Shown here piece by piece: positions 1 through 64,000 of a stretch of DNA of 64,000 bases. The stretch covers positions 1-64,000 of the forward strand of contig NZ_FUYE01000015.1 in assembly GCF_900167535.1 (NCBI RefSeq), read 5' to 3'. This DNA comes from Prosthecobacter debontii (GTDB taxonomy: Bacteria > Verrucomicrobiota > Verrucomicrobiia > Verrucomicrobiales > Verrucomicrobiaceae). Numbering within the stretch: position 1 is the stretch's first letter; every line of letters starts with the position of its first letter. A program made the translations under genes and the position numbers. The notes below the pieces were generated by a model that worked only from the letters and a program-made list of their open reading frames with translations, did not search any database and was not told where the DNA came from.

Positions 1-717
1 CCGCCACTGGCCGCTGTCGCGGTTGAACGGTGCTAGGCCTGCAAGTGCCGCGGCCTGCTCGCGTTTGAGGGAGCCGAGTTCGGGCATGTGGGCGCACAGG
101 CACAGGGCGCTGCGCCAGTCGATGCCAGCCGCTTCATCCAGCCGTTGTGACCTGGCCTGAAGTGCGGCGTTTTCAGCGGCGACTTCGCGCATCAAGGTTT
201 CGAGTTTGACGATTTCCAGGTTCAAGTTGGTCATGAGGCGTCTGATCTGGGCCGCCAACCAAAGGTCGGCATGTTGACGCAGGCGGGTTTTATAGCGGGC
301 GCGCTCCTCAACGAGGCTGTCGCGCTGGGCCACCAGCAGGGCCAGACGGGCAGTGGCGGGATCTGCGGGTGGAGTGGTCGCAGGCTTGAGGGCGGAGCCA
401 TAAGCAGCAAGGATGGAGGCATCGATGCGGTCGGTCTTGGCCAGGCGGTTTTGAGCGCGGGCGAAGTCACGGGGCAGGCGTGGATTGACGAGGCTGAGGG
501 GAATTTTGCCTTCGTGAAGAGCTTGGACCATGAGGCGCTCATAGCCGCCGGTGGCTTCGCAAATGACCTGCACAGAGCGAGGGTGTTTGGCGATGAGGTT
601 GCGCAGCTTGCGCACGCCGCAGGGAGTGTTTGGAAAGGAGTGATTTTGGGAGAGGAAGGCAACTTCGAGAGAGTCTTTGGAGACATCAACGCCGAGGTAG
701 ACAGGATCGGGGCACAT
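1..717 (-). mobile_element. IS110-family transposase, 5' part (runs off the window)
   Basis: The reverse strand is open from an ATG at 717 to the window edge and gives 239 residues of a DEDD transposase that moves its element through a circular intermediate. Seen: N-terminal YLGVDVSKDSLEV with Asp11, the CEATGGYE block with Glu54, KTDRIDA at 94-100 with the two further acidic residues, a helical stretch, and near the window edge LAGLAPFNRDSGQW, typical of the C-terminal Transposase_20 domain. The catalytic serine region lies outside the window. IS110 elements usually lack terminal inverted repeats and carry a long non-coding end upstream of the gene, which matches 718-990. The upstream sequence interrupts a NACHT gene. 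Family assignment is firm; whether the element is intact cannot be judged. Confidence 0.93.
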
Positions 718-990
718 GGATTAAATGGAAGGAGTTGGTGAGGGGTTGGATCAACCTTGTGGATACGAACTCTCGCAAAGCGCGAAAACGCCGTGTGAGG
801 TTCAGGCAACTGTTCGATCTCAGACCGATGAAGCAGAAGAGGGCCAAGCTGGGCTGCGAACTCCCGCAAGGGGTTCAAGGGCGAAGGGGCCTCTCTCCTG
901 CTTGGCGAAGGCGGGCGGCCGCCCGCCTTCGCCAAACCGGTTTTCAACTTATGCAGAACCTCTGCAAAGAAAGAAACCAAATGGATATAC
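718..990 (-). ncRNA. non-coding left end of the IS110 element, possible bridge RNA
   Basis: These 273 bases lie between the transposase start and the point where the neighbouring NACHT reading frame stops making sense. I see no convincing protein in them. Some IS110 elements encode a structured bridge RNA in this position, transcribed in the same direction as the transposase; that is knowledge of the family. Read on the minus strand the region offers several stems, for example GAACCCC...GGGAGTTC near 857-877 and the large palindrome at 902-935. The RNA assignment is inference from position and structure only, and both boundaries are estimates. Confidence 0.4.
902..935. repeat. 34-bp perfect palindrome
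   Basis: The left arm TTGGCGAAGGCGGGCGG is followed with no spacer by its exact reverse complement, giving a 17-bp perfect inverted repeat centred on a NotI-like GCGGCCGC. It lies in the non-coding end of the IS110 element. There is no T-run beside it, so it is a poor intrinsic terminator. It could be a cruciform or protein-binding site, or a REP-type palindrome captured by the element. No second copy was noticed in the window. Confidence 0.85.
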
Positions 991-2735
991 AAGGGGGCGA
1001 GATAGAGGAGCTCTGCTAGCCACGTATGGACCATTAGCTGTGCGAGCTGCCTGCTATTCAAGTCCCTCGTGTGGTCAGCAGGCGGCGTTGACTCAAGGCG
1101 CTTATGCACCTCCGCCTCGTCATACCCCACGACTCGTGAGGTGATGAGGAAGCGGGCCTGGGGGTGGGCCTCGAAGCCTTCCCAGATGGCATCGCGGAGG
1201 GCGCGGCGTTTGGCGGGATCGCCGATCTCGTCGAGGCCGTCGAGCATGAACCAGGCCTCAGGGCTTTCCAGCAGGGCGGTCCAGGTGGTGTCATCGGTGG
1301 CGAGCGGGGCGGCCATGGCGGGTTTGTGCTCGTCATGCCGATGCCGCAGGAAGGTCTCCAGCAGGGTTGCCCAGGTCCATTTCTCCAGCTCCCTCGGCAT
1401 GTCCCGCACGACCTCGCGCAGGATGATGGGCAGAGGGATGATCTTGCCAAAGGGGGCGATGTCCTTGGACGGCACCGGAGCGGCCAGGGCGGTGACGAGC
1501 CACTGGATGAGCGTGCTTTTGCCCATGCCCGGATCGGCTAGCAGGACGACGCGCCGATCCTTGACCAAGCGGGGGAGCAGGGCCTCGGTTTTGGTTTGCC
1601 CGTTCTTCATGGCTTCCTGCATCTCCTCCGGGCTGACCCGCTGCTCCGTGCAGGTGGGCTGGACAAAGAGATCCACGATCTTATCCGGCCCCTGCTTCTG
1701 CTTCGGGTCCTCCACCGCCGGGATGCCGACGGCGTTGTGGATGGAGAAGCGGGCGGTGAGGTTAGCCTTGTAGCGGGTAATCGCGGTGATGTGGAGTTGG
1801 TTGGCGGTGAGGTTTTCTAGATAGGCGTGGGTGGTTGCGTCGCGAGCTTTGCTCTGGGTGTCGCCATGATCCACGCTGCTCTGGAGGGCGTCCAGCTTGC
1901 CATCCATGGCCGCCAGGAGGGCGCTGTCTGTCTCATGGGCGGTGATGAAGGCGGTGAGCTTGGCGTTCAGTCCGGCGATCTGCTGCGGGAGGCGCTGCAC
2001 GGTGCGGCGGACTTCATTGAGCATGAGCCGCTGAGTGGCGATGCGGAGGCGCTGGTGGTCCTTGTCCTTCAGCACGCTGCCAAAGGCGGCGGGGAACTCG
2101 ATGGCCAGGGCAGCGAGGGTTTGCCGACGGAACTCGGACGCTCCGCCGAGATGGGGCAGGTCGGTGGCGCACAGGCTCTCAATGACCGGGGCCAGGACGG
2201 TGTCATACCACTGGGCGAGCAGGGTATCTGCTGTGGAGGCGAGGCTGTCATCCTGGAGGTCCAGGAAGGCGCTGTCCACCTGCCCGGCGGGGAAGAGGGC
2301 CTCGAAGGCGGCGCTGTCGCCCTTCTTCACGGCCTGCTGCATCTGGCTGCGCAGGTGGTCGGCGGCCTGGTTCAGGCAGCGAGTGATGAGTGAGTGTTTG
2401 GCCGCGCTTTGCCCTACGCTCTGGGCATACCGCCGGGGCACGGGCCCGCGCAAGGCCTGCTCCAGGGAAAGAATGAGGGCGCGGCGGAAGTCGTGTTTGA
2501 AGTCCGGGTAGTCTGCCGGTGCCTGGAAGGCGCGGGGAAAGGCATCGGCGGCGATGTTTCCCAGCAGGCCGCCAATGGAGTCGCCCAACTGCTCCTCGCT
2601 GCCCAGGGTATCCCCCAGCAGGTCATAGGTCATGTCACCCAGGAGGCTGCCCGCGTATCCGACCAGGGGGCCGCCAATGGCGACGCCGATGCCAATGCCA
2701 GCCAGACGACAGCAGGTGCGCGCGGGGAATTTCAT
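991..2735 (-). pseudogene. NACHT-domain NTPase, 3' part lost at the IS110 junction
   Basis: From the ATG at 2735 about 581 residues read as a STAND/NACHT ATPase. Residues 10-60 are Gly/Ala-rich and hydrophobic and may insert in a membrane; 80-390 is a mostly helical linker; Walker A ADPGMGKST is at 400-408, Walker B FMLDGLDE at 496-503, then FLITSRVVGYDE at 529-540. The conserved continuation after ELLYLAP (normally Phe-Asp-Asp and a winged helix) is missing. From about position 990 the frame reads through IS110 non-coding sequence. Bacterial NACHT proteins often sense phage and trigger cell suicide through a C-terminal sensor, which would be lost here. The open frame upstream of 2735 shows no family likeness, so I start at MKFPART. 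A defence role is inference. Confidence 0.8.
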
Positions 2736-3226
2736 GGGCCGGATGATGGAGAAGCCGCTTAGTCCCGGCAAGCGCAAGCTAGGATATTTTGCACGGTGGC
2801 TCACTCGTCCGTGACCGAACCCATGGGGCGCGAGTATGCCGAAGCGAGGCAACGCACCCTTTGTTTGGTTTGGGTAAGCTTTGAGGGCCAGGGCTGAGAC
2901 AGTATCGGTGAGCCGACGCATATGGTGTAGGACTGCGGGGCGCTGGGAAAGTGAGGCGAGTGGTCTTCGACACACTCGCGCTCCGGTCGCTCGGTTTGCC
3001 TGGCGGTAGGGTCCAGGAGTGGGGGCTCCCAGCCCTCAGCCCGGATGTGTGAGGCCAAGCTGGCCTCACGCCTTGGGGGAAGCGAAGCGCTGGATGGCCT
3101 TGAGCTGCTCGGAGCCCCGCCTTGAAGCTGACTCAGGGGAGGCCCGATGCCCCCGAACCTTCCGGCTGAAGCCGGGGCTCCTAACGGGTTGAGCCTTCGT
3201 GGGGGGAATGGCCCTCGGATGCGGGT
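2736..3226. other. 491-bp gene-free stretch with short dyads
   Basis: No credible protein or RNA gene was found between the NACHT remnant and the PEP-CTERM gene. Near the end are two dyads: CCGGCT-GA-AGCCGG at 3162-3175, and GGAGCCCCG (3111-3119) matched by CGGGGCTCC (3173-3181). The second pair is separated by 53 bases. The motif resembles intergenic repeats but no second copy was seen here. Promoters of the NACHT gene, or the 3' end signals of the PEP-CTERM gene, could lie in this stretch. Confidence 0.5.
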
Positions 3227-6200
3227 TTACCGCACGGATGCGGGTTTCCGCCGACGCATGAGGAGGAAGCCCAGGCCAAGCCCGAACAGCAGGAGGCGGG
3301 AGGGCTCGGGGACGATGTAAACGATGCCGTGGCTTTGGAAGAGGGAGGTGTCCCAGGAGAGGCCGATGTTGGTGATGTCGGGGAGCTCGAGGATGCCTGC
3401 GACGTCGCTTTGACTGATGCCGGCGATGCCGAGGCCGGAGAAGTCGAAGAGGTCAAAGACCATGCCGCTCTGGTAGGTGATGCCGGTGGGGATGATCTGG
3501 ACTCGGGTATCGGCATGGAAGGTGAGGGTGCCGGTGACCTCCAGGGAATCGTGCTGGCTGCCGGAGGGGTCAAGATCGCCCAGGGCCAGGATGGCTAGGT
3601 TGCGGGTGGCCTGATCCTGGCCGGGATCAATGAAGGCGAGGGCGCCCTGAATCTGCACCTGAATGAGGGCATCGGCGAGGAAGCTGGCGCTGGAATTCAC
3701 GGTGAGGGTGCCGATGGCGGTGCCGCGTGTGCCACCTGGAAGAACGGTGCCTGCCACGGTGATGGCGCGGCCGAGGGTGCCATTGCCACCGAGGGTGCCT
3801 GTGGCAGCGACCTGGAAGGCCGCGCTGGGAGTGAAGGTCTGCTGCTGGATGTAGAGGGCTCCATCCACCTGGGTCAGGCTGCTGAGCTGGAACAGACTGG
3901 CGCCGGTGCCGATGAGCTCGACGGTGGCGTCCTCGCCGATGCGCTGGATGCCGGTGGTGTTGCCAAAGGGATCGAGATCAATGGTGGCGAGGCCGGTCTG
4001 AGTGGCATTGGCGATCCAGGTGCCGCCGGTGAGCGTGCCTGCACCATCGTTTTGCACGAGGGTGATGTCATCGAAGGTGCCGGAGGCGGCGGTGGTGATG
4101 CGGAAGTTGCCGCCGAGCACCTCGACCGTGCCTTGGTTATCAAAGGTGCCTGCGCCTGTGTCGGAGCTGAAGCTGAAGAACTGCGCCTGATCGCCACTGG
4201 CGTCCGAGGCTTGCTTTTGAATGAGGCCGCCCGGGGCATTGGTGAAGGTATAACCATCGCGCATTTCGAAGTCGCCGATGTTGCCAAAGATGAAGCTGCC
4301 GTTGTTGACGAACTGGCCTCCCGACGTGCTGCCCGTGAGGTTATCGTTGGTGGTGCTGGGGCTGTGATTGAAGGTGCCGTTGTTGATGAAGGTGCCATTG
4401 CCCGCAAGCACTCGATTGCCATCTCCATTGACATTGAAGACACCGTCATTGACCACGCTCAAACCACTGGCGATCGAGAGTGTGGCGGTGCTGTTCCACT
4501 CGACGGTGCCGGTGGCGGCATTGAGCCACTGGCCCGCGCCGGTGAGTGCGCGGGTGCCGGTGCCGTTGATGTTGAAGGTGCCTTCGTTGCGCAGGCGCGT
4601 ATCCGCCGCGATGCTGAGGGTGGTGGCCACATCCCAGTTGAAGCTGCCTGTGCTGCCATTGAGGAACTGACCGCCATCTTTGAGGGACCGGGTGCCGGTG
4701 CCGGAGATGGTAAAGATGCCGTCATTGCGGAAGAGGACGGTGGAGGTGATGCCCAAGCCGCCGCCGGACCAATCCACGCTGCCGGTGCTGTCGTTGATGA
4801 ATGACCCCGTGCCCTCATAGCTGCTGTCGCCACTGCCGGTCTGGATGTTCCAGGTGCCTTGGTTCCTGAAGGTGCTGTTATCGGAGATGGTGAGCAGGCC
4901 GTCGGTGTGGTTGAAGACACCGCCTGCGGCGTTGATGAACTCGCCACCGCCGCTCAGTGTCTTGGTGCCGCCAACGGTGACGCCGAAAATGCCACTGTTG
5001 GTCAGGGTGTTGCCCTGGGTGAGGATGGTCTGCTGCGACCACACGATGCCATTGCCGCTGATGTTGAGCGTGAGCCCCGCCGTGCCAATGCTGAGGTCAC
5101 TGGCCACGGAGCCGTTGCCGCTGTTGGCGATGCGGAAGGATGAGCTGGAACTGCCTTTGATGACGCCGGTCCATTCCCCGGCAATGTCTAAAGAGCCGCC
5201 GTCAGCCGTCCAGGTCGCGGTTTCCACACTGGTGCCGCCAGAGGCTAAGCGGAGAAAACCGACGGTGGCCTGGATCTCACTGCCATCCATGGCGTGGAAT
5301 TTACCCACGCCGAAGACGAAGCTAGGGTCTCCACTGCTGGAGGTCTTCTTCAGGAGGCCTTTGTTCTCAAAGCTGCTGGTGTTGAGGAACTGGAGATCGC
5401 CCGCACCTTGGAAGTCGTAGGTGTCGGTGTTTTCATAGACGACGGAGTTGGTGAGGACGAAGTTATCGTTACCGCCACTCTGGATGTGGTTGAAGGTGCC
5501 GTTATTGATGAAACGACCTGTGCCTGCCAGGGTGGCGTTGTTGCCGTCAATGAATTGGGCGGTGCCATTGTTGATGACTTGATTGCCGTTCAAGGAGAGC
5601 GTGCCGCGATTGAAGGTCATCAGTCCTGCAGCAGTGGTCGTCAGCGTGCCTGTCCCTCCCAGAACGATGGTGCCGGTGCTATTCATGACGAGGGTGCCAT
5701 CATTGCGGATGTTGGCATTCGCCGTGAGGTTGCCTTGCGTCAGAGTGAACGTGCCATCGGTGGCATTGATCAGGGTGCCGGTGCCCGCCAGCGTGATGGT
5801 GGTGGACGTGGTGCTGCCTTGCAGCGTCATGCTGCCATGGTTGGTGAAGTTGGCGTCCGTGAGAGTCAGGGTGCCGGACTCCAGTCTGAATTCTCCATCG
5901 GTGCCGTTTTCCACACTGCCAGTGCCCTGGACCGTGGCTCCCGTGCCCGCGAGGCGCAGAAGGCCGTCGTTGCGGAGAGTATTGCCATTGCCATCCAGGA
6001 TCCCGGTGGTCCACAGGAGGCCGCCGCCCGTGATGTCCAGGATGGTGGTAGCTGCCTGAGCGGAAAAGATGCCACCGGTGCTTCCGGCAGGGTTTTCATT
6101 GGTGAGGGCCACGGAGCCGCTGCCCGTCATGCTGGAGACTCCACGGAGCAGGCTCCAGCCACCCGTGAAGGATAAGGTCGCCCCACTGGCAACGGTGAAA

Positions 6201-6781
6201 TTACCCCCGGTGGATGCCGCCGCTCCGGCACTGGTCGAAGCCCCAGAGATATTAAGATGACCCGCATCCACTTGGATATCGCCATTGTTGACGAAGGCTC
6301 CCCCCGTCGTGCTGCTGAGTGGGAAGAAATAGGAAGGATCATTGGCCGAGCCATCGGTGCCCTGGGTCTTATGAATGAGGCCGTTGTTGGTGAATGTGGT
6401 GCCTGCCGAATTGAGACGTAGATCAGCTCCGCAGTCGATTTGAAGCACGCCTGCATTGATGATCTTGGCTGAACCATTGAGAACGATGTTGTCATTGCTG
6501 CTGTTGGTATCCAGAAGCAGCCGACCCCCCTCATCAATTTGAAGGGTGCCGGGGCCATTGAAGTTGCGACCTCCCGAGCCACCGGTGGAGTTGAAGGTGA
6601 CAATGGCCCCGGTGGGGATATTCACCAGGATGCCCGAGTTGATGGTGATATCTCCGCCGGTCCAGGTATCTCCGTCAGCGAGAGTGGTGTTCGTGCTGAA
6701 CGTGCCTGCGATATCAACCCCGAAGGCTGAAGACAGGGCAGCAGTTAACAAAAGAAAGGGGACCAAGAAGTGACGAAGCAT
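3227..6781 (-). CDS. large PEP-CTERM protein with beta-strand repeats
   Basis: This 1184-residue protein has a signal peptide (about 1-22, MLRHFLVPFLLLTAALSSAFG). Its body is Gly/Thr/Asn-rich imperfect repeats of the type 'GTFINNGTFN' and 'TGSFNW', as in autotransporter-associated beta-strand or filamentous-adhesin-like beta-solenoids. It ends with VPEPSRLLLFGLGLGFLLMRRR: a PEP motif at about 1157, a hydrophobic helix and an Arg cluster at 1176-1178. That is a PEP-CTERM sorting signal, cleaved by an exosortase in known systems. The protein is therefore expected at the surface or in extracellular matrix. No exosortase gene is in the window. The repeats produce long open frames on the other strand that are not genes. 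Function beyond a surface structural or adhesive role is unknown. Confidence 0.92.
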   Translation of the reverse strand: MLRHFLVPFLLLTAALSSAFGVDIAGTFSTNTTLADGDTWTGGDITINSGILVNIPTGAIVTFNSTGGSGGRNFNGPGTLQIDEGGRLLLDTNSSNDNIVLNGSAKIINAGVLQIDCGADLRLNSAGTTFTNNGLIHKTQGTDGSANDPSYFFPLSSTTGGAFVNNGDIQVDAGHLNISGASTSAGAAASTGGNFTVASGATLSFTGGWSLLRGVSSMTGSGSVALTNENPAGSTGGIFSAQAATTILDITGGGLLWTTGILDGNGNTLRNDGLLRLAGTGATVQGTGSVENGTDGEFRLESGTLTLTDANFTNHGSMTLQGSTTSTTITLAGTGTLINATDGTFTLTQGNLTANANIRNDGTLVMNSTGTIVLGGTGTLTTTAAGLMTFNRGTLSLNGNQVINNGTAQFIDGNNATLAGTGRFINNGTFNHIQSGGNDNFVLTNSVVYENTDTYDFQGAGDLQFLNTSSFENKGLLKKTSSSGDPSFVFGVGKFHAMDGSEIQATVGFLRLASGGTSVETATWTADGGSLDIAGEWTGVIKGSSSSSFRIANSGNGSVASDLSIGTAGLTLNISGNGIVWSQQTILTQGNTLTNSGIFGVTVGGTKTLSGGGEFINAAGGVFNHTDGLLTISDNSTFRNQGTWNIQTGSGDSSYEGTGSFINDSTGSVDWSGGGLGITSTVLFRNDGIFTISGTGTRSLKDGGQFLNGSTGSFNWDVATTLSIAADTRLRNEGTFNINGTGTRALTGAGQWLNAATGTVEWNSTATLSIASGLSVVNDGVFNVNGDGNRVLAGNGTFINNGTFNHSPSTTNDNLTGSTSGGQFVNNGSFIFGNIGDFEMRDGYTFTNAPGGLIQKQASDASGDQAQFFSFSSDTGAGTFDNQGTVEVLGGNFRITTAASGTFDDITLVQNDGAGTLTGGTWIANATQTGLATIDLDPFGNTTGIQRIGEDATVELIGTGASLFQLSSLTQVDGALYIQQQTFTPSAAFQVAATGTLGGNGTLGRAITVAGTVLPGGTRGTAIGTLTVNSSASFLADALIQVQIQGALAFIDPGQDQATRNLAILALGDLDPSGSQHDSLEVTGTLTFHADTRVQIIPTGITYQSGMVFDLFDFSGLGIAGISQSDVAGILELPDITNIGLSWDTSLFQSHGIVYIVPEPSRLLLFGLGLGFLLMRRRKPASVR

Positions 6782-6940
6782 GACTGTGGCAATGGGCGGG
6801 TGGGGATCCCAAAGGGGGAGGTCAGGTTAGGGGAAAATGAAACGTCATCTCAAGCACTTTTGATCACCCGATGAGAGCTAAAGGATTTCTTTGCTCATGG
6901 GCCGAAAGCCTGTCAGATCGAGTCGCGTTGGTTTCCGGCC

Positions 6941-8104
6941 ATGTCTCCCACTCAGCGCCTTGTCTCCCTGGATGCCTTTCGCGGCTTCATCATGCTCTTG
7001 ATGGCTTCGTCCGGGTTTGGCTTGGTGCAGATGGCCAAAGCGCATCCAGAGAGTTCCCTGTGGCAGCACGTGGCCTATCAGGTGTCTCATGTGGAATGGA
7101 TAGGCTGTGCACTGTGGGATCTGATCCAGCCGGCCTTCATGTTTATGGTGGGGGTGGCGGTGCCGTTGTCTCTGATGCGACGGCAGGAATCAGGGCAGGG
7201 CTTTTTTCTCCGCTTGTTTCATGCGCTCTGGCGTTCGGTGATTCTGGTATTGCTGGGCGTGTTACTCTCGACCCGCACCACCGACACGCAGACGAACTGG
7301 CTCTTTACCAATGTGCTGGCGCAGATTGGTTTGGGCTATGTGTTTCTCTTTGTGCTGGCTTCTCTCGGGTGGGAATACTGTGCTGCGGCGGTGATCCTGA
7401 TTCTGGTGGGGGATTGGTATTGGTTTTTCCAGCATCCATTGCCTGCACCTGATGCCGATCTGACTGCCTGGGGAGCAACTGCTGCCGATGTGATCCCTGG
7501 TCGCTTCGCCGCCTGGAGCAAACATCTCAATGCGGCGGCGGATTTTGATCGGTGGTTGCTGAACCTTTTTCCAAGGGCTCAGGCTTTTGTTGCCAACCCC
7601 GGTGGTTATACCACGATGAACTTTGTGCCAGCGCTGGCGACCATGCTCATGGGCGCGATTGCTGGGGAAAAGCTACTCCGCAGTTCAAAGACCCATGGGC
7701 AAAAGGCCGCAGGTTTGTTGATCGCGGGGATTGTGTGCCTGTTGATCGGCACCATTCTCGGCATCGTTGCTGTGCCGATTGTGAAACGCATCTGGACGCC
7801 GTCGTGGGTGATGTTCAGCGGCGGGTGGGTGCTGATGATGCTGTCCGTGTTTTACTGGCTGGTGGAAGTGGCCGGTCAGCGGAAGCTGGTCTTTCCTTTG
7901 GTCGTGGTGGGAATGAACAGCATCTTCATTTATTTGATGCATAGCCTCACCTTTGGCTGGCTGCGGGACACGCTGAAAGTGCATGTGGGGGCTCCCTTTT
8001 TCAGTGGACCCTGGGGGCCTGTTTGGGAGCACTGCGGCGCTCTAGCCATTCTGTGGCTCCTCTGCTGGTGGCTCTACCAGCAGAGGGCCTTTTTAAAGAT
8101 CTAA
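6941..8104 (+). CDS. DUF5009 / HGSNAT-like membrane acyltransferase
   Basis: The 387-residue polytopic membrane protein opens with RLVSLDAFRGFIMLLMAS, the hallmark of the DUF5009 group related to heparan-alpha-glucosaminide N-acetyltransferase, followed by about ten hydrophobic helices and an MFMVGVAVPLSL block near 68-79. The eukaryotic relative transfers acetyl groups across a membrane to a sugar amine. The bacterial substrate is unknown, although such genes are frequent in polysaccharide-degrading Planctomycetota and Verrucomicrobiota. It is divergent from the PEP-CTERM gene, with 159 bp between the starts, and ends 7 bp before the convergent Dabb gene. Confidence 0.85.
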   Translation: MSPTQRLVSLDAFRGFIMLLMASSGFGLVQMAKAHPESSLWQHVAYQVSHVEWIGCALWDLIQPAFMFMVGVAVPLSLMRRQESGQGFFLRLFHALWRSVILVLLGVLLSTRTTDTQTNWLFTNVLAQIGLGYVFLFVLASLGWEYCAAAVILILVGDWYWFFQHPLPAPDADLTAWGATAADVIPGRFAAWSKHLNAAADFDRWLLNLFPRAQAFVANPGGYTTMNFVPALATMLMGAIAGEKLLRSSKTHGQKAAGLLIAGIVCLLIGTILGIVAVPIVKRIWTPSWVMFSGGWVLMMLSVFYWLVEVAGQRKLVFPLVVVGMNSIFIYLMHSLTFGWLRDTLKVHVGAPFFSGPWGPVWEHCGALAILWLLCWWLYQQRAFLKI

Positions 8105-8111
8105 AAGATCT

Positions 8112-8420
8112 TCAATGAATCGGAGCGGTGTCATAGACGATCACCTTTTCAAAGAAGGGCTTGCACGTATCCACGAAGCGTTTGTGCTTGGGGCAGTCCT
8201 TCTGGTAGAACTCGTGATCAGCGAGATTCTTGAAGTGCAGGGTCAGCGAGTAGTTGAAGCTGTGATCCGTGACGGACCGCTCTTCCGTGGGGGCAGGTTT
8301 GCCGACAAAGCCATGCTCAAGATAATCAATGGTCTTGAGGGCGATAAGTTCGTTTTCAAAGGTTTCGACCTGGGCTGGAGTCAGGTCCGATTTCAGCCAA
8401 AAATAGACGTTGTGAATCAT
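8112..8420 (-). CDS. Dabb (stress-responsive A/B barrel) protein
   Basis: From the ATG at 8420 the product is 102 residues and begins MIHNVYFWLKSDLT, the usual start of the dimeric alpha/beta barrel Dabb family. A conserved C-terminal part 'HKRFVDTCKPFFEKVIVYD' follows. A longer reading adds 13 residues without family similarity, so the shorter start is preferred. Members are small cytoplasmic proteins, some catalytic in plants, most of unknown role in bacteria. It is the last gene of a minus-strand run after the ABC importer genes but may be transcribed independently. Confidence 0.85.
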   Translation of the reverse strand: MIHNVYFWLKSDLTPAQVETFENELIALKTIDYLEHGFVGKPAPTEERSVTDHSFNYSLTLHFKNLADHEFYQKDCPKHKRFVDTCKPFFEKVIVYDTAPIH

Positions 8421-8481
8421 GGTGACCGCATGATGACACGGACTGTGATGAGCCGTCAATCGGCAAGAACTTCACGTGCCC

Positions 8482-8658
8482 TTACTTCGAGTCCGCTTTG
8501 GTCGGCGGCGCGGCGGCTTCAGGTGGTAGTTTTTCAAAGACGGTCAACTTGGCCAATCCATAGTAGTAGCCGATGACACTGCCCAAAAGGAGCAAGAAAG
8601 CGAGCATGGGCCAGAAACCTGGAAGCCAGGGTGGAGATAAACGTCGGCGGCGTGACAT
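8482..8658 (-). CDS. 58-residue single-span membrane peptide
   Basis: A short open frame begins MSRRRRLSPPWLPG, has one hydrophobic segment (about 15-36, FWPMLAFLLLLGSVIGYYYG), and ends with a Pro/Ala-rich polar tail finishing KADSK. The four N-terminal arginines predict an N-in orientation. It lies 41 bp after the permease gene on the same strand and could be its small accessory subunit. No recognised family. No Shine-Dalgarno sequence is visible, but that is normal in this window. Existence as a gene is inferred from the coherent composition and operon position. Confidence 0.55.
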   Translation of the reverse strand: MSRRRRLSPPWLPGFWPMLAFLLLLGSVIGYYYGLAKLTVFEKLPPEAAAPPTKADSK

Positions 8659-8699
8659 AGGGAAAGGATGGCGATGACCGGTAAAGTGAAAGCGAAATC

Positions 8700-10391
8700 T
8701 TAGCGGAAGAGAGCTCCGAGTTTCTTACCCAAGAGCAGGGCTGCACCGACGATGGTGATGGTGAGGAAAATCATGGCCCAGACTCCCAAGGCTGAGGCGA
8801 GATTGGGGCCATTCCCCAGAGCCATCACCAAGAAGTAGATGGCTTTAGTGATGGGGAAATGAGCCGATTGCTGCGCAAGAATCATGGAGTCACTCACCTC
8901 CAGCATGGCAAAGGCGAAGGCTAAAAGACCGCCCGCGAGCAGATTGGGAGCTACCAACGGAAGTGTGACACGCCAAAGGGCCCGCTCGGGACTGGCCCCT
9001 AGGTTTTGCGCAGCTTCTTCGAGCGCTGGGTTCACCTGCTGAAAGCCTGCGGTGGCAGATCTTACGATGTAAGGAAGACGGCGGACGGCATAGGCGATCA
9101 CCAGAATCAAGAAGGGATCTTCTCCCAGGACGAGCCAGTCAAAAGGTTGTCCTGGGCGAGTCATGGCGAGGTAGCCAAAAGCCATCACCACCCCAGGCAC
9201 GGCGAGAGGCAGCATGGCCATCGCATCCAAAACCTGGCGGCCCCAGATGCGCGTGCGCACATTCACGTAAGCGACTCCGATGCCCAGCACCATGGCGAAA
9301 GCGATGGCGATCACGGAGTATTTGAGGCTGTTTGAAATGGAACTGAGCGTCAGTTCGTGACTCAAAGCTTCCTGGTAATGATGAAGCGTGAATGAATGAG
9401 GTAGGACCGTGGCATACCAATCGTCGGCAAAGCTGAGCAGCACCACCCCCAGATGCGGAATGACAGCCAGGAAAATGACCAGCGCGAAAAAGATCGTGCA
9501 TAGCCACCCCAACCCATAAGGCAGATGAATCGTTTCACGGGCCATGGTGGCACGGCCTCCACCAGTCGCGTTGGCTCGGCCAAAGAAGAGCTTACTCAGT
9601 GAGTAAATAAGCGTGCTGAAGACCAGCATGACCACCACGAGAGCGTAGGGGAAAGGATTGTCACTGAGGTCATTGAGCGAGCGGAAAATCTGCACCGAGG
9701 TGACACGATCAAAGTCAAAGACCAACGGCACACCGAGCTCTGTGAAAGCCCAGATGAAAACGATGGTTCCACCAGCAAAAATGCCGGGCATGATGAGCGG
9801 AAGCGTGATCCGCCAAAAGCGCTCCAAAGGGCGGCACCCCAGATTGGCGGCCGCCTCTTCCATCGCCGGATCGAGATTGGCCAAGGCTGCGGCGACATTG
9901 AGGTATAGGACAGGATAGAGGTGCAGAACCTCCATGATCACAATGCCGAGCATTTGCCCCTCGCCTAACCAATCGGTGGGATGCTGCGGATTCATCCACC
10001 CAAGGTGGATGAGGGCGGAGTTGAGAGCACCGGCTTGGCCGAGGATCGCTTTGACTCCGATCGCCCCGACGAACGGAGGCAGGACCATCGGGGTCAGCAC
10101 CAGGCTATTGAGCAAGTTTTTGCCAGGGAAGGCATAGCGGACGAAAAAGACCGCCAGGGGAATGGACATGACCAAGCAACCGAGCGTGGTCCAAATGGCG
10201 ATGAGAAACGAATTGATCAGTCCTTCTTGGTAGATGTGATTGCGGAAAACCTCGAAGACAAACTCCAGCGTCAATTGGTGATCTGGCGTCTCGAATGCCA
10301 GCTTCACCGTGGTCCAGATGGGATAGGCAAAGAAACAGCCGAAGAATGCGGCCATGACGCCAAAGACCAGCAGGGCAAGGGTGCGAGACAT
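8700..10391 (-). CDS. iron(III)-type ABC importer permease, two fused domains
   Basis: This 563-residue membrane protein has two tandem binding-protein-dependent permease domains, as in FbpB/SfuB/ThiP-type importers. Each half carries its own EAA loop for docking an ATPase: MEEAAANLGCRPLERFWRI near 177-195 and EEAAQNLGASPERALWRV near 458-475. The joint lies at about 270-290. It starts 27 bp after the solute-binding protein gene, so the two form an operon. The ATP-binding subunit expected as third gene is absent here and must be supplied from elsewhere. The substrate is probably ferric iron, judged by family, but thiamine or other ligands cannot be excluded. Confidence 0.88.
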   Translation of the reverse strand: MSRTLALLVFGVMAAFFGCFFAYPIWTTVKLAFETPDHQLTLEFVFEVFRNHIYQEGLINSFLIAIWTTLGCLVMSIPLAVFFVRYAFPGKNLLNSLVLTPMVLPPFVGAIGVKAILGQAGALNSALIHLGWMNPQHPTDWLGEGQMLGIVIMEVLHLYPVLYLNVAAALANLDPAMEEAAANLGCRPLERFWRITLPLIMPGIFAGGTIVFIWAFTELGVPLVFDFDRVTSVQIFRSLNDLSDNPFPYALVVVMLVFSTLIYSLSKLFFGRANATGGGRATMARETIHLPYGLGWLCTIFFALVIFLAVIPHLGVVLLSFADDWYATVLPHSFTLHHYQEALSHELTLSSISNSLKYSVIAIAFAMVLGIGVAYVNVRTRIWGRQVLDAMAMLPLAVPGVVMAFGYLAMTRPGQPFDWLVLGEDPFLILVIAYAVRRLPYIVRSATAGFQQVNPALEEAAQNLGASPERALWRVTLPLVAPNLLAGGLLAFAFAMLEVSDSMILAQQSAHFPITKAIYFLVMALGNGPNLASALGVWAMIFLTITIVGAALLLGKKLGALFR

Positions 10392-10418
10392 GAGAGGGGA
10401 GCGATGGGGAGAGAAAAA

Positions 10419-12083
10419 TTATTGGCCTCGACGCGCTAGGCGGATGGCTAAAAGATAGTTATGCCGGAAGCCATCGCCCAGAGTCCTGGCCAGCCGTGTT
10501 TCCGCCACCTTATCCCGAGAGCGGACGACTTTGGTGATGTCACCCGTCGCCGTGTCATAACGGATGTTGTTCAACTCTTGAAAAACGTAACTGGCACGTG
10601 GGGGCTGTTTAGCTTGAATCAGCGCTTCCCAGGCCTGACGTTGCTCGATATGGGTGTCCACGCACATCACTCGGATGAGGAACCTCAAGGTGCTGAAGGC
10701 TGAGGCCGTCCATTCGGGGTGGTAGGTGAAGGCCTTGGCTTTTTCATAAGGCATCTCATCGGCATCACTCATGTAACGAAGGTTCTCCGCATTGTAGAAG
10801 GCTTTACGAGCCGCCAAACGACGGAGTGCAGAACGCTCTGGGCCACCTGGGGCGCCTGCCCGGTAAGCCCAGATTTTTTGCCCGGCATCGCTGAGGACAA
10901 ATTCAATGAAAGCCGTGGCCAACTCAGACTCAGGAGCACCGCGAAACATGGCAATCGGGTCCACGCTAACAGAGCTACCTCCCACAGGCATGATGAAACC
11001 GACACGGGAACGACCATCAGGCTTGCGTGTGGATTCTTCCGTGGAGCGCCCATAGTAGTCAATGCACATGCCAGCAGCGGCATCTCCTCTCGCCACATCC
11101 AGCGGGATCTTACTGGAGCTGTCACTGAAATAGCGTGCGTTGGCACTGATGCGTTGAATGAGATTAAGCCCGTTTCGCCAGCCTTCCCGGACGCCGACCG
11201 CTTCGATCTCTTCCGCCGTTTTGAGCATCCCTGGATTCTTGGTCAGGCGGGCGATGGCCTCCTGCATCTCTTGTTGAATGAGCATTTCAAAGGCCTTGGT
11301 CACTGTGGCACTGCGACCTGGGTCGGCGAGGGCCAATTGGCCAAAGAGGCGTGGATCTGCGAGATCGCGCCATTGCTGAGGATCGTTTTCGATGCCCAAA
11401 CGGCGAAGCACATCCCGGTTGAAAACGATGCCGAAACTGGAGAGACAGCAGGCGATCCAGCGGTGTTTACCATCGCGGAAAGGCTCTCCGCTCACCATCT
11501 CGGGGATGCCCTCTTCTCCAAACCACTCGGGGTGTTTTTCATGAAGAGAGGCGATGCCAGTGCCTGGGGCATTTTGAGACACCAGAGTGCCCGCTTCGGC
11601 TTGGAGCTGGAAATCATAGGCCCCGCCTCCGAAAAAGACATCCATGCCGACTCCCACTGAGGAGTTCAAAAAAGCCTGTCGAGCCGGGAAATCTGCCGGT
11701 GCTTTGGCATTCATGAAATTCTGAGCCACTTCGGCGGTCCATTCTCGCCCCATCTGCCGGGTCCAATATTGCTGAAAGGCGGCACTAAATTCGGACTTCA
11801 GCATGACCGCGATTTCTGAAGTTCCGCCTGGGACGCGCCAGTCGAGGGCAATCGTTTCCCCGGTCTTGTCCTTCCAATATTTAACGAAAGCGACACTGAA
11901 CTCAGCACGGAGCCGCTCTGGGTGGGGGGTGACGATGACTAACTTTCGACTGGCCGTGGCCGATGCGGTTGGCTGTCCCGGCTTCATCAGGAAGGGGCCG
12001 AGAAGCGTCGCCAGCAGAGCTCCCAGAATGAGGGCCTCCTTTCGCCAGCGTCTGAGAAAAGTGGGGGCAGCGGCATCTGTCAT
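10419..12083 (-). CDS. ABC importer extracellular solute-binding protein
   Basis: Starting at the ATG at 12083 (MTDAAAPTFLRRWRKEALI) gives 554 residues: a short basic N-terminus, a membrane anchor or signal segment (about 15-33, ALILGALLATLLGPFL), and a periplasmic type-2 binding protein beginning KLVIVTPHPERLRAEF. That opening strand, and 'GMCIDYYGRS' further in, match the iron(III)/COG1840-like group. The N-terminal segment lacks a clear cleavage site or lipobox, so it may stay membrane-anchored. It precedes the fused permease gene by 27 bp. It is longer than the usual 330-350 residues because of inserts and a C-terminal extension after about 450. Confidence 0.85.
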   Translation of the reverse strand: MTDAAAPTFLRRWRKEALILGALLATLLGPFLMKPGQPTASATASRKLVIVTPHPERLRAEFSVAFVKYWKDKTGETIALDWRVPGGTSEIAVMLKSEFSAAFQQYWTRQMGREWTAEVAQNFMNAKAPADFPARQAFLNSSVGVGMDVFFGGGAYDFQLQAEAGTLVSQNAPGTGIASLHEKHPEWFGEEGIPEMVSGEPFRDGKHRWIACCLSSFGIVFNRDVLRRLGIENDPQQWRDLADPRLFGQLALADPGRSATVTKAFEMLIQQEMQEAIARLTKNPGMLKTAEEIEAVGVREGWRNGLNLIQRISANARYFSDSSSKIPLDVARGDAAAGMCIDYYGRSTEESTRKPDGRSRVGFIMPVGGSSVSVDPIAMFRGAPESELATAFIEFVLSDAGQKIWAYRAGAPGGPERSALRRLAARKAFYNAENLRYMSDADEMPYEKAKAFTYHPEWTASAFSTLRFLIRVMCVDTHIEQRQAWEALIQAKQPPRASYVFQELNNIRYDTATGDITKVVRSRDKVAETRLARTLGDGFRHNYLLAIRLARRGQ

Positions 12084-12225
12084 CACGGCGCCTATCCAAG
12101 CGGAGCCCGTGCCAGAGGGCAACCTAGCTTTTCCATAGTCAGCAACTTTTCAGCCGAAGAGGCATTGCAAAAAAGATTCTTTTTCAGAATCGCCAAAGAG
12201 GTGCATGGTGAGAAACTCTGCCGCT

Positions 12226-12606
12226 ATGTCCACCCCAGACGCCCAGCACGATATCGACATCGCTAAAGTGACCCAGCGAGCCAAGGATATTGAAGACAAG
12301 CTCCCCAAGCTGCGTCAATGGATGGCGCACGGGAAGATCATGCTGGATTTGGTGAAGGATTACTGGGCAGGTCGTTATCGTGATGTTCCCTACTGGGTCA
12401 TCAGTGCCGTGGCTCTCGCCTTGCTGTATGTGCTGAACCCGGTGGACGTCATTCCCGATGTGATTCTGGGCATCGGATATCTGGATGATGCCACGGTCGT
12501 CGCCTTTTGTCTGAAGCTCATCGAACGTGAGCTTCAGAAGTATAAGGACTGGAAAGCGGCTCAGACTCCCGATGGAAAAGAAGCCGTCAAGGTGATCGAC
12601 GTTTGA
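12226..12606 (+). CDS. YkvA/DUF1232 family membrane protein
   Basis: The 126-residue product (ATG at 12226) has the DUF1232 signature: a hydrophobic helix followed by LYVLNPVDVIPDVILGIGYLDD and then VVAFCLKLIERELQKY. Members are small membrane proteins of unknown molecular function, often predicted to sit at the inner membrane. A start 21 bp upstream is possible but adds nothing conserved. Its stop codon abuts that of the convergent acyl-CoA dehydrogenase gene with no intervening base, so transcripts from the two sides must overlap. Confidence 0.85.
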   Translation: MSTPDAQHDIDIAKVTQRAKDIEDKLPKLRQWMAHGKIMLDLVKDYWAGRYRDVPYWVISAVALALLYVLNPVDVIPDVILGIGYLDDATVVAFCLKLIERELQKYKDWKAAQTPDGKEAVKVIDV

Positions 12607-14454
12607 TCAATTGACCAAGTCCCGCACGATCTCGCGAGCCGCTTTTTCATCGCTCTCATGCAGGGCTTTGTAATGGCTGAGCAGGCGCTTTCGGGTGAGC
12701 TGGCCAAAGTAGATCACCTTGCGGATGAGTTTGTCGATGACATCAGACTTCACGCTGGAGTCGGTAATGAGGTTCTCGGCATAGGCCAGTGTGGTGGACC
12801 ACACAAAGAGTTCTGCCCCGATATCCACGATATGGCCTAACAAAACCTGCCGTCTTTCCAAAGCGGGGCCGTTGATGACCATGGCATGGAAGAGTGTCCG
12901 GGCGAGTTTCTTACTTTGGCGCGCGACTTCTGCCAAATCATCACGCAGGTTCGGATGCAAGGTCTCACCGGCGCGTCCTGGGAAGGCAGGCAACCATGTG
13001 GAAGGATACCATGTGGAGTAAGTTCTGGCTGCACGCATGGCCGCGCGAGCCCTACGCTTCATGGGCAGTGTGGAGTTCACCACCTCTGCACCGATCTTGA
13101 GGTGGGGGTCCAGAGCCTCACGGGCGATGAAGAGACGCATGATCTCACTGCTGCCTTCAAAGATGGTGTTGATGCGGCAGTCACGGAAAAGGCGCTCCAC
13201 AGGATCAGGTCTTTCACCACGAGCTTTGAGGGAATCCGCAGTCTCATAGCCACGACCGCCGCGGATCTGCATCGTGTCATCCACAATGGTCCAGGCATGC
13301 TCACTACCCCACAGTTTGGCAATGGCAGCTTCCAGACGCACATCGGCGTGTTTGTCACGATCAACCAAGGCGGAGACGTAATGCACGACCGCTTCCATCG
13401 CGAAGCTATCAGCCGCCATGCGGGCCAGCTTATCGGAGATGGCGGCATGTTTGGCCACAGGTTGCCCCCACTGGACACGTTCATTCGCCCAGCGAGTGGA
13501 GATTTCCAGACAGCGTTTCGATAGACCCGCACAAGCGGCCGGCAGGGTGATACGGCCCGTATTGAGAGTGGTCAGGGCCACTTTCAAACCGCGTCCTTCA
13601 CCGCCCAAGATATTGGCCCGTGGCACGCGGACATTATCAAACCGAACGACGCCATTGTAGAGCGCCTTGAGCCCCATGAAGCGGCAACGATGAACAATCT
13701 CGACACCTGGCCAGGAGGTCTCGACGATGAATGCTGTGGTGGCATGAGGTTTATCAGGCGTCGGCGTGCGTGCCATGACCACGATGAGTCCGGCTTTGAG
13801 GCTGTTCGTGCACCAGAGCTTTTCACCATGGATCAGGAAATGGTCTGGACCATCAGGCACCGCAGTGGTCGTCATCCGGGCTGGATCGCTCCCTACATCA
13901 TTTTCTGTTAGGGCAAAGGCACTGATCTCCCCTTGAGCACAGCGTGGTAGATAGCGAGCTTTCTGCTCCTCTGAGCCAAAGAGAATGAGAGGCTGGGGCG
14001 CGCCGATGGATTGGTGGGCCGATAGCAGTGCAGCTAAATTTCCGCATTCTCCACCCAGCAGCATAGCTGCGCGTGAATAGTTGGTTTGTGAGAGACCCAG
14101 ACCACCATGAGAGGTGGGGATCTTGATGCCAAATGCTCCCACATCCGCCAACTCTTTCAGCAGGCTTTCGGGGATTTCTCCCGTGCGGTCGATGGCATCT
14201 GGGTCTGCATGATCAAGGATCGCTCTCAAGCGAGAGAGAAACGCATCACCTTGATCGTGGTCCTCCAGAGATTGCTTGGGGAAGGGGAGCAGCTTGCTGA
14301 AATCTGGCGTGCCGAAAAAGAGTCCCGCCGCCAACCCCACATTACTTCGCTCATCACGAGCGGACTCGGCCATTTCGAGGGCAGCCTTCTGCCCCGCTGA
14401 CATCTTCGACATATCGATCATCGAAGCTTGAGAAGGAGTGAGTTCTGTTTTCAT
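12607..14454 (-). CDS. acyl-CoA dehydrogenase (FadE-type)
   Basis: The 615-residue flavoenzyme catalyses the first, FAD-dependent desaturation step of fatty acid beta-oxidation. Seen: N-terminal helical domain with PTSHGGLGLSQTNYSRAA, the middle domain FALTENDVGSDPARM that holds the flavin, and the C-terminal domain with MQIRGGRGYE and the catalytic Glu in NTIFEGSSEIMRLF. A C-terminal extension of about 150 residues resembles that of long-chain enzymes such as VLCAD/ACAD9. The ATG at 14454 is preferred over one 13 codons upstream because it begins at MKTELTPSQ. It is the last gene of the lipid-degradation operon, 45 bp after the FadJ-type gene. Confidence 0.93.
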   Translation of the reverse strand: MKTELTPSQASMIDMSKMSAGQKAALEMAESARDERSNVGLAAGLFFGTPDFSKLLPFPKQSLEDHDQGDAFLSRLRAILDHADPDAIDRTGEIPESLLKELADVGAFGIKIPTSHGGLGLSQTNYSRAAMLLGGECGNLAALLSAHQSIGAPQPLILFGSEEQKARYLPRCAQGEISAFALTENDVGSDPARMTTTAVPDGPDHFLIHGEKLWCTNSLKAGLIVVMARTPTPDKPHATTAFIVETSWPGVEIVHRCRFMGLKALYNGVVRFDNVRVPRANILGGEGRGLKVALTTLNTGRITLPAACAGLSKRCLEISTRWANERVQWGQPVAKHAAISDKLARMAADSFAMEAVVHYVSALVDRDKHADVRLEAAIAKLWGSEHAWTIVDDTMQIRGGRGYETADSLKARGERPDPVERLFRDCRINTIFEGSSEIMRLFIAREALDPHLKIGAEVVNSTLPMKRRARAAMRAARTYSTWYPSTWLPAFPGRAGETLHPNLRDDLAEVARQSKKLARTLFHAMVINGPALERRQVLLGHIVDIGAELFVWSTTLAYAENLITDSSVKSDVIDKLIRKVIYFGQLTRKRLLSHYKALHESDEKAAREIVRDLVN

Positions 14455-14499
14455 AAAGTGGAGTGGTTGAGGTGAAATCTGGTTTAATCGCAAAAGCGG

Positions 14500-16632
14500 T
14501 TAGGTTTTGGGGAAGGCCGCAGGCTCGAACGCGTTCGGTTCGGGGGTGCTGACATTGAGCATCCGGAGTTCGACGGCAGCATTGTCCGTCCCGAAGTCAT
14601 TCAGCCAAGCTAAGGGCCCGCCTCGGAAAGGCGGATAGCCTGTGCCCAAGATCATGGCCAAGTCGATCTCAGATGGTTGCCGAGTCAGACCTTCATAGGC
14701 GCAGCGGGCAGCTTCGTTGCTCAGCAACAAGGCGAGCCGATGCTGCACATGCTCGATCATGGCGTCGTCATGATGGATGACGGTTTTCCGATTTCGGCCA
14801 CCGTCTTTATAGCTGTAAAATCCCTGACCGGTTTTTTTGCCCAGCTTGCCTTCTGTCACGAGGCGCTTCAATAGGCTGGAACCTGTCAAACGATCCGGAT
14901 AAGCCGCGCACAAGGTGTTGGCGACATGATCGGCCACGTCCAAGCCAATTTCATCCAGCAGACGCATCGGGCCCATCGGCATGCCAAACTCCAGCATGGC
15001 TTCATCGATGACTTCGGCGGCAACACCCGTTTCGTGAAGACGAACGGCCTCCATGAGGTAGGGCATGAGGATGCGATTGACCACAAACCCAGGGCTGTCT
15101 TTAACAACGATGGGCGTTTTCCCCAGACGCTGGACAAAGGCAACAGCGGTGGCGGTGACGTCGTCCGAGGTCTGGTCGGTCACGATGACCTCCACAAGAG
15201 GCATGCGGTGCACGGGATTAAAGAAATGCAGACCGATGACGCGTTCGGGATGGGGAACCGTCGCGGCCAATTCGGCGATGGAAAGCGCCGAAGTATTGGT
15301 CGCCAGGATAGCATCCGGGCCGCTTCGCTCAGCTAAGCCGGTAAAGATTTTTTTCTTCAATTCCATGTCTTCCGTCGCGGCTTCGATCACCAAGTGGTAG
15401 CGAGCCAATGGCACCGAGGTATGTTCCATCGTGAGACGATCCAGAGTGTCCTGCATATCGCGCCGGGTGAGGGCGCGACGTTTGATCCCGTCCTTCAATA
15501 GATCTTGAATGCGACCCAGCCCTTTGGCTAAGGCCAACGGATGGATGTCTTGCATCAAGACGTGGTTACCCCGGCTAGCCGCCCAGTGGGCAATGCCTGA
15601 ACCCATGACCCCTGCACCGATGACAGCCACTTCATGAATGGGCATGGCCACCCCGCGTGGGTAGGGTTTCTTGGAGGCTTCTTCTTTGCGGAAGAAGAGA
15701 TCGATCAAGTGCTCGGTCTGAGGGGTAAGAGCCAGATCCAAAATCGCGTGGCGTTCCAGATCCATGGCCTTTTCCAAGGGAGCTGCGGAGGCCGCTGTGG
15801 CTACTTCGATGGCACGCAAAGGGGCCTGATACAGACCTCGGGTTTTTTCCAAGACCTGATTGCGCACACGATGCGCCAGAGCGTTGCGAATCCCCGGCAG
15901 TTTCCAGAATGCGTGATTGAGTGGGACATCACGCTTCGGCAGACCTTCAGTGATCATTTTGCGCGCGGCTTTTTCCAGGTGTTCGCGCGGCACCACCTGA
16001 TCGACCAGGCCTAGCCGTTTGGCTGAGGATGGTTTCAGCAGCTTTCCGGTGACGATGAGTTCGAGACCGGTGGGAAGTCCCAACAGTTGTGGCAAACGAG
16101 TGGAGCCACCCCAGGCGGGGATGAGGCCGATCTGGGTCTCAGGCAATCCTAAACGAGTCTGCTCACTGTCGCTAGCCAAGCGAGCATCACACGCCAAGGC
16201 CAATTCCAAACCACCGCCAAGGCACGCCCCGTGGATGAGAGCGAGCTTCGGCATCGGCATGGCGGCGAGGCGGTTGAATACCTTTTGGCCTAACTGAATG
16301 AGCGTTTCCACTCGACGCACCGGGGCATTGCGCACGGCTTTGAGGTCTGCACCGGCGATGAAGATTTTATCTTTGGCACTCTGGATGACCAGTGCTTTGG
16401 CCGCTCCCTCTCGACTGAGGGCTTCCAGGCAGAGAGCGAATTCTCGAAGGGTGTTTTCGTTCCAGACATTGGCGGCGCTGCCTTGCATGTCAAAGGTGAT
16501 CCAGGCGATGTCCTCGTGGTCTCTTTCCACCTTGAAGTGGTTCAGTGAATGCACTCGGTTGGCCGGTGTGGGCGGATTGGGGATAAAGGAATCCTTATCC
16601 GCCACGATGTTTTCCAGCAGATGAGTTTTCAT
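14500..16632 (-). CDS. fadJ: enoyl-CoA hydratase / 3-hydroxyacyl-CoA dehydrogenase
   Basis: A 710-residue two-domain beta-oxidation enzyme. The N-terminal crotonase domain has the oxyanion-hole segment IAGAD (92-96) and GACLGGGLEL (135-144), with the two catalytic glutamates as E143 and E165 (GLPETQIGLIPAWGG). The NAD domain begins VAVIGAGVMGSGIAH at 335-349, with HFFNPVH at 469-475 and KDSPGFVVNRILMPY after it. Domain order and length match FadJ/FadB. Together with the adjacent thiolase and acyl-CoA dehydrogenase it would complete one turn of the cycle. The symbol is given for the fadJ/fadB type, not strict orthology. Confidence 0.92.
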   Translation of the reverse strand: MKTHLLENIVADKDSFIPNPPTPANRVHSLNHFKVERDHEDIAWITFDMQGSAANVWNENTLREFALCLEALSREGAAKALVIQSAKDKIFIAGADLKAVRNAPVRRVETLIQLGQKVFNRLAAMPMPKLALIHGACLGGGLELALACDARLASDSEQTRLGLPETQIGLIPAWGGSTRLPQLLGLPTGLELIVTGKLLKPSSAKRLGLVDQVVPREHLEKAARKMITEGLPKRDVPLNHAFWKLPGIRNALAHRVRNQVLEKTRGLYQAPLRAIEVATAASAAPLEKAMDLERHAILDLALTPQTEHLIDLFFRKEEASKKPYPRGVAMPIHEVAVIGAGVMGSGIAHWAASRGNHVLMQDIHPLALAKGLGRIQDLLKDGIKRRALTRRDMQDTLDRLTMEHTSVPLARYHLVIEAATEDMELKKKIFTGLAERSGPDAILATNTSALSIAELAATVPHPERVIGLHFFNPVHRMPLVEVIVTDQTSDDVTATAVAFVQRLGKTPIVVKDSPGFVVNRILMPYLMEAVRLHETGVAAEVIDEAMLEFGMPMGPMRLLDEIGLDVADHVANTLCAAYPDRLTGSSLLKRLVTEGKLGKKTGQGFYSYKDGGRNRKTVIHHDDAMIEHVQHRLALLLSNEAARCAYEGLTRQPSEIDLAMILGTGYPPFRGGPLAWLNDFGTDNAAVELRMLNVSTPEPNAFEPAAFPKT

Positions 16633-16659
16633 AAGTTTAAAGGGGTGAAGGTTTTGAAT

Positions 16660-17937
16660 TCAGACTCTTTCCAGGATGGCTGCTCCACCCTGACCGCCGC
16701 CAATGCACAGGCTGACGAGTGCCCGACGACCCTGGTTTTCACGCAGTTGGTCGAGGGCTGTTAACACGAGTCGGGCTCCCGTGGCGCCGACGGGATGACC
16801 GAGGGCGATGGCACCACCTCGTGGGTTCAGACGCTCCTCGGGGATTTCACCCAAGGGGGCTTCTAAGCCCGCACGGCGTGCGCAGGCGGGATCTTTGAGG
16901 GACTGCAAAACGGCGAGCACTTGGGCGGCAAAGGCTTCATTGATCTCCACCAAATCCATATCTGGGAGATGCAGGTGGCTGCGGTGAAGGACGGCATCAA
17001 TCGCACGCACAGGGCCCAAACCCATGCGACGGGGATCACAGCCGGTGTAGGCATAGTCCACCAGACGCCCCAAGGGTTGCCAACCATGTCTAGAGACAGC
17101 CTCTTCACTGGCGACTAGCAGAGCAACGGCACCATCCGTGATCTGGCTGGAGTTCCCTGCGGTGACGGTGCCCTGATGGCGATCAAACATGGGCTTGAGA
17201 CGGGCCAGCTTATCCAGGGTGGTGTCGCTTCGCACGCCGTTGTCTTCTAAAACTGGCTGCACCGAGCAGCCCATGACATAGAGGGGGCTGACTTCTCCGC
17301 GTAAAGCGGAGGCCGCAGAGAGTGCCCGCTGATGACTGCGCAGGGCAAAGGCATCTTGCATCTCCCGACTGATTTTAAACTCGCGGGCTAGGAGCTCGGC
17401 GGTTTCTCCCATGTTCATATCAACCACGGGATCAGTGAGGCCGAGCTTCAGTCCGATAACAGGGGCAAAGTCGGAGGGACGAAAAGTCGTCATGGCGCCG
17501 ATCTTCTGGCCAAAGCTTTTGGCTTTACCTAGCAGGCCGAACTTCTCCGCAGCGCTGCGTGAGAAATAGAGCGGCATGTTGGACATGCTTTCGGTGCCGC
17601 CGACAATAAAGATATCCCCCTGGCCAGCGCTCATTTTCGCGTGCGCTGTGGTCAGGGCTTCCAGACCAGAGGCGCAGTTACGATGCACGGTCATGGCAGG
17701 TTTGCTTTCCGGCAAACCGGCGCGCAGGGAGATAACACGGGCGATGTTTTGCGCCTGGGCAGGCTGGCCAACGCAACCAAAGATGGTTTCATCGACGGTA
17801 TGGGGCTCCAAGCCTGTCTTAGCAAGAAGGGCGGTGATGGAGGCGCGCCCGAGATCCACAGCATCCAGGCCGGCGAGGCTGCTGCCCGCGCGGGTGAAGG
17901 GAGTGCGGATCGCTGAGATGATGTAAAGAGGTTTCAT
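16660..17937 (-). CDS. fadI: acetyl-CoA C-acyltransferase (thiolase)
   Basis: The 425-residue enzyme performs the thiolytic cleavage that releases acetyl-CoA. Catalytic residues are visible: nucleophilic Cys88 in HRNCASGLEA, the NEAFAAQ motif, His381 in GGAIALGHPVGATG, and Cys411 in SLCIGGGQGG. Length fits FadI/trifunctional beta-subunit enzymes. It lies 27 bp before the FadJ-type gene in transcription order, the usual arrangement of the alpha/beta partners of a fatty acid oxidation complex. The fadI symbol reflects this pairing; a fadA-like enzyme is the alternative. Confidence 0.92.
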   Translation of the reverse strand: MKPLYIISAIRTPFTRAGSSLAGLDAVDLGRASITALLAKTGLEPHTVDETIFGCVGQPAQAQNIARVISLRAGLPESKPAMTVHRNCASGLEALTTAHAKMSAGQGDIFIVGGTESMSNMPLYFSRSAAEKFGLLGKAKSFGQKIGAMTTFRPSDFAPVIGLKLGLTDPVVDMNMGETAELLAREFKISREMQDAFALRSHQRALSAASALRGEVSPLYVMGCSVQPVLEDNGVRSDTTLDKLARLKPMFDRHQGTVTAGNSSQITDGAVALLVASEEAVSRHGWQPLGRLVDYAYTGCDPRRMGLGPVRAIDAVLHRSHLHLPDMDLVEINEAFAAQVLAVLQSLKDPACARRAGLEAPLGEIPEERLNPRGGAIALGHPVGATGARLVLTALDQLRENQGRRALVSLCIGGGQGGAAILERV

Positions 17938-17964
17938 GGAAAGGGAAGGTTGATGTGATGGGAC

Positions 17965-19455
17965 CTACCGAGAAGAGAGTTGAGCATCGGAAGCGCGCGC
18001 CTGTTTGCGGCGGTCGAGCAGCTTCACTTCTTTGAGCAGCTTGCCGACTCCGAGGCGCTCACGCATGTCCGCAAGGTCATGCAGGTGAATGGCATTGGGT
18101 TTGATTTCGGTGACCTCGGCAAAGCGGCGTTGGATGCGCTGCTCTAGCGTATTTGATTCAGTGCCTCGCTCAGGTGCGACGTGCAGGATAAGCTCATCGA
18201 CTTCATGAGGATCGTCATGGCGTTTGCAGAGCTCGATCTGCCAGGCTGCGACACCTTTTTGATCATCCAGGAGATGTTCCAAGATATTGAAATTCACCAA
18301 GGTGCCTTTGATCTTGTCCAGATGCAGCTCACGGACTTCACTCACGCGACTGATGGGACCCAGTAAGCGAGGGCAAGTGCGACCACAGTAGGGGCAGCGA
18401 GACCAAGTGAGGCCTCCTTCCGCAATGTCCCCGGTGCGGTAGCGTAGGACCACAGTGCCACGGGCGTCCAGCGGAGTGAAGACGATCTCTCCCGGGTGCC
18501 CGTCAGGAACGGGGAGGCCGTTTTGCGGAGAAACGAGTTCAATCATCGCCAGATCAGGGCTGATATGGAAGCCACTGCCCGTCTCAGCAGGGCATTCGGG
18601 GAAGGCCATCTTCGCTTCGGTAAAGCCGTAGGTGCTGATGACATAGACATGTTCACTGCCTAGCTCTGCGGCCAATGCGATTAGGCGAGCGCGTAAGCCC
18701 TCGGCGACTTTTTCGCCACCGAGGACGATGCGTTTGAGGTTAGGCCAATGCCTCCCCGTTTCGACAGCCTCACGCATGAGATGATACATGAAGGTGGGCA
18801 TGCCGATCAGCACATCGGGTTGGATCCGATCGATCAGATTCATATTGCCTTCGGTGCCTAGGCTCTTACCTCCACCGGTGCTGACCATGAAGGTGCCGAA
18901 ACCGAGCCCTGCGTGGTGGGTTTGCCAGAAGGCGAGATGCGGTGCAAAAGGGAAGGCGTTGATGTGGCGAAAATCCTTCTGAGAGCGCCCACATTCCATC
19001 AAGCGGCGGCCGGCGATATCGAGGTTATGAAGGTCGTGCTTGGTGAAAAGGAAGGGCACCGGGTCCGAGGAACGCCCAGTCGTGCTGGTGAGCATGACGG
19101 GACGAAACTCCTCTTCAATGGCGTTCTTTGCGGCTTCACGGCCATGCAGTAGTGCGTTTTTTATGACGCTCCATTCTCGGCGGAGAACCGCTTCTTCGGG
19201 CATCAGCACGAACTCACGCTGCTGATCCCTAGGCACGGTCAGGTCGCTCTTGCTGGTGAAGGGGACATGAGCCCAGTCTTCCAGGCTGCGAAGATCCTGA
19301 ACTGTCAGATCATGTTCCTTAAACAGTCGCCGGTAGTGGGTGCTAAAAGGGAGCACGCGCTGGCTGAGGTAGGTGCGGAGACGATGGAGTTGCCAGTCCT
19401 TCCAGACCTCACGCGGCGCAGAGTCCCAAGCAGGGGTTGTCGATAGAATTTTCAT
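17965..19455 (-). CDS. PaaK-like adenylate-forming enzyme (probable acyl-CoA ligase)
   Basis: From the ATG at 19455 (MKILSTTPAWDS) 496 residues resemble phenylacetate-CoA ligase-type AMP-binding proteins. Seen: LTSTTGRSSDPVPF, corresponding to the phosphate loop; STYGFTEAKMAFPEC, corresponding to the adenine motif; and RYRTGDIAEGG, the conserved aspartate block. It is followed by the Cys pair CPYCGRTCPRLLG often seen in this subgroup. Such enzymes activate carboxylic acids as acyl-AMP and usually pass them to CoA. Sitting between a lipase and the beta-oxidation genes, it probably activates released fatty acids. The start overlaps the patatin gene by 47 bp. Substrate is inferred. Confidence 0.82.
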   Translation of the reverse strand: MKILSTTPAWDSAPREVWKDWQLHRLRTYLSQRVLPFSTHYRRLFKEHDLTVQDLRSLEDWAHVPFTSKSDLTVPRDQQREFVLMPEEAVLRREWSVIKNALLHGREAAKNAIEEEFRPVMLTSTTGRSSDPVPFLFTKHDLHNLDIAGRRLMECGRSQKDFRHINAFPFAPHLAFWQTHHAGLGFGTFMVSTGGGKSLGTEGNMNLIDRIQPDVLIGMPTFMYHLMREAVETGRHWPNLKRIVLGGEKVAEGLRARLIALAAELGSEHVYVISTYGFTEAKMAFPECPAETGSGFHISPDLAMIELVSPQNGLPVPDGHPGEIVFTPLDARGTVVLRYRTGDIAEGGLTWSRCPYCGRTCPRLLGPISRVSEVRELHLDKIKGTLVNFNILEHLLDDQKGVAAWQIELCKRHDDPHEVDELILHVAPERGTESNTLEQRIQRRFAEVTEIKPNAIHLHDLADMRERLGVGKLLKEVKLLDRRKQARASDAQLSSR

Positions 19456-20449
19456 GGTCGGGGTTTTGGTTAGAATTGACCTTGTCCAAAAGGGCCCGGA
19501 TTCGAGGAAGAGCTTCTTCTGCTGCTCGCCGCCCTGCGGTGATGTAGCGGTCGAAGTTCTCAAAATCGAACCAAGTGCTTTCACAAAAAAAGGGATGGAT
19601 GACCACATCCGCCCGGCGGCATTCCTTTTCCGCAAGTCCTAGCTGTGCGGCCATGAGGCCACGGCGGAAGGTGTCCATGACATTGCCGTAAGCGAGAAGG
19701 TTGATGGGCTTGAGCAAGGCGCGAAGGGGATGTTTCCAAAAACTATTGGACTCAGGCGGTGCTCCGAAGGCCGCATCACGACAGTGGAGAATGTCTTGCG
19801 TGGTGGGCAGGACATTCACGGCAATGATCGAATCCAAGGCGAATCGGCCCTGAAGTAAACTGGCAGGCAAAGGTTCCGCCGCACCTCCATCGGTGAAACG
19901 CCTGCCATTCAAATGCACGGGGGCGCAGATCCCGGGGATGGCGGCGCTGGCCTGCACGGCTGCACCCAGAGGACCGCTATCGAAAACATACGGCGAGAGC
20001 GTGTCTAAATCCGTAGCCACGATCAGAAGCGGGATGTTTAAATCATCAAAAGTTCGATTGCCCAAGGAGCGTTCCAGGTGACGGCGGATTTTATTGCCAC
20101 GGATCAAGCCGCTGCTGGGAGGAAAAACAGGGTCCAGGAGGCGGAGTAAAGTGCGACGATCTTTGATTTCTTGGGCCAAAGATTGCAGATCTTCACTTTT
20201 GAATCCGGCGGCATAAAGCGCGCCGACATAGGCCCCCATGCTGGTTCCCGCGATCGCAGCGATGGGGATGTCGTTTTCCTCCAAAACCTGGAGGACGCCG
20301 ATGTGTGCGAGTCCGCGGGCACCTCCACCAGAGAGAGCTAACCCGACACGAGGTCCAGAGAGTGGAGGGAGCGGGCAGCCGCCTCCACCTCCCAGATCCT
20401 CTGCGTTTCGCATCCACCCGGGGGGAGATGGATTGAGGTTGGGATTCAT
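19409..20449 (-). CDS. patatin-like phospholipase
   Basis: The 346-residue product carries the full patatin motif set: the oxyanion loop SGGGARG at 40-46, the nucleophile Ser70 in GTSMGA, and Asp187 in DGG of the Ser/Asp dyad. No signal peptide is evident, so it is likely cytoplasmic or peripheral. The start at 20449 is supported by an AAGGAGG ribosome-binding site 8 bases upstream, one of the few clear ones in this window; a start 18 codons earlier is therefore rejected. It is the first gene of the lipid-degradation operon and would free fatty acids from membrane lipid or imported glycerides. Confidence 0.9.
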   Translation of the reverse strand: MNPNLNPSPPGWMRNAEDLGGGGGCPLPPLSGPRVGLALSGGGARGLAHIGVLQVLEENDIPIAAIAGTSMGAYVGALYAAGFKSEDLQSLAQEIKDRRTLLRLLDPVFPPSSGLIRGNKIRRHLERSLGNRTFDDLNIPLLIVATDLDTLSPYVFDSGPLGAAVQASAAIPGICAPVHLNGRRFTDGGAAEPLPASLLQGRFALDSIIAVNVLPTTQDILHCRDAAFGAPPESNSFWKHPLRALLKPINLLAYGNVMDTFRRGLMAAQLGLAEKECRRADVVIHPFFCESTWFDFENFDRYITAGRRAAEEALPRIRALLDKVNSNQNPDHENSIDNPCLGLCAA

Positions 20450-20582
20450 GTTGATTGCCTCCTTCTTGATAAATTGGACGAGGTAATGGACTGAATCGTT
20501 CAACTCTAAATGGTAAATTTAGTGTCTTTTAAAGGCATCCATTCTTTGCTAAACGACGTAGGCTGAGCCACAAGCCAGTCTC

Positions 20583-21512
20583 ATGTTATTCATGCGCTCC
20601 ATCTCTGAACTTTCCCGATTGCGGGGCCCTGTGTCTTTAGCCATCGGCGTGTTTGACGGAGTGCATTTAGGACACCAAGAAGTGATCCGGGCAGCACTCG
20701 AGCATGCTCGGCAACATCAGGGGCAGGCCGTAGTGATGAGCTTCGATCCCCACCCCCTCAGTGTCCTGCGACCGGAGGCAACGCCTAAGCGCTTGTGTGG
20801 GGAGCGGCAGCGCTCTCGTGTGCTTAAACAAATGGGTGTGTCAGGCACGCTGTTATGCCCGTTCACGAAAGAAACGGCAGCCACTTCAGCTGAGGAATTT
20901 GTGGACTCATTGGTTCAGTCTTGCAGACCCTTGGGATGTATCTCAGTGGGATATACCTGGAGTTTTGGGAAGAACCGAAGTGGCAACATTCACGCCCTGA
21001 TGGATCTCGGCCAAAGGCATGATTTCGCTGTTTATGGAGTGCCACCCATCCGAGTCGGTGGAGAAGTGGTCAGTAGCACTCTAATCCGCGACGCGGTCAT
21101 GGCTGGTCATTTGGAGCGTGCGGCGCAAATGCTTGGCAGACCTTACTCTTTGTTAGGGGAAGTGGTGGAGGGGAAAAAGCTGGCGAGGCAGTTGGGTTTT
21201 CCCACGGCAAATCTAAAGTTGGAAGCCGAAGTTTTACCTCCCTATGGTGTGTATGCGACGGAAACGCTGGTGGCAGGGGTGTGGCTGCCTGGGATTGCCA
21301 ATTTGGGGGTTAGGCCCACGGTGGAGGCGGGCGGTTCTGCCCCAGCCCTGGAGGTGCACCTCTTCGATTGGAGCGGCGACCTATACGGCCAGGATTTGGA
21401 AGTGCGTTTGAGTGCGTTTTTACGTCCAGAGCAAAAGTTCATCAGCGTGGATGAACTACGATTGCAGATCGAAAGGGACATCGCGCAGGCACGCTCACGG
21501 CTGACCCTGTGA
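20583..21512 (+). CDS. ribF: bifunctional riboflavin kinase / FAD synthetase
   Basis: The 309-residue enzyme makes FMN from riboflavin and then FAD. The N-terminal nucleotidyltransferase domain shows GVFDGVHLGHQ (22-32) and SSTLIR (164-169). The C-terminal kinase domain shows GFPTAN (205-210) and NLGVRPT (240-246). A second start three codons later (20592) is equally possible. No FMN riboswitch-like structure was recognised upstream. The 3' end overlaps the convergent phosphatase gene by 18 bp. Confidence 0.95.
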   Translation: MLFMRSISELSRLRGPVSLAIGVFDGVHLGHQEVIRAALEHARQHQGQAVVMSFDPHPLSVLRPEATPKRLCGERQRSRVLKQMGVSGTLLCPFTKETAATSAEEFVDSLVQSCRPLGCISVGYTWSFGKNRSGNIHALMDLGQRHDFAVYGVPPIRVGGEVVSSTLIRDAVMAGHLERAAQMLGRPYSLLGEVVEGKKLARQLGFPTANLKLEAEVLPPYGVYATETLVAGVWLPGIANLGVRPTVEAGGSAPALEVHLFDWSGDLYGQDLEVRLSAFLRPEQKFISVDELRLQIERDIAQARSRLTL

Positions 21513-22448
21513 AGCCACAGGCGGGCGAGGCTTCAAGGTCATAACGATCGGACGATGATCGCTCGCTTGGTCGAATTCGGCGGAGGAGAAGATGTAAGTG
21601 CCTTTCGTTTCGACGAGAGGACGCAAGGCTCGGCTGACAAAGAGATAATCCAGGCGTCCATAGACATCTGCATCATCCCAGAAATGAGTCCAGACCAGCC
21701 CATGCTCATCCTTGAGATGGAGATCGATCATGTAGCTCGGACTCGATCGTGAGCCGATGATCTCGCTGATGGCAGGCTCGTTACGATGTTCATTGAAATC
21801 ACCGTAGCAGACGATTTTTTCCTGAGGGTTCTTATGGAAGACGCTATCGAGATGGCGGCGCAGAAGATGGGCTTCGTTACGGCGCATCAGGGCTTCATCG
21901 GCCTCAGGGATCGCCCGCTTGGATTTCAAATGAACGCCAAGGAAACGAATCTGCAACTGCGGGGAGAGCGTGACGGTGGCATCCAAGATGCCACGTTGCA
22001 TGAGGAAGATGTCTTCGCCGATGTGGTATTCGAGTTTAACCTGCGAGTCCCGTGCGGTGATTGGAAAACGAGAAAGCAAGCCCAGGCTGCGGGTGGGGTC
22101 ACCACCCATATTATGCTCCAGATAGGGGAGGTCGATGCCTTGCTGACGGAGACGGGTCTGGACATCCTGCAAATCCTCCAGTTTGCCGATCTCACAGACG
22201 CCGAGGATGTCTGGCCGGATGGTTTTGAGAAACTCAATGACCTTGCGCTTTTCCTTTTCAGGTTTTGAGGTCGGTGGTGCCTCCTTATCGTCAAAAGAAC
22301 GCTGCATGAGCAGCCAGTTCTTGAGATTGTAGGAGCAAAAGACGACGGACTCGTGGCTCCACGATGAAGCCTGGCCGAGGAGAGCCAGACAAAAGAAAAC
22401 GGCGGGGATTAAACCCCGCCGCGTGATCAGATGGTTATGGGAAACCAT
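21495..22448 (-). CDS. secreted endonuclease/exonuclease/phosphatase-fold protein
   Basis: This 317-residue protein has a signal peptide (LIPAVFFCLALLGQASSWS) and an EEP-fold domain: SYNLKNWL at the N-terminus, DILGVCEIGKLEDL with the metal-binding Glu, YGDFNEHRNEP with the Asp/Asn pair, and the C-terminal ASDHRPIVMTL with the catalytic Asp-His. Family members cleave nucleic acids, sphingomyelin or inositol phosphates, so the substrate cannot be named. It overlaps the 3' end of ribF by 18 bp on the opposite strand and lies 16 bp downstream of the tatA gene. Confidence 0.88.
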   Translation of the reverse strand: MVSHNHLITRRGLIPAVFFCLALLGQASSWSHESVVFCSYNLKNWLLMQRSFDDKEAPPTSKPEKEKRKVIEFLKTIRPDILGVCEIGKLEDLQDVQTRLRQQGIDLPYLEHNMGGDPTRSLGLLSRFPITARDSQVKLEYHIGEDIFLMQRGILDATVTLSPQLQIRFLGVHLKSKRAIPEADEALMRRNEAHLLRRHLDSVFHKNPQEKIVCYGDFNEHRNEPAISEIIGSRSSPSYMIDLHLKDEHGLVWTHFWDDADVYGRLDYLFVSRALRPLVETKGTYIFSSAEFDQASDHRPIVMTLKPRPPVASQGQP

Positions 22449-22464
22449 TAAAGCTGCCTCAAAC

Positions 22465-22728
22465 TCAGACGTCTTGAGAGGAATTGACAGGCTGGCGTTT
22501 TTCCACTGGCGCTGGGATGGTTGGGCGCTGGGCTTCGTCTTGAGCGGTAGTCAGTTCGCGCTCGAACTCATCACGAGCTTTCTTGAATTCTCCCATGCTC
22601 TTGCCGAGGCTGCGGGCAAAAGTCGGAAGCTTCTTCGCCCCGAAAAGGACGAGGACGAGGATGGCGATGATGATCAACTCAGGGGTGCCGAGAGGACCAA
22701 GACCGGCTAGGATGACAGGTGTGTTCAT
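22465..22728 (-). CDS. tatA: twin-arginine translocase subunit TatA/TatE
   Basis: The 87-residue protein (ATG at 22728) shows the TatA plan: a short N-terminus, one transmembrane helix (about 13-28, containing [14 protein letters not shown]), the hinge FGAKKLP at 29-35, an amphipathic helix ([15 protein letters not shown]), and a charged disordered tail. TatA forms the pore for export of folded proteins together with TatC, which is not in the window. A start 13 codons upstream is rejected because it would put a long unusual leader before the helix. TatA and TatB cannot be fully separated by sequence, but the short tail favours TatA. Confidence 0.92.
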
Positions 22729-22800
22729 GGCTGGGGGATAGATACTGGCTAAAACGAGGCTGCGCAAGCTGACCTTTCGGCAACATCACCGGCCTCAAAA

Positions 22801-22831
22801 TGAACAGACTCTTTGGGGGAAAGTCTGTTCA
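22801..22831. repeat. 10-bp stem hairpin between tatA and the ABC operon
   Basis: TGAACAGACT (22801-22810) is complemented perfectly by AGTCTGTTCA (22822-22831) across an 11-base loop. It lies in the divergent promoter region of tatA (minus) and the GldA-like operon (plus). A run of four T follows only when it is read on the minus strand, towards tatA, where a terminator would make little sense unless it is an attenuator. It could be an operator for both sides. Confidence 0.4.
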
Positions 22832-22910
22832 GAGGTTGTCATCGGCTTTTGTCTGGTCTTTATTTCAAATCCTCCGAAAATAAATTTTTCTCTTTTTGCC
22901 CATTTCACAG

Positions 22911-23852
22911 ATGATTTCCGTTCAAGACCTCACCAAGCAGTATGCAGGGCGCCTGGCGGTGAATCATATCTCCTTTGAGGTGCAGCCAGGGGAGATCGTC
23001 GGCTTTCTGGGGCCCAACGGCGCGGGTAAATCCACGACCATGAGGGTTCTATCAGGGTATATGCCCCCTTCTTCGGGGAGTGTGAAGATCAATGGTTACG
23101 ATGTGTTTCGTGATTCCTTGGAGGTTCGGCGCTCAGTCGGCTACATGCCCGAGACGGCACCGCTTTACACCGATATGAAGGTGAAGGAATACCTTCGATT
23201 TCGAGGCGAGTTGAAAGGTTTGAAGGGGCGAGATATGCGCCGCCGGGTCGGGGAGGTCATGGATATGTGCTCCGTGACGGATGTGCGCCGTCGTTTGATT
23301 GGCAACCTTTCCAAGGGCTATCGGCAGCGTGTCGCGTTGGCGGATGCCTTGCTGCATCAGCCTCCTCTTTTGATCTTGGATGAGCCCACTGCGGGGCTGG
23401 ACCCAGTGCAGATCCGGCAGGTGCGGGAATTGCTCGCTGGATTACGCCCCAAGCACACCATTTTGCTCTCCACCCACATCCTCCAGGAGGTGGAGCAGAT
23501 TTGTGACCGGGTGATCATGATCCATCATGGCAAGCTTTTGGCCAATGATACGCCGGTGAACCTGATGCAAAAACTGCGTGCGCTGCACCAAGTCCAGGTG
23601 GAAGTGCAGGGGAAAGGCCAGATCTTGACGGACTTCGAGTCGATCCCTGCCGTGCGAAAGATTTCTGAAGAACCCAAGGACGGGGAGTGGAGCCGCTTTA
23701 CCTTACGTGTGGAACCTGGCCATGACGTGCGCGAAACGGTGATGAATCTTGCCACCACCAAAGGCTGGAAAATCCGCGAGTTGCACCGCCAACTGCCAAC
23801 GCTGGAAGATGTTTTTGTCGAACTTGCGGCCTCTGAACCCATCAAATCTTGA
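22911..23852 (+). CDS. ABC transporter ATP-binding protein, GldA/NatA-like
   Basis: The 313-residue ATPase has Walker A GPNGAGKST (34-42), signature-like NLSKGYRQRVALA, Walker B LLILDEPTAGLDP, and the switch His in STHILQEVE. A C-terminal domain of about 90 residues follows, as in GldA and other ABC-2 exporter ATPases. It opens a four-gene operon with gaps of 14-33 bp (ABC-2 permease, GldG-like protein, DUF4340 protein). An alternative start five codons upstream (22896) is possible. In Bacteroidota GldA works with GldF/GldG in gliding and secretion; in Verrucomicrobiota the role is not established. Confidence 0.9.
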   Translation: MISVQDLTKQYAGRLAVNHISFEVQPGEIVGFLGPNGAGKSTTMRVLSGYMPPSSGSVKINGYDVFRDSLEVRRSVGYMPETAPLYTDMKVKEYLRFRGELKGLKGRDMRRRVGEVMDMCSVTDVRRRLIGNLSKGYRQRVALADALLHQPPLLILDEPTAGLDPVQIRQVRELLAGLRPKHTILLSTHILQEVEQICDRVIMIHHGKLLANDTPVNLMQKLRALHQVQVEVQGKGQILTDFESIPAVRKISEEPKDGEWSRFTLRVEPGHDVRETVMNLATTKGWKIRELHRQLPTLEDVFVELAASEPIKS

Positions 23853-23866
23853 TCTGACCGACACTC

Positions 23867-24625
23867 ATGAGAATTTTCTGGGTCCTGCTGAAAAAAGAAC
23901 TGCGCTCGTTTTTCGTGTCGCCGATGGCCTACATCGTCTTGGCGCTCATCATGGTGCTGAATGGTTTTTGCCTGCGCGCTGCGCTATCCCTGCTGGAAAG
24001 TGCGCCTAGCGAGGGTTCGATCGTTACTTGGACCTTCGATGCCATCTGGTTCTGGCTCTCCTATTTCTTCGTTTTCCCACTCCTCACGATGCGCCTCTTT
24101 GCGGAGGAAAAGAAGATGGGAACCTTCGAAACGCTGTTCACTGCACCCATTCGTGCCTGGCAGGTGGTCGGAGCTAAATACGTGGCCTCGGTCACGATCT
24201 ACTGCATCCTTTGGGTGCCGAGTTACTTCAACTTTGAATTGCTGGGCTGGATCAGTGCCGGGCAGGTGGAGATGCCCCCGGGAGCCCTGAAGGGAAGTTA
24301 CCTGATCTTGTTCGTCATGGGCTTGTTCAATCTGGCGATGGGCTGTCTAGCCTCCGCTTTGACATCCAATCAGATCATTGCAGCGGTCATGTCTTTCACC
24401 GCCAGTTTGCTGCACTTTTTGATGGGACTCTTCATCAGTGTCATCGGCCGTCGTGTGTCTGAGACCTTTGTGGATATCACCAACTATTTTGCCACCCGTG
24501 AACACATCCGCACGTTCACCAATGGTCTGATCGATACGAGACCGCTGGTTTATTATACCAGTTTGGCCCTTTTGTTCTTGGCGCTGACTCACCAGGTGGT
24601 GGAATTCCGCCGTTGGCGTTCATAA
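23867..24625 (+). CDS. ABC-2 permease, GldF-like
   Basis: The 252-residue polytopic protein begins MRIFWVLLKKELRSFFVSPMAYIVLALIM, the typical opening of ABC-2 exporter permeases. It contains EEKKMGTFETLFTAPI, the conserved cytoplasmic loop that contacts the ATPase, followed by about six membrane helices. It lies 14 bp after the ATPase gene and 33 bp before the GldG-like gene. The exported substrate is unknown. Confidence 0.88.
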   Translation: MRIFWVLLKKELRSFFVSPMAYIVLALIMVLNGFCLRAALSLLESAPSEGSIVTWTFDAIWFWLSYFFVFPLLTMRLFAEEKKMGTFETLFTAPIRAWQVVGAKYVASVTIYCILWVPSYFNFELLGWISAGQVEMPPGALKGSYLILFVMGLFNLAMGCLASALTSNQIIAAVMSFTASLLHFLMGLFISVIGRRVSETFVDITNYFATREHIRTFTNGLIDTRPLVYYTSLALLFLALTHQVVEFRRWRS

Positions 24626-24658
24626 ACGTGTTTTTAAGAGTTTTTGTTCTTCGCTGCG

Positions 24659-26149
24659 ATGTCTGATTCTTCTCCGCAACCCTCATCCGCATTACCTTCT
24701 TCGGCTCCGAAGCGGTGGGGGATCGGCTTAAACGTGGCTTTACAGATCCTGCTTATCTTGGCCATCTTTTTTGGTCTCAACCGGTTGAGCTATCGCTATC
24801 ACGTCCGTTGGGATCTCAGTCCTCAGCAGAGTTACACCCTAAGCGCGAATACCACGAATTATCTCAATAAGCTCTCCAAGGATGTTTTTATCGCGAACGT
24901 TTTTGCTCGCGATGCCAAGATTTTCCCCGATGTGCAGGCTCTTCTGGAAGAGTATCGGCTGAACGGTAAAGGGCGTATCAAGCTGCGCTCCATTGACCCT
25001 CTTCGGGACATAGATCGAGCTGAAGCCCTGAAAGCGGAAACTGGAATGGCATTGGATCAAAATGGTGTCGTCATTCGTGCAGGAGGACGCACTCGTTTCA
25101 TCCGGGAAGAAGAGATGGTGATTCGAGATACGGGGACTGAGTCTGCTCGTCCGATCAAAGCCTTCCGCGGCGAGGATGCGGTGACCTCTGCCATGATTAA
25201 CCTCATTGAAGGGGATGGCCGAAAGTTTTATCTGATCGTCGGGAAAGGATCTCGAACAGAAGCCGCACTCGCCGATGCCTTAGCGGCTCTCGGAGAGTTG
25301 GGACGGCAGCAGAACTTTAAGCTGATGCCGCTTAATTTCGCTGAGATCAATGGAGTGCCTGAAGATGCGGATGGGCTTTTGTTTGCAGGGATTCGTTACG
25401 ACCTCTCTGAACGTGAAATTGCCATGCTGAAAGCCTATTGGGAGGGCAAGCGCGCAGGGCTGCTAGTGATGCTGGACCCCGCAGGAGAGACGCCTCGTTT
25501 GAATGCGTTTCTGGGCCTGAATGGAGTCACGCCGCGTGAAGACCGTGTTTTATTTGCCGAAAGCACCGGGGCAGGGGTGCGCAAGGAATTTTCGGTGCAG
25601 GCGATTTTTGATAACGAGTCGCCGATCACTCAGCCACTTTCGACTTCCACGATCATTTTACCGGGTCAATCGCAGTCTCTCGATGTGCGATTTGACGATG
25701 AGTATCTGCAAAAGCAGAACATCCTGGTGCACCCCCTGATCGGCGCTACCGATCGCTATTGGGGGGAAAAGAACTACCTCGAAGAACTACCGATCGTGGA
25801 CGAGGAAGACCACAAACAACCCATCTACCTCGCAGCCTCAGTGGAGCGCGGCAGTGTGGCGGATGAGCGTCTGCGCGTGGATAGCTGTCGCATGGTGGTG
25901 GTGGGGAATTCCTACATGCTGGACAAAAAGTCGGCCTTAGCCGTAAACCGTGACTTTGTTGCTGCCAGTCTCAATTGGATCGTTAATCGCGAGAAACTCA
26001 GTGGAGCCCCCCCGAAACTCAAACACAGCTACCGCATCCAACTCAATTCACGGCAGAATGAGTTGATCTTTTGGATCACCACCATCGCTATGCCAGGGCT
26101 TGTTCTCGTCTTGGGGATGATGATCTGGGCGTCTCGGCGCGCAGCTTAA
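24659..26149 (+). CDS. GldG-like ABC-associated periplasmic protein
   Basis: The 496-residue protein is anchored by one N-terminal helix (LNVALQILLILAIFFGLNRL) and one C-terminal helix (FWITTIAMPGLVLVLGMMIW) around a large extracytoplasmic domain of the GldG / ABC_transp_aux type. It contains the opening RWDLSPQQSYTLSANTTNYL and the mid-domain 'AYWEGKRAGLLVMLDP'. The ATG at 24659 (MSDSSPQP) is chosen over one five codons earlier. It belongs to the operon with the ATPase, permease and DUF4340 protein. It is thought to be a partner of the exporter, not an enzyme; no catalytic motif was recognised. Confidence 0.88.
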   Translation: MSDSSPQPSSALPSSAPKRWGIGLNVALQILLILAIFFGLNRLSYRYHVRWDLSPQQSYTLSANTTNYLNKLSKDVFIANVFARDAKIFPDVQALLEEYRLNGKGRIKLRSIDPLRDIDRAEALKAETGMALDQNGVVIRAGGRTRFIREEEMVIRDTGTESARPIKAFRGEDAVTSAMINLIEGDGRKFYLIVGKGSRTEAALADALAALGELGRQQNFKLMPLNFAEINGVPEDADGLLFAGIRYDLSEREIAMLKAYWEGKRAGLLVMLDPAGETPRLNAFLGLNGVTPREDRVLFAESTGAGVRKEFSVQAIFDNESPITQPLSTSTIILPGQSQSLDVRFDDEYLQKQNILVHPLIGATDRYWGEKNYLEELPIVDEEDHKQPIYLAASVERGSVADERLRVDSCRMVVVGNSYMLDKKSALAVNRDFVAASLNWIVNREKLSGAPPKLKHSYRIQLNSRQNELIFWITTIAMPGLVLVLGMMIWASRRAA

Positions 26150-26163
26150 TTTTTCGTTTGTCT

Positions 26164-27999
26164 ATGAGCTTACGTACTACGGTCATTTTACTGGTCCTCG
26201 TCGCTGCTCTCGGGGCAGTCATCCTCGGTGTCGAGCGTTACCTCCCTTCTACCCGCGAGCTCTTAGAGATGAAGCGCGGCCCCGTGAAATTCAATCGTGG
26301 CGAGATCTCTCAGTTCGAGATTGATTCCAGTGGCGGTGATGGAGTGACCCTGGCTTCGCAAGAAAAAGTGTGGTTCGTGCGTCGGCCCTTCAATGATCTG
26401 GCCGATCCCGAAAAGGTGGATAAGCTGATGAATGAGCTGACGGCCATCGGTTGGATTGAGAGAGTTCATCGTGAGGAATTCGATGATAATGGCTGGACCA
26501 AAACCGCCCTGGATCAGCCGCGCCACAAATTGCGCCTGATGGAGGGCGAGCAATGCGTTCTCGAGCTCTGGGTGGGTGCTGCTTCGCCGATTGAAGACAG
26601 TCATTACCTAGCCATCAAAAAAACGGAGAGCAGTGACGAGACTTCTTATTATGTAGCTCGGACCGCCCTGCCAGAACTCCTGAAGCCAGCCCCCAAAGAC
26701 TGGCGGGACAGCAAGCTGATCCGCCTACCAGCAGACCAGGTGGTAGGATTGAAAATTGTGCAAGAGAGCGGCCAGATTGAGCTCGCCCGAACCGGCAGAA
26801 AAATGGAGTGGTCGTTGGTCAAACCTCTGAGCACACGTGGAAGTAAGGAGAAGATCAATGAATTGCTCTCCACACTGCTGAATCTGGAGATCAAAGATGC
26901 CGTCGAGTTGGCCAATGGAGCCAGTGCCGTGAAAGAGGCGGGGACCGACATCACGTCCCAAACTTTAAAATTATCCATCGTGACCGAGGAGACTCGGAAT
27001 CAACCCGTGGAAATCACGCTCACTAAGCCGAAAGCGGATGCATCTGAAACGAAAGCCACCATCAGCCATCGGCGCCCGGTTTTTACGGTGTTTTCTAAAT
27101 CGCTCGCTAATTTCTGGGCTTCACCCAATGACTTGCGAGACAAAATGCTGGCGAGAATCGATGAGGATGCGGTGCAGTCCGTTCAGATTGAGTCCGGGGC
27201 ATTCCCTCCTGTATTGCTAGAAAAGCAATCGGAGTCTTGGTTCTTGCGGCGCCACAATCGCTTGGAAGCTGCCAACGGTGACCGCGTGGCACGATTGTTC
27301 CAGGCGCTGAACACGCAGCCTGTGCGCAATTTTACCTCAGATTCGGCAGCTAATTTGGCTGCCTATGGATTGGATAAAGCCTTCCTGGCGGTGAGTTGGT
27401 CCGGGGAAGGGATCACAAATTCGCGCCTTATTTTTGGTGCCAATGCGGACCACACTGAGTTTTATGCCAAATATGAAAGCGAGCCGAGTGTTTACCAAAT
27501 CGATGCCGCTCTACTGCCCAGCATTCCTCAGGAAGGCATCAAATGGAAAGGTTTAGGAGCCCTTCGCTTCACCCAATTTGCGTTGAGACGAATCAGTTTG
27601 GCCGCCGGAACCCAGCCACCGGTGATCCTCAATTATGACCCCACGACTGCGCAATGGACAGGCGAACGTGCTGGCCGGGATGTCACCTCAATGATCGATC
27701 GTGTGAAGGCGGATCGCTTGGCCGGGGCACTGGCTAAGTTCAATGTTCAAGATTGGTCGGCAGATGCGACCAATGCCATCCAAGCCCTGAAAAATCCAGC
27801 CCTGACGGTGGTGGTGACCTTGGGAGACCCTGGCACGAATTCCGGTCCTACCCGTGACATCGTTGTCCGTTTTTCTCCTACGCAGGAGGGCATGGATACG
27901 GCACTCTACTTCGGGCAGGTCGACGCCGGTCCTGACGTGTTTTATATTGCCCGAGCTTCGCTGTTGGAACTCCTGGCACCGGTTTTCAAGAGCGAGTAA
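26164..27999 (+). CDS. DUF4340 membrane-anchored protein
   Basis: The 611-residue product has an N-terminal helix (TTVILLVLVAALGAVILGVE) followed by tandem DUF4340 domains that repeat the theme 'Ile-x-x-Ile ... Trp-x-hydrophobic', for example VWFVRRPFNDLADPEKVDKL and SWFLRRHNRLEAANGDRVAR. The extracytoplasmic part is mostly beta with no visible active site. DUF4340 genes commonly follow GldG-like genes, as here (14 bp gap). An open frame overlapping the GldG-like gene from 26071 is ignored because the signal-anchor begins at 26164. Confidence 0.88.
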   Translation: MSLRTTVILLVLVAALGAVILGVERYLPSTRELLEMKRGPVKFNRGEISQFEIDSSGGDGVTLASQEKVWFVRRPFNDLADPEKVDKLMNELTAIGWIERVHREEFDDNGWTKTALDQPRHKLRLMEGEQCVLELWVGAASPIEDSHYLAIKKTESSDETSYYVARTALPELLKPAPKDWRDSKLIRLPADQVVGLKIVQESGQIELARTGRKMEWSLVKPLSTRGSKEKINELLSTLLNLEIKDAVELANGASAVKEAGTDITSQTLKLSIVTEETRNQPVEITLTKPKADASETKATISHRRPVFTVFSKSLANFWASPNDLRDKMLARIDEDAVQSVQIESGAFPPVLLEKQSESWFLRRHNRLEAANGDRVARLFQALNTQPVRNFTSDSAANLAAYGLDKAFLAVSWSGEGITNSRLIFGANADHTEFYAKYESEPSVYQIDAALLPSIPQEGIKWKGLGALRFTQFALRRISLAAGTQPPVILNYDPTTAQWTGERAGRDVTSMIDRVKADRLAGALAKFNVQDWSADATNAIQALKNPALTVVVTLGDPGTNSGPTRDIVVRFSPTQEGMDTALYFGQVDAGPDVFYIARASLLELLAPVFKSE

Positions 28000-28107
28000 A
28001 AGGAGCTGGAGATTGAAACTTGGGCTGTATCCGCAGTTGCGCGCGGGCGTCTTGCTTCTACCTTTGCACCCCTTTTTCATCTGCCTGCCGCAGGCAAAAC
28101 GCCAACC

Positions 28108-29187
28108 ATGAGCACACACGTCAAACTCTACATCCCCGGTCCCGTCGAAGTCAGCCCCGCCACTTTTGCGGCCATGTCCCAGCCGATGATCGGCCACCGT
28201 GGGAAAGGTTTCCAGGATCTGTATGCTGAGATCCATCCCATGCTGCAGGAGCTGTTTGGGACCAAGGGGCTGGTCTTTCTGAGCACCTCTTCTGCTTTTG
28301 GGATCATGGAAGGCTGCATTCGTAACCTTGTGGCTAAGAAGGTGCTCAACTGCTGTAACGGAGCGTTCTCGGACAAATGGCATGATGTGTCCAAGCGCTG
28401 TGGTAAAGAGGCTGAAGCCTACACCGTGCCTTGGGGCCAGCCTGTGATGGCAGATGAAATCGATAAGCGTCTCGCCACGGGAGAGTTCGACGCCGTGACT
28501 TTCATCCACAATGAAACCTCCACGGGGGTGCTGAGCCCCATTGCGGAGATTGCTGCTCTCAAGAAGAAGTATCCCGATGTCATGTTCATCACGGATTCGG
28601 TTTCTGGTTTTACCACCGTGCCGCTGAATTTCGATGAACTGGGTCTCGACGTCTTGCTGACCGGTAGCCAGAAAGCCTTCGCCCTGCCTCCTGGCTTGGC
28701 TCTTTTCACGGCATCTGAGGCAGCCATGGCCCGCGCTGCAACGATTGCCGATCGTGGTTACTACTTCGATTTCCTTGAGTTCAAGGCCAATGGCGAGAAG
28801 AGCATGACTCCTAGCACCCCATGCATCAGCCTGATCTACGGGCTGCGTCACCAGCTCAAGACCATGTTTGCTGAGGGGTTGGAAAACCGTTATGCCCGCC
28901 ATGCCCGCCTTAACGGCATGGTGCATGAGTGGGTGCGTAAAAACGGCTTCGAGTTCTTTGCACCCGAAGGGTATCGCTCGAAGTCGCTGACCTGTGTGGC
29001 TAACAACAAAGAGATCGATGTGGCTGCCCTCATCGCATTGCTGAAGAAAAACCACAGCCTCATCATTGATGGGGGCTACGGGAAACTGAAGGGCAAGACT
29101 TTCCGTATCTCCAACATGGGCGATGAGACCGATGAGAGCATGAGTGCTGTCATCGCGGCTCTCGATGATAGCTTGGCCAAGCTGTAA
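28108..29187 (+). CDS. class V aminotransferase (alanine-glyoxylate / serine type)
   Basis: The 359-residue PLP enzyme begins KLYIPGPVEVSP and carries the cofactor Asp163 in FITDSVSGFTTVP and the Schiff-base Lys189 in LLTGSQKAFALPPGL. The fold and length match the alanine-glyoxylate / serine-pyruvate aminotransferase group; the exact donor and acceptor cannot be fixed from the sequence. The gene starts 108 bp after the DUF4340 gene and is probably a separate unit. The upstream spacer contains a TGCCTG-CCG-CAGGCA dyad near 28080-28095. Confidence 0.88.
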   Translation: MSTHVKLYIPGPVEVSPATFAAMSQPMIGHRGKGFQDLYAEIHPMLQELFGTKGLVFLSTSSAFGIMEGCIRNLVAKKVLNCCNGAFSDKWHDVSKRCGKEAEAYTVPWGQPVMADEIDKRLATGEFDAVTFIHNETSTGVLSPIAEIAALKKKYPDVMFITDSVSGFTTVPLNFDELGLDVLLTGSQKAFALPPGLALFTASEAAMARAATIADRGYYFDFLEFKANGEKSMTPSTPCISLIYGLRHQLKTMFAEGLENRYARHARLNGMVHEWVRKNGFEFFAPEGYRSKSLTCVANNKEIDVAALIALLKKNHSLIIDGGYGKLKGKTFRISNMGDETDESMSAVIAALDDSLAKL

Positions 29188-29252
29188 GCAGGTCTTGATG
29201 CTGCGGCTCTCGGCTCTGTTCACACGGCCGCAGCAAAACTTCCTTCGTTGCG

Positions 29253-29543
29253 ATGTCTTTTCAGCCTCCAGGTCAATGTCCTTCATGCGGCGAATGGGTG
29301 CCGCGGAAAGCATTGGCCTGTGACTGCTGCGGGGCTTGTGCCAAAAGCGGTTGGAAGGCCAGTGCCGATGTTTACGATGGCCTGGATCTGCCCGATGAGG
29401 ACTTCGATTACAATGAATTTGTCGAGCGTGAATTTGGTTCTGAAACCTCGCTCAAGACAACCTCGCGAGAGACTCTCTGGCGATGGGTGGCCGCCATTCT
29501 GCTGGCGGTGATGGTGCTAGGTTATTTGTTATCCGTGCGTTGA
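29253..29543 (+). CDS. zinc-ribbon plus single-helix membrane protein
   Basis: The 96-residue protein has an N-terminal zinc-ribbon-like pattern (C9-P-S-C12, C23-D-C-C26, plus C29), an acidic linker (DGLDLPDEDFDYNEFVE), and one C-terminal membrane helix (WVAAILLAVMVLGYLLSV). The ribbon would face the cytoplasm if the tail is short and inserted C-out. It stops 3 bp before lpxI and is almost certainly co-transcribed and perhaps translationally coupled with it. No named family; function unknown. Confidence 0.75.
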   Translation: MSFQPPGQCPSCGEWVPRKALACDCCGACAKSGWKASADVYDGLDLPDEDFDYNEFVEREFGSETSLKTTSRETLWRWVAAILLAVMVLGYLLSVR

Positions 29544-29546
29544 ATC

Positions 29547-30359
29547 ATGACACCCGACTTGCCCTGCATAGCTCTCATTGCCGGAAACGGTATTTATCCT
29601 GAAACTTTCGTCAGAGCTGCGCGCAAAGCCGGTGTGAAGCGTTTGGTAGCCGCCGCTTTCATCAACGAAACCAAGCCGGAGTTGGCAGAGATGGTGGATG
29701 CCATCGAGTGGTTTCGAGTTGGGCAGCTCAGTAAGATGATTTCATTCTTGGTTAGGCAGGGTGTGACGCAGACGGTCATGGTCGGTCAGATCGCCCCCCA
29801 AAATCTCTTCGATCTGCGTCCCGACTTTCGCACGTTGTTGATGTTGGCCCGGCTCAAACAACGTAACGCTGAGACGCTCTTCGGTGCCATCGGCGATGAG
29901 ATGGCCAAAGACGGCATTGAGCTGCTTCCGGCCACAACCTTCCTGGACGATCTGATGCCTCCCAAAGGTCATGTCGCTGGTCCGACGATCAAAAAACGCC
30001 GATGGGAAGACGCTGAATACGGCTTCAACATAGCTAAGGAAAGCAGTCGGCTGGATATCGGCCAAACGGTAGTGGTTAAAAACGGCACTGTCCTTGCCGT
30101 GGAAGCCTTCGAAGGCACTAACGAAGCCGTTAAGCGTGGCGGGGCGATGGGCCGAGGGGGAGCCACGATGGTGAAAGTCTCCAAACCGAATCAGGACATG
30201 CGATTCGATGTTCCGGTGATCGGGCCCGATACTATCCGCACGGCCTCGGAGGCCGGTGTCGATTTGATCGCGGTCGAGGCAGGGAAGACATTGTTGTTAG
30301 GCCTGGATGAACTCCAGCGGGAATGCTTGCAACGAAAAGTCTCTGTAGTCGCTCTGTAA
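29547..30359 (+). CDS. lpxI: UDP-2,3-diacylglucosamine pyrophosphatase LpxI
   Basis: The 270-residue protein matches LpxI (formerly DUF1009), which hydrolyses UDP-diacylglucosamine to lipid X in lipid A biosynthesis and replaces LpxH in many bacteria. Visible family blocks are IALIAGNGIYPETFVRAAR at the N-terminus, QTVMVGQIAPQNLFDLRPD, GQTVVVKNGTVLAVEAFEGT, and the C-terminal RFDVPVIGPDTI. It pairs functionally with lpxD at 48871 in this window. It lies 3 bp after the zinc-ribbon gene. Confidence 0.95.
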   Translation: MTPDLPCIALIAGNGIYPETFVRAARKAGVKRLVAAAFINETKPELAEMVDAIEWFRVGQLSKMISFLVRQGVTQTVMVGQIAPQNLFDLRPDFRTLLMLARLKQRNAETLFGAIGDEMAKDGIELLPATTFLDDLMPPKGHVAGPTIKKRRWEDAEYGFNIAKESSRLDIGQTVVVKNGTVLAVEAFEGTNEAVKRGGAMGRGGATMVKVSKPNQDMRFDVPVIGPDTIRTASEAGVDLIAVEAGKTLLLGLDELQRECLQRKVSVVAL

Positions 30360-30490
30360 ATAGGCCGGAAAGAACCGGGCTAAATTTTCTAAAAAGAGCG
30401 GTAAAGTCTTGATTTATCAGGTTAAAACCTGAAAAAATGAGCGCTTCTCGCTTAGGCGGGTCAAAAAAAGAGTTCTCAAACCAACCCCAT

Positions 30491-32119
30491 ATGTTACTCA
30501 CAGCCCTCAAAGTAAAACTTGCTGCCATGGTCGCAGTCGCCGGTCTTGATACCGCCGAGATGCAGCAGCCAAGCCCAGAACTTGTCACGACTCTGGAGAA
30601 GCTGGCCGCAGATCAAAAAGCTGCCGCCGAACAGCCTGGCTCCGGCCCCGACGTCAATGCAGCTTTCAACAACGCTTTGGCCAAGGTCAATGAGCTGGCC
30701 AAGAAAGGTGATAAAGATGCTCAATATGCCCTGGCTCACTGGGGTGTTCTCAGCAACAGCAACATCTCTGAGATCATCGATCTGTATCGTAAGTCCGCCG
30801 CTCAAGGCCAAATCTTAGCCAAGGCTGAACTTGCTCAGGTGTTGCTCCAGGCTTTCCCTCAGGACGCCGAGCGTGTTGCTGAAGCTGTGAAGCTGGTCCA
30901 AGACGCCGAAGCTGCTGGCAACAAAGTGGCTCGCCGTCTTTTGGCGAACCTCTACATCGCCGGTGCCGGTGGTCTGGAAAAGAGCGTGGATAAAGCCCGG
31001 GCTCTCCTGGAAAAAGGTAGCACTGAAGGTGATGGTGAAGCTACCCTCGGTCTGAGCCAGCTGTATGCCGCGGGTGTTCCTGGGCTGCCTAAAGATGAGC
31101 AGAAGTCTCTGGACTATCTGATTAAAGCCACTGAGCAGAAAAACGCTGTTGCGATGAGCACCTATGCAGCTCGCCTTTTTGATGGTGATCCTGCAGCTGA
31201 AGGCAGCAAGCAACTGGTGAAGAAAGATCCAGCTAAAGCCATGAAGATGTTTGAAGATGCGGCCGCTACCGGTTTCGCCGCTGCAAACCGTCTTCTCGGT
31301 GCCATCTATGAGAATGGTCTGGGCGGTCAATCCAAAGACCTGAAGAAGGCTGTGGAATACTACACCAAGGCTGCCAACGGCAACGACCCTCAGGCTCTTT
31401 TCCGCTTGGGTAACTTCTTCGAAGCGGGTCTTAGCCAAGGTGAAGGTGACAAGGCAGAAGTGATCATTCAGCAGAATGCTAAGAGCGCATTAGATCTCTA
31501 TCGCCTAGCTGCTCAGAACGGTCTTTCGGAAGCCTTCTACAACGTTGGTGTGTATTATGAAACCGGCACTGTGGTGGACAAAGATCCAGCCAAGGCTTTC
31601 TCCTTCCATCTGAAAGCTGCCAGTGCTGGCCTGCCACAGGCTCAGCATCGCCTGGCTGGTCTGTATCAGGCCGGTAACGGTGTGACCCAAGACCTCGTGG
31701 CTGCCATGGGCTGGTATCAGCGTGCAGCTAATGCCAACTTCGCGGCGAGCCAGATCGCGCTGGGCCAGATGTATGAGTCCGGAGCCGGTGGTCGTCCAAA
31801 CCCAACCGCTGCTGCTCAGGAATACACCAACGCTGCAGAGCAGGGGGCACCTTTGGCAATGCTTCGTTTGGCCAGCCTCAATGAGCGTGGCCTTGGCACT
31901 GTTAAGAATGCACCTGATCTTTCCCGTGCTTTGGCTTATGCCGAACTGGCAGTCGAGGCCTCCAACAGCGCTGAAATCGCAGTTAAATATCGCGATGAGT
32001 TGAAGGGCAAAATGACCGCAGATCAAATCGCTGAAGCGAAGAAGATCTCTGATAGCTTGAAGAAGGCACCTGCCGCTGCTGAACCAGCCAAGCCTGCGAC
32101 TCCTTCCAAGAAGAAGTAA
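30491..32119 (+). CDS. Sel1-repeat (SLR) protein
   Basis: From the ATG at 30491 about 542 residues are nearly all Sel1-like helical repeats of around 36 residues (for example AMKMFEDAAATGFAAANRLL, AVEYYTKAANGNDPQALFRL, AMGWYQRAANANFAASQIAL), ending in a Lys/Pro/Ala tail. Such superhelices are protein-interaction scaffolds, often periplasmic. A weak hydrophobic N-terminus (LLTALKVKLAAMVAVAGL) could be an export signal. An ATG 18 codons upstream at 30437 is possible; neither start has a Shine-Dalgarno site. Transcription ends at the strong terminator at 32171-32207. Confidence 0.88.
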   Translation: MLLTALKVKLAAMVAVAGLDTAEMQQPSPELVTTLEKLAADQKAAAEQPGSGPDVNAAFNNALAKVNELAKKGDKDAQYALAHWGVLSNSNISEIIDLYRKSAAQGQILAKAELAQVLLQAFPQDAERVAEAVKLVQDAEAAGNKVARRLLANLYIAGAGGLEKSVDKARALLEKGSTEGDGEATLGLSQLYAAGVPGLPKDEQKSLDYLIKATEQKNAVAMSTYAARLFDGDPAAEGSKQLVKKDPAKAMKMFEDAAATGFAAANRLLGAIYENGLGGQSKDLKKAVEYYTKAANGNDPQALFRLGNFFEAGLSQGEGDKAEVIIQQNAKSALDLYRLAAQNGLSEAFYNVGVYYETGTVVDKDPAKAFSFHLKAASAGLPQAQHRLAGLYQAGNGVTQDLVAAMGWYQRAANANFAASQIALGQMYESGAGGRPNPTAAAQEYTNAAEQGAPLAMLRLASLNERGLGTVKNAPDLSRALAYAELAVEASNSAEIAVKYRDELKGKMTADQIAEAKKISDSLKKAPAAAEPAKPATPSKKK

Positions 32120-32170
32120 CTGAAAAAAACTTCAAAATCAGCTTGCCAGAATAAGCTGAATGGATAATCT

Positions 32171-32207
32171 CCGGCTCCCCACCGCAAGGGGAGCCGGTTT
32201 TAATTTT
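32171..32207 (+). terminator. intrinsic terminator of the Sel1-repeat gene
   Basis: A perfect 10-bp stem, CCGGCTCCCC (32171-32180) with GGGGAGCCGG (32188-32197), closes a 7-base loop and is followed by TTTTAATTTT. It lies 51 bp after the Sel1-repeat stop and directly before the tRNA-Ala gene, so it separates the two transcripts. Confidence 0.9.
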
Positions 32208-32209
32208 CC

Positions 32210-32285
<76 letters not shown>

Positions 32286-32405
32286 AAACAGGTGGTAACA
32301 ATAAACCCCTGATAACTGAAAACTTCAGTGCATATCCTCACCCCGTTATTTGCATTGTCGTTCTTCATAGCTGATAGACACAGCTAGTCCTACCCAAAAA
32401 CGATT

Positions 32406-33995
32406 GTGAGCGAATCCCGACATTCCGAGTCCAAGAAAAAGCCCTCTTTGCTGAGTCGCCTGACATCAGGCATCAAGAAACTCCTGGGATTGGGAAAAAC
32501 GACAGAAGTAGAAGCGGGCTCGTCTGCGGCAGATTCAAAACAAAAGCCCTATGACAAGCCTTCTCCTGAAGGCCGTGGTGAGCGCCGCCGAGACCGTGAT
32601 GGCGGACAGCGTCGTGAACGTGGCCCGAGACCGGAGGGAAGAGGCCCGCGCCCAGAGCGTGGTGAACGTCCTGACCGCCGCGGACCTAAGCGCGGAGACC
32701 GTCCTCCCCGCGAGCGAGATGCCTCCGAATCGAAGCCGCGTCAAAACTTCGAACCGCTAGCCCCACCGCCACCACCACCTGTTCCTGAAGGTCCTTATCC
32801 AGAGGCATTCCAGATTCTCGGATTGAGTGATGCCGTGTTGGCAGGCATCCGGGACTCTGGCTATGAGAAGCCGACCCAGATCCAAGAGCGCTCGATTCCT
32901 GTGGTGCTGAACCAGAAAGATGTGGTGGGAGCCTCTCAAACCGGAACCGGTAAAACCGCCGCGTTTGCTCTGCCCACGTTGAGTCGTCTGGGTGCTCCCG
33001 GTAAGTTCCGTTGCCTGGTCCTGGAGCCTACCCGTGAGCTCGCTGCCCAGGTGGTGGCACAGTTTGAGAAATACGGCCAACACACCGGCTTGCGTGTGCT
33101 CTTGGTGCACGGTGGCGTGGGTTATGAAAAACAGCGCAAAGGCCTGCAGCAGGGCGTGGACATTGTCGTTGCTACCCCAGGCCGTTTGTTAGACTTCATG
33201 CAGGATGGCACGGCGAAGCTGGATGATCTCGAAGTGCTCATTCTCGACGAGGTGGATCGCATGCTGGACATGGGCTTCTTGCCAGACGTTCGTCGCATCG
33301 TTGAGCGCACACCGAAGTCCCGCCAGACGCTGTTCTTCTCGGCCACCATGCCGCCGCAGATTCAGACGCTTGCAGACTTTGCCTTGAAGGAGCCCACCAG
33401 CATTGAAATCGGCGTTCGTTTCTCTCCTGCAGAAACCGTTAGCCATTACATGTATCCAGTGGCGAGTGATCAGCGTGAGGAGTTGCTATTGGCGATTCTC
33501 AAGCAGACGCACTTCGAGAGCCTGATGATCTTCACCCGCACCAAGGCTCAGGCAGACCAACTTTACGGAGCTCTCAAGCAAGGTGGTGAATATAAAGTCG
33601 CCGTGATGCACTCTGACATCCGCCAGAGTGAGCGTGAAAAAGCTCTCAAAGGCTTCCGTGATGGCGAGTTTGAAGTCATCGTCGCGACCGACCTCGCAGC
33701 CCGTGGTTTGGACATCAGCGGCGTGACTCACGTCATCAACTTCATGGTGCCGGAAAACTCTGAGGACTACGTGCACCGAATTGGCCGCACAGGTCGTGCT
33801 CAAAAAGAAGGTGATGCCTACACCCTCTTCAGTGCTGAGGAACTGCCTTATGTGGCGAGCATTGAGCGCTTGATCAGCCAGAAGATCGAACGCAAGAAGC
33901 TGGACGGCTTTAGCTATAAATACACGACAGTGCTGGACGAAGAAGATAAGGCACGCGCCATCCTTCATGGTCGGGCCAAAAAGCGTCGCCGCTAA
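32406..33995 (+). CDS. DEAD-box RNA helicase (motif II DEVD)
   Basis: The 529-residue protein starts with GTG at 32406. Residues 55-110 are Arg/Gly/Asp-rich and disordered, a likely RNA-binding tail at the N-terminus. The helicase core follows: Q motif YEKPTQIQERSIP, motif I ASQTGTGKT (176-184), PTRELAAQV, TPGR, motif II DEVD (281-284) in place of DEAD, SAT (312-314), and motif VI HRIGRTGRAQ. Helicases of this RhlE/DeaD group act in ribosome assembly and RNA decay. DEVD is a tolerated variant. No adjacent gene points to a specific partner. Confidence 0.93.
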   Translation: MSESRHSESKKKPSLLSRLTSGIKKLLGLGKTTEVEAGSSAADSKQKPYDKPSPEGRGERRRDRDGGQRRERGPRPEGRGPRPERGERPDRRGPKRGDRPPRERDASESKPRQNFEPLAPPPPPPVPEGPYPEAFQILGLSDAVLAGIRDSGYEKPTQIQERSIPVVLNQKDVVGASQTGTGKTAAFALPTLSRLGAPGKFRCLVLEPTRELAAQVVAQFEKYGQHTGLRVLLVHGGVGYEKQRKGLQQGVDIVVATPGRLLDFMQDGTAKLDDLEVLILDEVDRMLDMGFLPDVRRIVERTPKSRQTLFFSATMPPQIQTLADFALKEPTSIEIGVRFSPAETVSHYMYPVASDQREELLLAILKQTHFESLMIFTRTKAQADQLYGALKQGGEYKVAVMHSDIRQSEREKALKGFRDGEFEVIVATDLAARGLDISGVTHVINFMVPENSEDYVHRIGRTGRAQKEGDAYTLFSAEELPYVASIERLISQKIERKKLDGFSYKYTTVLDEEDKARAILHGRAKKRRR

Positions 33996-34053
33996 GCTGA
34001 GATAAAGCTGGGCTTGCATCACCAATGGCCCGTGCGACTCGGTGTTCATCGTC

Positions 34054-34809
34054 ATGCTCGCACGCCTTCAGAGCCTTCGTGAATCCGCTACGGTAGCGCA
34101 TGTGCTGCCCCTGGCGCTTTTCCTGAGCATCAGTGCGCTGCCAGCCATGCTGGCCGTGGCGAATCCTGAGCTCCCGTGGCATCGGCAGGCACCTGAGCAT
34201 TGGATCTATCCGATCCAGACCCTATTCATTGGGGCCGTGCTGGTGTTTTTTGGTAAACACTACACGTTTCGGCCTTGGCGTGGTCTCAGTCTCGCTGTCT
34301 TACTAGCGGTCGTGGGCATCGCGGTGTGGATTATCCCCGCTTGGATTTACGAGCGAAATTTCACCTCACCAGAAGCTGTGCCTGGATGGCTGGCTTGGCT
34401 GGGAGTCGAAGAGCGGAGAGAGGGCTTCAATCCAGATCTCCTTGCCGCGTGGCCGGGCTGGCAAACCGCGTCAGTAGTCATGCGGTTTGTTAGGTTGGTT
34501 ATCATCGTTCCTTTGGCCGAGGAGCTCTTCTGGCGTGGGTTTTTGATGCGCTACGTCAATGCCGCGGATCGCGCGTGGCAGTCGGTGCCGTTTGGTGAGC
34601 ATTCCTGGCGGACCTTCATCGTGGTGACTAGCTTGGTGGTTGTGGCACATCAGCCCGCTGACTACGTGGCCGCTGTCGTCTGGGGTTCGTTGGTTTATTA
34701 CCTCGCGGTGCGCACGCGTAGCCTAGGGGCCTGTGTGACCATGCATGCGGTGGCTAATTTACTGCTCGGTCTTTATGTGATGCAGACCCGTCAGTGGGGA
34801 TTCTGGTGA
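34054..34809 (+). CDS. CAAX-protease-related membrane protein (CPBP family)
   Basis: The 251-residue protein has about eight membrane helices and the CPBP/Rce1 motifs: EE156-157 with R161 in PLAEELFWRGF, H199 in VVVAHQPADY, and H231/N235 in MHAVANLLLG. It resembles the 'CAAX prenyl protease-related' subfamily described from genomes that carry PEP-CTERM/exosortase systems, which fits the PEP-CTERM protein at 3227-6781. It is probably an intramembrane glutamic protease, substrate unknown. A GTG four codons upstream (34042) is an alternative start. Confidence 0.85.
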   Translation: MLARLQSLRESATVAHVLPLALFLSISALPAMLAVANPELPWHRQAPEHWIYPIQTLFIGAVLVFFGKHYTFRPWRGLSLAVLLAVVGIAVWIIPAWIYERNFTSPEAVPGWLAWLGVEERREGFNPDLLAAWPGWQTASVVMRFVRLVIIVPLAEELFWRGFLMRYVNAADRAWQSVPFGEHSWRTFIVVTSLVVVAHQPADYVAAVVWGSLVYYLAVRTRSLGACVTMHAVANLLLGLYVMQTRQWGFW

Positions 34810-34857
34810 GCCATTGGGCTTGCCATCGTGGAGCAAATGTGAAAACTCGCTCCCCAC

Positions 34858-36153
34858 ATGACCAACCCGGCAAAGACTCCTGAAATCACCCGCCTGCGGG
34901 ATCTGTCCTCTCATCAAAAGAAGTCAGGATTGGCCGCCTGGCTCGGCTGGCTGTTTGATGGGTTGGACATGCACATCTACACCCTCGTGGCCACTCCCTT
35001 TGTGGCTGCGTTGCTGATGAAGGATGGCATTGCGGCACCCGCAGGTGAGGTGGATACCAAAGCCTCCATCATTCAGGCGGCTTTCTTGGTCGGTTGGGCT
35101 TTAGGGGGCGGCGTTTTTGGGTGGATTGGTGATCGGCTGGGGCGCAGTCGCACCCTTATGCTCACCATCTTGTTTTACGCAGGCTTCACTGGCCTATCGT
35201 ATTTCTGCACGGAGTGGTGGCACTTGCTCATCTGCCGTTTCCTCTCAGCTCTGGGCATCGGTGGCGAGTGGGCGGTGGGGGCATCGTTGCTGTCGGAGAC
35301 CTGGCCCAAGAAGTGGCGTCCGTGGATTGCGGCCACGTTACAAACGGCTGTGAACGTGGGCATCCTCCTCGCCTGCTTTGCCGGCTGGCTCCTGCGTCAT
35401 GATGAGAGCCACAGGCTCATCTTCCTGGTCGGCATCTTACCCGCGTTGCTCACCTTGTGGATTCGCAAAGCCGTTCCAGAGACGGAGGAGTGGGAAGAGG
35501 CGCGTAAGGGTGCCGAGCCTCCGCGGGTGCGAGATTTATTCGGCCCGGCGGTATCTGGGGTGACGTGGCGGGTGCTCATCATCTGCGCGGTTTCACTCAC
35601 CGCTCACTGGGCCTTCATGTTCTGGCAGCAGAGTCTCATCCGCTCATTACCGAAGGTGAAAAGCCTGAGTGGCCCTGAGCAGACCGATGCCGTGGTGGTG
35701 GCGCTCATGTATATCATGATCGGCTCCATCTTTGGCAACTACGTCGCCGGAGCGTTGGCCAAGATCATGGGCTACCGAAAAGCCATCACCCTCATGCTGG
35801 CCGCTTATGGGGCCTGCATGATCACCGCTTTCTCGGGTGAGTGGACCCATCAGCAACTGCTGTGGTGGTATGCGTGGATCGGGCTCTTCCAGGGCGTGTT
35901 CGGGCTGTTCACCATGTGTCTACCGCCGCTCTTCCCCACACTGCTGCGCACCACGGGGGCGGGCTTCTGTTATAACATCGGGCGCATTGTCGCCGCCATC
36001 GGCACCGTGATGTTTAAGCTCTGGGTGCCTGTGGGGGACTATCGCCTCGCGCTCTACTATGCGGGATTGCTGTTCATCCCAGCGGCAGCCATCGCCATGC
36101 TTTTACCGGAGGAGAAAGAAACCGCAGGTCCTGTCGAACTGCCAGTCGATTGA
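34858..36153 (+). CDS. MFS transporter, sugar-acid/aromatic-acid symporter type
   Basis: The 431-residue protein has twelve predicted helices and the major-facilitator loop GWIGDRLGRSRTLMLTI between helices 2 and 3. WLGWLFDGLDMHIYTLV near the N-terminus and RFLSALGIGGEWAVGASLLSE match the NanT/ShiA/AAHS-like group of proton symporters. The start lies 48 bp after the CAAX-type gene on the same strand. The substrate, probably an organic or sugar acid, is not deducible. Confidence 0.85.
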   Translation: MTNPAKTPEITRLRDLSSHQKKSGLAAWLGWLFDGLDMHIYTLVATPFVAALLMKDGIAAPAGEVDTKASIIQAAFLVGWALGGGVFGWIGDRLGRSRTLMLTILFYAGFTGLSYFCTEWWHLLICRFLSALGIGGEWAVGASLLSETWPKKWRPWIAATLQTAVNVGILLACFAGWLLRHDESHRLIFLVGILPALLTLWIRKAVPETEEWEEARKGAEPPRVRDLFGPAVSGVTWRVLIICAVSLTAHWAFMFWQQSLIRSLPKVKSLSGPEQTDAVVVALMYIMIGSIFGNYVAGALAKIMGYRKAITLMLAAYGACMITAFSGEWTHQQLLWWYAWIGLFQGVFGLFTMCLPPLFPTLLRTTGAGFCYNIGRIVAAIGTVMFKLWVPVGDYRLALYYAGLLFIPAAAIAMLLPEEKETAGPVELPVD

Positions 36154-36248
36154 GCCGACCGTGTGAGCGCGGAATGAAAAGGGATGCGGCATCTCTTACC
36201 TGCGCGCAGATTGCTGCCATCGTCCTCATCCTCGTCATCCTGCCTGTC

Positions 36249-36689
36249 ATGAAGCTCTTTCATTTTCTCCTGCATCTGCTCTTCGGTGGCATCTTCATCT
36301 ATGCAGGGGCTCTGAAGGCCATGGACCCAGGTGTCTTCGTCATGGATGTGCGTAGTTTTGATCTACTACCCGATCCCTATGCCGCGTGGCTGGCCATGGG
36401 CTTGCCTTGGTTGGAGATCTTCACCGGCTTCACCGTCATCACAGGCCTTTTTCGGCAGGGAGGGCTGCTGGTGCTCAATATCAGTTTGCTGATCTTCCTC
36501 GCCGCCATCGGCATCTCCTGGTATCGGGGCATTGATATCCAGTGTGGATGCTTCGGTGGCAGTGGCGATGCCAAGAGCAACTACATCACCCTCATCTTGC
36601 GGGATCTCGCGCTCTTAGCGTTGGGGGGCTACTTGCAGATCGTCGCCATCGGCACCGCCTTGAGCCGTCGTCGTCCGGCTCAAGGCTGA
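36249..36689 (+). CDS. MauE/DoxX-family membrane protein
   Basis: The 146-residue product (ATG at 36249) has four hydrophobic helices and the family blocks FGGIFIYAGALKAMDPGVF, LPWLEIFTGFTVITGLF, and the Cys pair DIQCGCFGGSG after helix 3. MauE-type proteins help maturation of disulfide-rich or quinone-bearing enzymes and often contain this CxC motif. Longer readings upstream overlap the MFS gene end and add an unconvincing leader. The role here is unknown and no methylamine dehydrogenase genes are nearby. Confidence 0.8.
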   Translation: MKLFHFLLHLLFGGIFIYAGALKAMDPGVFVMDVRSFDLLPDPYAAWLAMGLPWLEIFTGFTVITGLFRQGGLLVLNISLLIFLAAIGISWYRGIDIQCGCFGGSGDAKSNYITLILRDLALLALGGYLQIVAIGTALSRRRPAQG

Positions 36690-36706
36690 GTCGCGATCCA
36701 TCCTTC

Positions 36707-37879
36707 TCACTTTTTCTTCACGGCTACCGCCGGCTGCACGGTGACTCCGGCGGCTTCCATCACCAGATGCTGGAAAGCATCCTTGGGTTTGCCGCTATCA
36801 GGCACCAGGACATTTTGCACCAGATAGACCGTCGCGATCCCGTGCTCCATATCCACCCAGCCATTGGTGGCAAAGGCACCCCCGTGGCCGAAGCTGCCCA
36901 CTGGCATCTGAGAGCACACTCTCTGCGTGGCCGTATTCACCTGCCAGCCGCAGGCATAGTTCAGCGTCTTACCACCGGCGGAAACCGGCGTTGTCATGTC
37001 CTTCACCGCCTTCTCACTGAGCAGGCGCTTGCCTTCAAACTCCCCGCCGCCGGCGATCATGGCATAAAACCGCCCCATGTCCCGTGCAGTGGAAAACAAG
37101 CCCCCCGCAGGCTCCGTCATGTGTCGCACGGAGGCATCACTGGTCACAAAGGGATTGTAGCCGGGCACCAGACTCTGGCTGTCCTCCTCCATCTTATACG
37201 TGCGAGCGATCCGTGCCCGCAGCGCATCATCGGGGTGAAAGGTCGTATCCTTCATATCCAGCGGCCCAAAGATCCGCGCCTTGAGAAACTCATCATACTT
37301 CATGCCGGAGACGATCTCCACAATGCGTCCTGCCACCGTGGGGCCAAAGCCATACTCATAGGAAGAGCCCGGTTGAAAGGCCAAAGGTGCGTTCACCAGT
37401 GTGGCCACATACGCACGCAGAGAGATCGCTCCATCCGTCGCCTTGCGTGGTGGGAAGGCGATGCCCGCCGTGTGGCTCAGCAGCGTCCTCAGCGTGATGG
37501 GGTTCTCCGGGCCGCTCCCATCCGCCAGCTTCACCTTGCCGAGATCGGGCAGCCACTTCGAGGCGGGCTCATCCAGAGAGAGTTTGCCCTCATCCACCAG
37601 CAGCATCACCGCCGTGGCATTCACAGACTTCGTCATCGAGGCGATCCAGAAGACCGCGTCCTTCTCCATCTTCCGGTCCTGAGCGATATCGGCAAAGCCC
37701 GCTGCATCATGATGCACGATTTTGCCTTTCTCCATCACCAGCGTGACGATGCCCGCGGCCTGTTTGGCCTCCACGGCCTGTTCCATGGCTGAGTGAATGG
37801 CCTCGAGCTTGGTGGCATCCAGGGCTGACAGCAGAGCTGGCGTGCAAAGGAGGGCGGAAAGGAAAATCGAGCGGAGCAT
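36707..37879 (-). CDS. secreted serine hydrolase, beta-lactamase/esterase family
   Basis: The 390-residue protein has a signal peptide (MLRSIFLSALLCTPALLSA) and the serine-hydrolase SxxK motif as S81-M-T-K84 (FWIASMTKSVNA). A Tyr-containing second motif around 174-178 (SSYEYGFGP) and GHGGA near the C-terminus complete the class C/EstB-like active site. Such proteins act as esterases or D-alanyl-peptidases. It is convergent with the MauE/DoxX gene (17 bp gap). A defined substrate cannot be assigned. Confidence 0.9.
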   Translation of the reverse strand: MLRSIFLSALLCTPALLSALDATKLEAIHSAMEQAVEAKQAAGIVTLVMEKGKIVHHDAAGFADIAQDRKMEKDAVFWIASMTKSVNATAVMLLVDEGKLSLDEPASKWLPDLGKVKLADGSGPENPITLRTLLSHTAGIAFPPRKATDGAISLRAYVATLVNAPLAFQPGSSYEYGFGPTVAGRIVEIVSGMKYDEFLKARIFGPLDMKDTTFHPDDALRARIARTYKMEEDSQSLVPGYNPFVTSDASVRHMTEPAGGLFSTARDMGRFYAMIAGGGEFEGKRLLSEKAVKDMTTPVSAGGKTLNYACGWQVNTATQRVCSQMPVGSFGHGGAFATNGWVDMEHGIATVYLVQNVLVPDSGKPKDAFQHLVMEAAGVTVQPAVAVKKK

Positions 37880-38141
37880 CCGCTATGAACGGGAGAGTAT
37901 CGGAACCTGTTGCAAAGAACCTGAGAAGGAATCCGCCGCCCGCGCATCATGAAGCAACCATCTTTGGCATGGAACATGGTAAAACTCAGCCATGCCCGCC
38001 TGTTTCATCCGACGTCCAGAGACAGTCAGAATTAGGGGCAAACGTCGAAGACCAGGGATAGCCATTGTCTCGACAAGACGACCACATCGAAATAAAAGCA
38101 GGGTTCGCAGAACCTTGGACCCTCTCACCGATTGAGCCCTT

Positions 38142-38627
38142 ATGCCGGAAGACCAGGTGACCATCTACGATCTCACAACGCGGACCTTCACCAGCATTCC
38201 GCAGAGTGAACTCGCCTCAGGGATGGTCCGTGGGCAAGTCGTCGGGCATGAGGGAGTGGTGTGGATGGAGGCTGAACAACTCAAGATCAGCGACTACCGT
38301 CATCCGCCTTTTACAGGGGATCGCAAATTGGAGGTGCTCACGCTGGTCTATGCCTTCCCAGGTGTTTATGAGCAGACGTATGCTTTCTGGGAAGATGGAT
38401 TTCGACGAGACCTGAATCCAGATCGTGAGATCGCTGTCTGGAAACACATCGCTGCAGTGTATGGAAAGCATGCGAGAGGGCATGCCTTGGCTTATCGCCA
38501 GGAACTGTTTTCCCTCGTTCTGGCTTGTAGCAGCGCGGATGCTGAGCGGATCGGATTGATCTTTCAGTGCGCCGTGATTCCCGATCATGATTACCGAGAG
38601 ATCACAAGGGACTATTACGGCCAGTAA
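38142..38627 (+). CDS. conserved-looking protein of unknown function
   Basis: The 161-residue product has no signal peptide or membrane helix. It reads as a mixed alpha/beta cytoplasmic domain: N-terminal beta-rich part (VTIYDLTTRTFTSIP, GVVWMEAEQLKIS), then a helical part (EIAVWKHIAAVYGKHARGH, RQELFSLVLACSSAD). I do not recognise a family. It is flanked by a 262-bp spacer upstream, in which I see no feature, and a terminator-like hairpin downstream. Coding status is supported by normal codon use and an uninterrupted frame. Confidence 0.65.
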   Translation: MPEDQVTIYDLTTRTFTSIPQSELASGMVRGQVVGHEGVVWMEAEQLKISDYRHPPFTGDRKLEVLTLVYAFPGVYEQTYAFWEDGFRRDLNPDREIAVWKHIAAVYGKHARGHALAYRQELFSLVLACSSADAERIGLIFQCAVIPDHDYREITRDYYGQ

Positions 38628-38671
38628 TAAGCCGTGAGCGACTATGATTAAGGCACATAACCCCAATCAAA

Positions 38672-38701
38672 ACCCCCAAGTCCATGACTGAACTTGGGGG
38701 T
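38672..38701 (-). terminator. intrinsic terminator of the aminotransferase gene
   Basis: ACCCCCAAGT (38672-38681) pairs with ACTTGGGGGT (38692-38701) over a 10-base loop. Read on the minus strand it is followed by TTTTGATT, so it should stop transcripts from the lrp/aminotransferase pair. It may also serve the plus-strand gene ending at 38627, though less efficiently. Confidence 0.8.
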
Positions 38702-38728
38702 AGTTAAGGTTTAAAGAATGGATGAGGA

Positions 38729-39901
38729 TTACTTCCGCACTTCGTTCACATACTCTTCCATGAGGTCCATGGCTTTGACGATGAGCTCGGGGGCGGTGGC
38801 GTAGCAGCAGCGGACGAAGCCTTCTCCGGCTGCACCAAAGGCGGTGCCTGGGACGACGGCGACGCTCTTTTTCTCGAGCAGGCCGATGGCGAATTCCTTG
38901 CTGGTGAGGCCGGTGCTGCGGATCTCGGGGAAGACGTAAAAGGCTCCTCCGGGATTGAAGCAGTGCAGGCCCATGCCATTGAGACGGCTGACGATGACGT
39001 TGCGGCGTTGCTCGTAGCTCTGGCGCATGTCTTCATAAGCACTGGCCCCCATTTTCAGGGCTTCCAGGCCGGCCATCTGACTCATGATGGGGGCGCACAG
39101 CATGCAATACTGGTGCACTTTCATCATGGCTTCGATGAGTGGGGCCGGGGCGCAGGCATAACCGAGACGCCAGCCAGTCATGGCAAAGGCCTTGCTGAAA
39201 CCATGCAGCAGGACGGTGCGCTCTTTCATCCCGGGCAGTTCAGCGATGCTGAGATGCTGGCGGTTGTCGTAGAGGAGCTCACAGTAGATTTCATCGGTGA
39301 AGACGATGAGATCGTGCTTGATGGCCAGGGCGGCGATTTTCTCCAGTTCCTCCCGGGGCATGATACCGCCGGTGGGGTTGGTGGGGAAGTTCAGCGCGAT
39401 GATCTTGGTGCGTGGCGTGATGGCTTTTTCGACATCGGCCGCCATGAGGGCGAATTCATTTTCCTCACGGGTCTCCACCACGACAGGCACGCCGTAAGCC
39501 ATCTTGATGCTCGGAGCATAAGAGACGTAGCAGGGCTCATGATAGATGACTTCGTCGCCCGGGTTCAGCAGGGCGCGGAAGGCGATATCGAGCGCCTCAG
39601 ACACGCCGACGGTCACCAGGATCTCTTTTTTGGGATCGTAGCTGACGCGGAATTGATTCTCCACATAACCACTGATGGCGACGCGGAGGGATTCGAGTCC
39701 GAGGTTGGAGGTATAGCTGGTTTGGCCTTTTTCGAGGGAGCGGATGGCGGCCTCACGGATCGGCCACGGGGTGGGCTTATCCGGCTCACCGACGCCGAGA
39801 GAGATGACGTCGCTGCGACCGATGACGAGTTCGAAAAAGTCCCGAATGCCAGAGCGCGGAAGGTCGCGGATCTGGGTGGAGAGCTTGCTGTTGTAGTCCA
39901 T
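38729..39901 (-). CDS. class I/II aminotransferase (PatA/AspB-like)
   Basis: The 390-residue PLP enzyme shows the fold-type I blocks ISLGVGEPDKPTPW, ALNFPTNPTGGIM, VFTDEIYCELLY with the cofactor Asp, the lysine motif LHGFSKAFAMTGWRLGY, and the C-terminal FVRCCYATA with the substrate-binding Arg. It belongs to the aromatic/aspartate aminotransferase group. It lies 21 bp after the Lrp-type regulator, and such pairs often serve amino-acid use. The precise substrate is not fixed. Confidence 0.9.
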   Translation of the reverse strand: MDYNSKLSTQIRDLPRSGIRDFFELVIGRSDVISLGVGEPDKPTPWPIREAAIRSLEKGQTSYTSNLGLESLRVAISGYVENQFRVSYDPKKEILVTVGVSEALDIAFRALLNPGDEVIYHEPCYVSYAPSIKMAYGVPVVVETREENEFALMAADVEKAITPRTKIIALNFPTNPTGGIMPREELEKIAALAIKHDLIVFTDEIYCELLYDNRQHLSIAELPGMKERTVLLHGFSKAFAMTGWRLGYACAPAPLIEAMMKVHQYCMLCAPIMSQMAGLEALKMGASAYEDMRQSYEQRRNVIVSRLNGMGLHCFNPGGAFYVFPEIRSTGLTSKEFAIGLLEKKSVAVVPGTAFGAAGEGFVRCCYATAPELIVKAMDLMEEYVNEVRK

Positions 39902-39922
39902 GGTTGGTCTTTTAGATCATGA

Positions 39923-40402
39923 TCAAGGACTGACTGGCAGGCGCTCTTCATCATCGCCTGAGTTGGCGAGGAAACCGGCTTGTTTATAAGCCTTGAGCTG
40001 GAAGTGCGTGGCGGTGGAGAGCACGCCGCCGAGGGTGCTCAGTTTTTCGGCCACGAAGTTGGCGACATCGAGAAGGTCTTTACCTTCCACGAGGACGGCC
40101 AGGTCATAGCCGCCGCTCATGAGGAAGCACTCACGCACTTGGTCGAACTTCGCAATGCGCTTAGCCAGACGGTCAAAGCCGCCTTCACGCTCAGGAGTGA
40201 TACGCACTTCGATCAGAGCCGTCACTCCACGGTGACCGGCCTTCTGCTTATCCACCACGGCGTTGTAGCCCAAGATCGTCTTATCCGCCTCCGCCGCTCG
40301 CATTCTGCGCACGACTTCATCTTCAGAAAGGCCCAGAATTTGAGCCAGCTCACTGGTGGAGCGGTTGGAGTTGATTTGGAGGAGTTGAATCAGAGGATCC
40401 AT
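39923..40402 (-). CDS. Lrp/AsnC-type transcription regulator
   Basis: The 159-residue regulator has an N-terminal winged helix (LLQINSNRSTSELAQILGL followed by EDEVVRRMRAAE) and a C-terminal RAM ligand domain (TALIEVRITPEREGGFDRLA, then RECFLMSGGYDLAVLVEG). Members sense amino acids and act as octamers. It is transcribed ahead of the aminotransferase and probably controls it together with itself. It starts 75 bp downstream of the UbiA-like gene on the same strand. Confidence 0.9.
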   Translation of the reverse strand: MDPLIQLLQINSNRSTSELAQILGLSEDEVVRRMRAAEADKTILGYNAVVDKQKAGHRGVTALIEVRITPEREGGFDRLAKRIAKFDQVRECFLMSGGYDLAVLVEGKDLLDVANFVAEKLSTLGGVLSTATHFQLKAYKQAGFLANSGDDEERLPVSP

Positions 40403-40477
40403 GGGACGCGCAGTTTAACGTGTCTCTGGAAACCTGCACAAAGTTTGTTTGAATCGTCGTGCAGCTTTTTCAGGACC

Positions 40478-41467
40478 TTACATGCAGCAGGGGGCTGACC
40501 CACCCGCTGAGGAGGTCGGCCAAACGAGAGTGGCCAAAGCGGGTAGGGCGACGACGACATCTGCCCAGACACGGAAGGCTTCAGCCGAGAGGCGCTGCCT
40601 GTTGAACCAAAGGATTTTCAATCCCAGGAGACCTACCGCCACCGCAGAAGAGAGAGGCAGGAGATTGGCAGGGACATATCCGAGAGGCACCGCGATGAGG
40701 GTGAAGGCGACAATGACAAGAGAGCTGATCAGCGTTCCATGGGCACGCAGATCCGCTCTGGGACCAGCTTCTCGCGCGGTGATCAGCGCCAGATTGCAGG
40801 TGAAAAGCAGGGCAAGTAAAAGCACCGCAGCCCAGCTCTCCACACTGGTGCTGCCGAAATCGTGAAAGCGGCTCCAGGTGGTGCAGCCGAGTGCGAAAAG
40901 AATACCGGCAGCCACCTCCTTGCGGAAAAACCTCTCGATCTGCTCATGAAGCCGGAGCGTCATCAACAGGACTGCGGCCCCAGCGATGATGAGGGAGAGA
41001 ACGAGCTTCAGATTCTCCTGGAAAGGCAGGGCATTGATCGCGAAAAGCAGCAGCACCAACCCTGCTTGGAGCAGGCGCAGCCGCACCTGAGAGGAAGCCA
41101 CTGAATAGAGAATCAAATAGACGCCAATGGGGAAAAGCTGGAGGACGGAGTTGGTGAGCAGCCGTGCAGGCACGACCCAGAGGCCCAGCCATGCCAAGTA
41201 AACCGCTACGGCGGGCATGACGATGAAGACCAAGGCCCAGCGCCAACGCCTGTAGAAGCGATGCCGCAGGCTGAGCGCACTCTCTGGCACGCCAAAGGTA
41301 TCCAACACACGATCGGCTAAGTAAATGAACCAGACCGAGAAACCGAGCCCCGGCACCACTCCTGGCATGATCTGGAGGTGATCTAACCGGGAGATCCCCA
41401 GCAGCCACAGCACGGCCACTAGCGGAGCCTCAAGGCTAAGCACATGAGGCCACAACCAAAAGGGCAT
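40478..41467 (-). CDS. UbiA-like polytopic membrane protein
   Basis: From the ATG at 41467 (MPFWLWPHVLSLEAPL) the protein is 329 residues with around nine helices. WFIYLADRVLDTF near the end of helix 2 resembles the Asp-rich prenyl-diphosphate motif of UbiA prenyltransferases, but the second Asp motif is not clear, so enzymatic activity is uncertain. A longer reading adds 47 residues of low-complexity sequence and is rejected. It is divergent from the glycosyltransferase gene with 132 bp between starts. Confidence 0.65.
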   Translation of the reverse strand: MPFWLWPHVLSLEAPLVAVLWLLGISRLDHLQIMPGVVPGLGFSVWFIYLADRVLDTFGVPESALSLRHRFYRRWRWALVFIVMPAVAVYLAWLGLWVVPARLLTNSVLQLFPIGVYLILYSVASSQVRLRLLQAGLVLLLFAINALPFQENLKLVLSLIIAGAAVLLMTLRLHEQIERFFRKEVAAGILFALGCTTWSRFHDFGSTSVESWAAVLLLALLFTCNLALITAREAGPRADLRAHGTLISSLVIVAFTLIAVPLGYVPANLLPLSSAVAVGLLGLKILWFNRQRLSAEAFRVWADVVVALPALATLVWPTSSAGGSAPCCM

Positions 41468-41599
41468 GGAAGAGTGGCGGGTGGGCTGAGAGGAGTTGGT
41501 TGGCAAGGGGGGATATGAAGGGCGGTTGCCACCGGAATGCAAACAGAGAGACTTTTCGATTTCCATTTCGTCGCTCCCGCTCTTCCATCCAGTTCTGTC

Positions 41600-42382
41600 A
41601 TGCCCCATCCGCTTTCTATCGCCATCATCTCGAAAAATGAGGAGGCCAATCTACGCCGCTGCTTAGCCAGTGCGGTGGATCTGGCCCAGGAGATCATCAT
41701 CGTGGACAGTGGCAGCACCGATGGCACTCAGGCTGTGGCAGAGGAGTTTGGCGCACGCTTTGTCTCACAGGCTTGGCTAGGATTCACCGATCAGAAAAAT
41801 CTCTGCAACAGTCTCTGCACCCAGCCCTGGATTTTGGCTTTGGATTGTGATGAGGAGTTGTCTCCAGAGCTTCGTCGCTCCATCGAGTCCTTTTTTACCG
41901 ATGGTAGCACGGAGAAATATGAGGCCGCCTGGATGGCGCGGCGAGTTTGGTTCCTCGGGCGCTGGATTCGCCATGGGGACTGGTATCCCGATAAAAAAGT
42001 GCGCCTGTTTCGGCGAGATAAAGGCCGTTGGGAGGGCCATGCCAGCAGTCAGGTGCATGAGCGTCTAGTTGTGGATGGACCTCACACCACCCTGGAGGGG
42101 GATCTGTATCATTACTCCTTTACCAGCATGGGGCACTACCTGGATAAGCATGTCGGCTATACCGATGTCTTTGCTGAGCATGAACAGGCGGAGGGGCGTG
42201 GCTGGTCCCTGGTCCACGCTTTGTTCCGCCCGTGGTGGCGTTTCATGCGCGCTTATGTCCTGCGGCGTGGTTTTATGGATGGTTTTCCTGGCTTATGGAT
42301 CGCCATGTCCACGGCCTACTTCACCTTCATGCGCTACAGCCGTGCTTATGAGGTGAAGGTGCGCTCGAACCAGCCGCGGTAG
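41600..42382 (+). CDS. family 2 glycosyltransferase, WaaE/KdtX-like
   Basis: The 260-residue GT-A enzyme begins LSIAIISKNEEANLRRCL and shows the nucleotide-binding IIIVDSGSTDGTQ, the DxD-like ILALDCDEELSP, and the WEGHASSQVHERL block typical of the lipopolysaccharide-core beta-glucosyltransferase group. A C-terminal amphipathic or hydrophobic stretch (RRGFMDGFPGLWIAMSTAYFTFMRY) would attach it to the inner membrane. It probably adds a sugar to the LPS core or another surface glycan, consistent with lpxD and lpxI in the window. Confidence 0.88.
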   Translation: MPHPLSIAIISKNEEANLRRCLASAVDLAQEIIIVDSGSTDGTQAVAEEFGARFVSQAWLGFTDQKNLCNSLCTQPWILALDCDEELSPELRRSIESFFTDGSTEKYEAAWMARRVWFLGRWIRHGDWYPDKKVRLFRRDKGRWEGHASSQVHERLVVDGPHTTLEGDLYHYSFTSMGHYLDKHVGYTDVFAEHEQAEGRGWSLVHALFRPWWRFMRAYVLRRGFMDGFPGLWIAMSTAYFTFMRYSRAYEVKVRSNQPR

Positions 42383-42429
42383 GTCCTTGCATCTGGGTTT
42401 CTCTCCGCATTTCTTTCGTCTTCTCGCGC

Positions 42430-44073
42430 ATGCTTTTTTCCCGTCTTTCCTGTGCCCTAACCGCCACCCTCTTGGTCAGTTGCGGCTCGCCAAAGGCTCC
42501 CACCGTGCGGGAGCCGTGGTTGCCTAATCTGGGCTTATCGGAAAAACTCATCTCCGTTCAGCTGGATAAAGCCGCCCAGGCCTGGGACGTGATGCAGAGT
42601 GACTCCGCTACCCGCGCAGAGAAACGTCAGGCCGAGAATGTTTATGAAGGAGCTTTGGCCTTGGTCATTAAAAACTGGAGCCGCAGCTCCCTCCCTCGCA
42701 AATGGGAAACGGGCAGCTTGTTCGAGATGAGGGATCGTCAGTATCAGGTGCATCTCCAGCCTGCTCCGGGGAATCCAGAGGAAATCTCCCCCCTGATGCT
42801 GGATCGCCTCATTCCGGCTCAGGATGTGAGATTGGCCAAAGGTGCCACCCCGGTGATTGACGCTGGGCTCGGCGTCCCGGTAGTCGGGCAGGCTCAGCAT
42901 TCCAAGGCCCTGGCGGCGAAGTATCCGATGATGCCTCTCAACGGTGCCTTTCTCACTCTGACGGCGGTGATGGAGTTTGACCCACCTGCTCCAGGCAAGC
43001 CGCGTGCTGCCCATCTGCATCTCTACAATCCCCTGAGGAAAGCCGAGGCTCAGGTGAAAGGCGAGCGCACCCACTTGGCCGCCAACTACACCGCGCCGAA
43101 AGAACTAGCACTGAACAATCGCTTCCTGCGTGGGTTCTCCCTCATCGGGCTGCTCTTTCCTGAAAAGACCCTGGATGAAAGCGAGATCTACCGCTTGGAA
43201 CTCTACGATCCCAAGCGCATCCCTGTCGTCTTCGTCCATGGGCTGATGTCAGATCCCCATATCTGGTATGAGGCCATCAACGCCATCTATGCCGATCCCG
43301 TCTTGCGGGCGAACTATCAACCTTGGTATTTCCTCTATCCCTCTGGCATGGCCGTTCCTGCGACTTCCTGGCAGTTGCGTCGATCGCTGGAAGAAGCCCG
43401 CGCGAAGCTGGATCCTGAAGGAGATGATCCCGGCATGAATAACATGGTGATGGTTGGCCACAGCATGGGCGGCCTGCTCAGCCGCATGCAGACCATCGAT
43501 AGCGGTGACTCCCTTTGGAAAGCGTACTTCAACTGCGAACCAGAAAAGCTCATGGTGTCCAACCACACCCTTGAGCGCCTGAAGGACACCCTCGAATTCA
43601 AAAAGCAGCCTTATATCAAGCGCCTCATCTTCATCACCGTGCCCCACAAAGGCAGCACCATGGCTGATCGCGGCATCGTCTATCGCTTGACCCGTCTCAT
43701 CAAGCTCCCCACCGACTCCCTTGTGCTGGCGAAGGAGATCATGACCGGGAACATCGATTACCTTACCCCCCAACTCCGCGACTGGGGCACTTTTGGTTTC
43801 CTCAGCATCGGCACCCTTTCACCTAAGCATCCGTATCTGAAGGCTCTGAATGCGCAGCCCATCCCCGTGCCGCACCACAGCATCGTCGGTCAATATGGGG
43901 AAGGTGAGCTCCTCACCAGCAGTGACCGCGTGGTGCCTTACTCCAGCTCTCATCTGGACACGGGCACCGAGCTCGTGGTGCCCTACTGGCATGGCTGCGT
44001 CGAGAAGCCTGAAGTCACGGCCGAGATCGCCAAGCGCCTGCGTCAGCATCTGCACGAGCTTGGCCGGCTGTAG
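42430..44073 (+). CDS. lipoprotein alpha/beta hydrolase
   Basis: The 547-residue protein has a lipoprotein signal with lipobox LVSC (Cys18), a unique N-terminal domain of about 240 residues, and a C-terminal alpha/beta hydrolase domain. In that domain VVFVHGLMSDPHIWY (266-280) gives the oxyanion strand and GHSMGG (343-348) the nucleophile Ser345; a His near 'YWHGCVEK' may complete the triad. It resembles lipase/PGAP1-like hydrolases acting at the outer membrane. It lies 47 bp after the glycosyltransferase gene. Confidence 0.87.
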   Translation: MLFSRLSCALTATLLVSCGSPKAPTVREPWLPNLGLSEKLISVQLDKAAQAWDVMQSDSATRAEKRQAENVYEGALALVIKNWSRSSLPRKWETGSLFEMRDRQYQVHLQPAPGNPEEISPLMLDRLIPAQDVRLAKGATPVIDAGLGVPVVGQAQHSKALAAKYPMMPLNGAFLTLTAVMEFDPPAPGKPRAAHLHLYNPLRKAEAQVKGERTHLAANYTAPKELALNNRFLRGFSLIGLLFPEKTLDESEIYRLELYDPKRIPVVFVHGLMSDPHIWYEAINAIYADPVLRANYQPWYFLYPSGMAVPATSWQLRRSLEEARAKLDPEGDDPGMNNMVMVGHSMGGLLSRMQTIDSGDSLWKAYFNCEPEKLMVSNHTLERLKDTLEFKKQPYIKRLIFITVPHKGSTMADRGIVYRLTRLIKLPTDSLVLAKEIMTGNIDYLTPQLRDWGTFGFLSIGTLSPKHPYLKALNAQPIPVPHHSIVGQYGEGELLTSSDRVVPYSSSHLDTGTELVVPYWHGCVEKPEVTAEIAKRLRQHLHELGRL

Positions 44074-44161
44074 GGATAGATCGGGTGCAATGTCAGCTTG
44101 AAGAGAGAAAGCCATTCAATCTGCCCCGCTCGATATTCAGAAGCCTTGCGCAGCCGCTTAA

Positions 44162-44551
44162 ATGGCTGCAAACAACCCTTTCCCTTTTCGCATGTTTTCC
44201 ACCGGTCAAAAAGTCGTCTGCATCAACGATCACTTCGAGCCCTGGGTTTTTGACCTTTACACGGCTCTGCCCAAAAAAGGTCGCACCTACACCATCCGAG
44301 CCATCTCTGTCGGGCGCTCCAATCCCAAATTCTCCGTCAACGACGACGCCGAAATCAAACTCACCGATGCCGAGTTCGATATCCTGGTTCTGCTGAAAGA
44401 GCTGCAAAATCCCGAGGATCCGCATTCTTCCGTCAAACAAGAACTCGGTTTTCGATCTGAGCGCTTTGCTCCTCTGGAAGAAGACGAGGAGGAGCTCGAA
44501 GAAGAAGCCGAAGAACTCATTGGTGCCGGAGCCAGCACCAAGAGTTGGTAA
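44162..44551 (+). CDS. small protein with acidic C-terminal tail
   Basis: The 129-residue product has a compact beta-rich N-terminal half (FSTGQKVVCINDHFEPWVFD, then KGRTYTIRAISVGRSN), resembling short SH3-like domains seen in phage and Planctomycetota/Verrucomicrobiota hypothetical proteins. A very acidic tail follows (LEEDEEELEEEAEELIG). No catalytic motif is visible. A start ten codons later (44192, MFSTGQK) is possible. It is followed 31 bp later by the ArsC-like gene and may share its transcript. Confidence 0.7.
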   Translation: MAANNPFPFRMFSTGQKVVCINDHFEPWVFDLYTALPKKGRTYTIRAISVGRSNPKFSVNDDAEIKLTDAEFDILVLLKELQNPEDPHSSVKQELGFRSERFAPLEEDEEELEEEAEELIGAGASTKSW

Positions 44552-44582
44552 CGAAAAGCCACCCGCTGCTCTCTCTACTGCC

Positions 44583-44939
44583 ATGCTGAAAGTCTATGCT
44601 TATCAAGGATGCTCCACCTGCAAGAACGCCGTCAAATGGCTGAAAGGGCAGGGGATCGAGTATCAGGAACTCGCCATCCGTGAAACCCCACCTAGCGTGG
44701 CAGAACTCCGTGCCATGCTCAAAGCTAAAGGCGAGTTACGGTTGCTCTTTAACACCTCCGGTCAGGATTACCGTGCCCTCGGGATGAAAGACAAACTCCC
44801 CACCATGACTGAAGACAAAGCTATCAAGCTTCTCAGCAGCAACGGCAATCTCGTCAAACGCCCCTTCGTCATTGATGAGGCCGCAGGCATCCATCTGGTC
44901 GGTTTTAAAGAAGCCGAGTGGCAGGCGATTTGGGAGTGA
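44583..44939 (+). CDS. ArsC/Spx-family protein
   Basis: The 118-residue protein has a thioredoxin-like ArsC fold beginning MLKVYAYQGCSTCKNAVKWL with a C10-x-x-C13 pair, and the closing block LVKRPFVIDEAAGIHLVGF with the conserved Arg-Pro. The CxxC places it with the Spx/MgsR/YffB group rather than classical arsenate reductase, which has a single N-terminal Cys. No ars genes are nearby, so a redox-regulatory role is more likely than arsenate reduction. The longer reading upstream overlaps the previous gene and is rejected. Confidence 0.87.
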   Translation: MLKVYAYQGCSTCKNAVKWLKGQGIEYQELAIRETPPSVAELRAMLKAKGELRLLFNTSGQDYRALGMKDKLPTMTEDKAIKLLSSNGNLVKRPFVIDEAAGIHLVGFKEAEWQAIWE

Positions 44940-44988
44940 TTGGGAGATTGCTCTGAGGCGAATTTAAGCTCAGGATAGCTGTTGCTGC

Positions 44989-45690
44989 TTACCTATTCGT
45001 AATGCTCTCCATCAAAGGAATCGGTGTTGGATTGCTTTCGAGAGAATCAACGATTCCTCGAGTTGGACAAAGGTAGATTTCATTTTCGTCACCTCCCATC
45101 AACATGCCGATCGCTTTTCCAGTTTCTTGACTGAAGAAAGGCGAACCGCTTCGACCCTGAAGTTTGACTTCCGAGAGCAGTCTCGCCGTCATCATGTGCC
45201 CCTTATCTTCAACGATCTCGGCTTCAACCCACGTGTAACCGATGGATTCTTCTTCTGCCTTATTCGGAAACCAAAGTTTGTGACCCTTCGAATAATGGGC
45301 AACTTTTTCGATTTCAATTCCGACGCATCCATCTGGAATTTTTTCCAAGGGCATGATCAAGAAATCGTTTTGGATATCCTCAAATTTTTGGATCGAGGTC
45401 GTTTTGGGTTTGCCCGCGCTGGTTCGGAATCCCGCGATAGGCTTTGATGAATGGACATCCAGCCAAATGGCTTCAAAAAGTCCGCCTGCATCAAAGTCGA
45501 GGAAGTGAATGCTCGTGACACCATAAGCGTGGTTTTCATGCTTCAAAAGATAGCCTGTTCCTTGATGGGTCACTTCTGAGGTTGCCCAGATAAGCATCGG
45601 CTGGAACAAAAACTTACCCGTCGGTTTTTCGTTGGCACATAGGACATGTGTCGATGCCACGAGGAGAGTGATGAGCAGTAGATTGCGCAT
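44989..45690 (-). CDS. secreted trypsin-fold protein with probable catalytic triad
   Basis: The 233-residue protein (ATG at 45690) has a signal peptide (MRNLLLITLLVASTHVLCA) and looks like a small chymotrypsin-fold protease. His62 lies in GVTSIHFLD, Asp109 in DIQNDFLIMPLEK, and Ser181 in LQGRSGSPFFS, spaced as in the family; QGRSGSPFF replaces the usual GDSGGP. The glycine-rich oxyanion loop is altered, so activity should be treated as possible rather than certain. No other family was recognised. Confidence 0.65.
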   Translation of the reverse strand: MRNLLLITLLVASTHVLCANEKPTGKFLFQPMLIWATSEVTHQGTGYLLKHENHAYGVTSIHFLDFDAGGLFEAIWLDVHSSKPIAGFRTSAGKPKTTSIQKFEDIQNDFLIMPLEKIPDGCVGIEIEKVAHYSKGHKLWFPNKAEEESIGYTWVEAEIVEDKGHMMTARLLSEVKLQGRSGSPFFSQETGKAIGMLMGGDENEIYLCPTRGIVDSLESNPTPIPLMESITNR

Positions 45691-45937
45691 AGCGTTGGAT
45701 GTTAAATTAAAAGCCGAATGAGGTGTCAATAAACGGGGGGCCTGTGATGTCGCGCTGACAGGTCTCGAACACGAAAGCGCTCTGACAGAAGGGTTTCTGG
45801 CAGGGGAAATCGTTTATCCACAGTGTGTAGCTCGGTCCAGTATGTAAAACAATCTTTGACTGGTAAGGTTGAGAACACCAATCGCGATAGACAATCCCAT
45901 GGCTTCACGTTACAACGGCCCCGTTTTATCCAACCTC

Positions 45938-46660
45938 ATGAAAGTACATTTTCTCACCCCTCTTTTCGCCGCTTTGGTTTGTTCTCTTTCCGCAGCGGAA
46001 CCCATCGAAATCTTCAATGGCAAGGACCTCACTGGGTGGGAAGGGAATCTGGAGCTATGGAGTGTGAAAGATGGTGCGATCACCGGCATCACGCCTCCCG
46101 ACCCGGCCAATCCTGAGAAGGGCGTCATTAAGCACAACACATTCCTCGTTTGGAAAGGCGGCACGGTGAGCGATTTCGAGCTGACCTTTCAATACAAAAT
46201 CGTGAAGGGGAACTCCGGCGTGCAATATCGCAGCAAGGAATTGGAGGCGGGTGAGTTTGGCCCGATCTTGTCGGGGTATCAGGCAGACTTTGAAGCGGGT
46301 GATAAATACAGCGGCATTCTTTATGAAGAAAAGGGGCGTGGTATCCTGGCTCTTCGAGGTGAGAAGACGGTGATCAAACCTGCGGCGGATGCCAGTAAAA
46401 AGCCGGTGGTGGAGAAGCAGGGCATCGTGGGTGATAGCGATGCGATCCAAGCCTCCATCAAGAAGGAAGACTGGAACGAATACAAGATTGTGGCCCAAGG
46501 CAATCACGTGCAGCACTTCATCAATGGCTTGCAAACGGTGGACGTGACGGACGAAGATGCCGCTAATGCACCGAAGGAAGGAGTGCTTGGGTTACAAATC
46601 CATCAGGGCCCGCCGATGATGGTGCAGTTTAAGAACTTCAAGATGATCTCTCTGAAGTAA
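45938..46660 (+). CDS. DUF1080 (3-keto-disaccharide hydrolase-type) secreted protein
   Basis: The 240-residue protein has a signal peptide (FLTPLFAALVCSLSAAEP) and a concanavalin-like jelly-roll domain with the DUF1080 blocks EIFNGKDLTGWEG near the N-terminus, DFELTFQYKIVKGNSGVQYR, and a C-terminal GVLGLQIHQGPPMMVQFKNF. The family includes enzymes that cleave 3-keto-glycosides and is greatly expanded in Planctomycetota and Verrucomicrobiota. It is probably periplasmic or extracellular and acts on sugars. The next gene starts 38 bp downstream. Confidence 0.93.
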   Translation: MKVHFLTPLFAALVCSLSAAEPIEIFNGKDLTGWEGNLELWSVKDGAITGITPPDPANPEKGVIKHNTFLVWKGGTVSDFELTFQYKIVKGNSGVQYRSKELEAGEFGPILSGYQADFEAGDKYSGILYEEKGRGILALRGEKTVIKPAADASKKPVVEKQGIVGDSDAIQASIKKEDWNEYKIVAQGNHVQHFINGLQTVDVTDEDAANAPKEGVLGLQIHQGPPMMVQFKNFKMISLK

Positions 46661-46698
46661 GCGTTGCCAGCGCTTGCGGAGCGTATTTATTCCGTCTT

Positions 46699-47433
46699 AT
46701 GTCTCTTCCCCCTTTTCTGGTCAAAGCCACCCTCCTGCTGACGGTGCTGCTGGGTTTCTCCAGCATGACGGCTCAGGCGCAGAATGAATACATCATCTGC
46801 TCGGGGGGACCCGCTTTAAGAAAGTGGGAAGATCTGCGCAATCCTGGTCAGCAGCATGACCGCTGGTGGGGGAACTTCGTTCGGACGGCCCGTGTGCGCA
46901 TGCAGGAACTGCAGCGCACGCAGCCGAAGGGGACTGTCGTCACGTGGCTGGTGTATCGGGACTCTTATCTGCGTCGGGCCGCCGAGGATCACGATCCGCT
47001 GACCAGCCACATTGAGTCCGTGCAGAGCACCTATGGAATCAATCTGGTGTGGTTTCGCAGCAAAGATGATCTGATCAATTACATCAATCGCGGCAGCAGC
47101 ACAGTGCCTCGCAATCGCCATAAGATCTCGGGCTTCGAGTTCTTTGGACACTCGAACAAATACTGCTTCCTGTTCGATTACAGTTCGGACGTCTATGCGG
47201 CATCCACGGTCTGGCTGCATGAAAATGATCTGCCTCGCATCAGCCGGGGAGCTTTTGCTCGCAATGCCTACTGCCAGAGCTGGGGCTGTCACACCGGGGA
47301 AAGCATGAGCCGGGCCTGGAAGAAAGCCACAGGCGTGCCCATGGTCGGTGCGATCGGTAAAACGGACTACTCCTTCATGCACCTCCGTGGTTGGAAAGTC
47401 GCCTTGGGTAGTGGTGGCCGTTGGACGAACTAA
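46699..47433 (+). CDS. secreted protein with caspase-like His/Cys arrangement
   Basis: The 244-residue protein has a signal peptide (about 1-27, ending MTAQAQ). The mature part alternates strands and helices: NEYIICSGG, TVVTWLVYRD, then ISGFEFFGHSNK with His151 at the end of a strand, and ARNAYCQSWGCHTGES with Cys192/Cys197 at the end of another. Strand-His-Gly-like and strand-Cys elements in this order are characteristic of clan CD (caspase, C13, C14-like) cysteine peptidases. I do not recognise a named family, so the protease call is inference. It follows the DUF1080 gene by 38 bp. Confidence 0.6.
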   Translation: MSLPPFLVKATLLLTVLLGFSSMTAQAQNEYIICSGGPALRKWEDLRNPGQQHDRWWGNFVRTARVRMQELQRTQPKGTVVTWLVYRDSYLRRAAEDHDPLTSHIESVQSTYGINLVWFRSKDDLINYINRGSSTVPRNRHKISGFEFFGHSNKYCFLFDYSSDVYAASTVWLHENDLPRISRGAFARNAYCQSWGCHTGESMSRAWKKATGVPMVGAIGKTDYSFMHLRGWKVALGSGGRWTN

Positions 47434-47463
47434 GCGCACCTTATCAAATCCCAACGGTCATCT

Positions 47464-47500
47464 GAAAGGCAGCCTATCTGGGTTGCCTTTCTTGTTATTG
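47464..47500 (+). terminator. probable terminator after the caspase-like gene
   Basis: GAAAGGCA (47464-47471) pairs with TGCCTTTC (47484-47491), extended by CC/GG inside a short loop, and is followed by TTGTTATTG. It lies 30 bp after the stop codon and before bioB. Confidence 0.6.
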
Positions 47501-47669
47501 ATAGAGAGTTGCGACGCCGTGAAAAGCTACGCCAACAGGAGCTGAAAACGCGGGAAGTATGAGTCTGAGGTCACTCGGGTCTCAAAACTTTCCTCCCAAA
47601 AGCCTGGAATAGCCAAATACGTTTGCCCTGGGACGGGTTTCATGGCAAATGCGTCACAGCTTTCAGTGC

Positions 47670-48698
47670 ATGAAATACGCCGATCTTCACCGCATCTACC
47701 ATCAGCCGTTCTTTGATCTCCTCAAACAGGCCCGTGCCGTCCATGAGGAACATTGGACGGGCAATGAAGTGCAGCTTTGCACCCTGCTGAGCATTAAAAC
47801 CGGGGGCTGCAGTGAGGATTGTGGCTACTGCGCTCAGAGCGCCCGCTACAATACGGGGGTGCAAGCCGAGAAGCTGATGGAGAAGGATCAGGTCATGGAG
47901 CGCGCTCGTGCAGCCCGTGCCAGTGGTTCCACCCGTTTCTGCATGGGCGCTGCCTGGAAAGGTGTGCGCGTCGGCACTCAGAAGTTTGATCAGGTGGTGG
48001 ACATCGTGAAGGATGTGGCCACGCTCGGCATGGAAGTGTGTGTGACACTGGGTCAACTCGGTTCTGAAGAAGCTCGCATTCTGAAGGAAGCTGGCGTGAC
48101 GGCATACAATCACAACATTGATACCAGTCCCGAGCACTACTCCAACATCGTCAGCACCCACACCTTTGACGATCGCCTCAGCACCATCCGCCATGCGCAG
48201 GATGCGGGCATGTCGGTCTGCTGCGGGGGGATCCTCGGCCTGGGGGAAACCATTGAGGACCGCCTGAAGATGCTTGAAGTGCTCAGTAACTTCAATCCGC
48301 ATCCTGAGAGCGTGCCGATCAATGCCCTCATGCCGATGAAGGGCACTCCCTTGGGTGAAAATGTCCAGGTGGATAGCTTCTCTCTCGTGCGCATGATCGC
48401 CGTGACCCGCATCGCGATCCCTCGGGCAAAGGTTCGCTTGAGCGCAGGCCGCACCAATCTCAGCCGTGAGGCACAGGCGCTGGCCTTCTTTGCGGGTGCC
48501 AACTCCATTTTCTACGGGGATAAACTCCTGACGGCCGCCAATCCTCAAGCTCAGGAAGATTTGGCCCTTATTCAGACCCTCGGTCTGAGCGCACAGCAGC
48601 CGAATCCTGACATGAGTGCTCCTGAAGCGGACGAGGTTCGTGAGTTGTCTCCCTCACCCGCTTGCCAGGTGGAATGTGGCTCGGGCTGCTCTGCTTAA
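47670..48698 (+). CDS. bioB: biotin synthase
   Basis: The 342-residue radical-SAM enzyme inserts sulfur into dethiobiotin. The iron-sulfur motif is C47-x3-C51-x2-C54 in TGGCSEDCGYCAQ, followed by SARYNTG, YNHNIDTSPEHY, GGILGLGETIEDR and AGRTNLSREAQALAFFAGANSIFYG, all standard. The chosen ATG at 47670 gives MKYADLHRIYHQPF. The last about 40 residues form a less conserved extension ending ACQVECGSGCSA, with four more cysteines. No other bio genes are adjacent. Confidence 0.96.
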   Translation: MKYADLHRIYHQPFFDLLKQARAVHEEHWTGNEVQLCTLLSIKTGGCSEDCGYCAQSARYNTGVQAEKLMEKDQVMERARAARASGSTRFCMGAAWKGVRVGTQKFDQVVDIVKDVATLGMEVCVTLGQLGSEEARILKEAGVTAYNHNIDTSPEHYSNIVSTHTFDDRLSTIRHAQDAGMSVCCGGILGLGETIEDRLKMLEVLSNFNPHPESVPINALMPMKGTPLGENVQVDSFSLVRMIAVTRIAIPRAKVRLSAGRTNLSREAQALAFFAGANSIFYGDKLLTAANPQAQEDLALIQTLGLSAQQPNPDMSAPEADEVRELSPSPACQVECGSGCSA

Positions 48699-48722
48699 AA
48701 TCACCGTCTATGGCGTTGCGAT

Positions 48723-48745
48723 CACCAGGAGAAAATGTCCTGGTG
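48723..48745 (+). terminator. possible terminator after bioB
   Basis: CACCAGGA (48723-48730) pairs with TCCTGGTG (48738-48745) around a 7-base loop. It lies 24 bp after the bioB stop but has no T-run behind it, so it may be a weak or factor-dependent terminator. Confidence 0.35.
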
Positions 48746-48870
48746 GTCCTTGCAGAATGCCTTTTCCAAAGCCTCAATCCAGGTTTCAGCGATTACAAAA
48801 ACAAGATTAGATTGGACTTCGGCAATCAATGCTCGCCATGGTGGCGAAACTGTGAGAGAAGGCGCGTCAC

Positions 48871-49905
48871 ATGAACGTCGCTCTCTCTGAGTTGGCTGAG
48901 CTGCTTGGGGGAGAGATACTCACTGGCAATCCAGATACACGCATCACCGGTTTTGCTTCTCTCAAAGAAGCTGTTTCGGGGGATCTCAGCTTTTTTTATG
49001 ATGCCCGATATAGGGAAAGATTAGCTGCGACGAAAGCCGCTGCGGTGCTGGTGCCCATAGGCCTGGAGTCTGCTCCAACGCAAGTGGCTTGCATTGCGGT
49101 CGAGGATCCGTCACGAGCCTTTGAAAAGGTCGTGGATGCCTATGGCTTCCACGCCCACAGCTTTGAGGTGGGGATTCATCCTTCAGCCGTCATCGCTTCG
49201 GATGTGCAGGCTGATCTCACCAAGATCTCTGTAGGAGCGTGTGCTGTCATCGAGAGTGGTGCGCAGATTGCTGATGGTGTGGAAATCGGCGCAGGTTGCT
49301 ATGTGGGGCGGGACGCGATTATCGGGAAGGACTCCAAGCTTTTCCCCAACGTCACTCTTCAAGAAGCTTGTGAAATCGGTGAACGAGTGATTCTCCATTC
49401 AGGTGTTGTGATTGGGGGCGATGGTTTCGGTTATGAATTCCAGCAGGGCCGTCATCGCAAGGTGCGTCAGGCAGGCATCGTGCAGATTGATAACGATGTG
49501 GAAATCGGCGCTGGCACCATGGTGGATCGGGCACGCTTTGGCCGCACCTGGATCGGTGAAGGCACGAAGATCGATAACCTCGTCCAGATCGGCCACAATG
49601 TGGTGATTGGAAAGCACTGCATCATCGTGGCCGCGTGTGCCATTGCAGGCAGTGCCGTCATTGGAGATTACGTCGTGATGGCAGCGCAATGTGGTGTGGC
49701 CGGACACGTGAACGTCGGCTCCTTCGTCACCTTGGGCGGGCGCAGCGGCGTGACCAAGGATATCCCTGCAGGCAAGGTCACCTACATGGGTTTCCCTGCG
49801 GTTCCTGTGATGGAGGAGAAGAGGCGGTTGGCCAGCATCAACCGCCTACCTCAGCTGGTGGCACGGGTGAAGACGCTGGAAGGGCAGTCCAATACCGACG
49901 AGTAA
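48871..49905 (+). CDS. lpxD: UDP-3-O-acylglucosamine N-acyltransferase
   Basis: The 344-residue enzyme adds the N-linked acyl chain in lipid A synthesis. The N-terminal uridine-binding domain (LAELLGGEILTGNPDTRITGF) is followed by a left-handed beta-helix of hexapeptide repeats (AVIESGAQIADGVEIGAGCY) with the LpxD blocks GGDGFGYEF and the catalytic-His segment QIGHNVVIGKHC. A GAGAAGG site 8-12 bases upstream supports the ATG at 48871. It shares the lipid A pathway with lpxI at 29547, but the usual lpxA/fabZ neighbours are absent. Confidence 0.96.
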   Translation: MNVALSELAELLGGEILTGNPDTRITGFASLKEAVSGDLSFFYDARYRERLAATKAAAVLVPIGLESAPTQVACIAVEDPSRAFEKVVDAYGFHAHSFEVGIHPSAVIASDVQADLTKISVGACAVIESGAQIADGVEIGAGCYVGRDAIIGKDSKLFPNVTLQEACEIGERVILHSGVVIGGDGFGYEFQQGRHRKVRQAGIVQIDNDVEIGAGTMVDRARFGRTWIGEGTKIDNLVQIGHNVVIGKHCIIVAACAIAGSAVIGDYVVMAAQCGVAGHVNVGSFVTLGGRSGVTKDIPAGKVTYMGFPAVPVMEEKRRLASINRLPQLVARVKTLEGQSNTDE

Positions 49906-49936
49906 GCCAGAACAGAAAAAGGAAGGCAGTTAGGGG

Positions 49937-52561
49937 TCAGGTGGAGCCACTTGGCTTCTTGGCCTTCTTGAGGAGGAGGTCTCGAATGACCTCCCAGATG
50001 CCCTGCACATGCTCCCAGCGGCGGATGGCCACATCCGCGAGGAAGAGCAGGAGCAGGGCTAGCACCAGCGGAGGCCAGAGTTCGATGTATTGCACGGCGC
50101 TTGTCTGGCTGAGATCGGGGAGTTCACCAGCCTTGAGTATTTGTCCCTGCGTGAGTTGAGTGGCCTTTTTCAGGAGGCCCTCATTCACCGTGCCCAGGCT
50201 GGCTTCGTTGCTGGGGTTATGCACCACGCCGGCGGAAACCATCTCGGCACCGCTTTGTGCCCGCACCAGATAGACCCCGGGTTGGTCAGGACGGAAGTGG
50301 CCTTCATAGAGACCGGGGCCGGTTTGGCCTAACAAGAGATTTTGCACAGACTTCAGGGGGGCTCCCAGAGAATCCGCAGCGACAAAGAATACCTCGGCCT
50401 GCACACGGGCATCGTTGGCGCGTGTGCCGGCATCTTCTTGCAGGTCCACATGCATCAAGGCTCGATCACCCTGCATCTCTACAGCCAAGTCCATGTGGCG
50501 ACCTTGTGGTGGGCGGGCTGTCTCACGCAGCACCTGGGACCAGAAGCAGTTGAAATCTGGCCAGCGCGCAATCCACAGGCCTGCCCAGCGGCTCTTGGCA
50601 TCACTGGTGAAGGCAGTGACCTTGCCCAGGCCATAACGCCAATGCGCCAGCAGCGGATCACCCGCATCGGTCACCAGCGGCACCTGCGCCGTCGCTTTGC
50701 GGATGGTTTTGACGTAACCCAGCAGGTCAGGTGAGTTCCACGGCTCAAAGCCAGCCAGCATGGCGTGCTTCTCCACGAGTTGCGGCAAGAAGGGATCCTC
50801 GCGCAGCATCCGACCTGTGTGCATCAGGGTATCTTGCGTGAAAATGCGGGTGATACCCGAGGCATCCAGGGTGGTGTAGGATTGCCCCCCGCCACTACTG
50901 GCGATGGCTTGGAGCAGGGCCACGTGTGAGCCTTCGCCGATGGAGACGGTGGAGATGGTGATGCCCTCGCCACGACATTGGGAGGCCATGGATTCATAAC
51001 CGCTACCGCTGGTTTGGCCATCGGTGAGGATGATCATGTGTTTCACCTTGGCCTTCACTCGGCGCAGAGCATCGCGGGCTTGTTCAAAGGCAGGCTGGAG
51101 ATTGGTGCCACCGCCTGAGGCCACCGCGGCGATCTGACCCGCCACTGCGGCGGTGGAAGTCAGCCGGGTCATTGGCACCACCACATGGGCTTCACTATCG
51201 AAGGCATAGACGCCGATGAAGTCATTGCGCCCCAGCACCTCTGCTGTGGCGATGGAGGCGCTCTTGGCCATCTCCAGCTTCTCCCCAGCCATGGAGCCGG
51301 AACGGTCCATCACGATCGCCACCGCCGCACTTTGTTTCTCCTCCTCATCGGGGGCTTTCAACCGCACAGGCAGCAGGTCATCAATGGGTGTTTTGTAAAA
51401 GCCGCCCAGCGCAAAGCTGTTCGGCCCACCGAGCATGAGAAAGCCGCCGCCCAGCTTATCCACATAGTCACGCATGGCATTCATGGTGCCCTCGCCCAGA
51501 CGATGCGCGGAGACATCGCTGAGGATGATACCATCGTATCCCGCCAGTTGCTCCAACGAAGCTGGGATATTCCCCGGCTGGCGCAGATCCAGCTCGATGC
51601 CTTCTTTCTCCATCGCCTGCTGGAGGTATTGGGCCTCCGCAGGTTCGCTGTCCAGATACAGCAGGCGCAGGCGCCCACGCACATCCACCAGGGTCAGCGC
51701 ACTGTTGTTGGCAGGCAGGGTATCTGCGGTGATGCCCTCCAGCACGGCGCGATACTTGAAGATGTTTCGTTCGTTAGGAGTGCGGGTAAAGGTTTCCGTC
51801 AGGGACTGGCCAGCCTGAAGAGTCACGGGGCGCTGTTCCACCTGAATCCCATTTTCATACAGCTTCAGCATTCCCTCAGTATTCAGGGTAGATTCCAAAT
51901 GGGCCGTGAGTTTTAGTGTCGCTCCTTCATTCAGTCGGCTGCGGCTGGGCACCAGATCCAGCACTCGAGCATCGGGCTTCTTCGGTCCAGCGAGCGCACG
52001 CGCATGTAGACGCACCCCGGCTAGACTCGCGTCCTGAGCTGTCTCGATCAGACTACCACGCGTCTCGTGCCCATCTCCGATCATCACGATGTCTCGACTG
52101 GCTCCGGCGGGAAACAGTGCTTGGGCATACTCGATGGCCGCGCTGTATTGGCTATCACCTCCGTGCGCTTGCTGAAACTCGCCCAGCGCCGCTTCCTGGT
52201 CCTTTTCAGGAACATCGGGCAACAGGGCAGGTTCATCCCCGAGCATGACGATGAAACTCTCCGTCCCCATCCCGAGGCGCCCCTGCATCTCACGCGCTTC
52301 CTTCAGAGCTTCACGGCGGCCTTCCTCACCGAGGCTCTGGCTGGCATCCAGCACGATCCCGAGCGCCTTTTTCCCCGTCTGAGCCACGCGTGCAGGTCCC
52401 GCCAGGGCCAGGAGGGCCAGCAGCAGTCCCAGAGTCCGCACGACCAGCAGCAACCTCTTCCGCAGGCCCTCCATCGGATGCACCGAGCGATTCTCGATCC
52501 ACAGCAGCAGCGCTAGGGCAGGCAGAGCCAGTATCAAAAGTTTTGGCGATTCCCAGTCCAT
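49937..52561 (-). CDS. VWA-domain membrane protein of the glutamine-amidotransferase-like type
   Basis: The 874-residue protein starts MDWESPKLLILAL and has two N-terminal helices (within about 1-55), a first VWA-like domain (GIVLDASQSLGEEG), a beta-sandwich region, a class-I glutamine amidotransferase-like fold (GYDGIILSDVSAHRLG, GGGFLMLGGPNSFALGG), a second canonical VWA domain (VAIVMDRSGSMAGEKLEMAK, MIDAS DxSxS with TDGQT), and a C-terminal helix before a short cytoplasmic tail. Related proteins occur in Planctomycetota and Verrucomicrobiota and are thought to act in envelope stress or Bat-like systems. The amidotransferase catalytic Cys is not evident. Function unknown. Confidence 0.85.
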   Translation of the reverse strand: MDWESPKLLILALPALALLLWIENRSVHPMEGLRKRLLLVVRTLGLLLALLALAGPARVAQTGKKALGIVLDASQSLGEEGRREALKEAREMQGRLGMGTESFIVMLGDEPALLPDVPEKDQEAALGEFQQAHGGDSQYSAAIEYAQALFPAGASRDIVMIGDGHETRGSLIETAQDASLAGVRLHARALAGPKKPDARVLDLVPSRSRLNEGATLKLTAHLESTLNTEGMLKLYENGIQVEQRPVTLQAGQSLTETFTRTPNERNIFKYRAVLEGITADTLPANNSALTLVDVRGRLRLLYLDSEPAEAQYLQQAMEKEGIELDLRQPGNIPASLEQLAGYDGIILSDVSAHRLGEGTMNAMRDYVDKLGGGFLMLGGPNSFALGGFYKTPIDDLLPVRLKAPDEEEKQSAAVAIVMDRSGSMAGEKLEMAKSASIATAEVLGRNDFIGVYAFDSEAHVVVPMTRLTSTAAVAGQIAAVASGGGTNLQPAFEQARDALRRVKAKVKHMIILTDGQTSGSGYESMASQCRGEGITISTVSIGEGSHVALLQAIASSGGGQSYTTLDASGITRIFTQDTLMHTGRMLREDPFLPQLVEKHAMLAGFEPWNSPDLLGYVKTIRKATAQVPLVTDAGDPLLAHWRYGLGKVTAFTSDAKSRWAGLWIARWPDFNCFWSQVLRETARPPQGRHMDLAVEMQGDRALMHVDLQEDAGTRANDARVQAEVFFVAADSLGAPLKSVQNLLLGQTGPGLYEGHFRPDQPGVYLVRAQSGAEMVSAGVVHNPSNEASLGTVNEGLLKKATQLTQGQILKAGELPDLSQTSAVQYIELWPPLVLALLLLFLADVAIRRWEHVQGIWEVIRDLLLKKAKKPSGST

Positions 52562-52705
52562 GTGAAGATACAAACGCCACGCTACGAGCGAATGCTACGT
52601 CTTCCAAGAAGGAATGACGAGAGAATGGTGAAGGGGATGGCGATGTGTGGGTTATGCATGGCATTCCCTTCGAAGTTTGATATAGACGACCGATCCCCAA
52701 TCATC

Positions 52706-53713
52706 ATGAGCATTCATTTTCGCATTCTAGGCGGTCCTGGCAGGGATAATGCCTTGCTGGTTCAGGTGGATAGCGGTCAGGCTGTGGAACGGTTGCTCTT
52801 TGATTGTGGGGAGGGCTGCGTTAGCGAGTTATCCTTTGGTGAGATCCAGGACATTGATCATGTCTTTTTCTCCCACTTCCACATGGATCACATCGCGGGC
52901 TTCGACTCGTTTTTTCGATGTGTTTTCAATCGTGAAACGAAGCCGAATTACATCTGGGGACCGCCAGGCACGAGGAAAGTCATGCATCATCGTTTTCGCG
53001 GGTTCCTGTGGAATCTGCACGAGCAAATGGCAGGTTCTTGGCGCGTCTCCGATCTCTATCCAGAGGAAGGCCGAATCTCTACAGGGAGATACGAATTGAG
53101 GGAATCCTTTGCCTCGGCTCATGAAGTGAGTGAAGCGAGGTTGCCGCAGGGAGTTGGCTACACCGTTGAAGCCTTCACCATGAATCATCGCACTCCGAGT
53201 ATGGCGTATCTAGTGCGTGAGAAAGCTCGTTGGAACATTGATGCTTCACGCCTCGGATCGCTCGGGTTACGGCCGGGCCCCTGGCTCAAGCAATTGAAGG
53301 ACTCAGTCGATGACGAAAGCACGCTCGACATTGAGGGCGTGACGTATTCAGTGGCCGACCTTCGAAAAAGCCTGCTCACTGAAACCCCCGGTGACTCGAT
53401 TGCTTATCTCACGGATTTCCTCATGGATGAGACTGCCATGAAGCACCTCGAACCCGCCCTGCTTGGCTGCCGTGTGATCGTCTGTGAATCTCAGTATCGC
53501 CATTGTGATGAAGAGTTGGCCCAGAAGAACTATCACATGACCAGTGTGCAGGCTGCTACGCTCGCTCAACGTGCTGGAGCGGAAATGCTGGTGTTGTTTC
53601 ATTTGTCCGATCGTTATCGCCCAGATGAGTGGCTGGAGATGATCCAGGAAGCACGCGAGGTTTTTTCCAACACTCGGGTTGCTTCCGAGTGGGGGTTGAT
53701 CCCCAATATCTGA
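52706..53713 (+). CDS. metallo-beta-lactamase-fold hydrolase, RNase Z-like
   Basis: The 335-residue protein begins SIHFRILGGPGRDNALLVQV and has the metal motif HFHMDH at 57-62, a second His in FTMNHRTPS, and the C-terminal LVLFHLSDRY of ELAC/RNase Z relatives. It would bind two zinc ions and cleave phosphodiesters. It is longer than tRNase Z by an insert after the HxHxDH, so a non-tRNA substrate is possible. The ATG at 52706 is preferred over a reading starting at 52562, which adds 48 residues without similarity and overlaps the divergent VWA gene leader. It is 145 bp from that gene's start. Confidence 0.8.
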   Translation: MSIHFRILGGPGRDNALLVQVDSGQAVERLLFDCGEGCVSELSFGEIQDIDHVFFSHFHMDHIAGFDSFFRCVFNRETKPNYIWGPPGTRKVMHHRFRGFLWNLHEQMAGSWRVSDLYPEEGRISTGRYELRESFASAHEVSEARLPQGVGYTVEAFTMNHRTPSMAYLVREKARWNIDASRLGSLGLRPGPWLKQLKDSVDDESTLDIEGVTYSVADLRKSLLTETPGDSIAYLTDFLMDETAMKHLEPALLGCRVIVCESQYRHCDEELAQKNYHMTSVQAATLAQRAGAEMLVLFHLSDRYRPDEWLEMIQEAREVFSNTRVASEWGLIPNI

Positions 53714-53756
53714 GCGTGCTGTGAGCGGTCTAACGAATAATAAACTTCCAAAATCC

Positions 53757-54146
53757 ATGGAAAAAGTAACAGGAATCGGCGGCTTCTTCTTTTTGAGTTC
53801 CAGCGCAAGTGCGCTGGATGACTGGTATGAGCAGCATTTAGGCGTGCGGAAGGTGGGGAAGGAGTATGCCGATGGCTCATGGTGGCAGGATGCAGGGCCA
53901 ACTGTGTTTGCCGCTGAATCCGACGATGCTCAGGTGGGTGGGGTAGGGCGCTCTTGGCGGATCAATTTCCGGGTGCGGGATCTGGATGCGATGGTGGCTC
54001 AGCTCCAAGCTGCAGGCATTACCGTGGAAGTCGAATCCACCGAGTATCCCAATGGTCGTTTTGCTCATCTGCATGATCCCGAAGGTAACGGTATCGAACT
54101 CTGGCAACCTGCGGGTGCCGATTTAGTGAGGCCGTCGGATGGCTGA
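53757..54146 (+). CDS. VOC-family (glyoxalase/dioxygenase-fold) protein
   Basis: The 130-residue product (ATG at 53757) has the two beta-alpha-beta-beta-beta modules of the vicinal oxygen chelate fold: 'IGGFFFLSSSASALDDWYEQHLG' and 'INFRVRDLDAMVAQLQAAGI', ending FAHLHDPEGNGIELWQP, with the C-terminal metal-ligand Glu. Members bind a divalent metal and act on small molecules or xenobiotics; the ligand here is unknown. A GTG start at 53721 is less likely. It lies 43 bp after the RNase Z-like gene. Confidence 0.88.
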   Translation: MEKVTGIGGFFFLSSSASALDDWYEQHLGVRKVGKEYADGSWWQDAGPTVFAAESDDAQVGGVGRSWRINFRVRDLDAMVAQLQAAGITVEVESTEYPNGRFAHLHDPEGNGIELWQPAGADLVRPSDG

Positions 54147-54260
54147 TATTTCAGCGGCATGGAGGGAGGTATCCGATCAGAACGCCTCACGTTTTTGTGC
54201 CTGCCGGGAGCAATGCCTGCTTGAGTTCACCTCCTCATTTGAGCGATAGTCTGTCCTCGT

Positions 54261-54881
54261 ATGAAAAAGCTGACGACTGCGCTTCTGCTGCTGTTGAGTT
54301 CGATGGTTAGCCTTCAGGCGAAACCACAAATTGAAAGGCTGAAGACTTATTATGAGGTTCAAGGGGATGCTCTGTTCGTGCCTCTCTATTGGCTACCTGA
54401 GACACGCGAGACGGTGCGTCAGCACATACCCGATCACGAGCAGTGGGTCGGTTTTGAGAAGGATCGGTGGCAGAAAATCGAGGACGAGGTGAAACAACAG
54501 ACGCTTCAAGAACTCGGGCAGACGCTCGATGCGATGTCCCCAAGTCAATTGCAAGCCACGTGGCGGAGAATCGGGGAATGGCAGCGAATCAGCACCCAGT
54601 TGAATTTATTGATCGTTGCCATGCACAGCCAAGAGGCTTTCCTGACCATGGGGTATCACGACGCTCTTCTCCGCCCGGCTTATGACTGGGTGAAAAAGCG
54701 TCGGCCAGCGGCTTTCGATCTGGAGGTCGTCGGCGCGGGAGATACTTTAGCAACAGGTGAAGTCGCCGCATTCATGGCCGTTCTCACGGAGCACCTGCTG
54801 GATTGCTTGGAGAAGGATCGGCTGCTCTGCTATTCACGTCTTTTTGCGACCATCGCTGAGACGAAAGCGGAATCAAAATGA
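54261..54881 (+). CDS. secreted helical protein of unknown function
   Basis: The 206-residue protein has a signal peptide (MKKLTTALLLLLSSMVSLQA) and a mostly helical mature part with several Trp/Gln-rich segments (HEQWVGFEKDRWQKIEDEVK, SQLQATWRRIGEWQRISTQL). No catalytic motif or family was recognised. It is a monocistronic unit as far as seen. The 273-bp stretch after it, up to the tRNA-Val gene, contains no credible gene; the only structure noted is a 6-bp stem at 55110-55127. Confidence 0.65.
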   Translation: MKKLTTALLLLLSSMVSLQAKPQIERLKTYYEVQGDALFVPLYWLPETRETVRQHIPDHEQWVGFEKDRWQKIEDEVKQQTLQELGQTLDAMSPSQLQATWRRIGEWQRISTQLNLLIVAMHSQEAFLTMGYHDALLRPAYDWVKKRRPAAFDLEVVGAGDTLATGEVAAFMAVLTEHLLDCLEKDRLLCYSRLFATIAETKAESK

Positions 54882-55154
54882 AAGCGAATCGATCTTGCGT
54901 TTCTTTTGGTTAGTCACTCTTGGTGTGGCTGAAATGAATCATGCCGATTCCAAAGAACAACTCGTGAGCTGCTTGCGCACTTTTTGTGTCGCAGTGCATT
55001 AGATTGTGGGCGGGGCTAAGACCTGGGTTCTCAAGGTTTGAGTATCGAAAACGCAGGATTTTGCCTCCAAATGGGAAAACGTAAGCTCGGGGAGGTGGTT
55101 TCGAACTTTGTCTGGTTGAGGCCAGACTTTGAACTCTTTGTCGTGAAAGAGAGA

Positions 55155-55229
55155 TGGTGCGCGGTGCAGGGTTCGAACCTGCGACCCCTGCCGTGTGAAG
55201 GCAGTGCTCTACCGCTGAGCTAACCGCGC
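55155..55229 (-). tRNA. tRNA-Val (anticodon CAC)
   Basis: A 75-base cloverleaf on the reverse strand with encoded CCA. Acceptor GCGCGGT pairs perfectly with ACCGCGC, D-arm GCTC...GAGC, anticodon stem CTGCC/GGCAG with loop TTCACAC (anticodon CAC), T-arm GCAGG-TTCGAAC-CCTGC. The CAC anticodon reads the GUG codon. Confidence 0.97.
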
Positions 55230-55338
55230 GGTGTGTGGGACGGGCAGTTAAGCGCGGGATGAAAACTTTGCCAGTTCTTTTTTACAAGATTTAAAGGTTT
55301 CCAAAGTGCGGCCTTCCGAATGCGTTTATGATGCACCT

Positions 55339-56913
55339 ATGTTCTCGCTGACCAACCACCTGCGGATTGTTTTTCTCGTCGTGGCTTTGCCTTATACGGG
55401 CTGGGCGCAAGCGCCTGCCCCAGAGGCTGAGAAGATGCCTGCGGCGGAACCTGCAAAAAAGGAAGAAGCCTCCAAGAAGGACGGGAAGCCGGAGAAGGAG
55501 GAGCCTAAAGAAGAACGGAAGGTGGTGACGGAGCATAGCATCATGCTCAATGGCGTGAAGGTGGACTACACCGCGACAGCCGGCATGCTAAGCCTGAAGA
55601 ATGCTGAGGATAAAACCACGGCAGATATCTTCTACATCGCCTACACCCGCAAAGGCGTGGAGGACGTGGCGAAGCGACCGCTGACGTTTTCCTTCAATGG
55701 CGGGCCGGGTTCCTCCTCCGTGTGGATGCATATGGGGCTGCTCGGCCCCAAACGCGTGAAACTGAGGGACGATGGTTTCGCCGTGCCACCACCCTACACC
55801 TTGGTGGAAAATGAGTCGTCATTACTGGATGAAACGGACTTGGTTTTCATTGACCCGGTAGGCACGGGCTACAGTCGTGCGAGCAAGCCTGATGAGGCGA
55901 AGAACTTCTTTGGCGTGACTGAAGATGCTCGCAGTGTTGGCGAGTTCATCCGGCTCTACATCACGAAACACTCGCGTTGGCCTTCACCGAAGTTTTTGAT
56001 CGGAGAGAGCTACGGCACGACACGCGCGGCTGCTTTGAGCGGAGAACTGCTGCGCGCGCATCGGATGAATCTGAATGGCATCATGCTGGTGTCCACGGTG
56101 CTGAACTTTCAAACCATCTGGGGAGATGAAGGAAACGATTTGCCTTATGTCCTGTATCTTCCGAGCTATACGGCGACAGCGTGGTATCACCAAAAGCTGC
56201 CCAAGGATCTTCAGGCCAAGCCCCTTCAAGAGGTCCTCAAGGAGGCGGAAGCCTTTGCGAGTGGTGACTACAATCAAGCACTGCTAATGGGCAGCGGTCT
56301 GCCTCAGGCCACTCGTGCCAAGGTAGTGACGCAGATGGCGCGGTTGACGGGACTGAGTGAGGCTTTTGTGGCGGCGTCAGATCTGCGTGTTTCCCTCAGC
56401 CGATTCAATGCCGAGTTGCTGAGAGATCAGCGTCTGGTCGTGGGTCGTTTTGACAGCCGCTACACGAGCTTCATGCGTGATCCGCTGAGTAACGATGCAG
56501 AGCGCGATCCCAGCGCGGATGCGGTTTTCAGTGCCTTCGCCTCGACCTTCAACCATTACGTGAGGAATGACCTCGAGTTCGAAGAGGATCGCGCCTACAA
56601 CATTCTAGCCAGCGTGGGGAAATGGAATTGGAACGCCGAGAATCAGTTTGCCAATGTCTCGGGTATTCTGGCGGAGAGCATGACGGCGAACCCATTCTTA
56701 AAAGTGCATGTCTCCAATGGCTACTTTGACATGGCGACGCCTTATTATGCTTCTCGTTATACCTTTTCGCATTTGGGAGTGCATCCTGAGTTGCTGAAAA
56801 ACGTGACCGAGGATGACTACACGGCAGGTCACATGATGTATCTGAATCTGCCTGATCTGAAAAAGCAGAAGGAAGACTTGGCGAAGTTCATCCGCTCCGC
56901 ATCAGGACAGTAA
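55339..56913 (+). CDS. secreted S10-type serine carboxypeptidase
   Basis: The 524-residue protein (ATG at 55339) has a signal peptide (IVFLVVALPYTGWAQA), a Lys/Glu/Pro-rich linker (about 25-62), and an S10 peptidase domain. Seen: NGGPGSSS at 120-127, the nucleophile Ser224 in IGESYGTTRAA, Asp464 in NGYFDMATP and His498 in AGHMMYL. This is the classic carboxypeptidase Y triad in the right order and spacing. It probably trims peptides in the periplasm or outside. The next gene is convergent, 82 bp away. Confidence 0.93.
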   Translation: MFSLTNHLRIVFLVVALPYTGWAQAPAPEAEKMPAAEPAKKEEASKKDGKPEKEEPKEERKVVTEHSIMLNGVKVDYTATAGMLSLKNAEDKTTADIFYIAYTRKGVEDVAKRPLTFSFNGGPGSSSVWMHMGLLGPKRVKLRDDGFAVPPPYTLVENESSLLDETDLVFIDPVGTGYSRASKPDEAKNFFGVTEDARSVGEFIRLYITKHSRWPSPKFLIGESYGTTRAAALSGELLRAHRMNLNGIMLVSTVLNFQTIWGDEGNDLPYVLYLPSYTATAWYHQKLPKDLQAKPLQEVLKEAEAFASGDYNQALLMGSGLPQATRAKVVTQMARLTGLSEAFVAASDLRVSLSRFNAELLRDQRLVVGRFDSRYTSFMRDPLSNDAERDPSADAVFSAFASTFNHYVRNDLEFEEDRAYNILASVGKWNWNAENQFANVSGILAESMTANPFLKVHVSNGYFDMATPYYASRYTFSHLGVHPELLKNVTEDDYTAGHMMYLNLPDLKKQKEDLAKFIRSASGQ

Positions 56914-56995
56914 AGGGCTATGAAACTCAGAGACGCTCATCTGGAGGTGGAAAACCTCTCGATGGGCAAGGATGAAGAGGAGCAAGCTTGGAAGC

Positions 56996-57538
56996 TCAAC
57001 TCTCAGGATAAACAGCCACGGCCATAACCCCTTCGCTGGGGAGCCAGCCGACCACTTCCACGCGGCGGCGAGTCTTAGCCGTTTTATCACCGAGGCCCTG
57101 GCTCACGGTATCGAGCAGTTGTTTCTGGGTGTCCGCATTGACATCACTGCCGAAGAAGTTGGCGAGGTTCGTCAGAATAGGGGCAGGGGCGTCCATGCCC
57201 ACAATCGTGACCGGAGTGCGGTTGCGGCCACTGGCGATGATCTGCTCACGCATCATCTCAGGCGACATGCCACCGGGCATGAGGATGAGTTTGCGGAGGC
57301 GAGCTACCGTTGGAGCATTGATCTGGGGCTGAGCCGTTGCAGCGGCCAGGCCTGGGCCTGCGGTCGGTGGTTTGATCGACTTGCTCGGTTTTAGGAACCG
57401 AATTTCTGGCTGCGCTGGGGCAGCGTTCAGACCTGAAAAATCTGCCCCACCTTCAGGGAGGGGCAGCAGGCTATCTTGCGCGTAAATGCTGGCGCAGATG
57501 AGGCTGAAAATGCAGGAAAAACGAACCGAAAAAATCAC
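56996..57538 (-). CDS. secreted low-complexity protein of unknown function
   Basis: The 180-residue protein has a signal peptide (FSCIFSLICASIYAQ), a Pro/Ala-rich linker, and a C-terminal domain with helices (PEMMREQIIASGRNRTPVTI) and a closing strand-rich part (RRRVEVVGWLPSEGVMAVAV). No family recognised. It lies 61 bp after the SDR gene on the same strand. Confidence 0.6.
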   Translation of the reverse strand: MIFSVRFSCIFSLICASIYAQDSLLPLPEGGADFSGLNAAPAQPEIRFLKPSKSIKPPTAGPGLAAATAQPQINAPTVARLRKLILMPGGMSPEMMREQIIASGRNRTPVTIVGMDAPAPILTNLANFFGSDVNADTQKQLLDTVSQGLGDKTAKTRRRVEVVGWLPSEGVMAVAVYPES

Positions 57539-57599
57539 GAGGGCGCGGTTTTATCAGGCCGACCTTTTTTTCACAACAACAATCTTGCCACCAACGCAG

Positions 57600-58379
57600 T
57601 TAAATCGTCATGGAGCTGTAACCGCCATCCACGACCATCTCGTGACCGGTGATGAAGCTGCCTGCGCCGTTGGCAGCCAGAAGGAGGGCTGCGCCCACCA
57701 ACTCATTGGCGGTGCCGAAGCGATTCATCGGGGTATGGCCCATGATCTTGGCCACACGATCCGGCGTCAGAACCTTCTTATTTTGCTCAGCAGGGAAGAA
57801 GCCAGGGACCAGTGTATTGACACGGATACCCAGCGGTGCCCACTCACGAGCCAGGTTCTTGCTGAGATTGTGCACGGCACCTTTCGACATGCTGTAGGTG
57901 AAGACACGGCTCAGGGGCAGGAGGCCAGACATGGAGCCGAGGTTGATGATCGAGGCGGAAACTTTCTGTTCGACGAAGTATTTGCCAAAGACTTGGCAGG
58001 CCAGGAACACCCCCTTGGTGTTGATGTTCATGATCCGGTCAAATTCTTCCTCGGAGATGTCCAGGAAGGGAGTGGCGGAATTCACACCAGCACCGTTGAC
58101 CAAAATTTGGCAGCCGCCGGAACGCTCAAGCACCTGATCCAGAAGCAGTTGAAGGTCGGATTTGCGGGAGGCATCAGCGCTGACGAAGTAACCTTGACCA
58201 CCTGCGGCGTGGATGGCTTCGAGGCGCTTTTCAGCCTTCGAGGCATCGCGACCGACCAAGACGACTTCAGCCCCTGCGGAAGCATAGCCTTCCGCAATCG
58301 CACCACACAATTCTCCAGTGCCTCCGATGACGACGGCTGTTTGATTTTGCAGGGAAAAAAGTTCGAAGATGGAGGACAT
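57600..58379 (-). CDS. SDR-family oxidoreductase
   Basis: The 259-residue short-chain dehydrogenase (ATG at 58379) has the cofactor motif [14 protein letters not shown] (GGTGELCG at 19-26), [11 protein letters not shown], the catalytic serine in [27 protein letters not shown] with Tyr-x3-Lys, and a C-terminal [11 protein letters not shown]. It resembles sugar-acid dehydrogenases such as D-mannonate/gluconate oxidoreductases. A longer reading upstream adds 34 residues of non-family sequence and is rejected. Substrate unknown. Confidence 0.9.
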
Positions 58380-58545
58380 AACTTGGGAAGCTGTGAAAGA
58401 GACTTTTGAGATAGAGCACGGGATGGGCGGATGTCGAACGAAGAGAACGTCAAAAGGATGTTTCTCAAATTTATAGGACAAAGAGAAGTGCCTTGTCCGT
58501 AAATCGGCAGATGGAGCACGGAAACTCTTTCAGAATACCTAAATA

Positions 58546-58560
58546 TGGCACGCCGTCTGC
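58546..58560 (+). promoter_or_regulatory. sigma-54 (-24/-12) promoter candidate before the roadblock/amtB unit
   Basis: TGGCACGCCGTCTGC matches the sigma-54 consensus TGGCACG-N4-TTGC at 10 of 11 specified bases, with the GG and GC doublets in the correct 12-base register. The predicted start of transcription is around 58572. It lies in the region divergent from the SDR gene and directly before the unknown/roadblock-like/amtB genes. Activator-binding sites upstream were not identified. Confidence 0.6.
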
Positions 58561-58573
58561 TGACTAGCCGAGC

Positions 58574-58936
58574 GTGGAACCAACCAGAATCATTCCCATC
58601 TCAGCCAGCCGACCCGTGCAGGGGCAGCAACCCACCAATGTGATCCGCATGGAACCCGATCCCGGACTGATCAAAATCGAGACTGTGCAGGGGCGTGAGG
58701 TCGTCTCAGGAGGGGATGCGGAGTCAACCCAACGCTTCTCCAGTGAGGTCAAGTATGTGACCTATTACAGCCAGCGCTTGGCTGACATTCTGGGGATGCA
58801 TCAGTTGCAACTCGGCATTGTCGAGGACCGAGAAGGGCAGACCGCTTTTCAGGCCTCTGCTGCAGGCTGGCATGGGGCGGTGAGTAGCAATCGGCGCTCT
58901 TTGAAGCAGGTGAAAGATTCATTGGCTCGCAGTTAA
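58574..58936 (+). CDS. unknown protein preceding the roadblock-like gene
   Basis: Read from the GTG at 58574 the product is 120 residues; an ATG at 58649 (MEPDPGLIKIETVQG) would give 95 and fits better with a transcript starting near 58572. The C-terminal half (VKYVTYYSQRLADILGMHQL, then QTAFQASAAGWHGAVS and a closing helix) has a helix-strand-strand-helix order like the second half of a roadblock/LC7 domain, which is only a suggestion. No family recognised. It ends 6 bp before the roadblock-like gene and is probably a partner protein. Confidence 0.6.
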   Translation: MEPTRIIPISASRPVQGQQPTNVIRMEPDPGLIKIETVQGREVVSGGDAESTQRFSSEVKYVTYYSQRLADILGMHQLQLGIVEDREGQTAFQASAAGWHGAVSSNRRSLKQVKDSLARS

Positions 58937-58942
58937 CATCTC

Positions 58943-59638
58943 ATGACTCTGAATTCTCTCATTGCGGCCGTCGCGGCCCTTCAGCGTCTGGATGGCGTGG
59001 CCGGGGTCATGCTTTTTAAAGGGCGAAATACCGTTCACCGGCAGATGCCCTTTTCAGAAGGCCGTGCGCTTGATCTTACCGACACACTGGGGCAAATGCT
59101 GGATGGCTATCGCCAAGTGCGACGCAAGATCCGGCAGATCTATCTGGAGTTTGATGCTGGCGTCCTGCTGGTCATGGTTTTGGATGAAACCGTATTGGTT
59201 TTCCTCCTGACCGGGCGTGCGGATGCAGACCTGGCGGCTAGCGCCGCGACGGTGCTGCTGAATGATCATGCTTCACTCCTGGCGGGGCTTTCGATAGAGC
59301 CAGGGGCCTCTACGCCGCGCAATGAAGATGGCATCGAAGAACTGGTCGTCACGAGCCCACGGCGACTCCAGGAGATGACGGATAAAGCAGAAGTGGTCGT
59401 CAATAACTGGGGGCAGGTGCGCAAGGTCATCGAAGGCATTCTGGGGAAAGTCATGGGGCGTGCTCAGGTGGCCAATTTGATTGACCGGACCCTCCAAGAC
59501 GGCGGAATCGCCGACCCTTACCGCCTGAACCCTCTCCAGGTCCGCAAATTGGCTGTGAGTGTGATTGAGCACATCCCCAATGTTTCAAAGCGCCGTCAGC
59601 TGCTGACGGAGCTGGACTCCCATCTTGACGATCTTTAA
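58943..59638 (+). CDS. roadblock/LC7-like domain protein
   Basis: The 231-residue cytoplasmic protein opens with LIAAVAALQRLDGVAGVMLF, a helix-loop-strand start resembling roadblock/LC7 domains, followed by the helix LGQMLDGYRQVRRKIRQIYL, strands GVLLVMVLDETVLVFLLTG, and a closing helix to about 115. A C-terminal helical extension of about 100 residues (EMTDKAEVVVNNWGQVRKVI, then KRRQLLTELDSHLDDL) is not part of that fold. In other bacteria roadblock proteins regulate small GTPases (MglB) or act in signalling complexes; no GTPase is adjacent. The gene sits between the unknown protein and amtB with 6 and 18 bp gaps. The fold is inferred by eye, not by search. Confidence 0.6.
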   Translation: MTLNSLIAAVAALQRLDGVAGVMLFKGRNTVHRQMPFSEGRALDLTDTLGQMLDGYRQVRRKIRQIYLEFDAGVLLVMVLDETVLVFLLTGRADADLAASAATVLLNDHASLLAGLSIEPGASTPRNEDGIEELVVTSPRRLQEMTDKAEVVVNNWGQVRKVIEGILGKVMGRAQVANLIDRTLQDGGIADPYRLNPLQVRKLAVSVIEHIPNVSKRRQLLTELDSHLDDL

Positions 59639-59656
59639 TCCCGATTTTCCCCTTCA

Positions 59657-61120
59657 ATGATTCGACGCATTCTTCTCCCGGCAGTTCTCGCAGTATCTAC
59701 CTTGGTCAGTTTTACGAGCCCAATTCAGGGCCAGCAAGCACTCGAAACCAAACTCGATACGATCATCGAAAAGCTGGATGCCAGTCAGAGCACTCTCAAT
59801 CAAGTGGCGGCCAAGGTGGGAGCCGAGCCAGCAGCACCTGCGGCTGCTCCTGCGGATGATGAGGGGGTAGCGAAAGCTGAAATCGAGGCCCTGCAACTGA
59901 ACATCAACTATGTCTGGGTGGTGCTCAGTGCGGCTCTGGTTTTCATGATGCAGGCTGGCTTTGCCATGGTGGAGCTGGGTTTCTCACGGGCAAAAAACAG
60001 CATCAACATCATCATGAAGAACTTTTTGGACTTCAGCATTTCGACGGTGGTGTTCTTATTCCTTGGGTTTGGTCTGATGTTTGGCACCTCGGCTGGCGGG
60101 TGGATCGGCACGGATAGTTTTTGGCTTTCCGGTCACGGTGCGGATGACAAGCTCTGGAGCTTTTGGTTCTTTCAGGTGGTGTTTGCAGGGACGGCATGCA
60201 CGATCGTCTCGGGTGCCATGGCCGAGCGAACCAAATTCGTGGGTTATCTGGTTTATGCAGGTTTCCTCTCAGGTATCATTTATCCTCTCACAGGACATTG
60301 GGCGTGGGGGAGCTTCGCCGGTGGATTTGGCGCGGGCGGTGAGAAGGGTTGGCTTGAGGCCTTGGGGTTTGTGGACTTTGCAGGTTCTAGTGTCGTTCAT
60401 GCCTGCGGTGGTGCCTGTGCCCTAGCTGGCATCATTGTCGTTGGCGCACGTCACGGTCGCTTCGGTAAGGATGGTTCACCACGGTTGATTGCTGGGCATA
60501 ACATTCCTTTGGCAGCTCTGGGAGTCTTCATCCTCTGGTTCGGGTGGTTTGGCTTCAATGGCGGCTCCACTTTATTCGCTAATGCCAACATTGGCCGTAT
60601 CGTGGTGAACACTACGGTGGCTCCTGCTGCGGGCGCCTTGGCAGCGATGATTTCCATGTGGTTTGTGCAGGGGCGGCCTGATGTGGGCATCACTCTCAAT
60701 GGTGCCTTGGGCGGCTTGGTGGGGATCACCGCCTGTTGCGCCAATATCACTCCAGGTTCAGCCTTCATCGTGGGGATCATCGCAGGTTTGCTGACCACGG
60801 TGGCGACAATTGGTTTAGAGAGGCTCTGCATCGACGATGCTGTCGGCGCTGTACCGGTGCATTTGGTCAATGGCTGGTGGGGGACCCTGAGTGTGGCTCT
60901 CTTTGATGAAGCGGGTTTTGACGCGCACAAATTCGGTGTGCAGGCTCTCGGCACGTTGGCCATCAGCGGCACCGCATTCATCCTGTGCTTCATCATTTTT
61001 AAAGTGGTGGATATGCTCGTCGGACTGCGTGCTTCTGAAACAGAGCAGATTGATGGTCTGGACTTCTCTGAACATGCCGCCAATGCCTATCCCGACTTCC
61101 AAACCACGGAGCAAGCTTAG
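59657..61120 (+). CDS. amtB: ammonium transporter with periplasmic N-terminal extension
   Basis: The 487-residue protein has a signal peptide (about 1-25), a short coiled-coil-like linker (LETKLDTIIEKLDASQSTLNQV) and Ala/Pro spacer to about 72, then eleven helices of the Amt/Mep/Rh family. Family marks include AGFAMVELGFSR, the pore residues in DFAGSSVVHACGG and VPVHLVNGWWG (the twin-His pair), and GWFGFNGGSTL. It conducts ammonium across the inner membrane. It lies 18 bp after the roadblock-like gene, and no PII (glnK) gene follows, which is the usual partner. Likely controlled by the sigma-54-type promoter at 58546. Confidence 0.95.
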   Translation: MIRRILLPAVLAVSTLVSFTSPIQGQQALETKLDTIIEKLDASQSTLNQVAAKVGAEPAAPAAAPADDEGVAKAEIEALQLNINYVWVVLSAALVFMMQAGFAMVELGFSRAKNSINIIMKNFLDFSISTVVFLFLGFGLMFGTSAGGWIGTDSFWLSGHGADDKLWSFWFFQVVFAGTACTIVSGAMAERTKFVGYLVYAGFLSGIIYPLTGHWAWGSFAGGFGAGGEKGWLEALGFVDFAGSSVVHACGGACALAGIIVVGARHGRFGKDGSPRLIAGHNIPLAALGVFILWFGWFGFNGGSTLFANANIGRIVVNTTVAPAAGALAAMISMWFVQGRPDVGITLNGALGGLVGITACCANITPGSAFIVGIIAGLLTTVATIGLERLCIDDAVGAVPVHLVNGWWGTLSVALFDEAGFDAHKFGVQALGTLAISGTAFILCFIIFKVVDMLVGLRASETEQIDGLDFSEHAANAYPDFQTTEQA

Positions 61121-61271
61121 CGCAGGCCTCTGCCAACCGACGAATCAAGCGGACCGCTACCGCACTGAAGGCGTTTTGTTGCAGACGGATTAGCAACGAA
61201 ACTGACAAGATTCCTTACTTGAATGCCTTTTAGCCACTTGTTTGTGGGGAAAGTCACCTTGAGTCGTTGAT

Positions 61272-61287
61272 TTGGCACGATTCTTGG
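61272..61287 (+). promoter_or_regulatory. sigma-54 (-24/-12) promoter candidate before the zinc-finger gene
   Basis: TTGGCACGATTCTTGG follows the consensus TTGGCACG-N4-TTGC with one mismatch at the last base of the -12 element and the correct spacing. The predicted transcript start is near 61299, 15 bp before the ATG of the small zinc-finger gene. It is the second such box within 3 kb, both beside amtB. Confidence 0.6.
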
Positions 61288-61313
61288 TGCTCAGAGTTCA
61301 TACCCCCCCGACT

Positions 61314-61622
61314 ATGACAGAAGCGCAAATTGTGGAAAAGTACACCCGTGTCTTGAAGACCTCTTTAGGTCTCTGGATTCAGGCGATGGTTATCAAAAAC
61401 CCTCAATCGAACTCTCCGGAGATTACCTGGAAAGGCGTTGGCCGAATGCTACCGGTCCGCGCCTTGCCCGAGAATGTAGAAATCGCTCGTTATGCGGCCT
61501 TAAAGGATCGCAGGTTCTTTAAACAGTGCACCCATTGTGGTGAGGTGAGACCCCCATCTCTCATTCTGACAGGCGAAGTCTGTGCAGACTGTATGGGCAT
61601 GGATGTGCGCCTGGCTGCCTAG
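61314..61622 (+). CDS. small CxxC-CxxC zinc-finger protein
   Basis: The 102-residue product (ATG at 61314, MTEAQIVEKYTRVLK) has an N-terminal helical segment with a Trp/Gly middle part (SPEITWKGVGRMLPVRALPE) and a C-terminal zinc ribbon CTHCGEVRPPS...CADCMG with two CxxC knuckles. No membrane segment. I do not recognise a family. A sigma-54-like promoter immediately precedes it and a terminator hairpin follows the stop codon. It could be a regulatory or adapter protein. Confidence 0.65.
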   Translation: MTEAQIVEKYTRVLKTSLGLWIQAMVIKNPQSNSPEITWKGVGRMLPVRALPENVEIARYAALKDRRFFKQCTHCGEVRPPSLILTGEVCADCMGMDVRLAA

Positions 61623-61642
61623 CGTTTAGTTTATCTGAGATA

Positions 61643-61669
61643 CCTTCGGGGTTGATCAAGCCCCGAAGG
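61643..61669 (+). terminator. terminator of the zinc-finger gene
   Basis: CCTTCGGGG (61643-61651) pairs with CCCCGAAGG (61661-61669) over a 9-base loop, 20 bp after the stop codon. The following sequence is CATCTTTGTGT, a weak T-tract. Confidence 0.6.
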
Positions 61670-61718
61670 CATCTTTGTGTCTCACAAAGGAAAGGAAAGC
61701 GCGGTGCGGCGCAATAAA

Positions 61719-61748
61719 AAACCGCATCGCCCGAAGGTGATGCGGTTT
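61719..61748 (-). terminator. terminator of rplI
   Basis: AAACCGCATC (61719-61728) pairs with GATGCGGTTT (61739-61748) with a 10-base loop. On the minus strand it is followed by TTTATTGC directly after the stem's own T residues, giving a run of six T. It lies 27 bp downstream of rplI. Confidence 0.85.
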
Positions 61749-61775
61749 GGGTGGGGGATTTAAAAGTTAAAAGAA

Positions 61776-62279
61776 TTACGCCTCAGCGCCTTCTTCAGAA
61801 GCATCTGCTGCTTCGGCGTCAGACTCAGCGACGACGGTCACTTTCAGGAAGCAATTCACATCGCTGTGCAGCTTCACCGGAACTTCGAAAGTGCCAGTGC
61901 TCTTGATTGGCTTCTCGAGTTGGATGAGGTGACGATCCAGTTCAACCTTCGCAGCGCTTTCGGCGACAGCCTTAGCGATGTCCATGGTCGTGATGGAGCC
62001 GAAAGCCTTGCCGCCCTGACCAGTCTGAAGGGTCAGTTTCAGCTTCAGCTTCTTCAGTTTAGAAGCGGTCTTCTCAGCTTCCTGCAGTTCCTTAGCTTCA
62101 CGCTCAGCGCGCACGGCTTTCAGGTGGTTCAGGTTGCGGAGGTTGCCTGCGGTAGCCTCATAAGCCTTGCCCTGTGGGACGAGGAAATTGCGCGCAAAGC
62201 CGCGCTTCACTTGCACGACGTCCGCCTCGGCGCCGAGGTTTTTGATTTTCTCTTTCAGTATTACTTGAACGGTTGCCAT
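61776..62279 (-). CDS. rplI: 50S ribosomal protein L9
   Basis: The 167-residue protein begins ATVQVILKEKIKNLGAEADV and contains VKRGFARNFLVPQGKAYEAT, the conserved L9 N-domain, followed by a long helix and the C-domain (GKAFGSITTMDIAKAV). It is slightly longer than the usual 148-150 residues because of an acidic Ala/Glu-rich tail after about 150. A GGGAGG site 9 bases upstream supports the start. It is not beside rpsF or rpsR, its usual operon partners, in this window. Confidence 0.97.
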   Translation of the reverse strand: MATVQVILKEKIKNLGAEADVVQVKRGFARNFLVPQGKAYEATAGNLRNLNHLKAVRAEREAKELQEAEKTASKLKKLKLKLTLQTGQGGKAFGSITTMDIAKAVAESAAKVELDRHLIQLEKPIKSTGTFEVPVKLHSDVNCFLKVTVVAESDAEAADASEEGAEA

Positions 62280-62355
62280 AAAGTCGATCCTCCCAGGGAA
62301 AGGGGGGCGACTGTATATGCATGTGTCCCGCTGTCAAACGGTGGCTCAGAGTTTT

Positions 62356-63429
62356 TCACAATGATTCTCGTTTGATGAACTCCGGCATCACTTTGGAGTC
62401 CCCCTTCGTCCCGGGTTGGCGGACGAGGCGGAAGATGCGTTTGGCAAAGAGGCTGGCGCTCACACTGTAGCGTGCGATTTGCGGTGAGGTCTCGTCGAGA
62501 AAGGAGTCTTCATCCCGGCAGACAAGGGCCATGTCTTGAGGAATCCTCAAGCCACGCTGAAGTAGAGCGGTGCAGACCGTCAGGATGCAGGATGAGCGCG
62601 CAACCAGCAGTGCTTGCGGGCGCTGGCGAGAGTTGAGCAGGCGTTCCAGAGTTTTCATAAGTCCCTCCCGGCTGCCATCATGTCGCTGGATATAACCGCT
62701 CACACCACGTGATGCGGCACTGCGCAGACCTTCTTCAAAGCCCGCTTCGCTCGCCAAATCGCCGGCATAGTGGGGCTCCTGGATCAGCATACACACGCGT
62801 TGGTGGCCCCGGGCGGCCATCAGACCCACGGCGTGGCGGCACACCGCCCGGTAGTCACGGTCCACGGAGGGAAGATTCAGACTCGGGAAAACGGAGCCGA
62901 CGACGACACACGGGATCTGTCTCTGCTCAAACCACTGCTGCATGGCCTCGGTGCTGCGATAGAGCACCCAAGCAGTGGCTGGAACAGTGGTCGTCAGTGT
63001 TTGCAGCGCTCGAGCCGGATTTTTCCCGCCCGACCACGCCCGGCCTACATGCACTTGCAGTAAATGTCCTTCACTGGCGAGCTGGCTGCGTAGCTCATCC
63101 ACCCACAGTAAGGCAAAGGGCGGCATGGCGTGCAGAGGTTCTGGGCTGAGCAGGCCTACGGTGAGGGACTGTGCAGTGCTTTTATTCTGCGGACCGGCCT
63201 CCGCAGGCGTGCAAACCCGGGTCGGTTTGCCCTGTGAGATGGCCACGACACCTTCTGCAGCCAGAGCATTGAGGGCCGCGCGTAGGGTGGGGCGGCTGAT
63301 GTGCCACTCTTCACAGAGCCGCCGTTCTCCAGGCAGCTCATCCTGCCAGCGCCCTGCCGCAATCGCCTCTCGCAAGGCTCGGATGGTCTCGGAGACGAGG
63401 GAGGAACGCTGAGGGATGCTGAATGGCAT
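62356..63429 (-). CDS. GntR/LacI-type hybrid transcription regulator
   Basis: The 357-residue protein (ATG at 63429, MPFSIPQRSSLV) has an N-terminal GntR winged helix (about 5-70, with GERRLCEEWHISRPTLRAAL) joined to a periplasmic-binding-protein-like sugar-binding domain of LacI type (LTVGLLSPEPLHAMPPFALL, then CMLIQEPHYAGDLASEAGF). This combination is common in Verrucomicrobiota. It is divergent from the sulfatase gene with 162 bp between starts, so it probably represses or activates that locus in response to a sugar. It also precedes rplI by 76 bp on the same strand, presumably with a separate promoter. Confidence 0.88.
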   Translation of the reverse strand: MPFSIPQRSSLVSETIRALREAIAAGRWQDELPGERRLCEEWHISRPTLRAALNALAAEGVVAISQGKPTRVCTPAEAGPQNKSTAQSLTVGLLSPEPLHAMPPFALLWVDELRSQLASEGHLLQVHVGRAWSGGKNPARALQTLTTTVPATAWVLYRSTEAMQQWFEQRQIPCVVVGSVFPSLNLPSVDRDYRAVCRHAVGLMAARGHQRVCMLIQEPHYAGDLASEAGFEEGLRSAASRGVSGYIQRHDGSREGLMKTLERLLNSRQRPQALLVARSSCILTVCTALLQRGLRIPQDMALVCRDEDSFLDETSPQIARYSVSASLFAKRIFRLVRQPGTKGDSKVMPEFIKRESL

Positions 63430-63591
63430 GGCGGTAAGCGTATGTAACCAGTCCTGAGGCGCGGCGCGCAAGGTTTATCTCGGTAGACGGCATCCGGGTA
63501 TCTGTATTTTCCGGGGTCTCTAGATGAACTGACGATGCTTTTGATTGAAGGATCACTCGGCCGACTCCGTTCCCGATGGTCTGCCGACCTC

Positions 63592-64000
63592 ATGAAACTG
63601 TTTCTGACCCTTTTATTCTCGGGCTTGTTCTCCTTGGCCCTTCAGGCCGAGACGAAGCCGAATCTGGTGATCTTCCTCGCTGATGATGCGGGCTGGGGGG
63701 ACTACAGCCAAAATGGCAACACGATGGTTTCGACTCCGAACATCGATTCGATTGCTCAGGGCGGCGTGACTTTGGATCGCTTTTATGTCTGCCCCGTGTG
63801 CTCGCCGACTCGCGCGGAATTCCTCACAGGACGTTATCATCCACGGGGTGGGGTGCGTGGGGTTTCGACCGGCCAGGAGCGTCTGAACCTGGATGAAAAA
63901 ACCGTGGCCGATGCGTTCAAAGCTTCTGGTTATGCCACCGGAGCCTTTGGTAAATGGCACAATGGCAGCCAGTGGCCGTATCATCCCATGGCCCGTGGGT
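63592..64000 (+). CDS. sulfatase, N-terminal part (runs off the window)
   Basis: The first 136 residues show a signal peptide ([16 protein letters not shown]), the metal-binding [16 protein letters not shown] (Asp31/Asp32), and [16 protein letters not shown] at 67-82 with the formylglycine consensus C70-S-P-T-R. It is a type I sulfatase that removes sulfate from a glycan or small molecule outside the cytoplasm. Cys70 must be converted by a formylglycine-generating enzyme, which is not in the window. The gene continues past the end of the window. Confidence 0.95.

Follow-up and report, generated by a model that had tools for sequence, protein, structure and literature searches.

A probable bridge RNA of the IS621 kind, with a palindromic 5′ stem-loop, in an IS110-group element of Prosthecobacter debontii

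The IS110-Group Element and Its Ends

The DNA analysed here (the window, 64,000 nucleotides of Prosthecobacter debontii; NCBI RefSeq assembly GCF_900167535.1, contig NZ_FUYE01000015.1, positions 1 to 64,000) is the start of a contig that we designate C15, and it begins inside an IS110-group element. Positions 1 to 717 (minus strand) hold the first 239 codons of an IS110 recombinase gene (PF01548, E 6.5e-27), the contig starting inside the gene, and the non-coding left end (LE) occupies positions 718 to 991 on the same strand. The first-pass annotation had placed about 270 bp of non-coding DNA upstream of a DEDD transposase, and this description holds: the LE measures 274 bp and directly precedes the transposase (tnp) reading frame, which runs from 717 to 1. 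The remainder of the recombinase was taken from contig C23, which overlaps the window exactly across its first 459 bases; the protein joined from the two contigs through these identical bases is 310 aa long, combines PF01548 with PF02371, and has all of the residues D11, E54, D96, D99 and S235.

A second copy of the element has its left flank on contig C27 and its right flank on C20. C27 is identical to the window over 994 bases and divergent thereafter, which delimits the LE, and C23 and C20 terminate inside the element from the opposite side, with 691 bases common to both. We infer the pairing of C15 with C23 and of C27 with C20, because the flanks joined in this way read as continuous sequence. 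Assembled from these overlapping contigs, the element spans 1,218 bp between two CT cores. The core at the left (992 to 993, minus strand) was placed from the ends, the empty site and a comparison with related elements, and is present as a single copy in the empty site; base 994, common to both copies, is either part of the target or shared by chance. Core and LE start together form the right donor CTTGTAT (987 to 993, minus strand), and E. coli IS621 starts CTTGTATTATCC. At the other end, the stop codon and the right core are 11 bp apart.

By its sequence the element can be assigned to the IS110 family and, within it, to the IS110 group: a DEDD RuvC-like domain (PF01548) is followed by a C-terminal PF02371 domain with the conserved serine, a long non-coding end lies upstream of tnp, the right end is short, and insertion is scarless around a short core. 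Membership of the IS1111 group was considered and rejected on account of the 11-bp right end and of the RNA model described below, which matches in the left end and not in a long right end. The element shares with seekRNAs of IS110 type (PMC11187229) the long non-coding region upstream of tnp and two short target complements, and differs from those of IS1111 type in the few bases between stop codon and right core. The same genome encodes another PF01548 protein, in a 415-aa frame (L066, G000:C30:24748-25089), which is not matched by the window element's recombinase at E 1e-3.

Two Insertion Sites

When the flanks on C15 and C23 are joined with one CT, a single open reading frame runs through the junction and encodes a NACHT-LRR protein. 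The 5′ part of this interrupted gene lies at 994 to 2975 (minus strand; PF05729) and the LRR on the other half, on C23. An uninterrupted homologue in genome G042 covers residues 3-439 of the 445-residue query and aligns across the junction gap-free, with 41% identity over 91 residues. The left target half of this insertion, TCGCCCC, is found at 994 to 1000 (minus strand), inside the gene. Further along the window, a long repetitive open reading frame occupies 3227 to 6781 (minus strand), with a C-terminal motif that we take to resemble a PEP-CTERM sorting signal.

Joining C27 and C20 yields an uninterrupted repeat about 430 bp long that contains several hairpins. Elsewhere in the genome, six copies at 86-90% identity continue through the insertion point without a break, and two more distant ones do so only in pieces. 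With a 161-bp piece of the repeat as query, 14 matches are found in the genome, including the two halves split by the element, and 9 of 47 genomes of the genus, the source genome among them, have matches; these counts come from scoring part of the candidates. The intergenic, dispersed copies of the source genome comprise L202-L206, L209 and eight further matches. The repeat is REP/BIME-like.

Structure and Conservation of the Left End

Several stem-loops had been noted in the LE at first sight, and they exceed chance expectation: 210 nt of its minus strand have a predicted folding energy of -94.7 kcal/mol, with z = -6.2 relative to dinucleotide shuffles. The opposite strand folds well too (z = -4.7), so that folding alone does not choose the strand; the covariance model and the guides choose the minus strand. 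A search of the LE region against Rfam returned no family match.

Read in the direction of transcription of tnp, the LE comprises an extra first stem-loop (939 to 978, predicted fold), a 5′ stem-loop that is a perfect 34-bp palindrome with the apex GGCC (902 to 935), a target-binding module (833 to 901, delimited by fold and covariation) and a donor-binding module (749 to 819), all on the minus strand. The target-binding module consists of a closing stem, the left target guide, an inner stem-loop and the right target guide. Its left guide, CTTCGCC, lies at 880 to 886 and is recognised by its sequence and target matches, with a core guide CT at 878-879; its right guide, CAGCCCAG, lies at 849 to 856 and is the complement of CT|GGGCTG, matching 7/7 in the C27/C20 copy and 6/7 in the C15/C23 copy. 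The donor-binding module, assigned from sequence and the covariance model and with two poorly kept closing-stem pairs, carries the left donor guide ACAGTTG at 807 to 813, equal to the element's right end before its core. Its putative right donor guide, AT[CC]ACAAG at 756 to 764, was recognised by inspection and places nine bases opposite the seven of CTTGTAT, a pattern like that of the IS621 right donor guide, which likewise pairs nine bases on seven (PMC11208160).

A covariance model of the two modules (R1), trained on three sequences (the window element and its relatives L017 and L018), finds the E. coli IS621 bridge RNA where it is known to lie, with an E-value of 1.3e-5. Among 54 sources, which include the training rows, an identical second copy (L010) and six second fetches of one place, the model matches 47 at E <= 0.01 and misses seven (L054, L057, L070, L073, L074, L080 and L173); four of its 51 matches are second matches and probably false. 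In the window, itself a training sequence, it matches 748-901 on the minus strand and nothing else at E <= 5. Elsewhere in the source genome, a diverged bridge-RNA match (E 6.4e-6) is found at both ends of contig C31 (L200 and L201, G000:C31:25-183 and 18274-18432), and probably belongs to another IS110 element.

In the alignment of 44 distinct rows, which was fitted to the model and hence is biased toward the structure, both sides vary in 28 of 31 pairs and 91% of cells are paired; the covariation score reaches 0.62, compared with 0.06-0.09 when the structure is slid. Two pairs in the closing stem of the donor module are mostly lost. The unfitted alignment of the element with L017 and L018 has four of 31 pairs changing on both sides and a score of 0.204, against 0-0.111 for slid structures. 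Covariation among related elements, on which the first-pass annotation had made its proposal of a bridge RNA depend, is therefore present in both alignments, and the LE has a conserved secondary structure with two guide loops that is related to the bridge RNA of IS621.

The resemblance to IS621 (PMC11208160, PMC11208158) extends to the location in the left end and the order of 5′ stem-loop, target loop and donor loop, and the two elements have in common the CT core, the right donor CTTGTAT, the nine-on-seven right donor guide and the targeting of repeated palindromic elements. The recombinases are of similar size (310 aa here, 326 aa in IS621) and differ in sequence, with 27.5% identity in the tblastn match. 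The window element also differs in its longer LE with one more stem-loop, as judged by inspection, and in its guides and host repeat. In two E. coli copies of IS621 (L062, 1785-1940, and L063) the LE begins with a partial tandem self-repeat, in which the 5′ stem-loop and part of the target module are present twice.

Guides Track Their Own Junctions

The guides were compared with the junctions of the window element (two insertions) and of 30 fetched relatives; flanks and ends were taken for each element, and the expected position of the target guides was not used. L051, whose contig starts at tnp, was unusable and left out of all guide tests. The right-target and donor tests were run without L019, L039 and L056, for which no right end was found, and the right-target test also without L037, which has four bases of flank only. 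The left-target test excluded L045, L047, L048, L053 and L056, whose left boundary is doubtful or was not found, and L021, L040, L049 and L054, whose contigs begin within 7 bases of the core.

The reverse complement of an insertion's own right-target 7-mer (CT plus five bases) is matched in its LE at a mean of 6.67 of 7 positions, against 5.28 for the targets of other insertions, and none of 20,000 permutations did as well (n = 27 insertions). The match is perfect in 21 of the 27, and in 24 the best match is placed 39-45 nt ahead of the donor guide. Weak matches (5/7) are those of L040, L043 and L050, and the best match is off-position in L045, L046 and L050, so that the 7/7 match of L046 is probably not its guide. 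The signal of the left target (seven bases) is weaker, with a mean of 5.59 against 5.16 and 17 of 20,000 permutations as good (n = 22). The left donor guide matches at a mean of 6.96/7 over 28 cases (27 exact, one mismatch in L043; 0/20,000 permutations), and each of the three donor variants, ACAGTTG, ACCGTTG and ACCGCTG, is mirrored in the guide. At the level of the family, the target loop can thus pair with both strands of an element's own target, the left half less strongly. The first-pass annotation had staked its proposal on base-pairing between the loops and the junction sequences, and such pairing is found beyond permutations for right target, left target and donor.

Shared ancestry or base composition might produce such matches with no guidance involved, given that the elements are related and GC-rich and that the donor sequence is nearly constant. 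Permutation among elements preserves composition, however, and when five related rows are dropped the signals persist for the right target (23 rows, 0/20,000), the left target (18 rows, 26/20,000) and the donor (0/20,000). Targets, moreover, are no part of the element and do not descend with it; we regard this explanation as having almost no chance of being correct. It is also very improbable that the LE serves solely as a structured regulatory leader of the transposase, in the manner of the sRNAs and 5′-UTR structure described for ISPpu9, with no guide function. The LE is indeed highly structured and immediately precedes the transposase, and sRNA regulation has been published for ISPpu9; a leader explains neither the loop bases that track each element's own target and donor nor the match to the IS621 bridge RNA.

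We conclude, with a probability of about 0.96, that the LE encodes a bridge RNA of the IS621 kind. The original suggestion of an IS110 bridge RNA specifying donor and target is borne out by the IS621 match and by guides that appear to track the element's own target and donor. A self-complementary 5′ stem-loop, two modules of two guides each, the CT core and the scarless insertion can be read directly from the sequence. If the element behaves like IS621, excision would yield a circle joining its right end to its left end, and the bridge RNA would be transcribed and then bind the recombinase. The donor loop would pair with the circle junction ACAGTTG-CT-TGTAT and the target loop with CTTCGCC-CT-GGGCTG, and the recombinase would exchange strands at the CT core. 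A search for a sigma-70 promoter at the reconstituted junction gave no match above shuffles in 24 rows (best p 0.08), and the host's promoters may differ; in none of the 24 rows did a TTGC-17-TATNTT pattern, noticed by eye as a candidate junction promoter, exceed shuffles.

Target Preference and Host Repeats

The target predicted from the guides, CTTCGCC-CT-GGGCTG, is matched by the C27/C20 site at 12 of 13 non-core positions and by the uninterrupted repeat copies L202 and L209 at 13/13 (13/14 with one more base counted). Genome sites within two mismatches of TTCGCCCTGGGCTG number 112, against 40 for the reversed control pattern. The NACHT site matches 8/13 in register, a level reached by 1.2% of CT sites in the window. 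It had been expected at the outset that the target loop would match the NACHT-gene sequence around position 990: this is partly so, the right half matching at 5/6 plus the core and the left half at 3/7 in register, or 6/7 if slid by two bases; with two extra C allowed, the site reads TCG[CC]CCCTGGGATG. The best explanation is that the cognate target is one hairpin arm of the dispersed intergenic repeat and that insertion into the NACHT-LRR gene used a site that matches in part.

Relative L018, with a recombinase 60% identical, is inserted in a dispersed repeat of its own genome, G018, where that repeat has 41 matches (two of them the split halves), with none in G030. L018 departs from the window element in right target guide and right target alike (CTGGCTA against CTGGGCT); both L018 guides together fit less well, at 9 to 12 of 14 positions over 12 repeat copies. 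For these two elements at least, insertion thus seems to track repeats of the host, as that of IS621 tracks REP elements. In IS621, too, according to PMC11208160, the cognate of the guides is a hairpin arm in a dispersed intergenic repeat; the repeat described here differs from E. coli REP in its length of about 430 bp, its several hairpins, its sequence and its host. The locus adds an IS110 bridge RNA of clear limits for which the two insertion sites and the four guides are located, together with a relative that differs in its guides as well as in its host's repeat, a natural case of retargeting.

A Self-Complementary 5′ Stem-Loop

The 5′ stem-loop of the window element is a palindrome of 34 bp, whereas none of the shuffles of the LE (two runs of 200) exceeds 22. 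The arms differ at three bases each in L017 and L018, and all of these changes are compensated. The IS621 counterpart is a 28-nt near-palindrome with one mismatch and one G-U, and in copy L062 it shares the apex GGCC. For a survey of apices, 156 upstream regions were cut to 95 non-redundant ones by shared 11-mers; the distant relatives L020, L022-L024 and L026-L033 entered only this survey.

A hairpin with a score of at least 12 is present in 45 of the 95 left ends, and its central tetramer is self-complementary in 25. Among four-base loops, self-complementary apices amount to 24 of 29, against an expectation of 1 in 16; they read GGCC (13), CATG (3), GCGC (3), TGCA (2), AGCT (1), TTAA (1) and GTAC (1), and the others GACG (3), TAAA (1) and GCGG (1). 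At a score of at least 10, 26 of 52 are self-complementary, as compared with one of 24 hairpins elsewhere in the window and four of 62 in locus flanks (0/8 and 2/15, respectively, for four-base loops only), and in the last 130 bases before tnp the figure is 2/46 at a score of at least 6. The 30-bp palindrome of L050 was scored as a miss, a longer imperfect hairpin having outscored it. On a quick recombinase tree (95 rows, 28 palindromic, L050 set by hand), 14 changes are required for the palindromic state (no fewer than seven by starred branches) and nine for the apex sequence. State and apex thus change repeatedly on the tree, and a single hairpin passed down by descent does not account for them. 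The palindromic 5′ stem-loop is a new observation, in which self-complementarity of the apex is kept as its sequence changes; a literature search that took in few subscription papers and no bioRxiv preprints turned up no description of bridge RNAs with self-complementary 5′ stem-loops.

The palindromic apex is not universal, because a second class of 5′ stem-loops (L090, L100, L101, L104, L117, L119, L125, L127, L129, L131, L134 and L138) has non-palindromic 9-nt loops on mostly perfect 14-bp stems and makes up 11 of the 45 hairpins at a score of at least 12. Lineages lacking the palindromic apex include some with a GACG apex.

Two bridge RNAs appear to be needed, as the IS621 structure suggests, because the target and donor loops of the synapse come from two RNA molecules; Hiraizumi et al. 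(PMC11208158) infer two bridge RNAs per synaptic complex and report the 5′ stem-loop as not visible. We therefore raise, as a tentative and on balance doubtful suggestion drawn from sequence comparison, that across much of the IS110 group the self-complementary 5′ stem-loop may be a dimerisation hairpin that holds two bridge RNAs together, its sequence drifting while its self-complementarity is kept. Predicted homodimers of four palindromic sequences gain 17-21 kcal/mol over two hairpins, as any palindrome would. For one GACG hairpin the predicted gain is only 2.4 kcal/mol, kissing loops being outside this model.

It is more probable than not, on the other hand, that RNA dimerisation plays no part, and that the palindrome is a stabilising hairpin and nothing more (the role proposed in IS621), a site acting at the DNA level, or the product of palindrome repair by template switching. 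Deletion of the IS621 5′ stem-loop lowered RNA binding and only slightly reduced recombination, according to Hiraizumi et al. (PMC11208158); the palindromic stems (26 rows) contain 357 Watson-Crick pairs, four G-U pairs and three mismatches, so nearly no G-U pairs, as a constraint or repair at the DNA level would give, with G-U and mismatch counts too small to separate a constraint on the RNA from one on the DNA; and the 9-nt loops of the related class are not palindromic. Yet self-complementarity at the apex is more than a plain hairpin requires, and GNRA and UNCG tetraloops are absent from the 29 four-base apices; repair of the arms would not render the apex palindromic; and three of the non-palindromic apices are GACG, a sequence that may contribute to retroviral RNA dimerisation (PMC516450). 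The dimerisation proposal, if true, would give a role to a part of the bridge RNA that is unseen in the IS621 structure (PMC11208158), and such an element would matter to those who build tools from bridge recombinases.

A long hairpin of another kind is found near the start of the LE in a sub-branch comprising L041, L046, L049, L054, L056, L057, L059 and L060. Its inner part, YCGAGAATGGG...CTCGTCGGAG, is conserved and its flanking stem varies, and L056 differs in carrying T where the second half has its first C.
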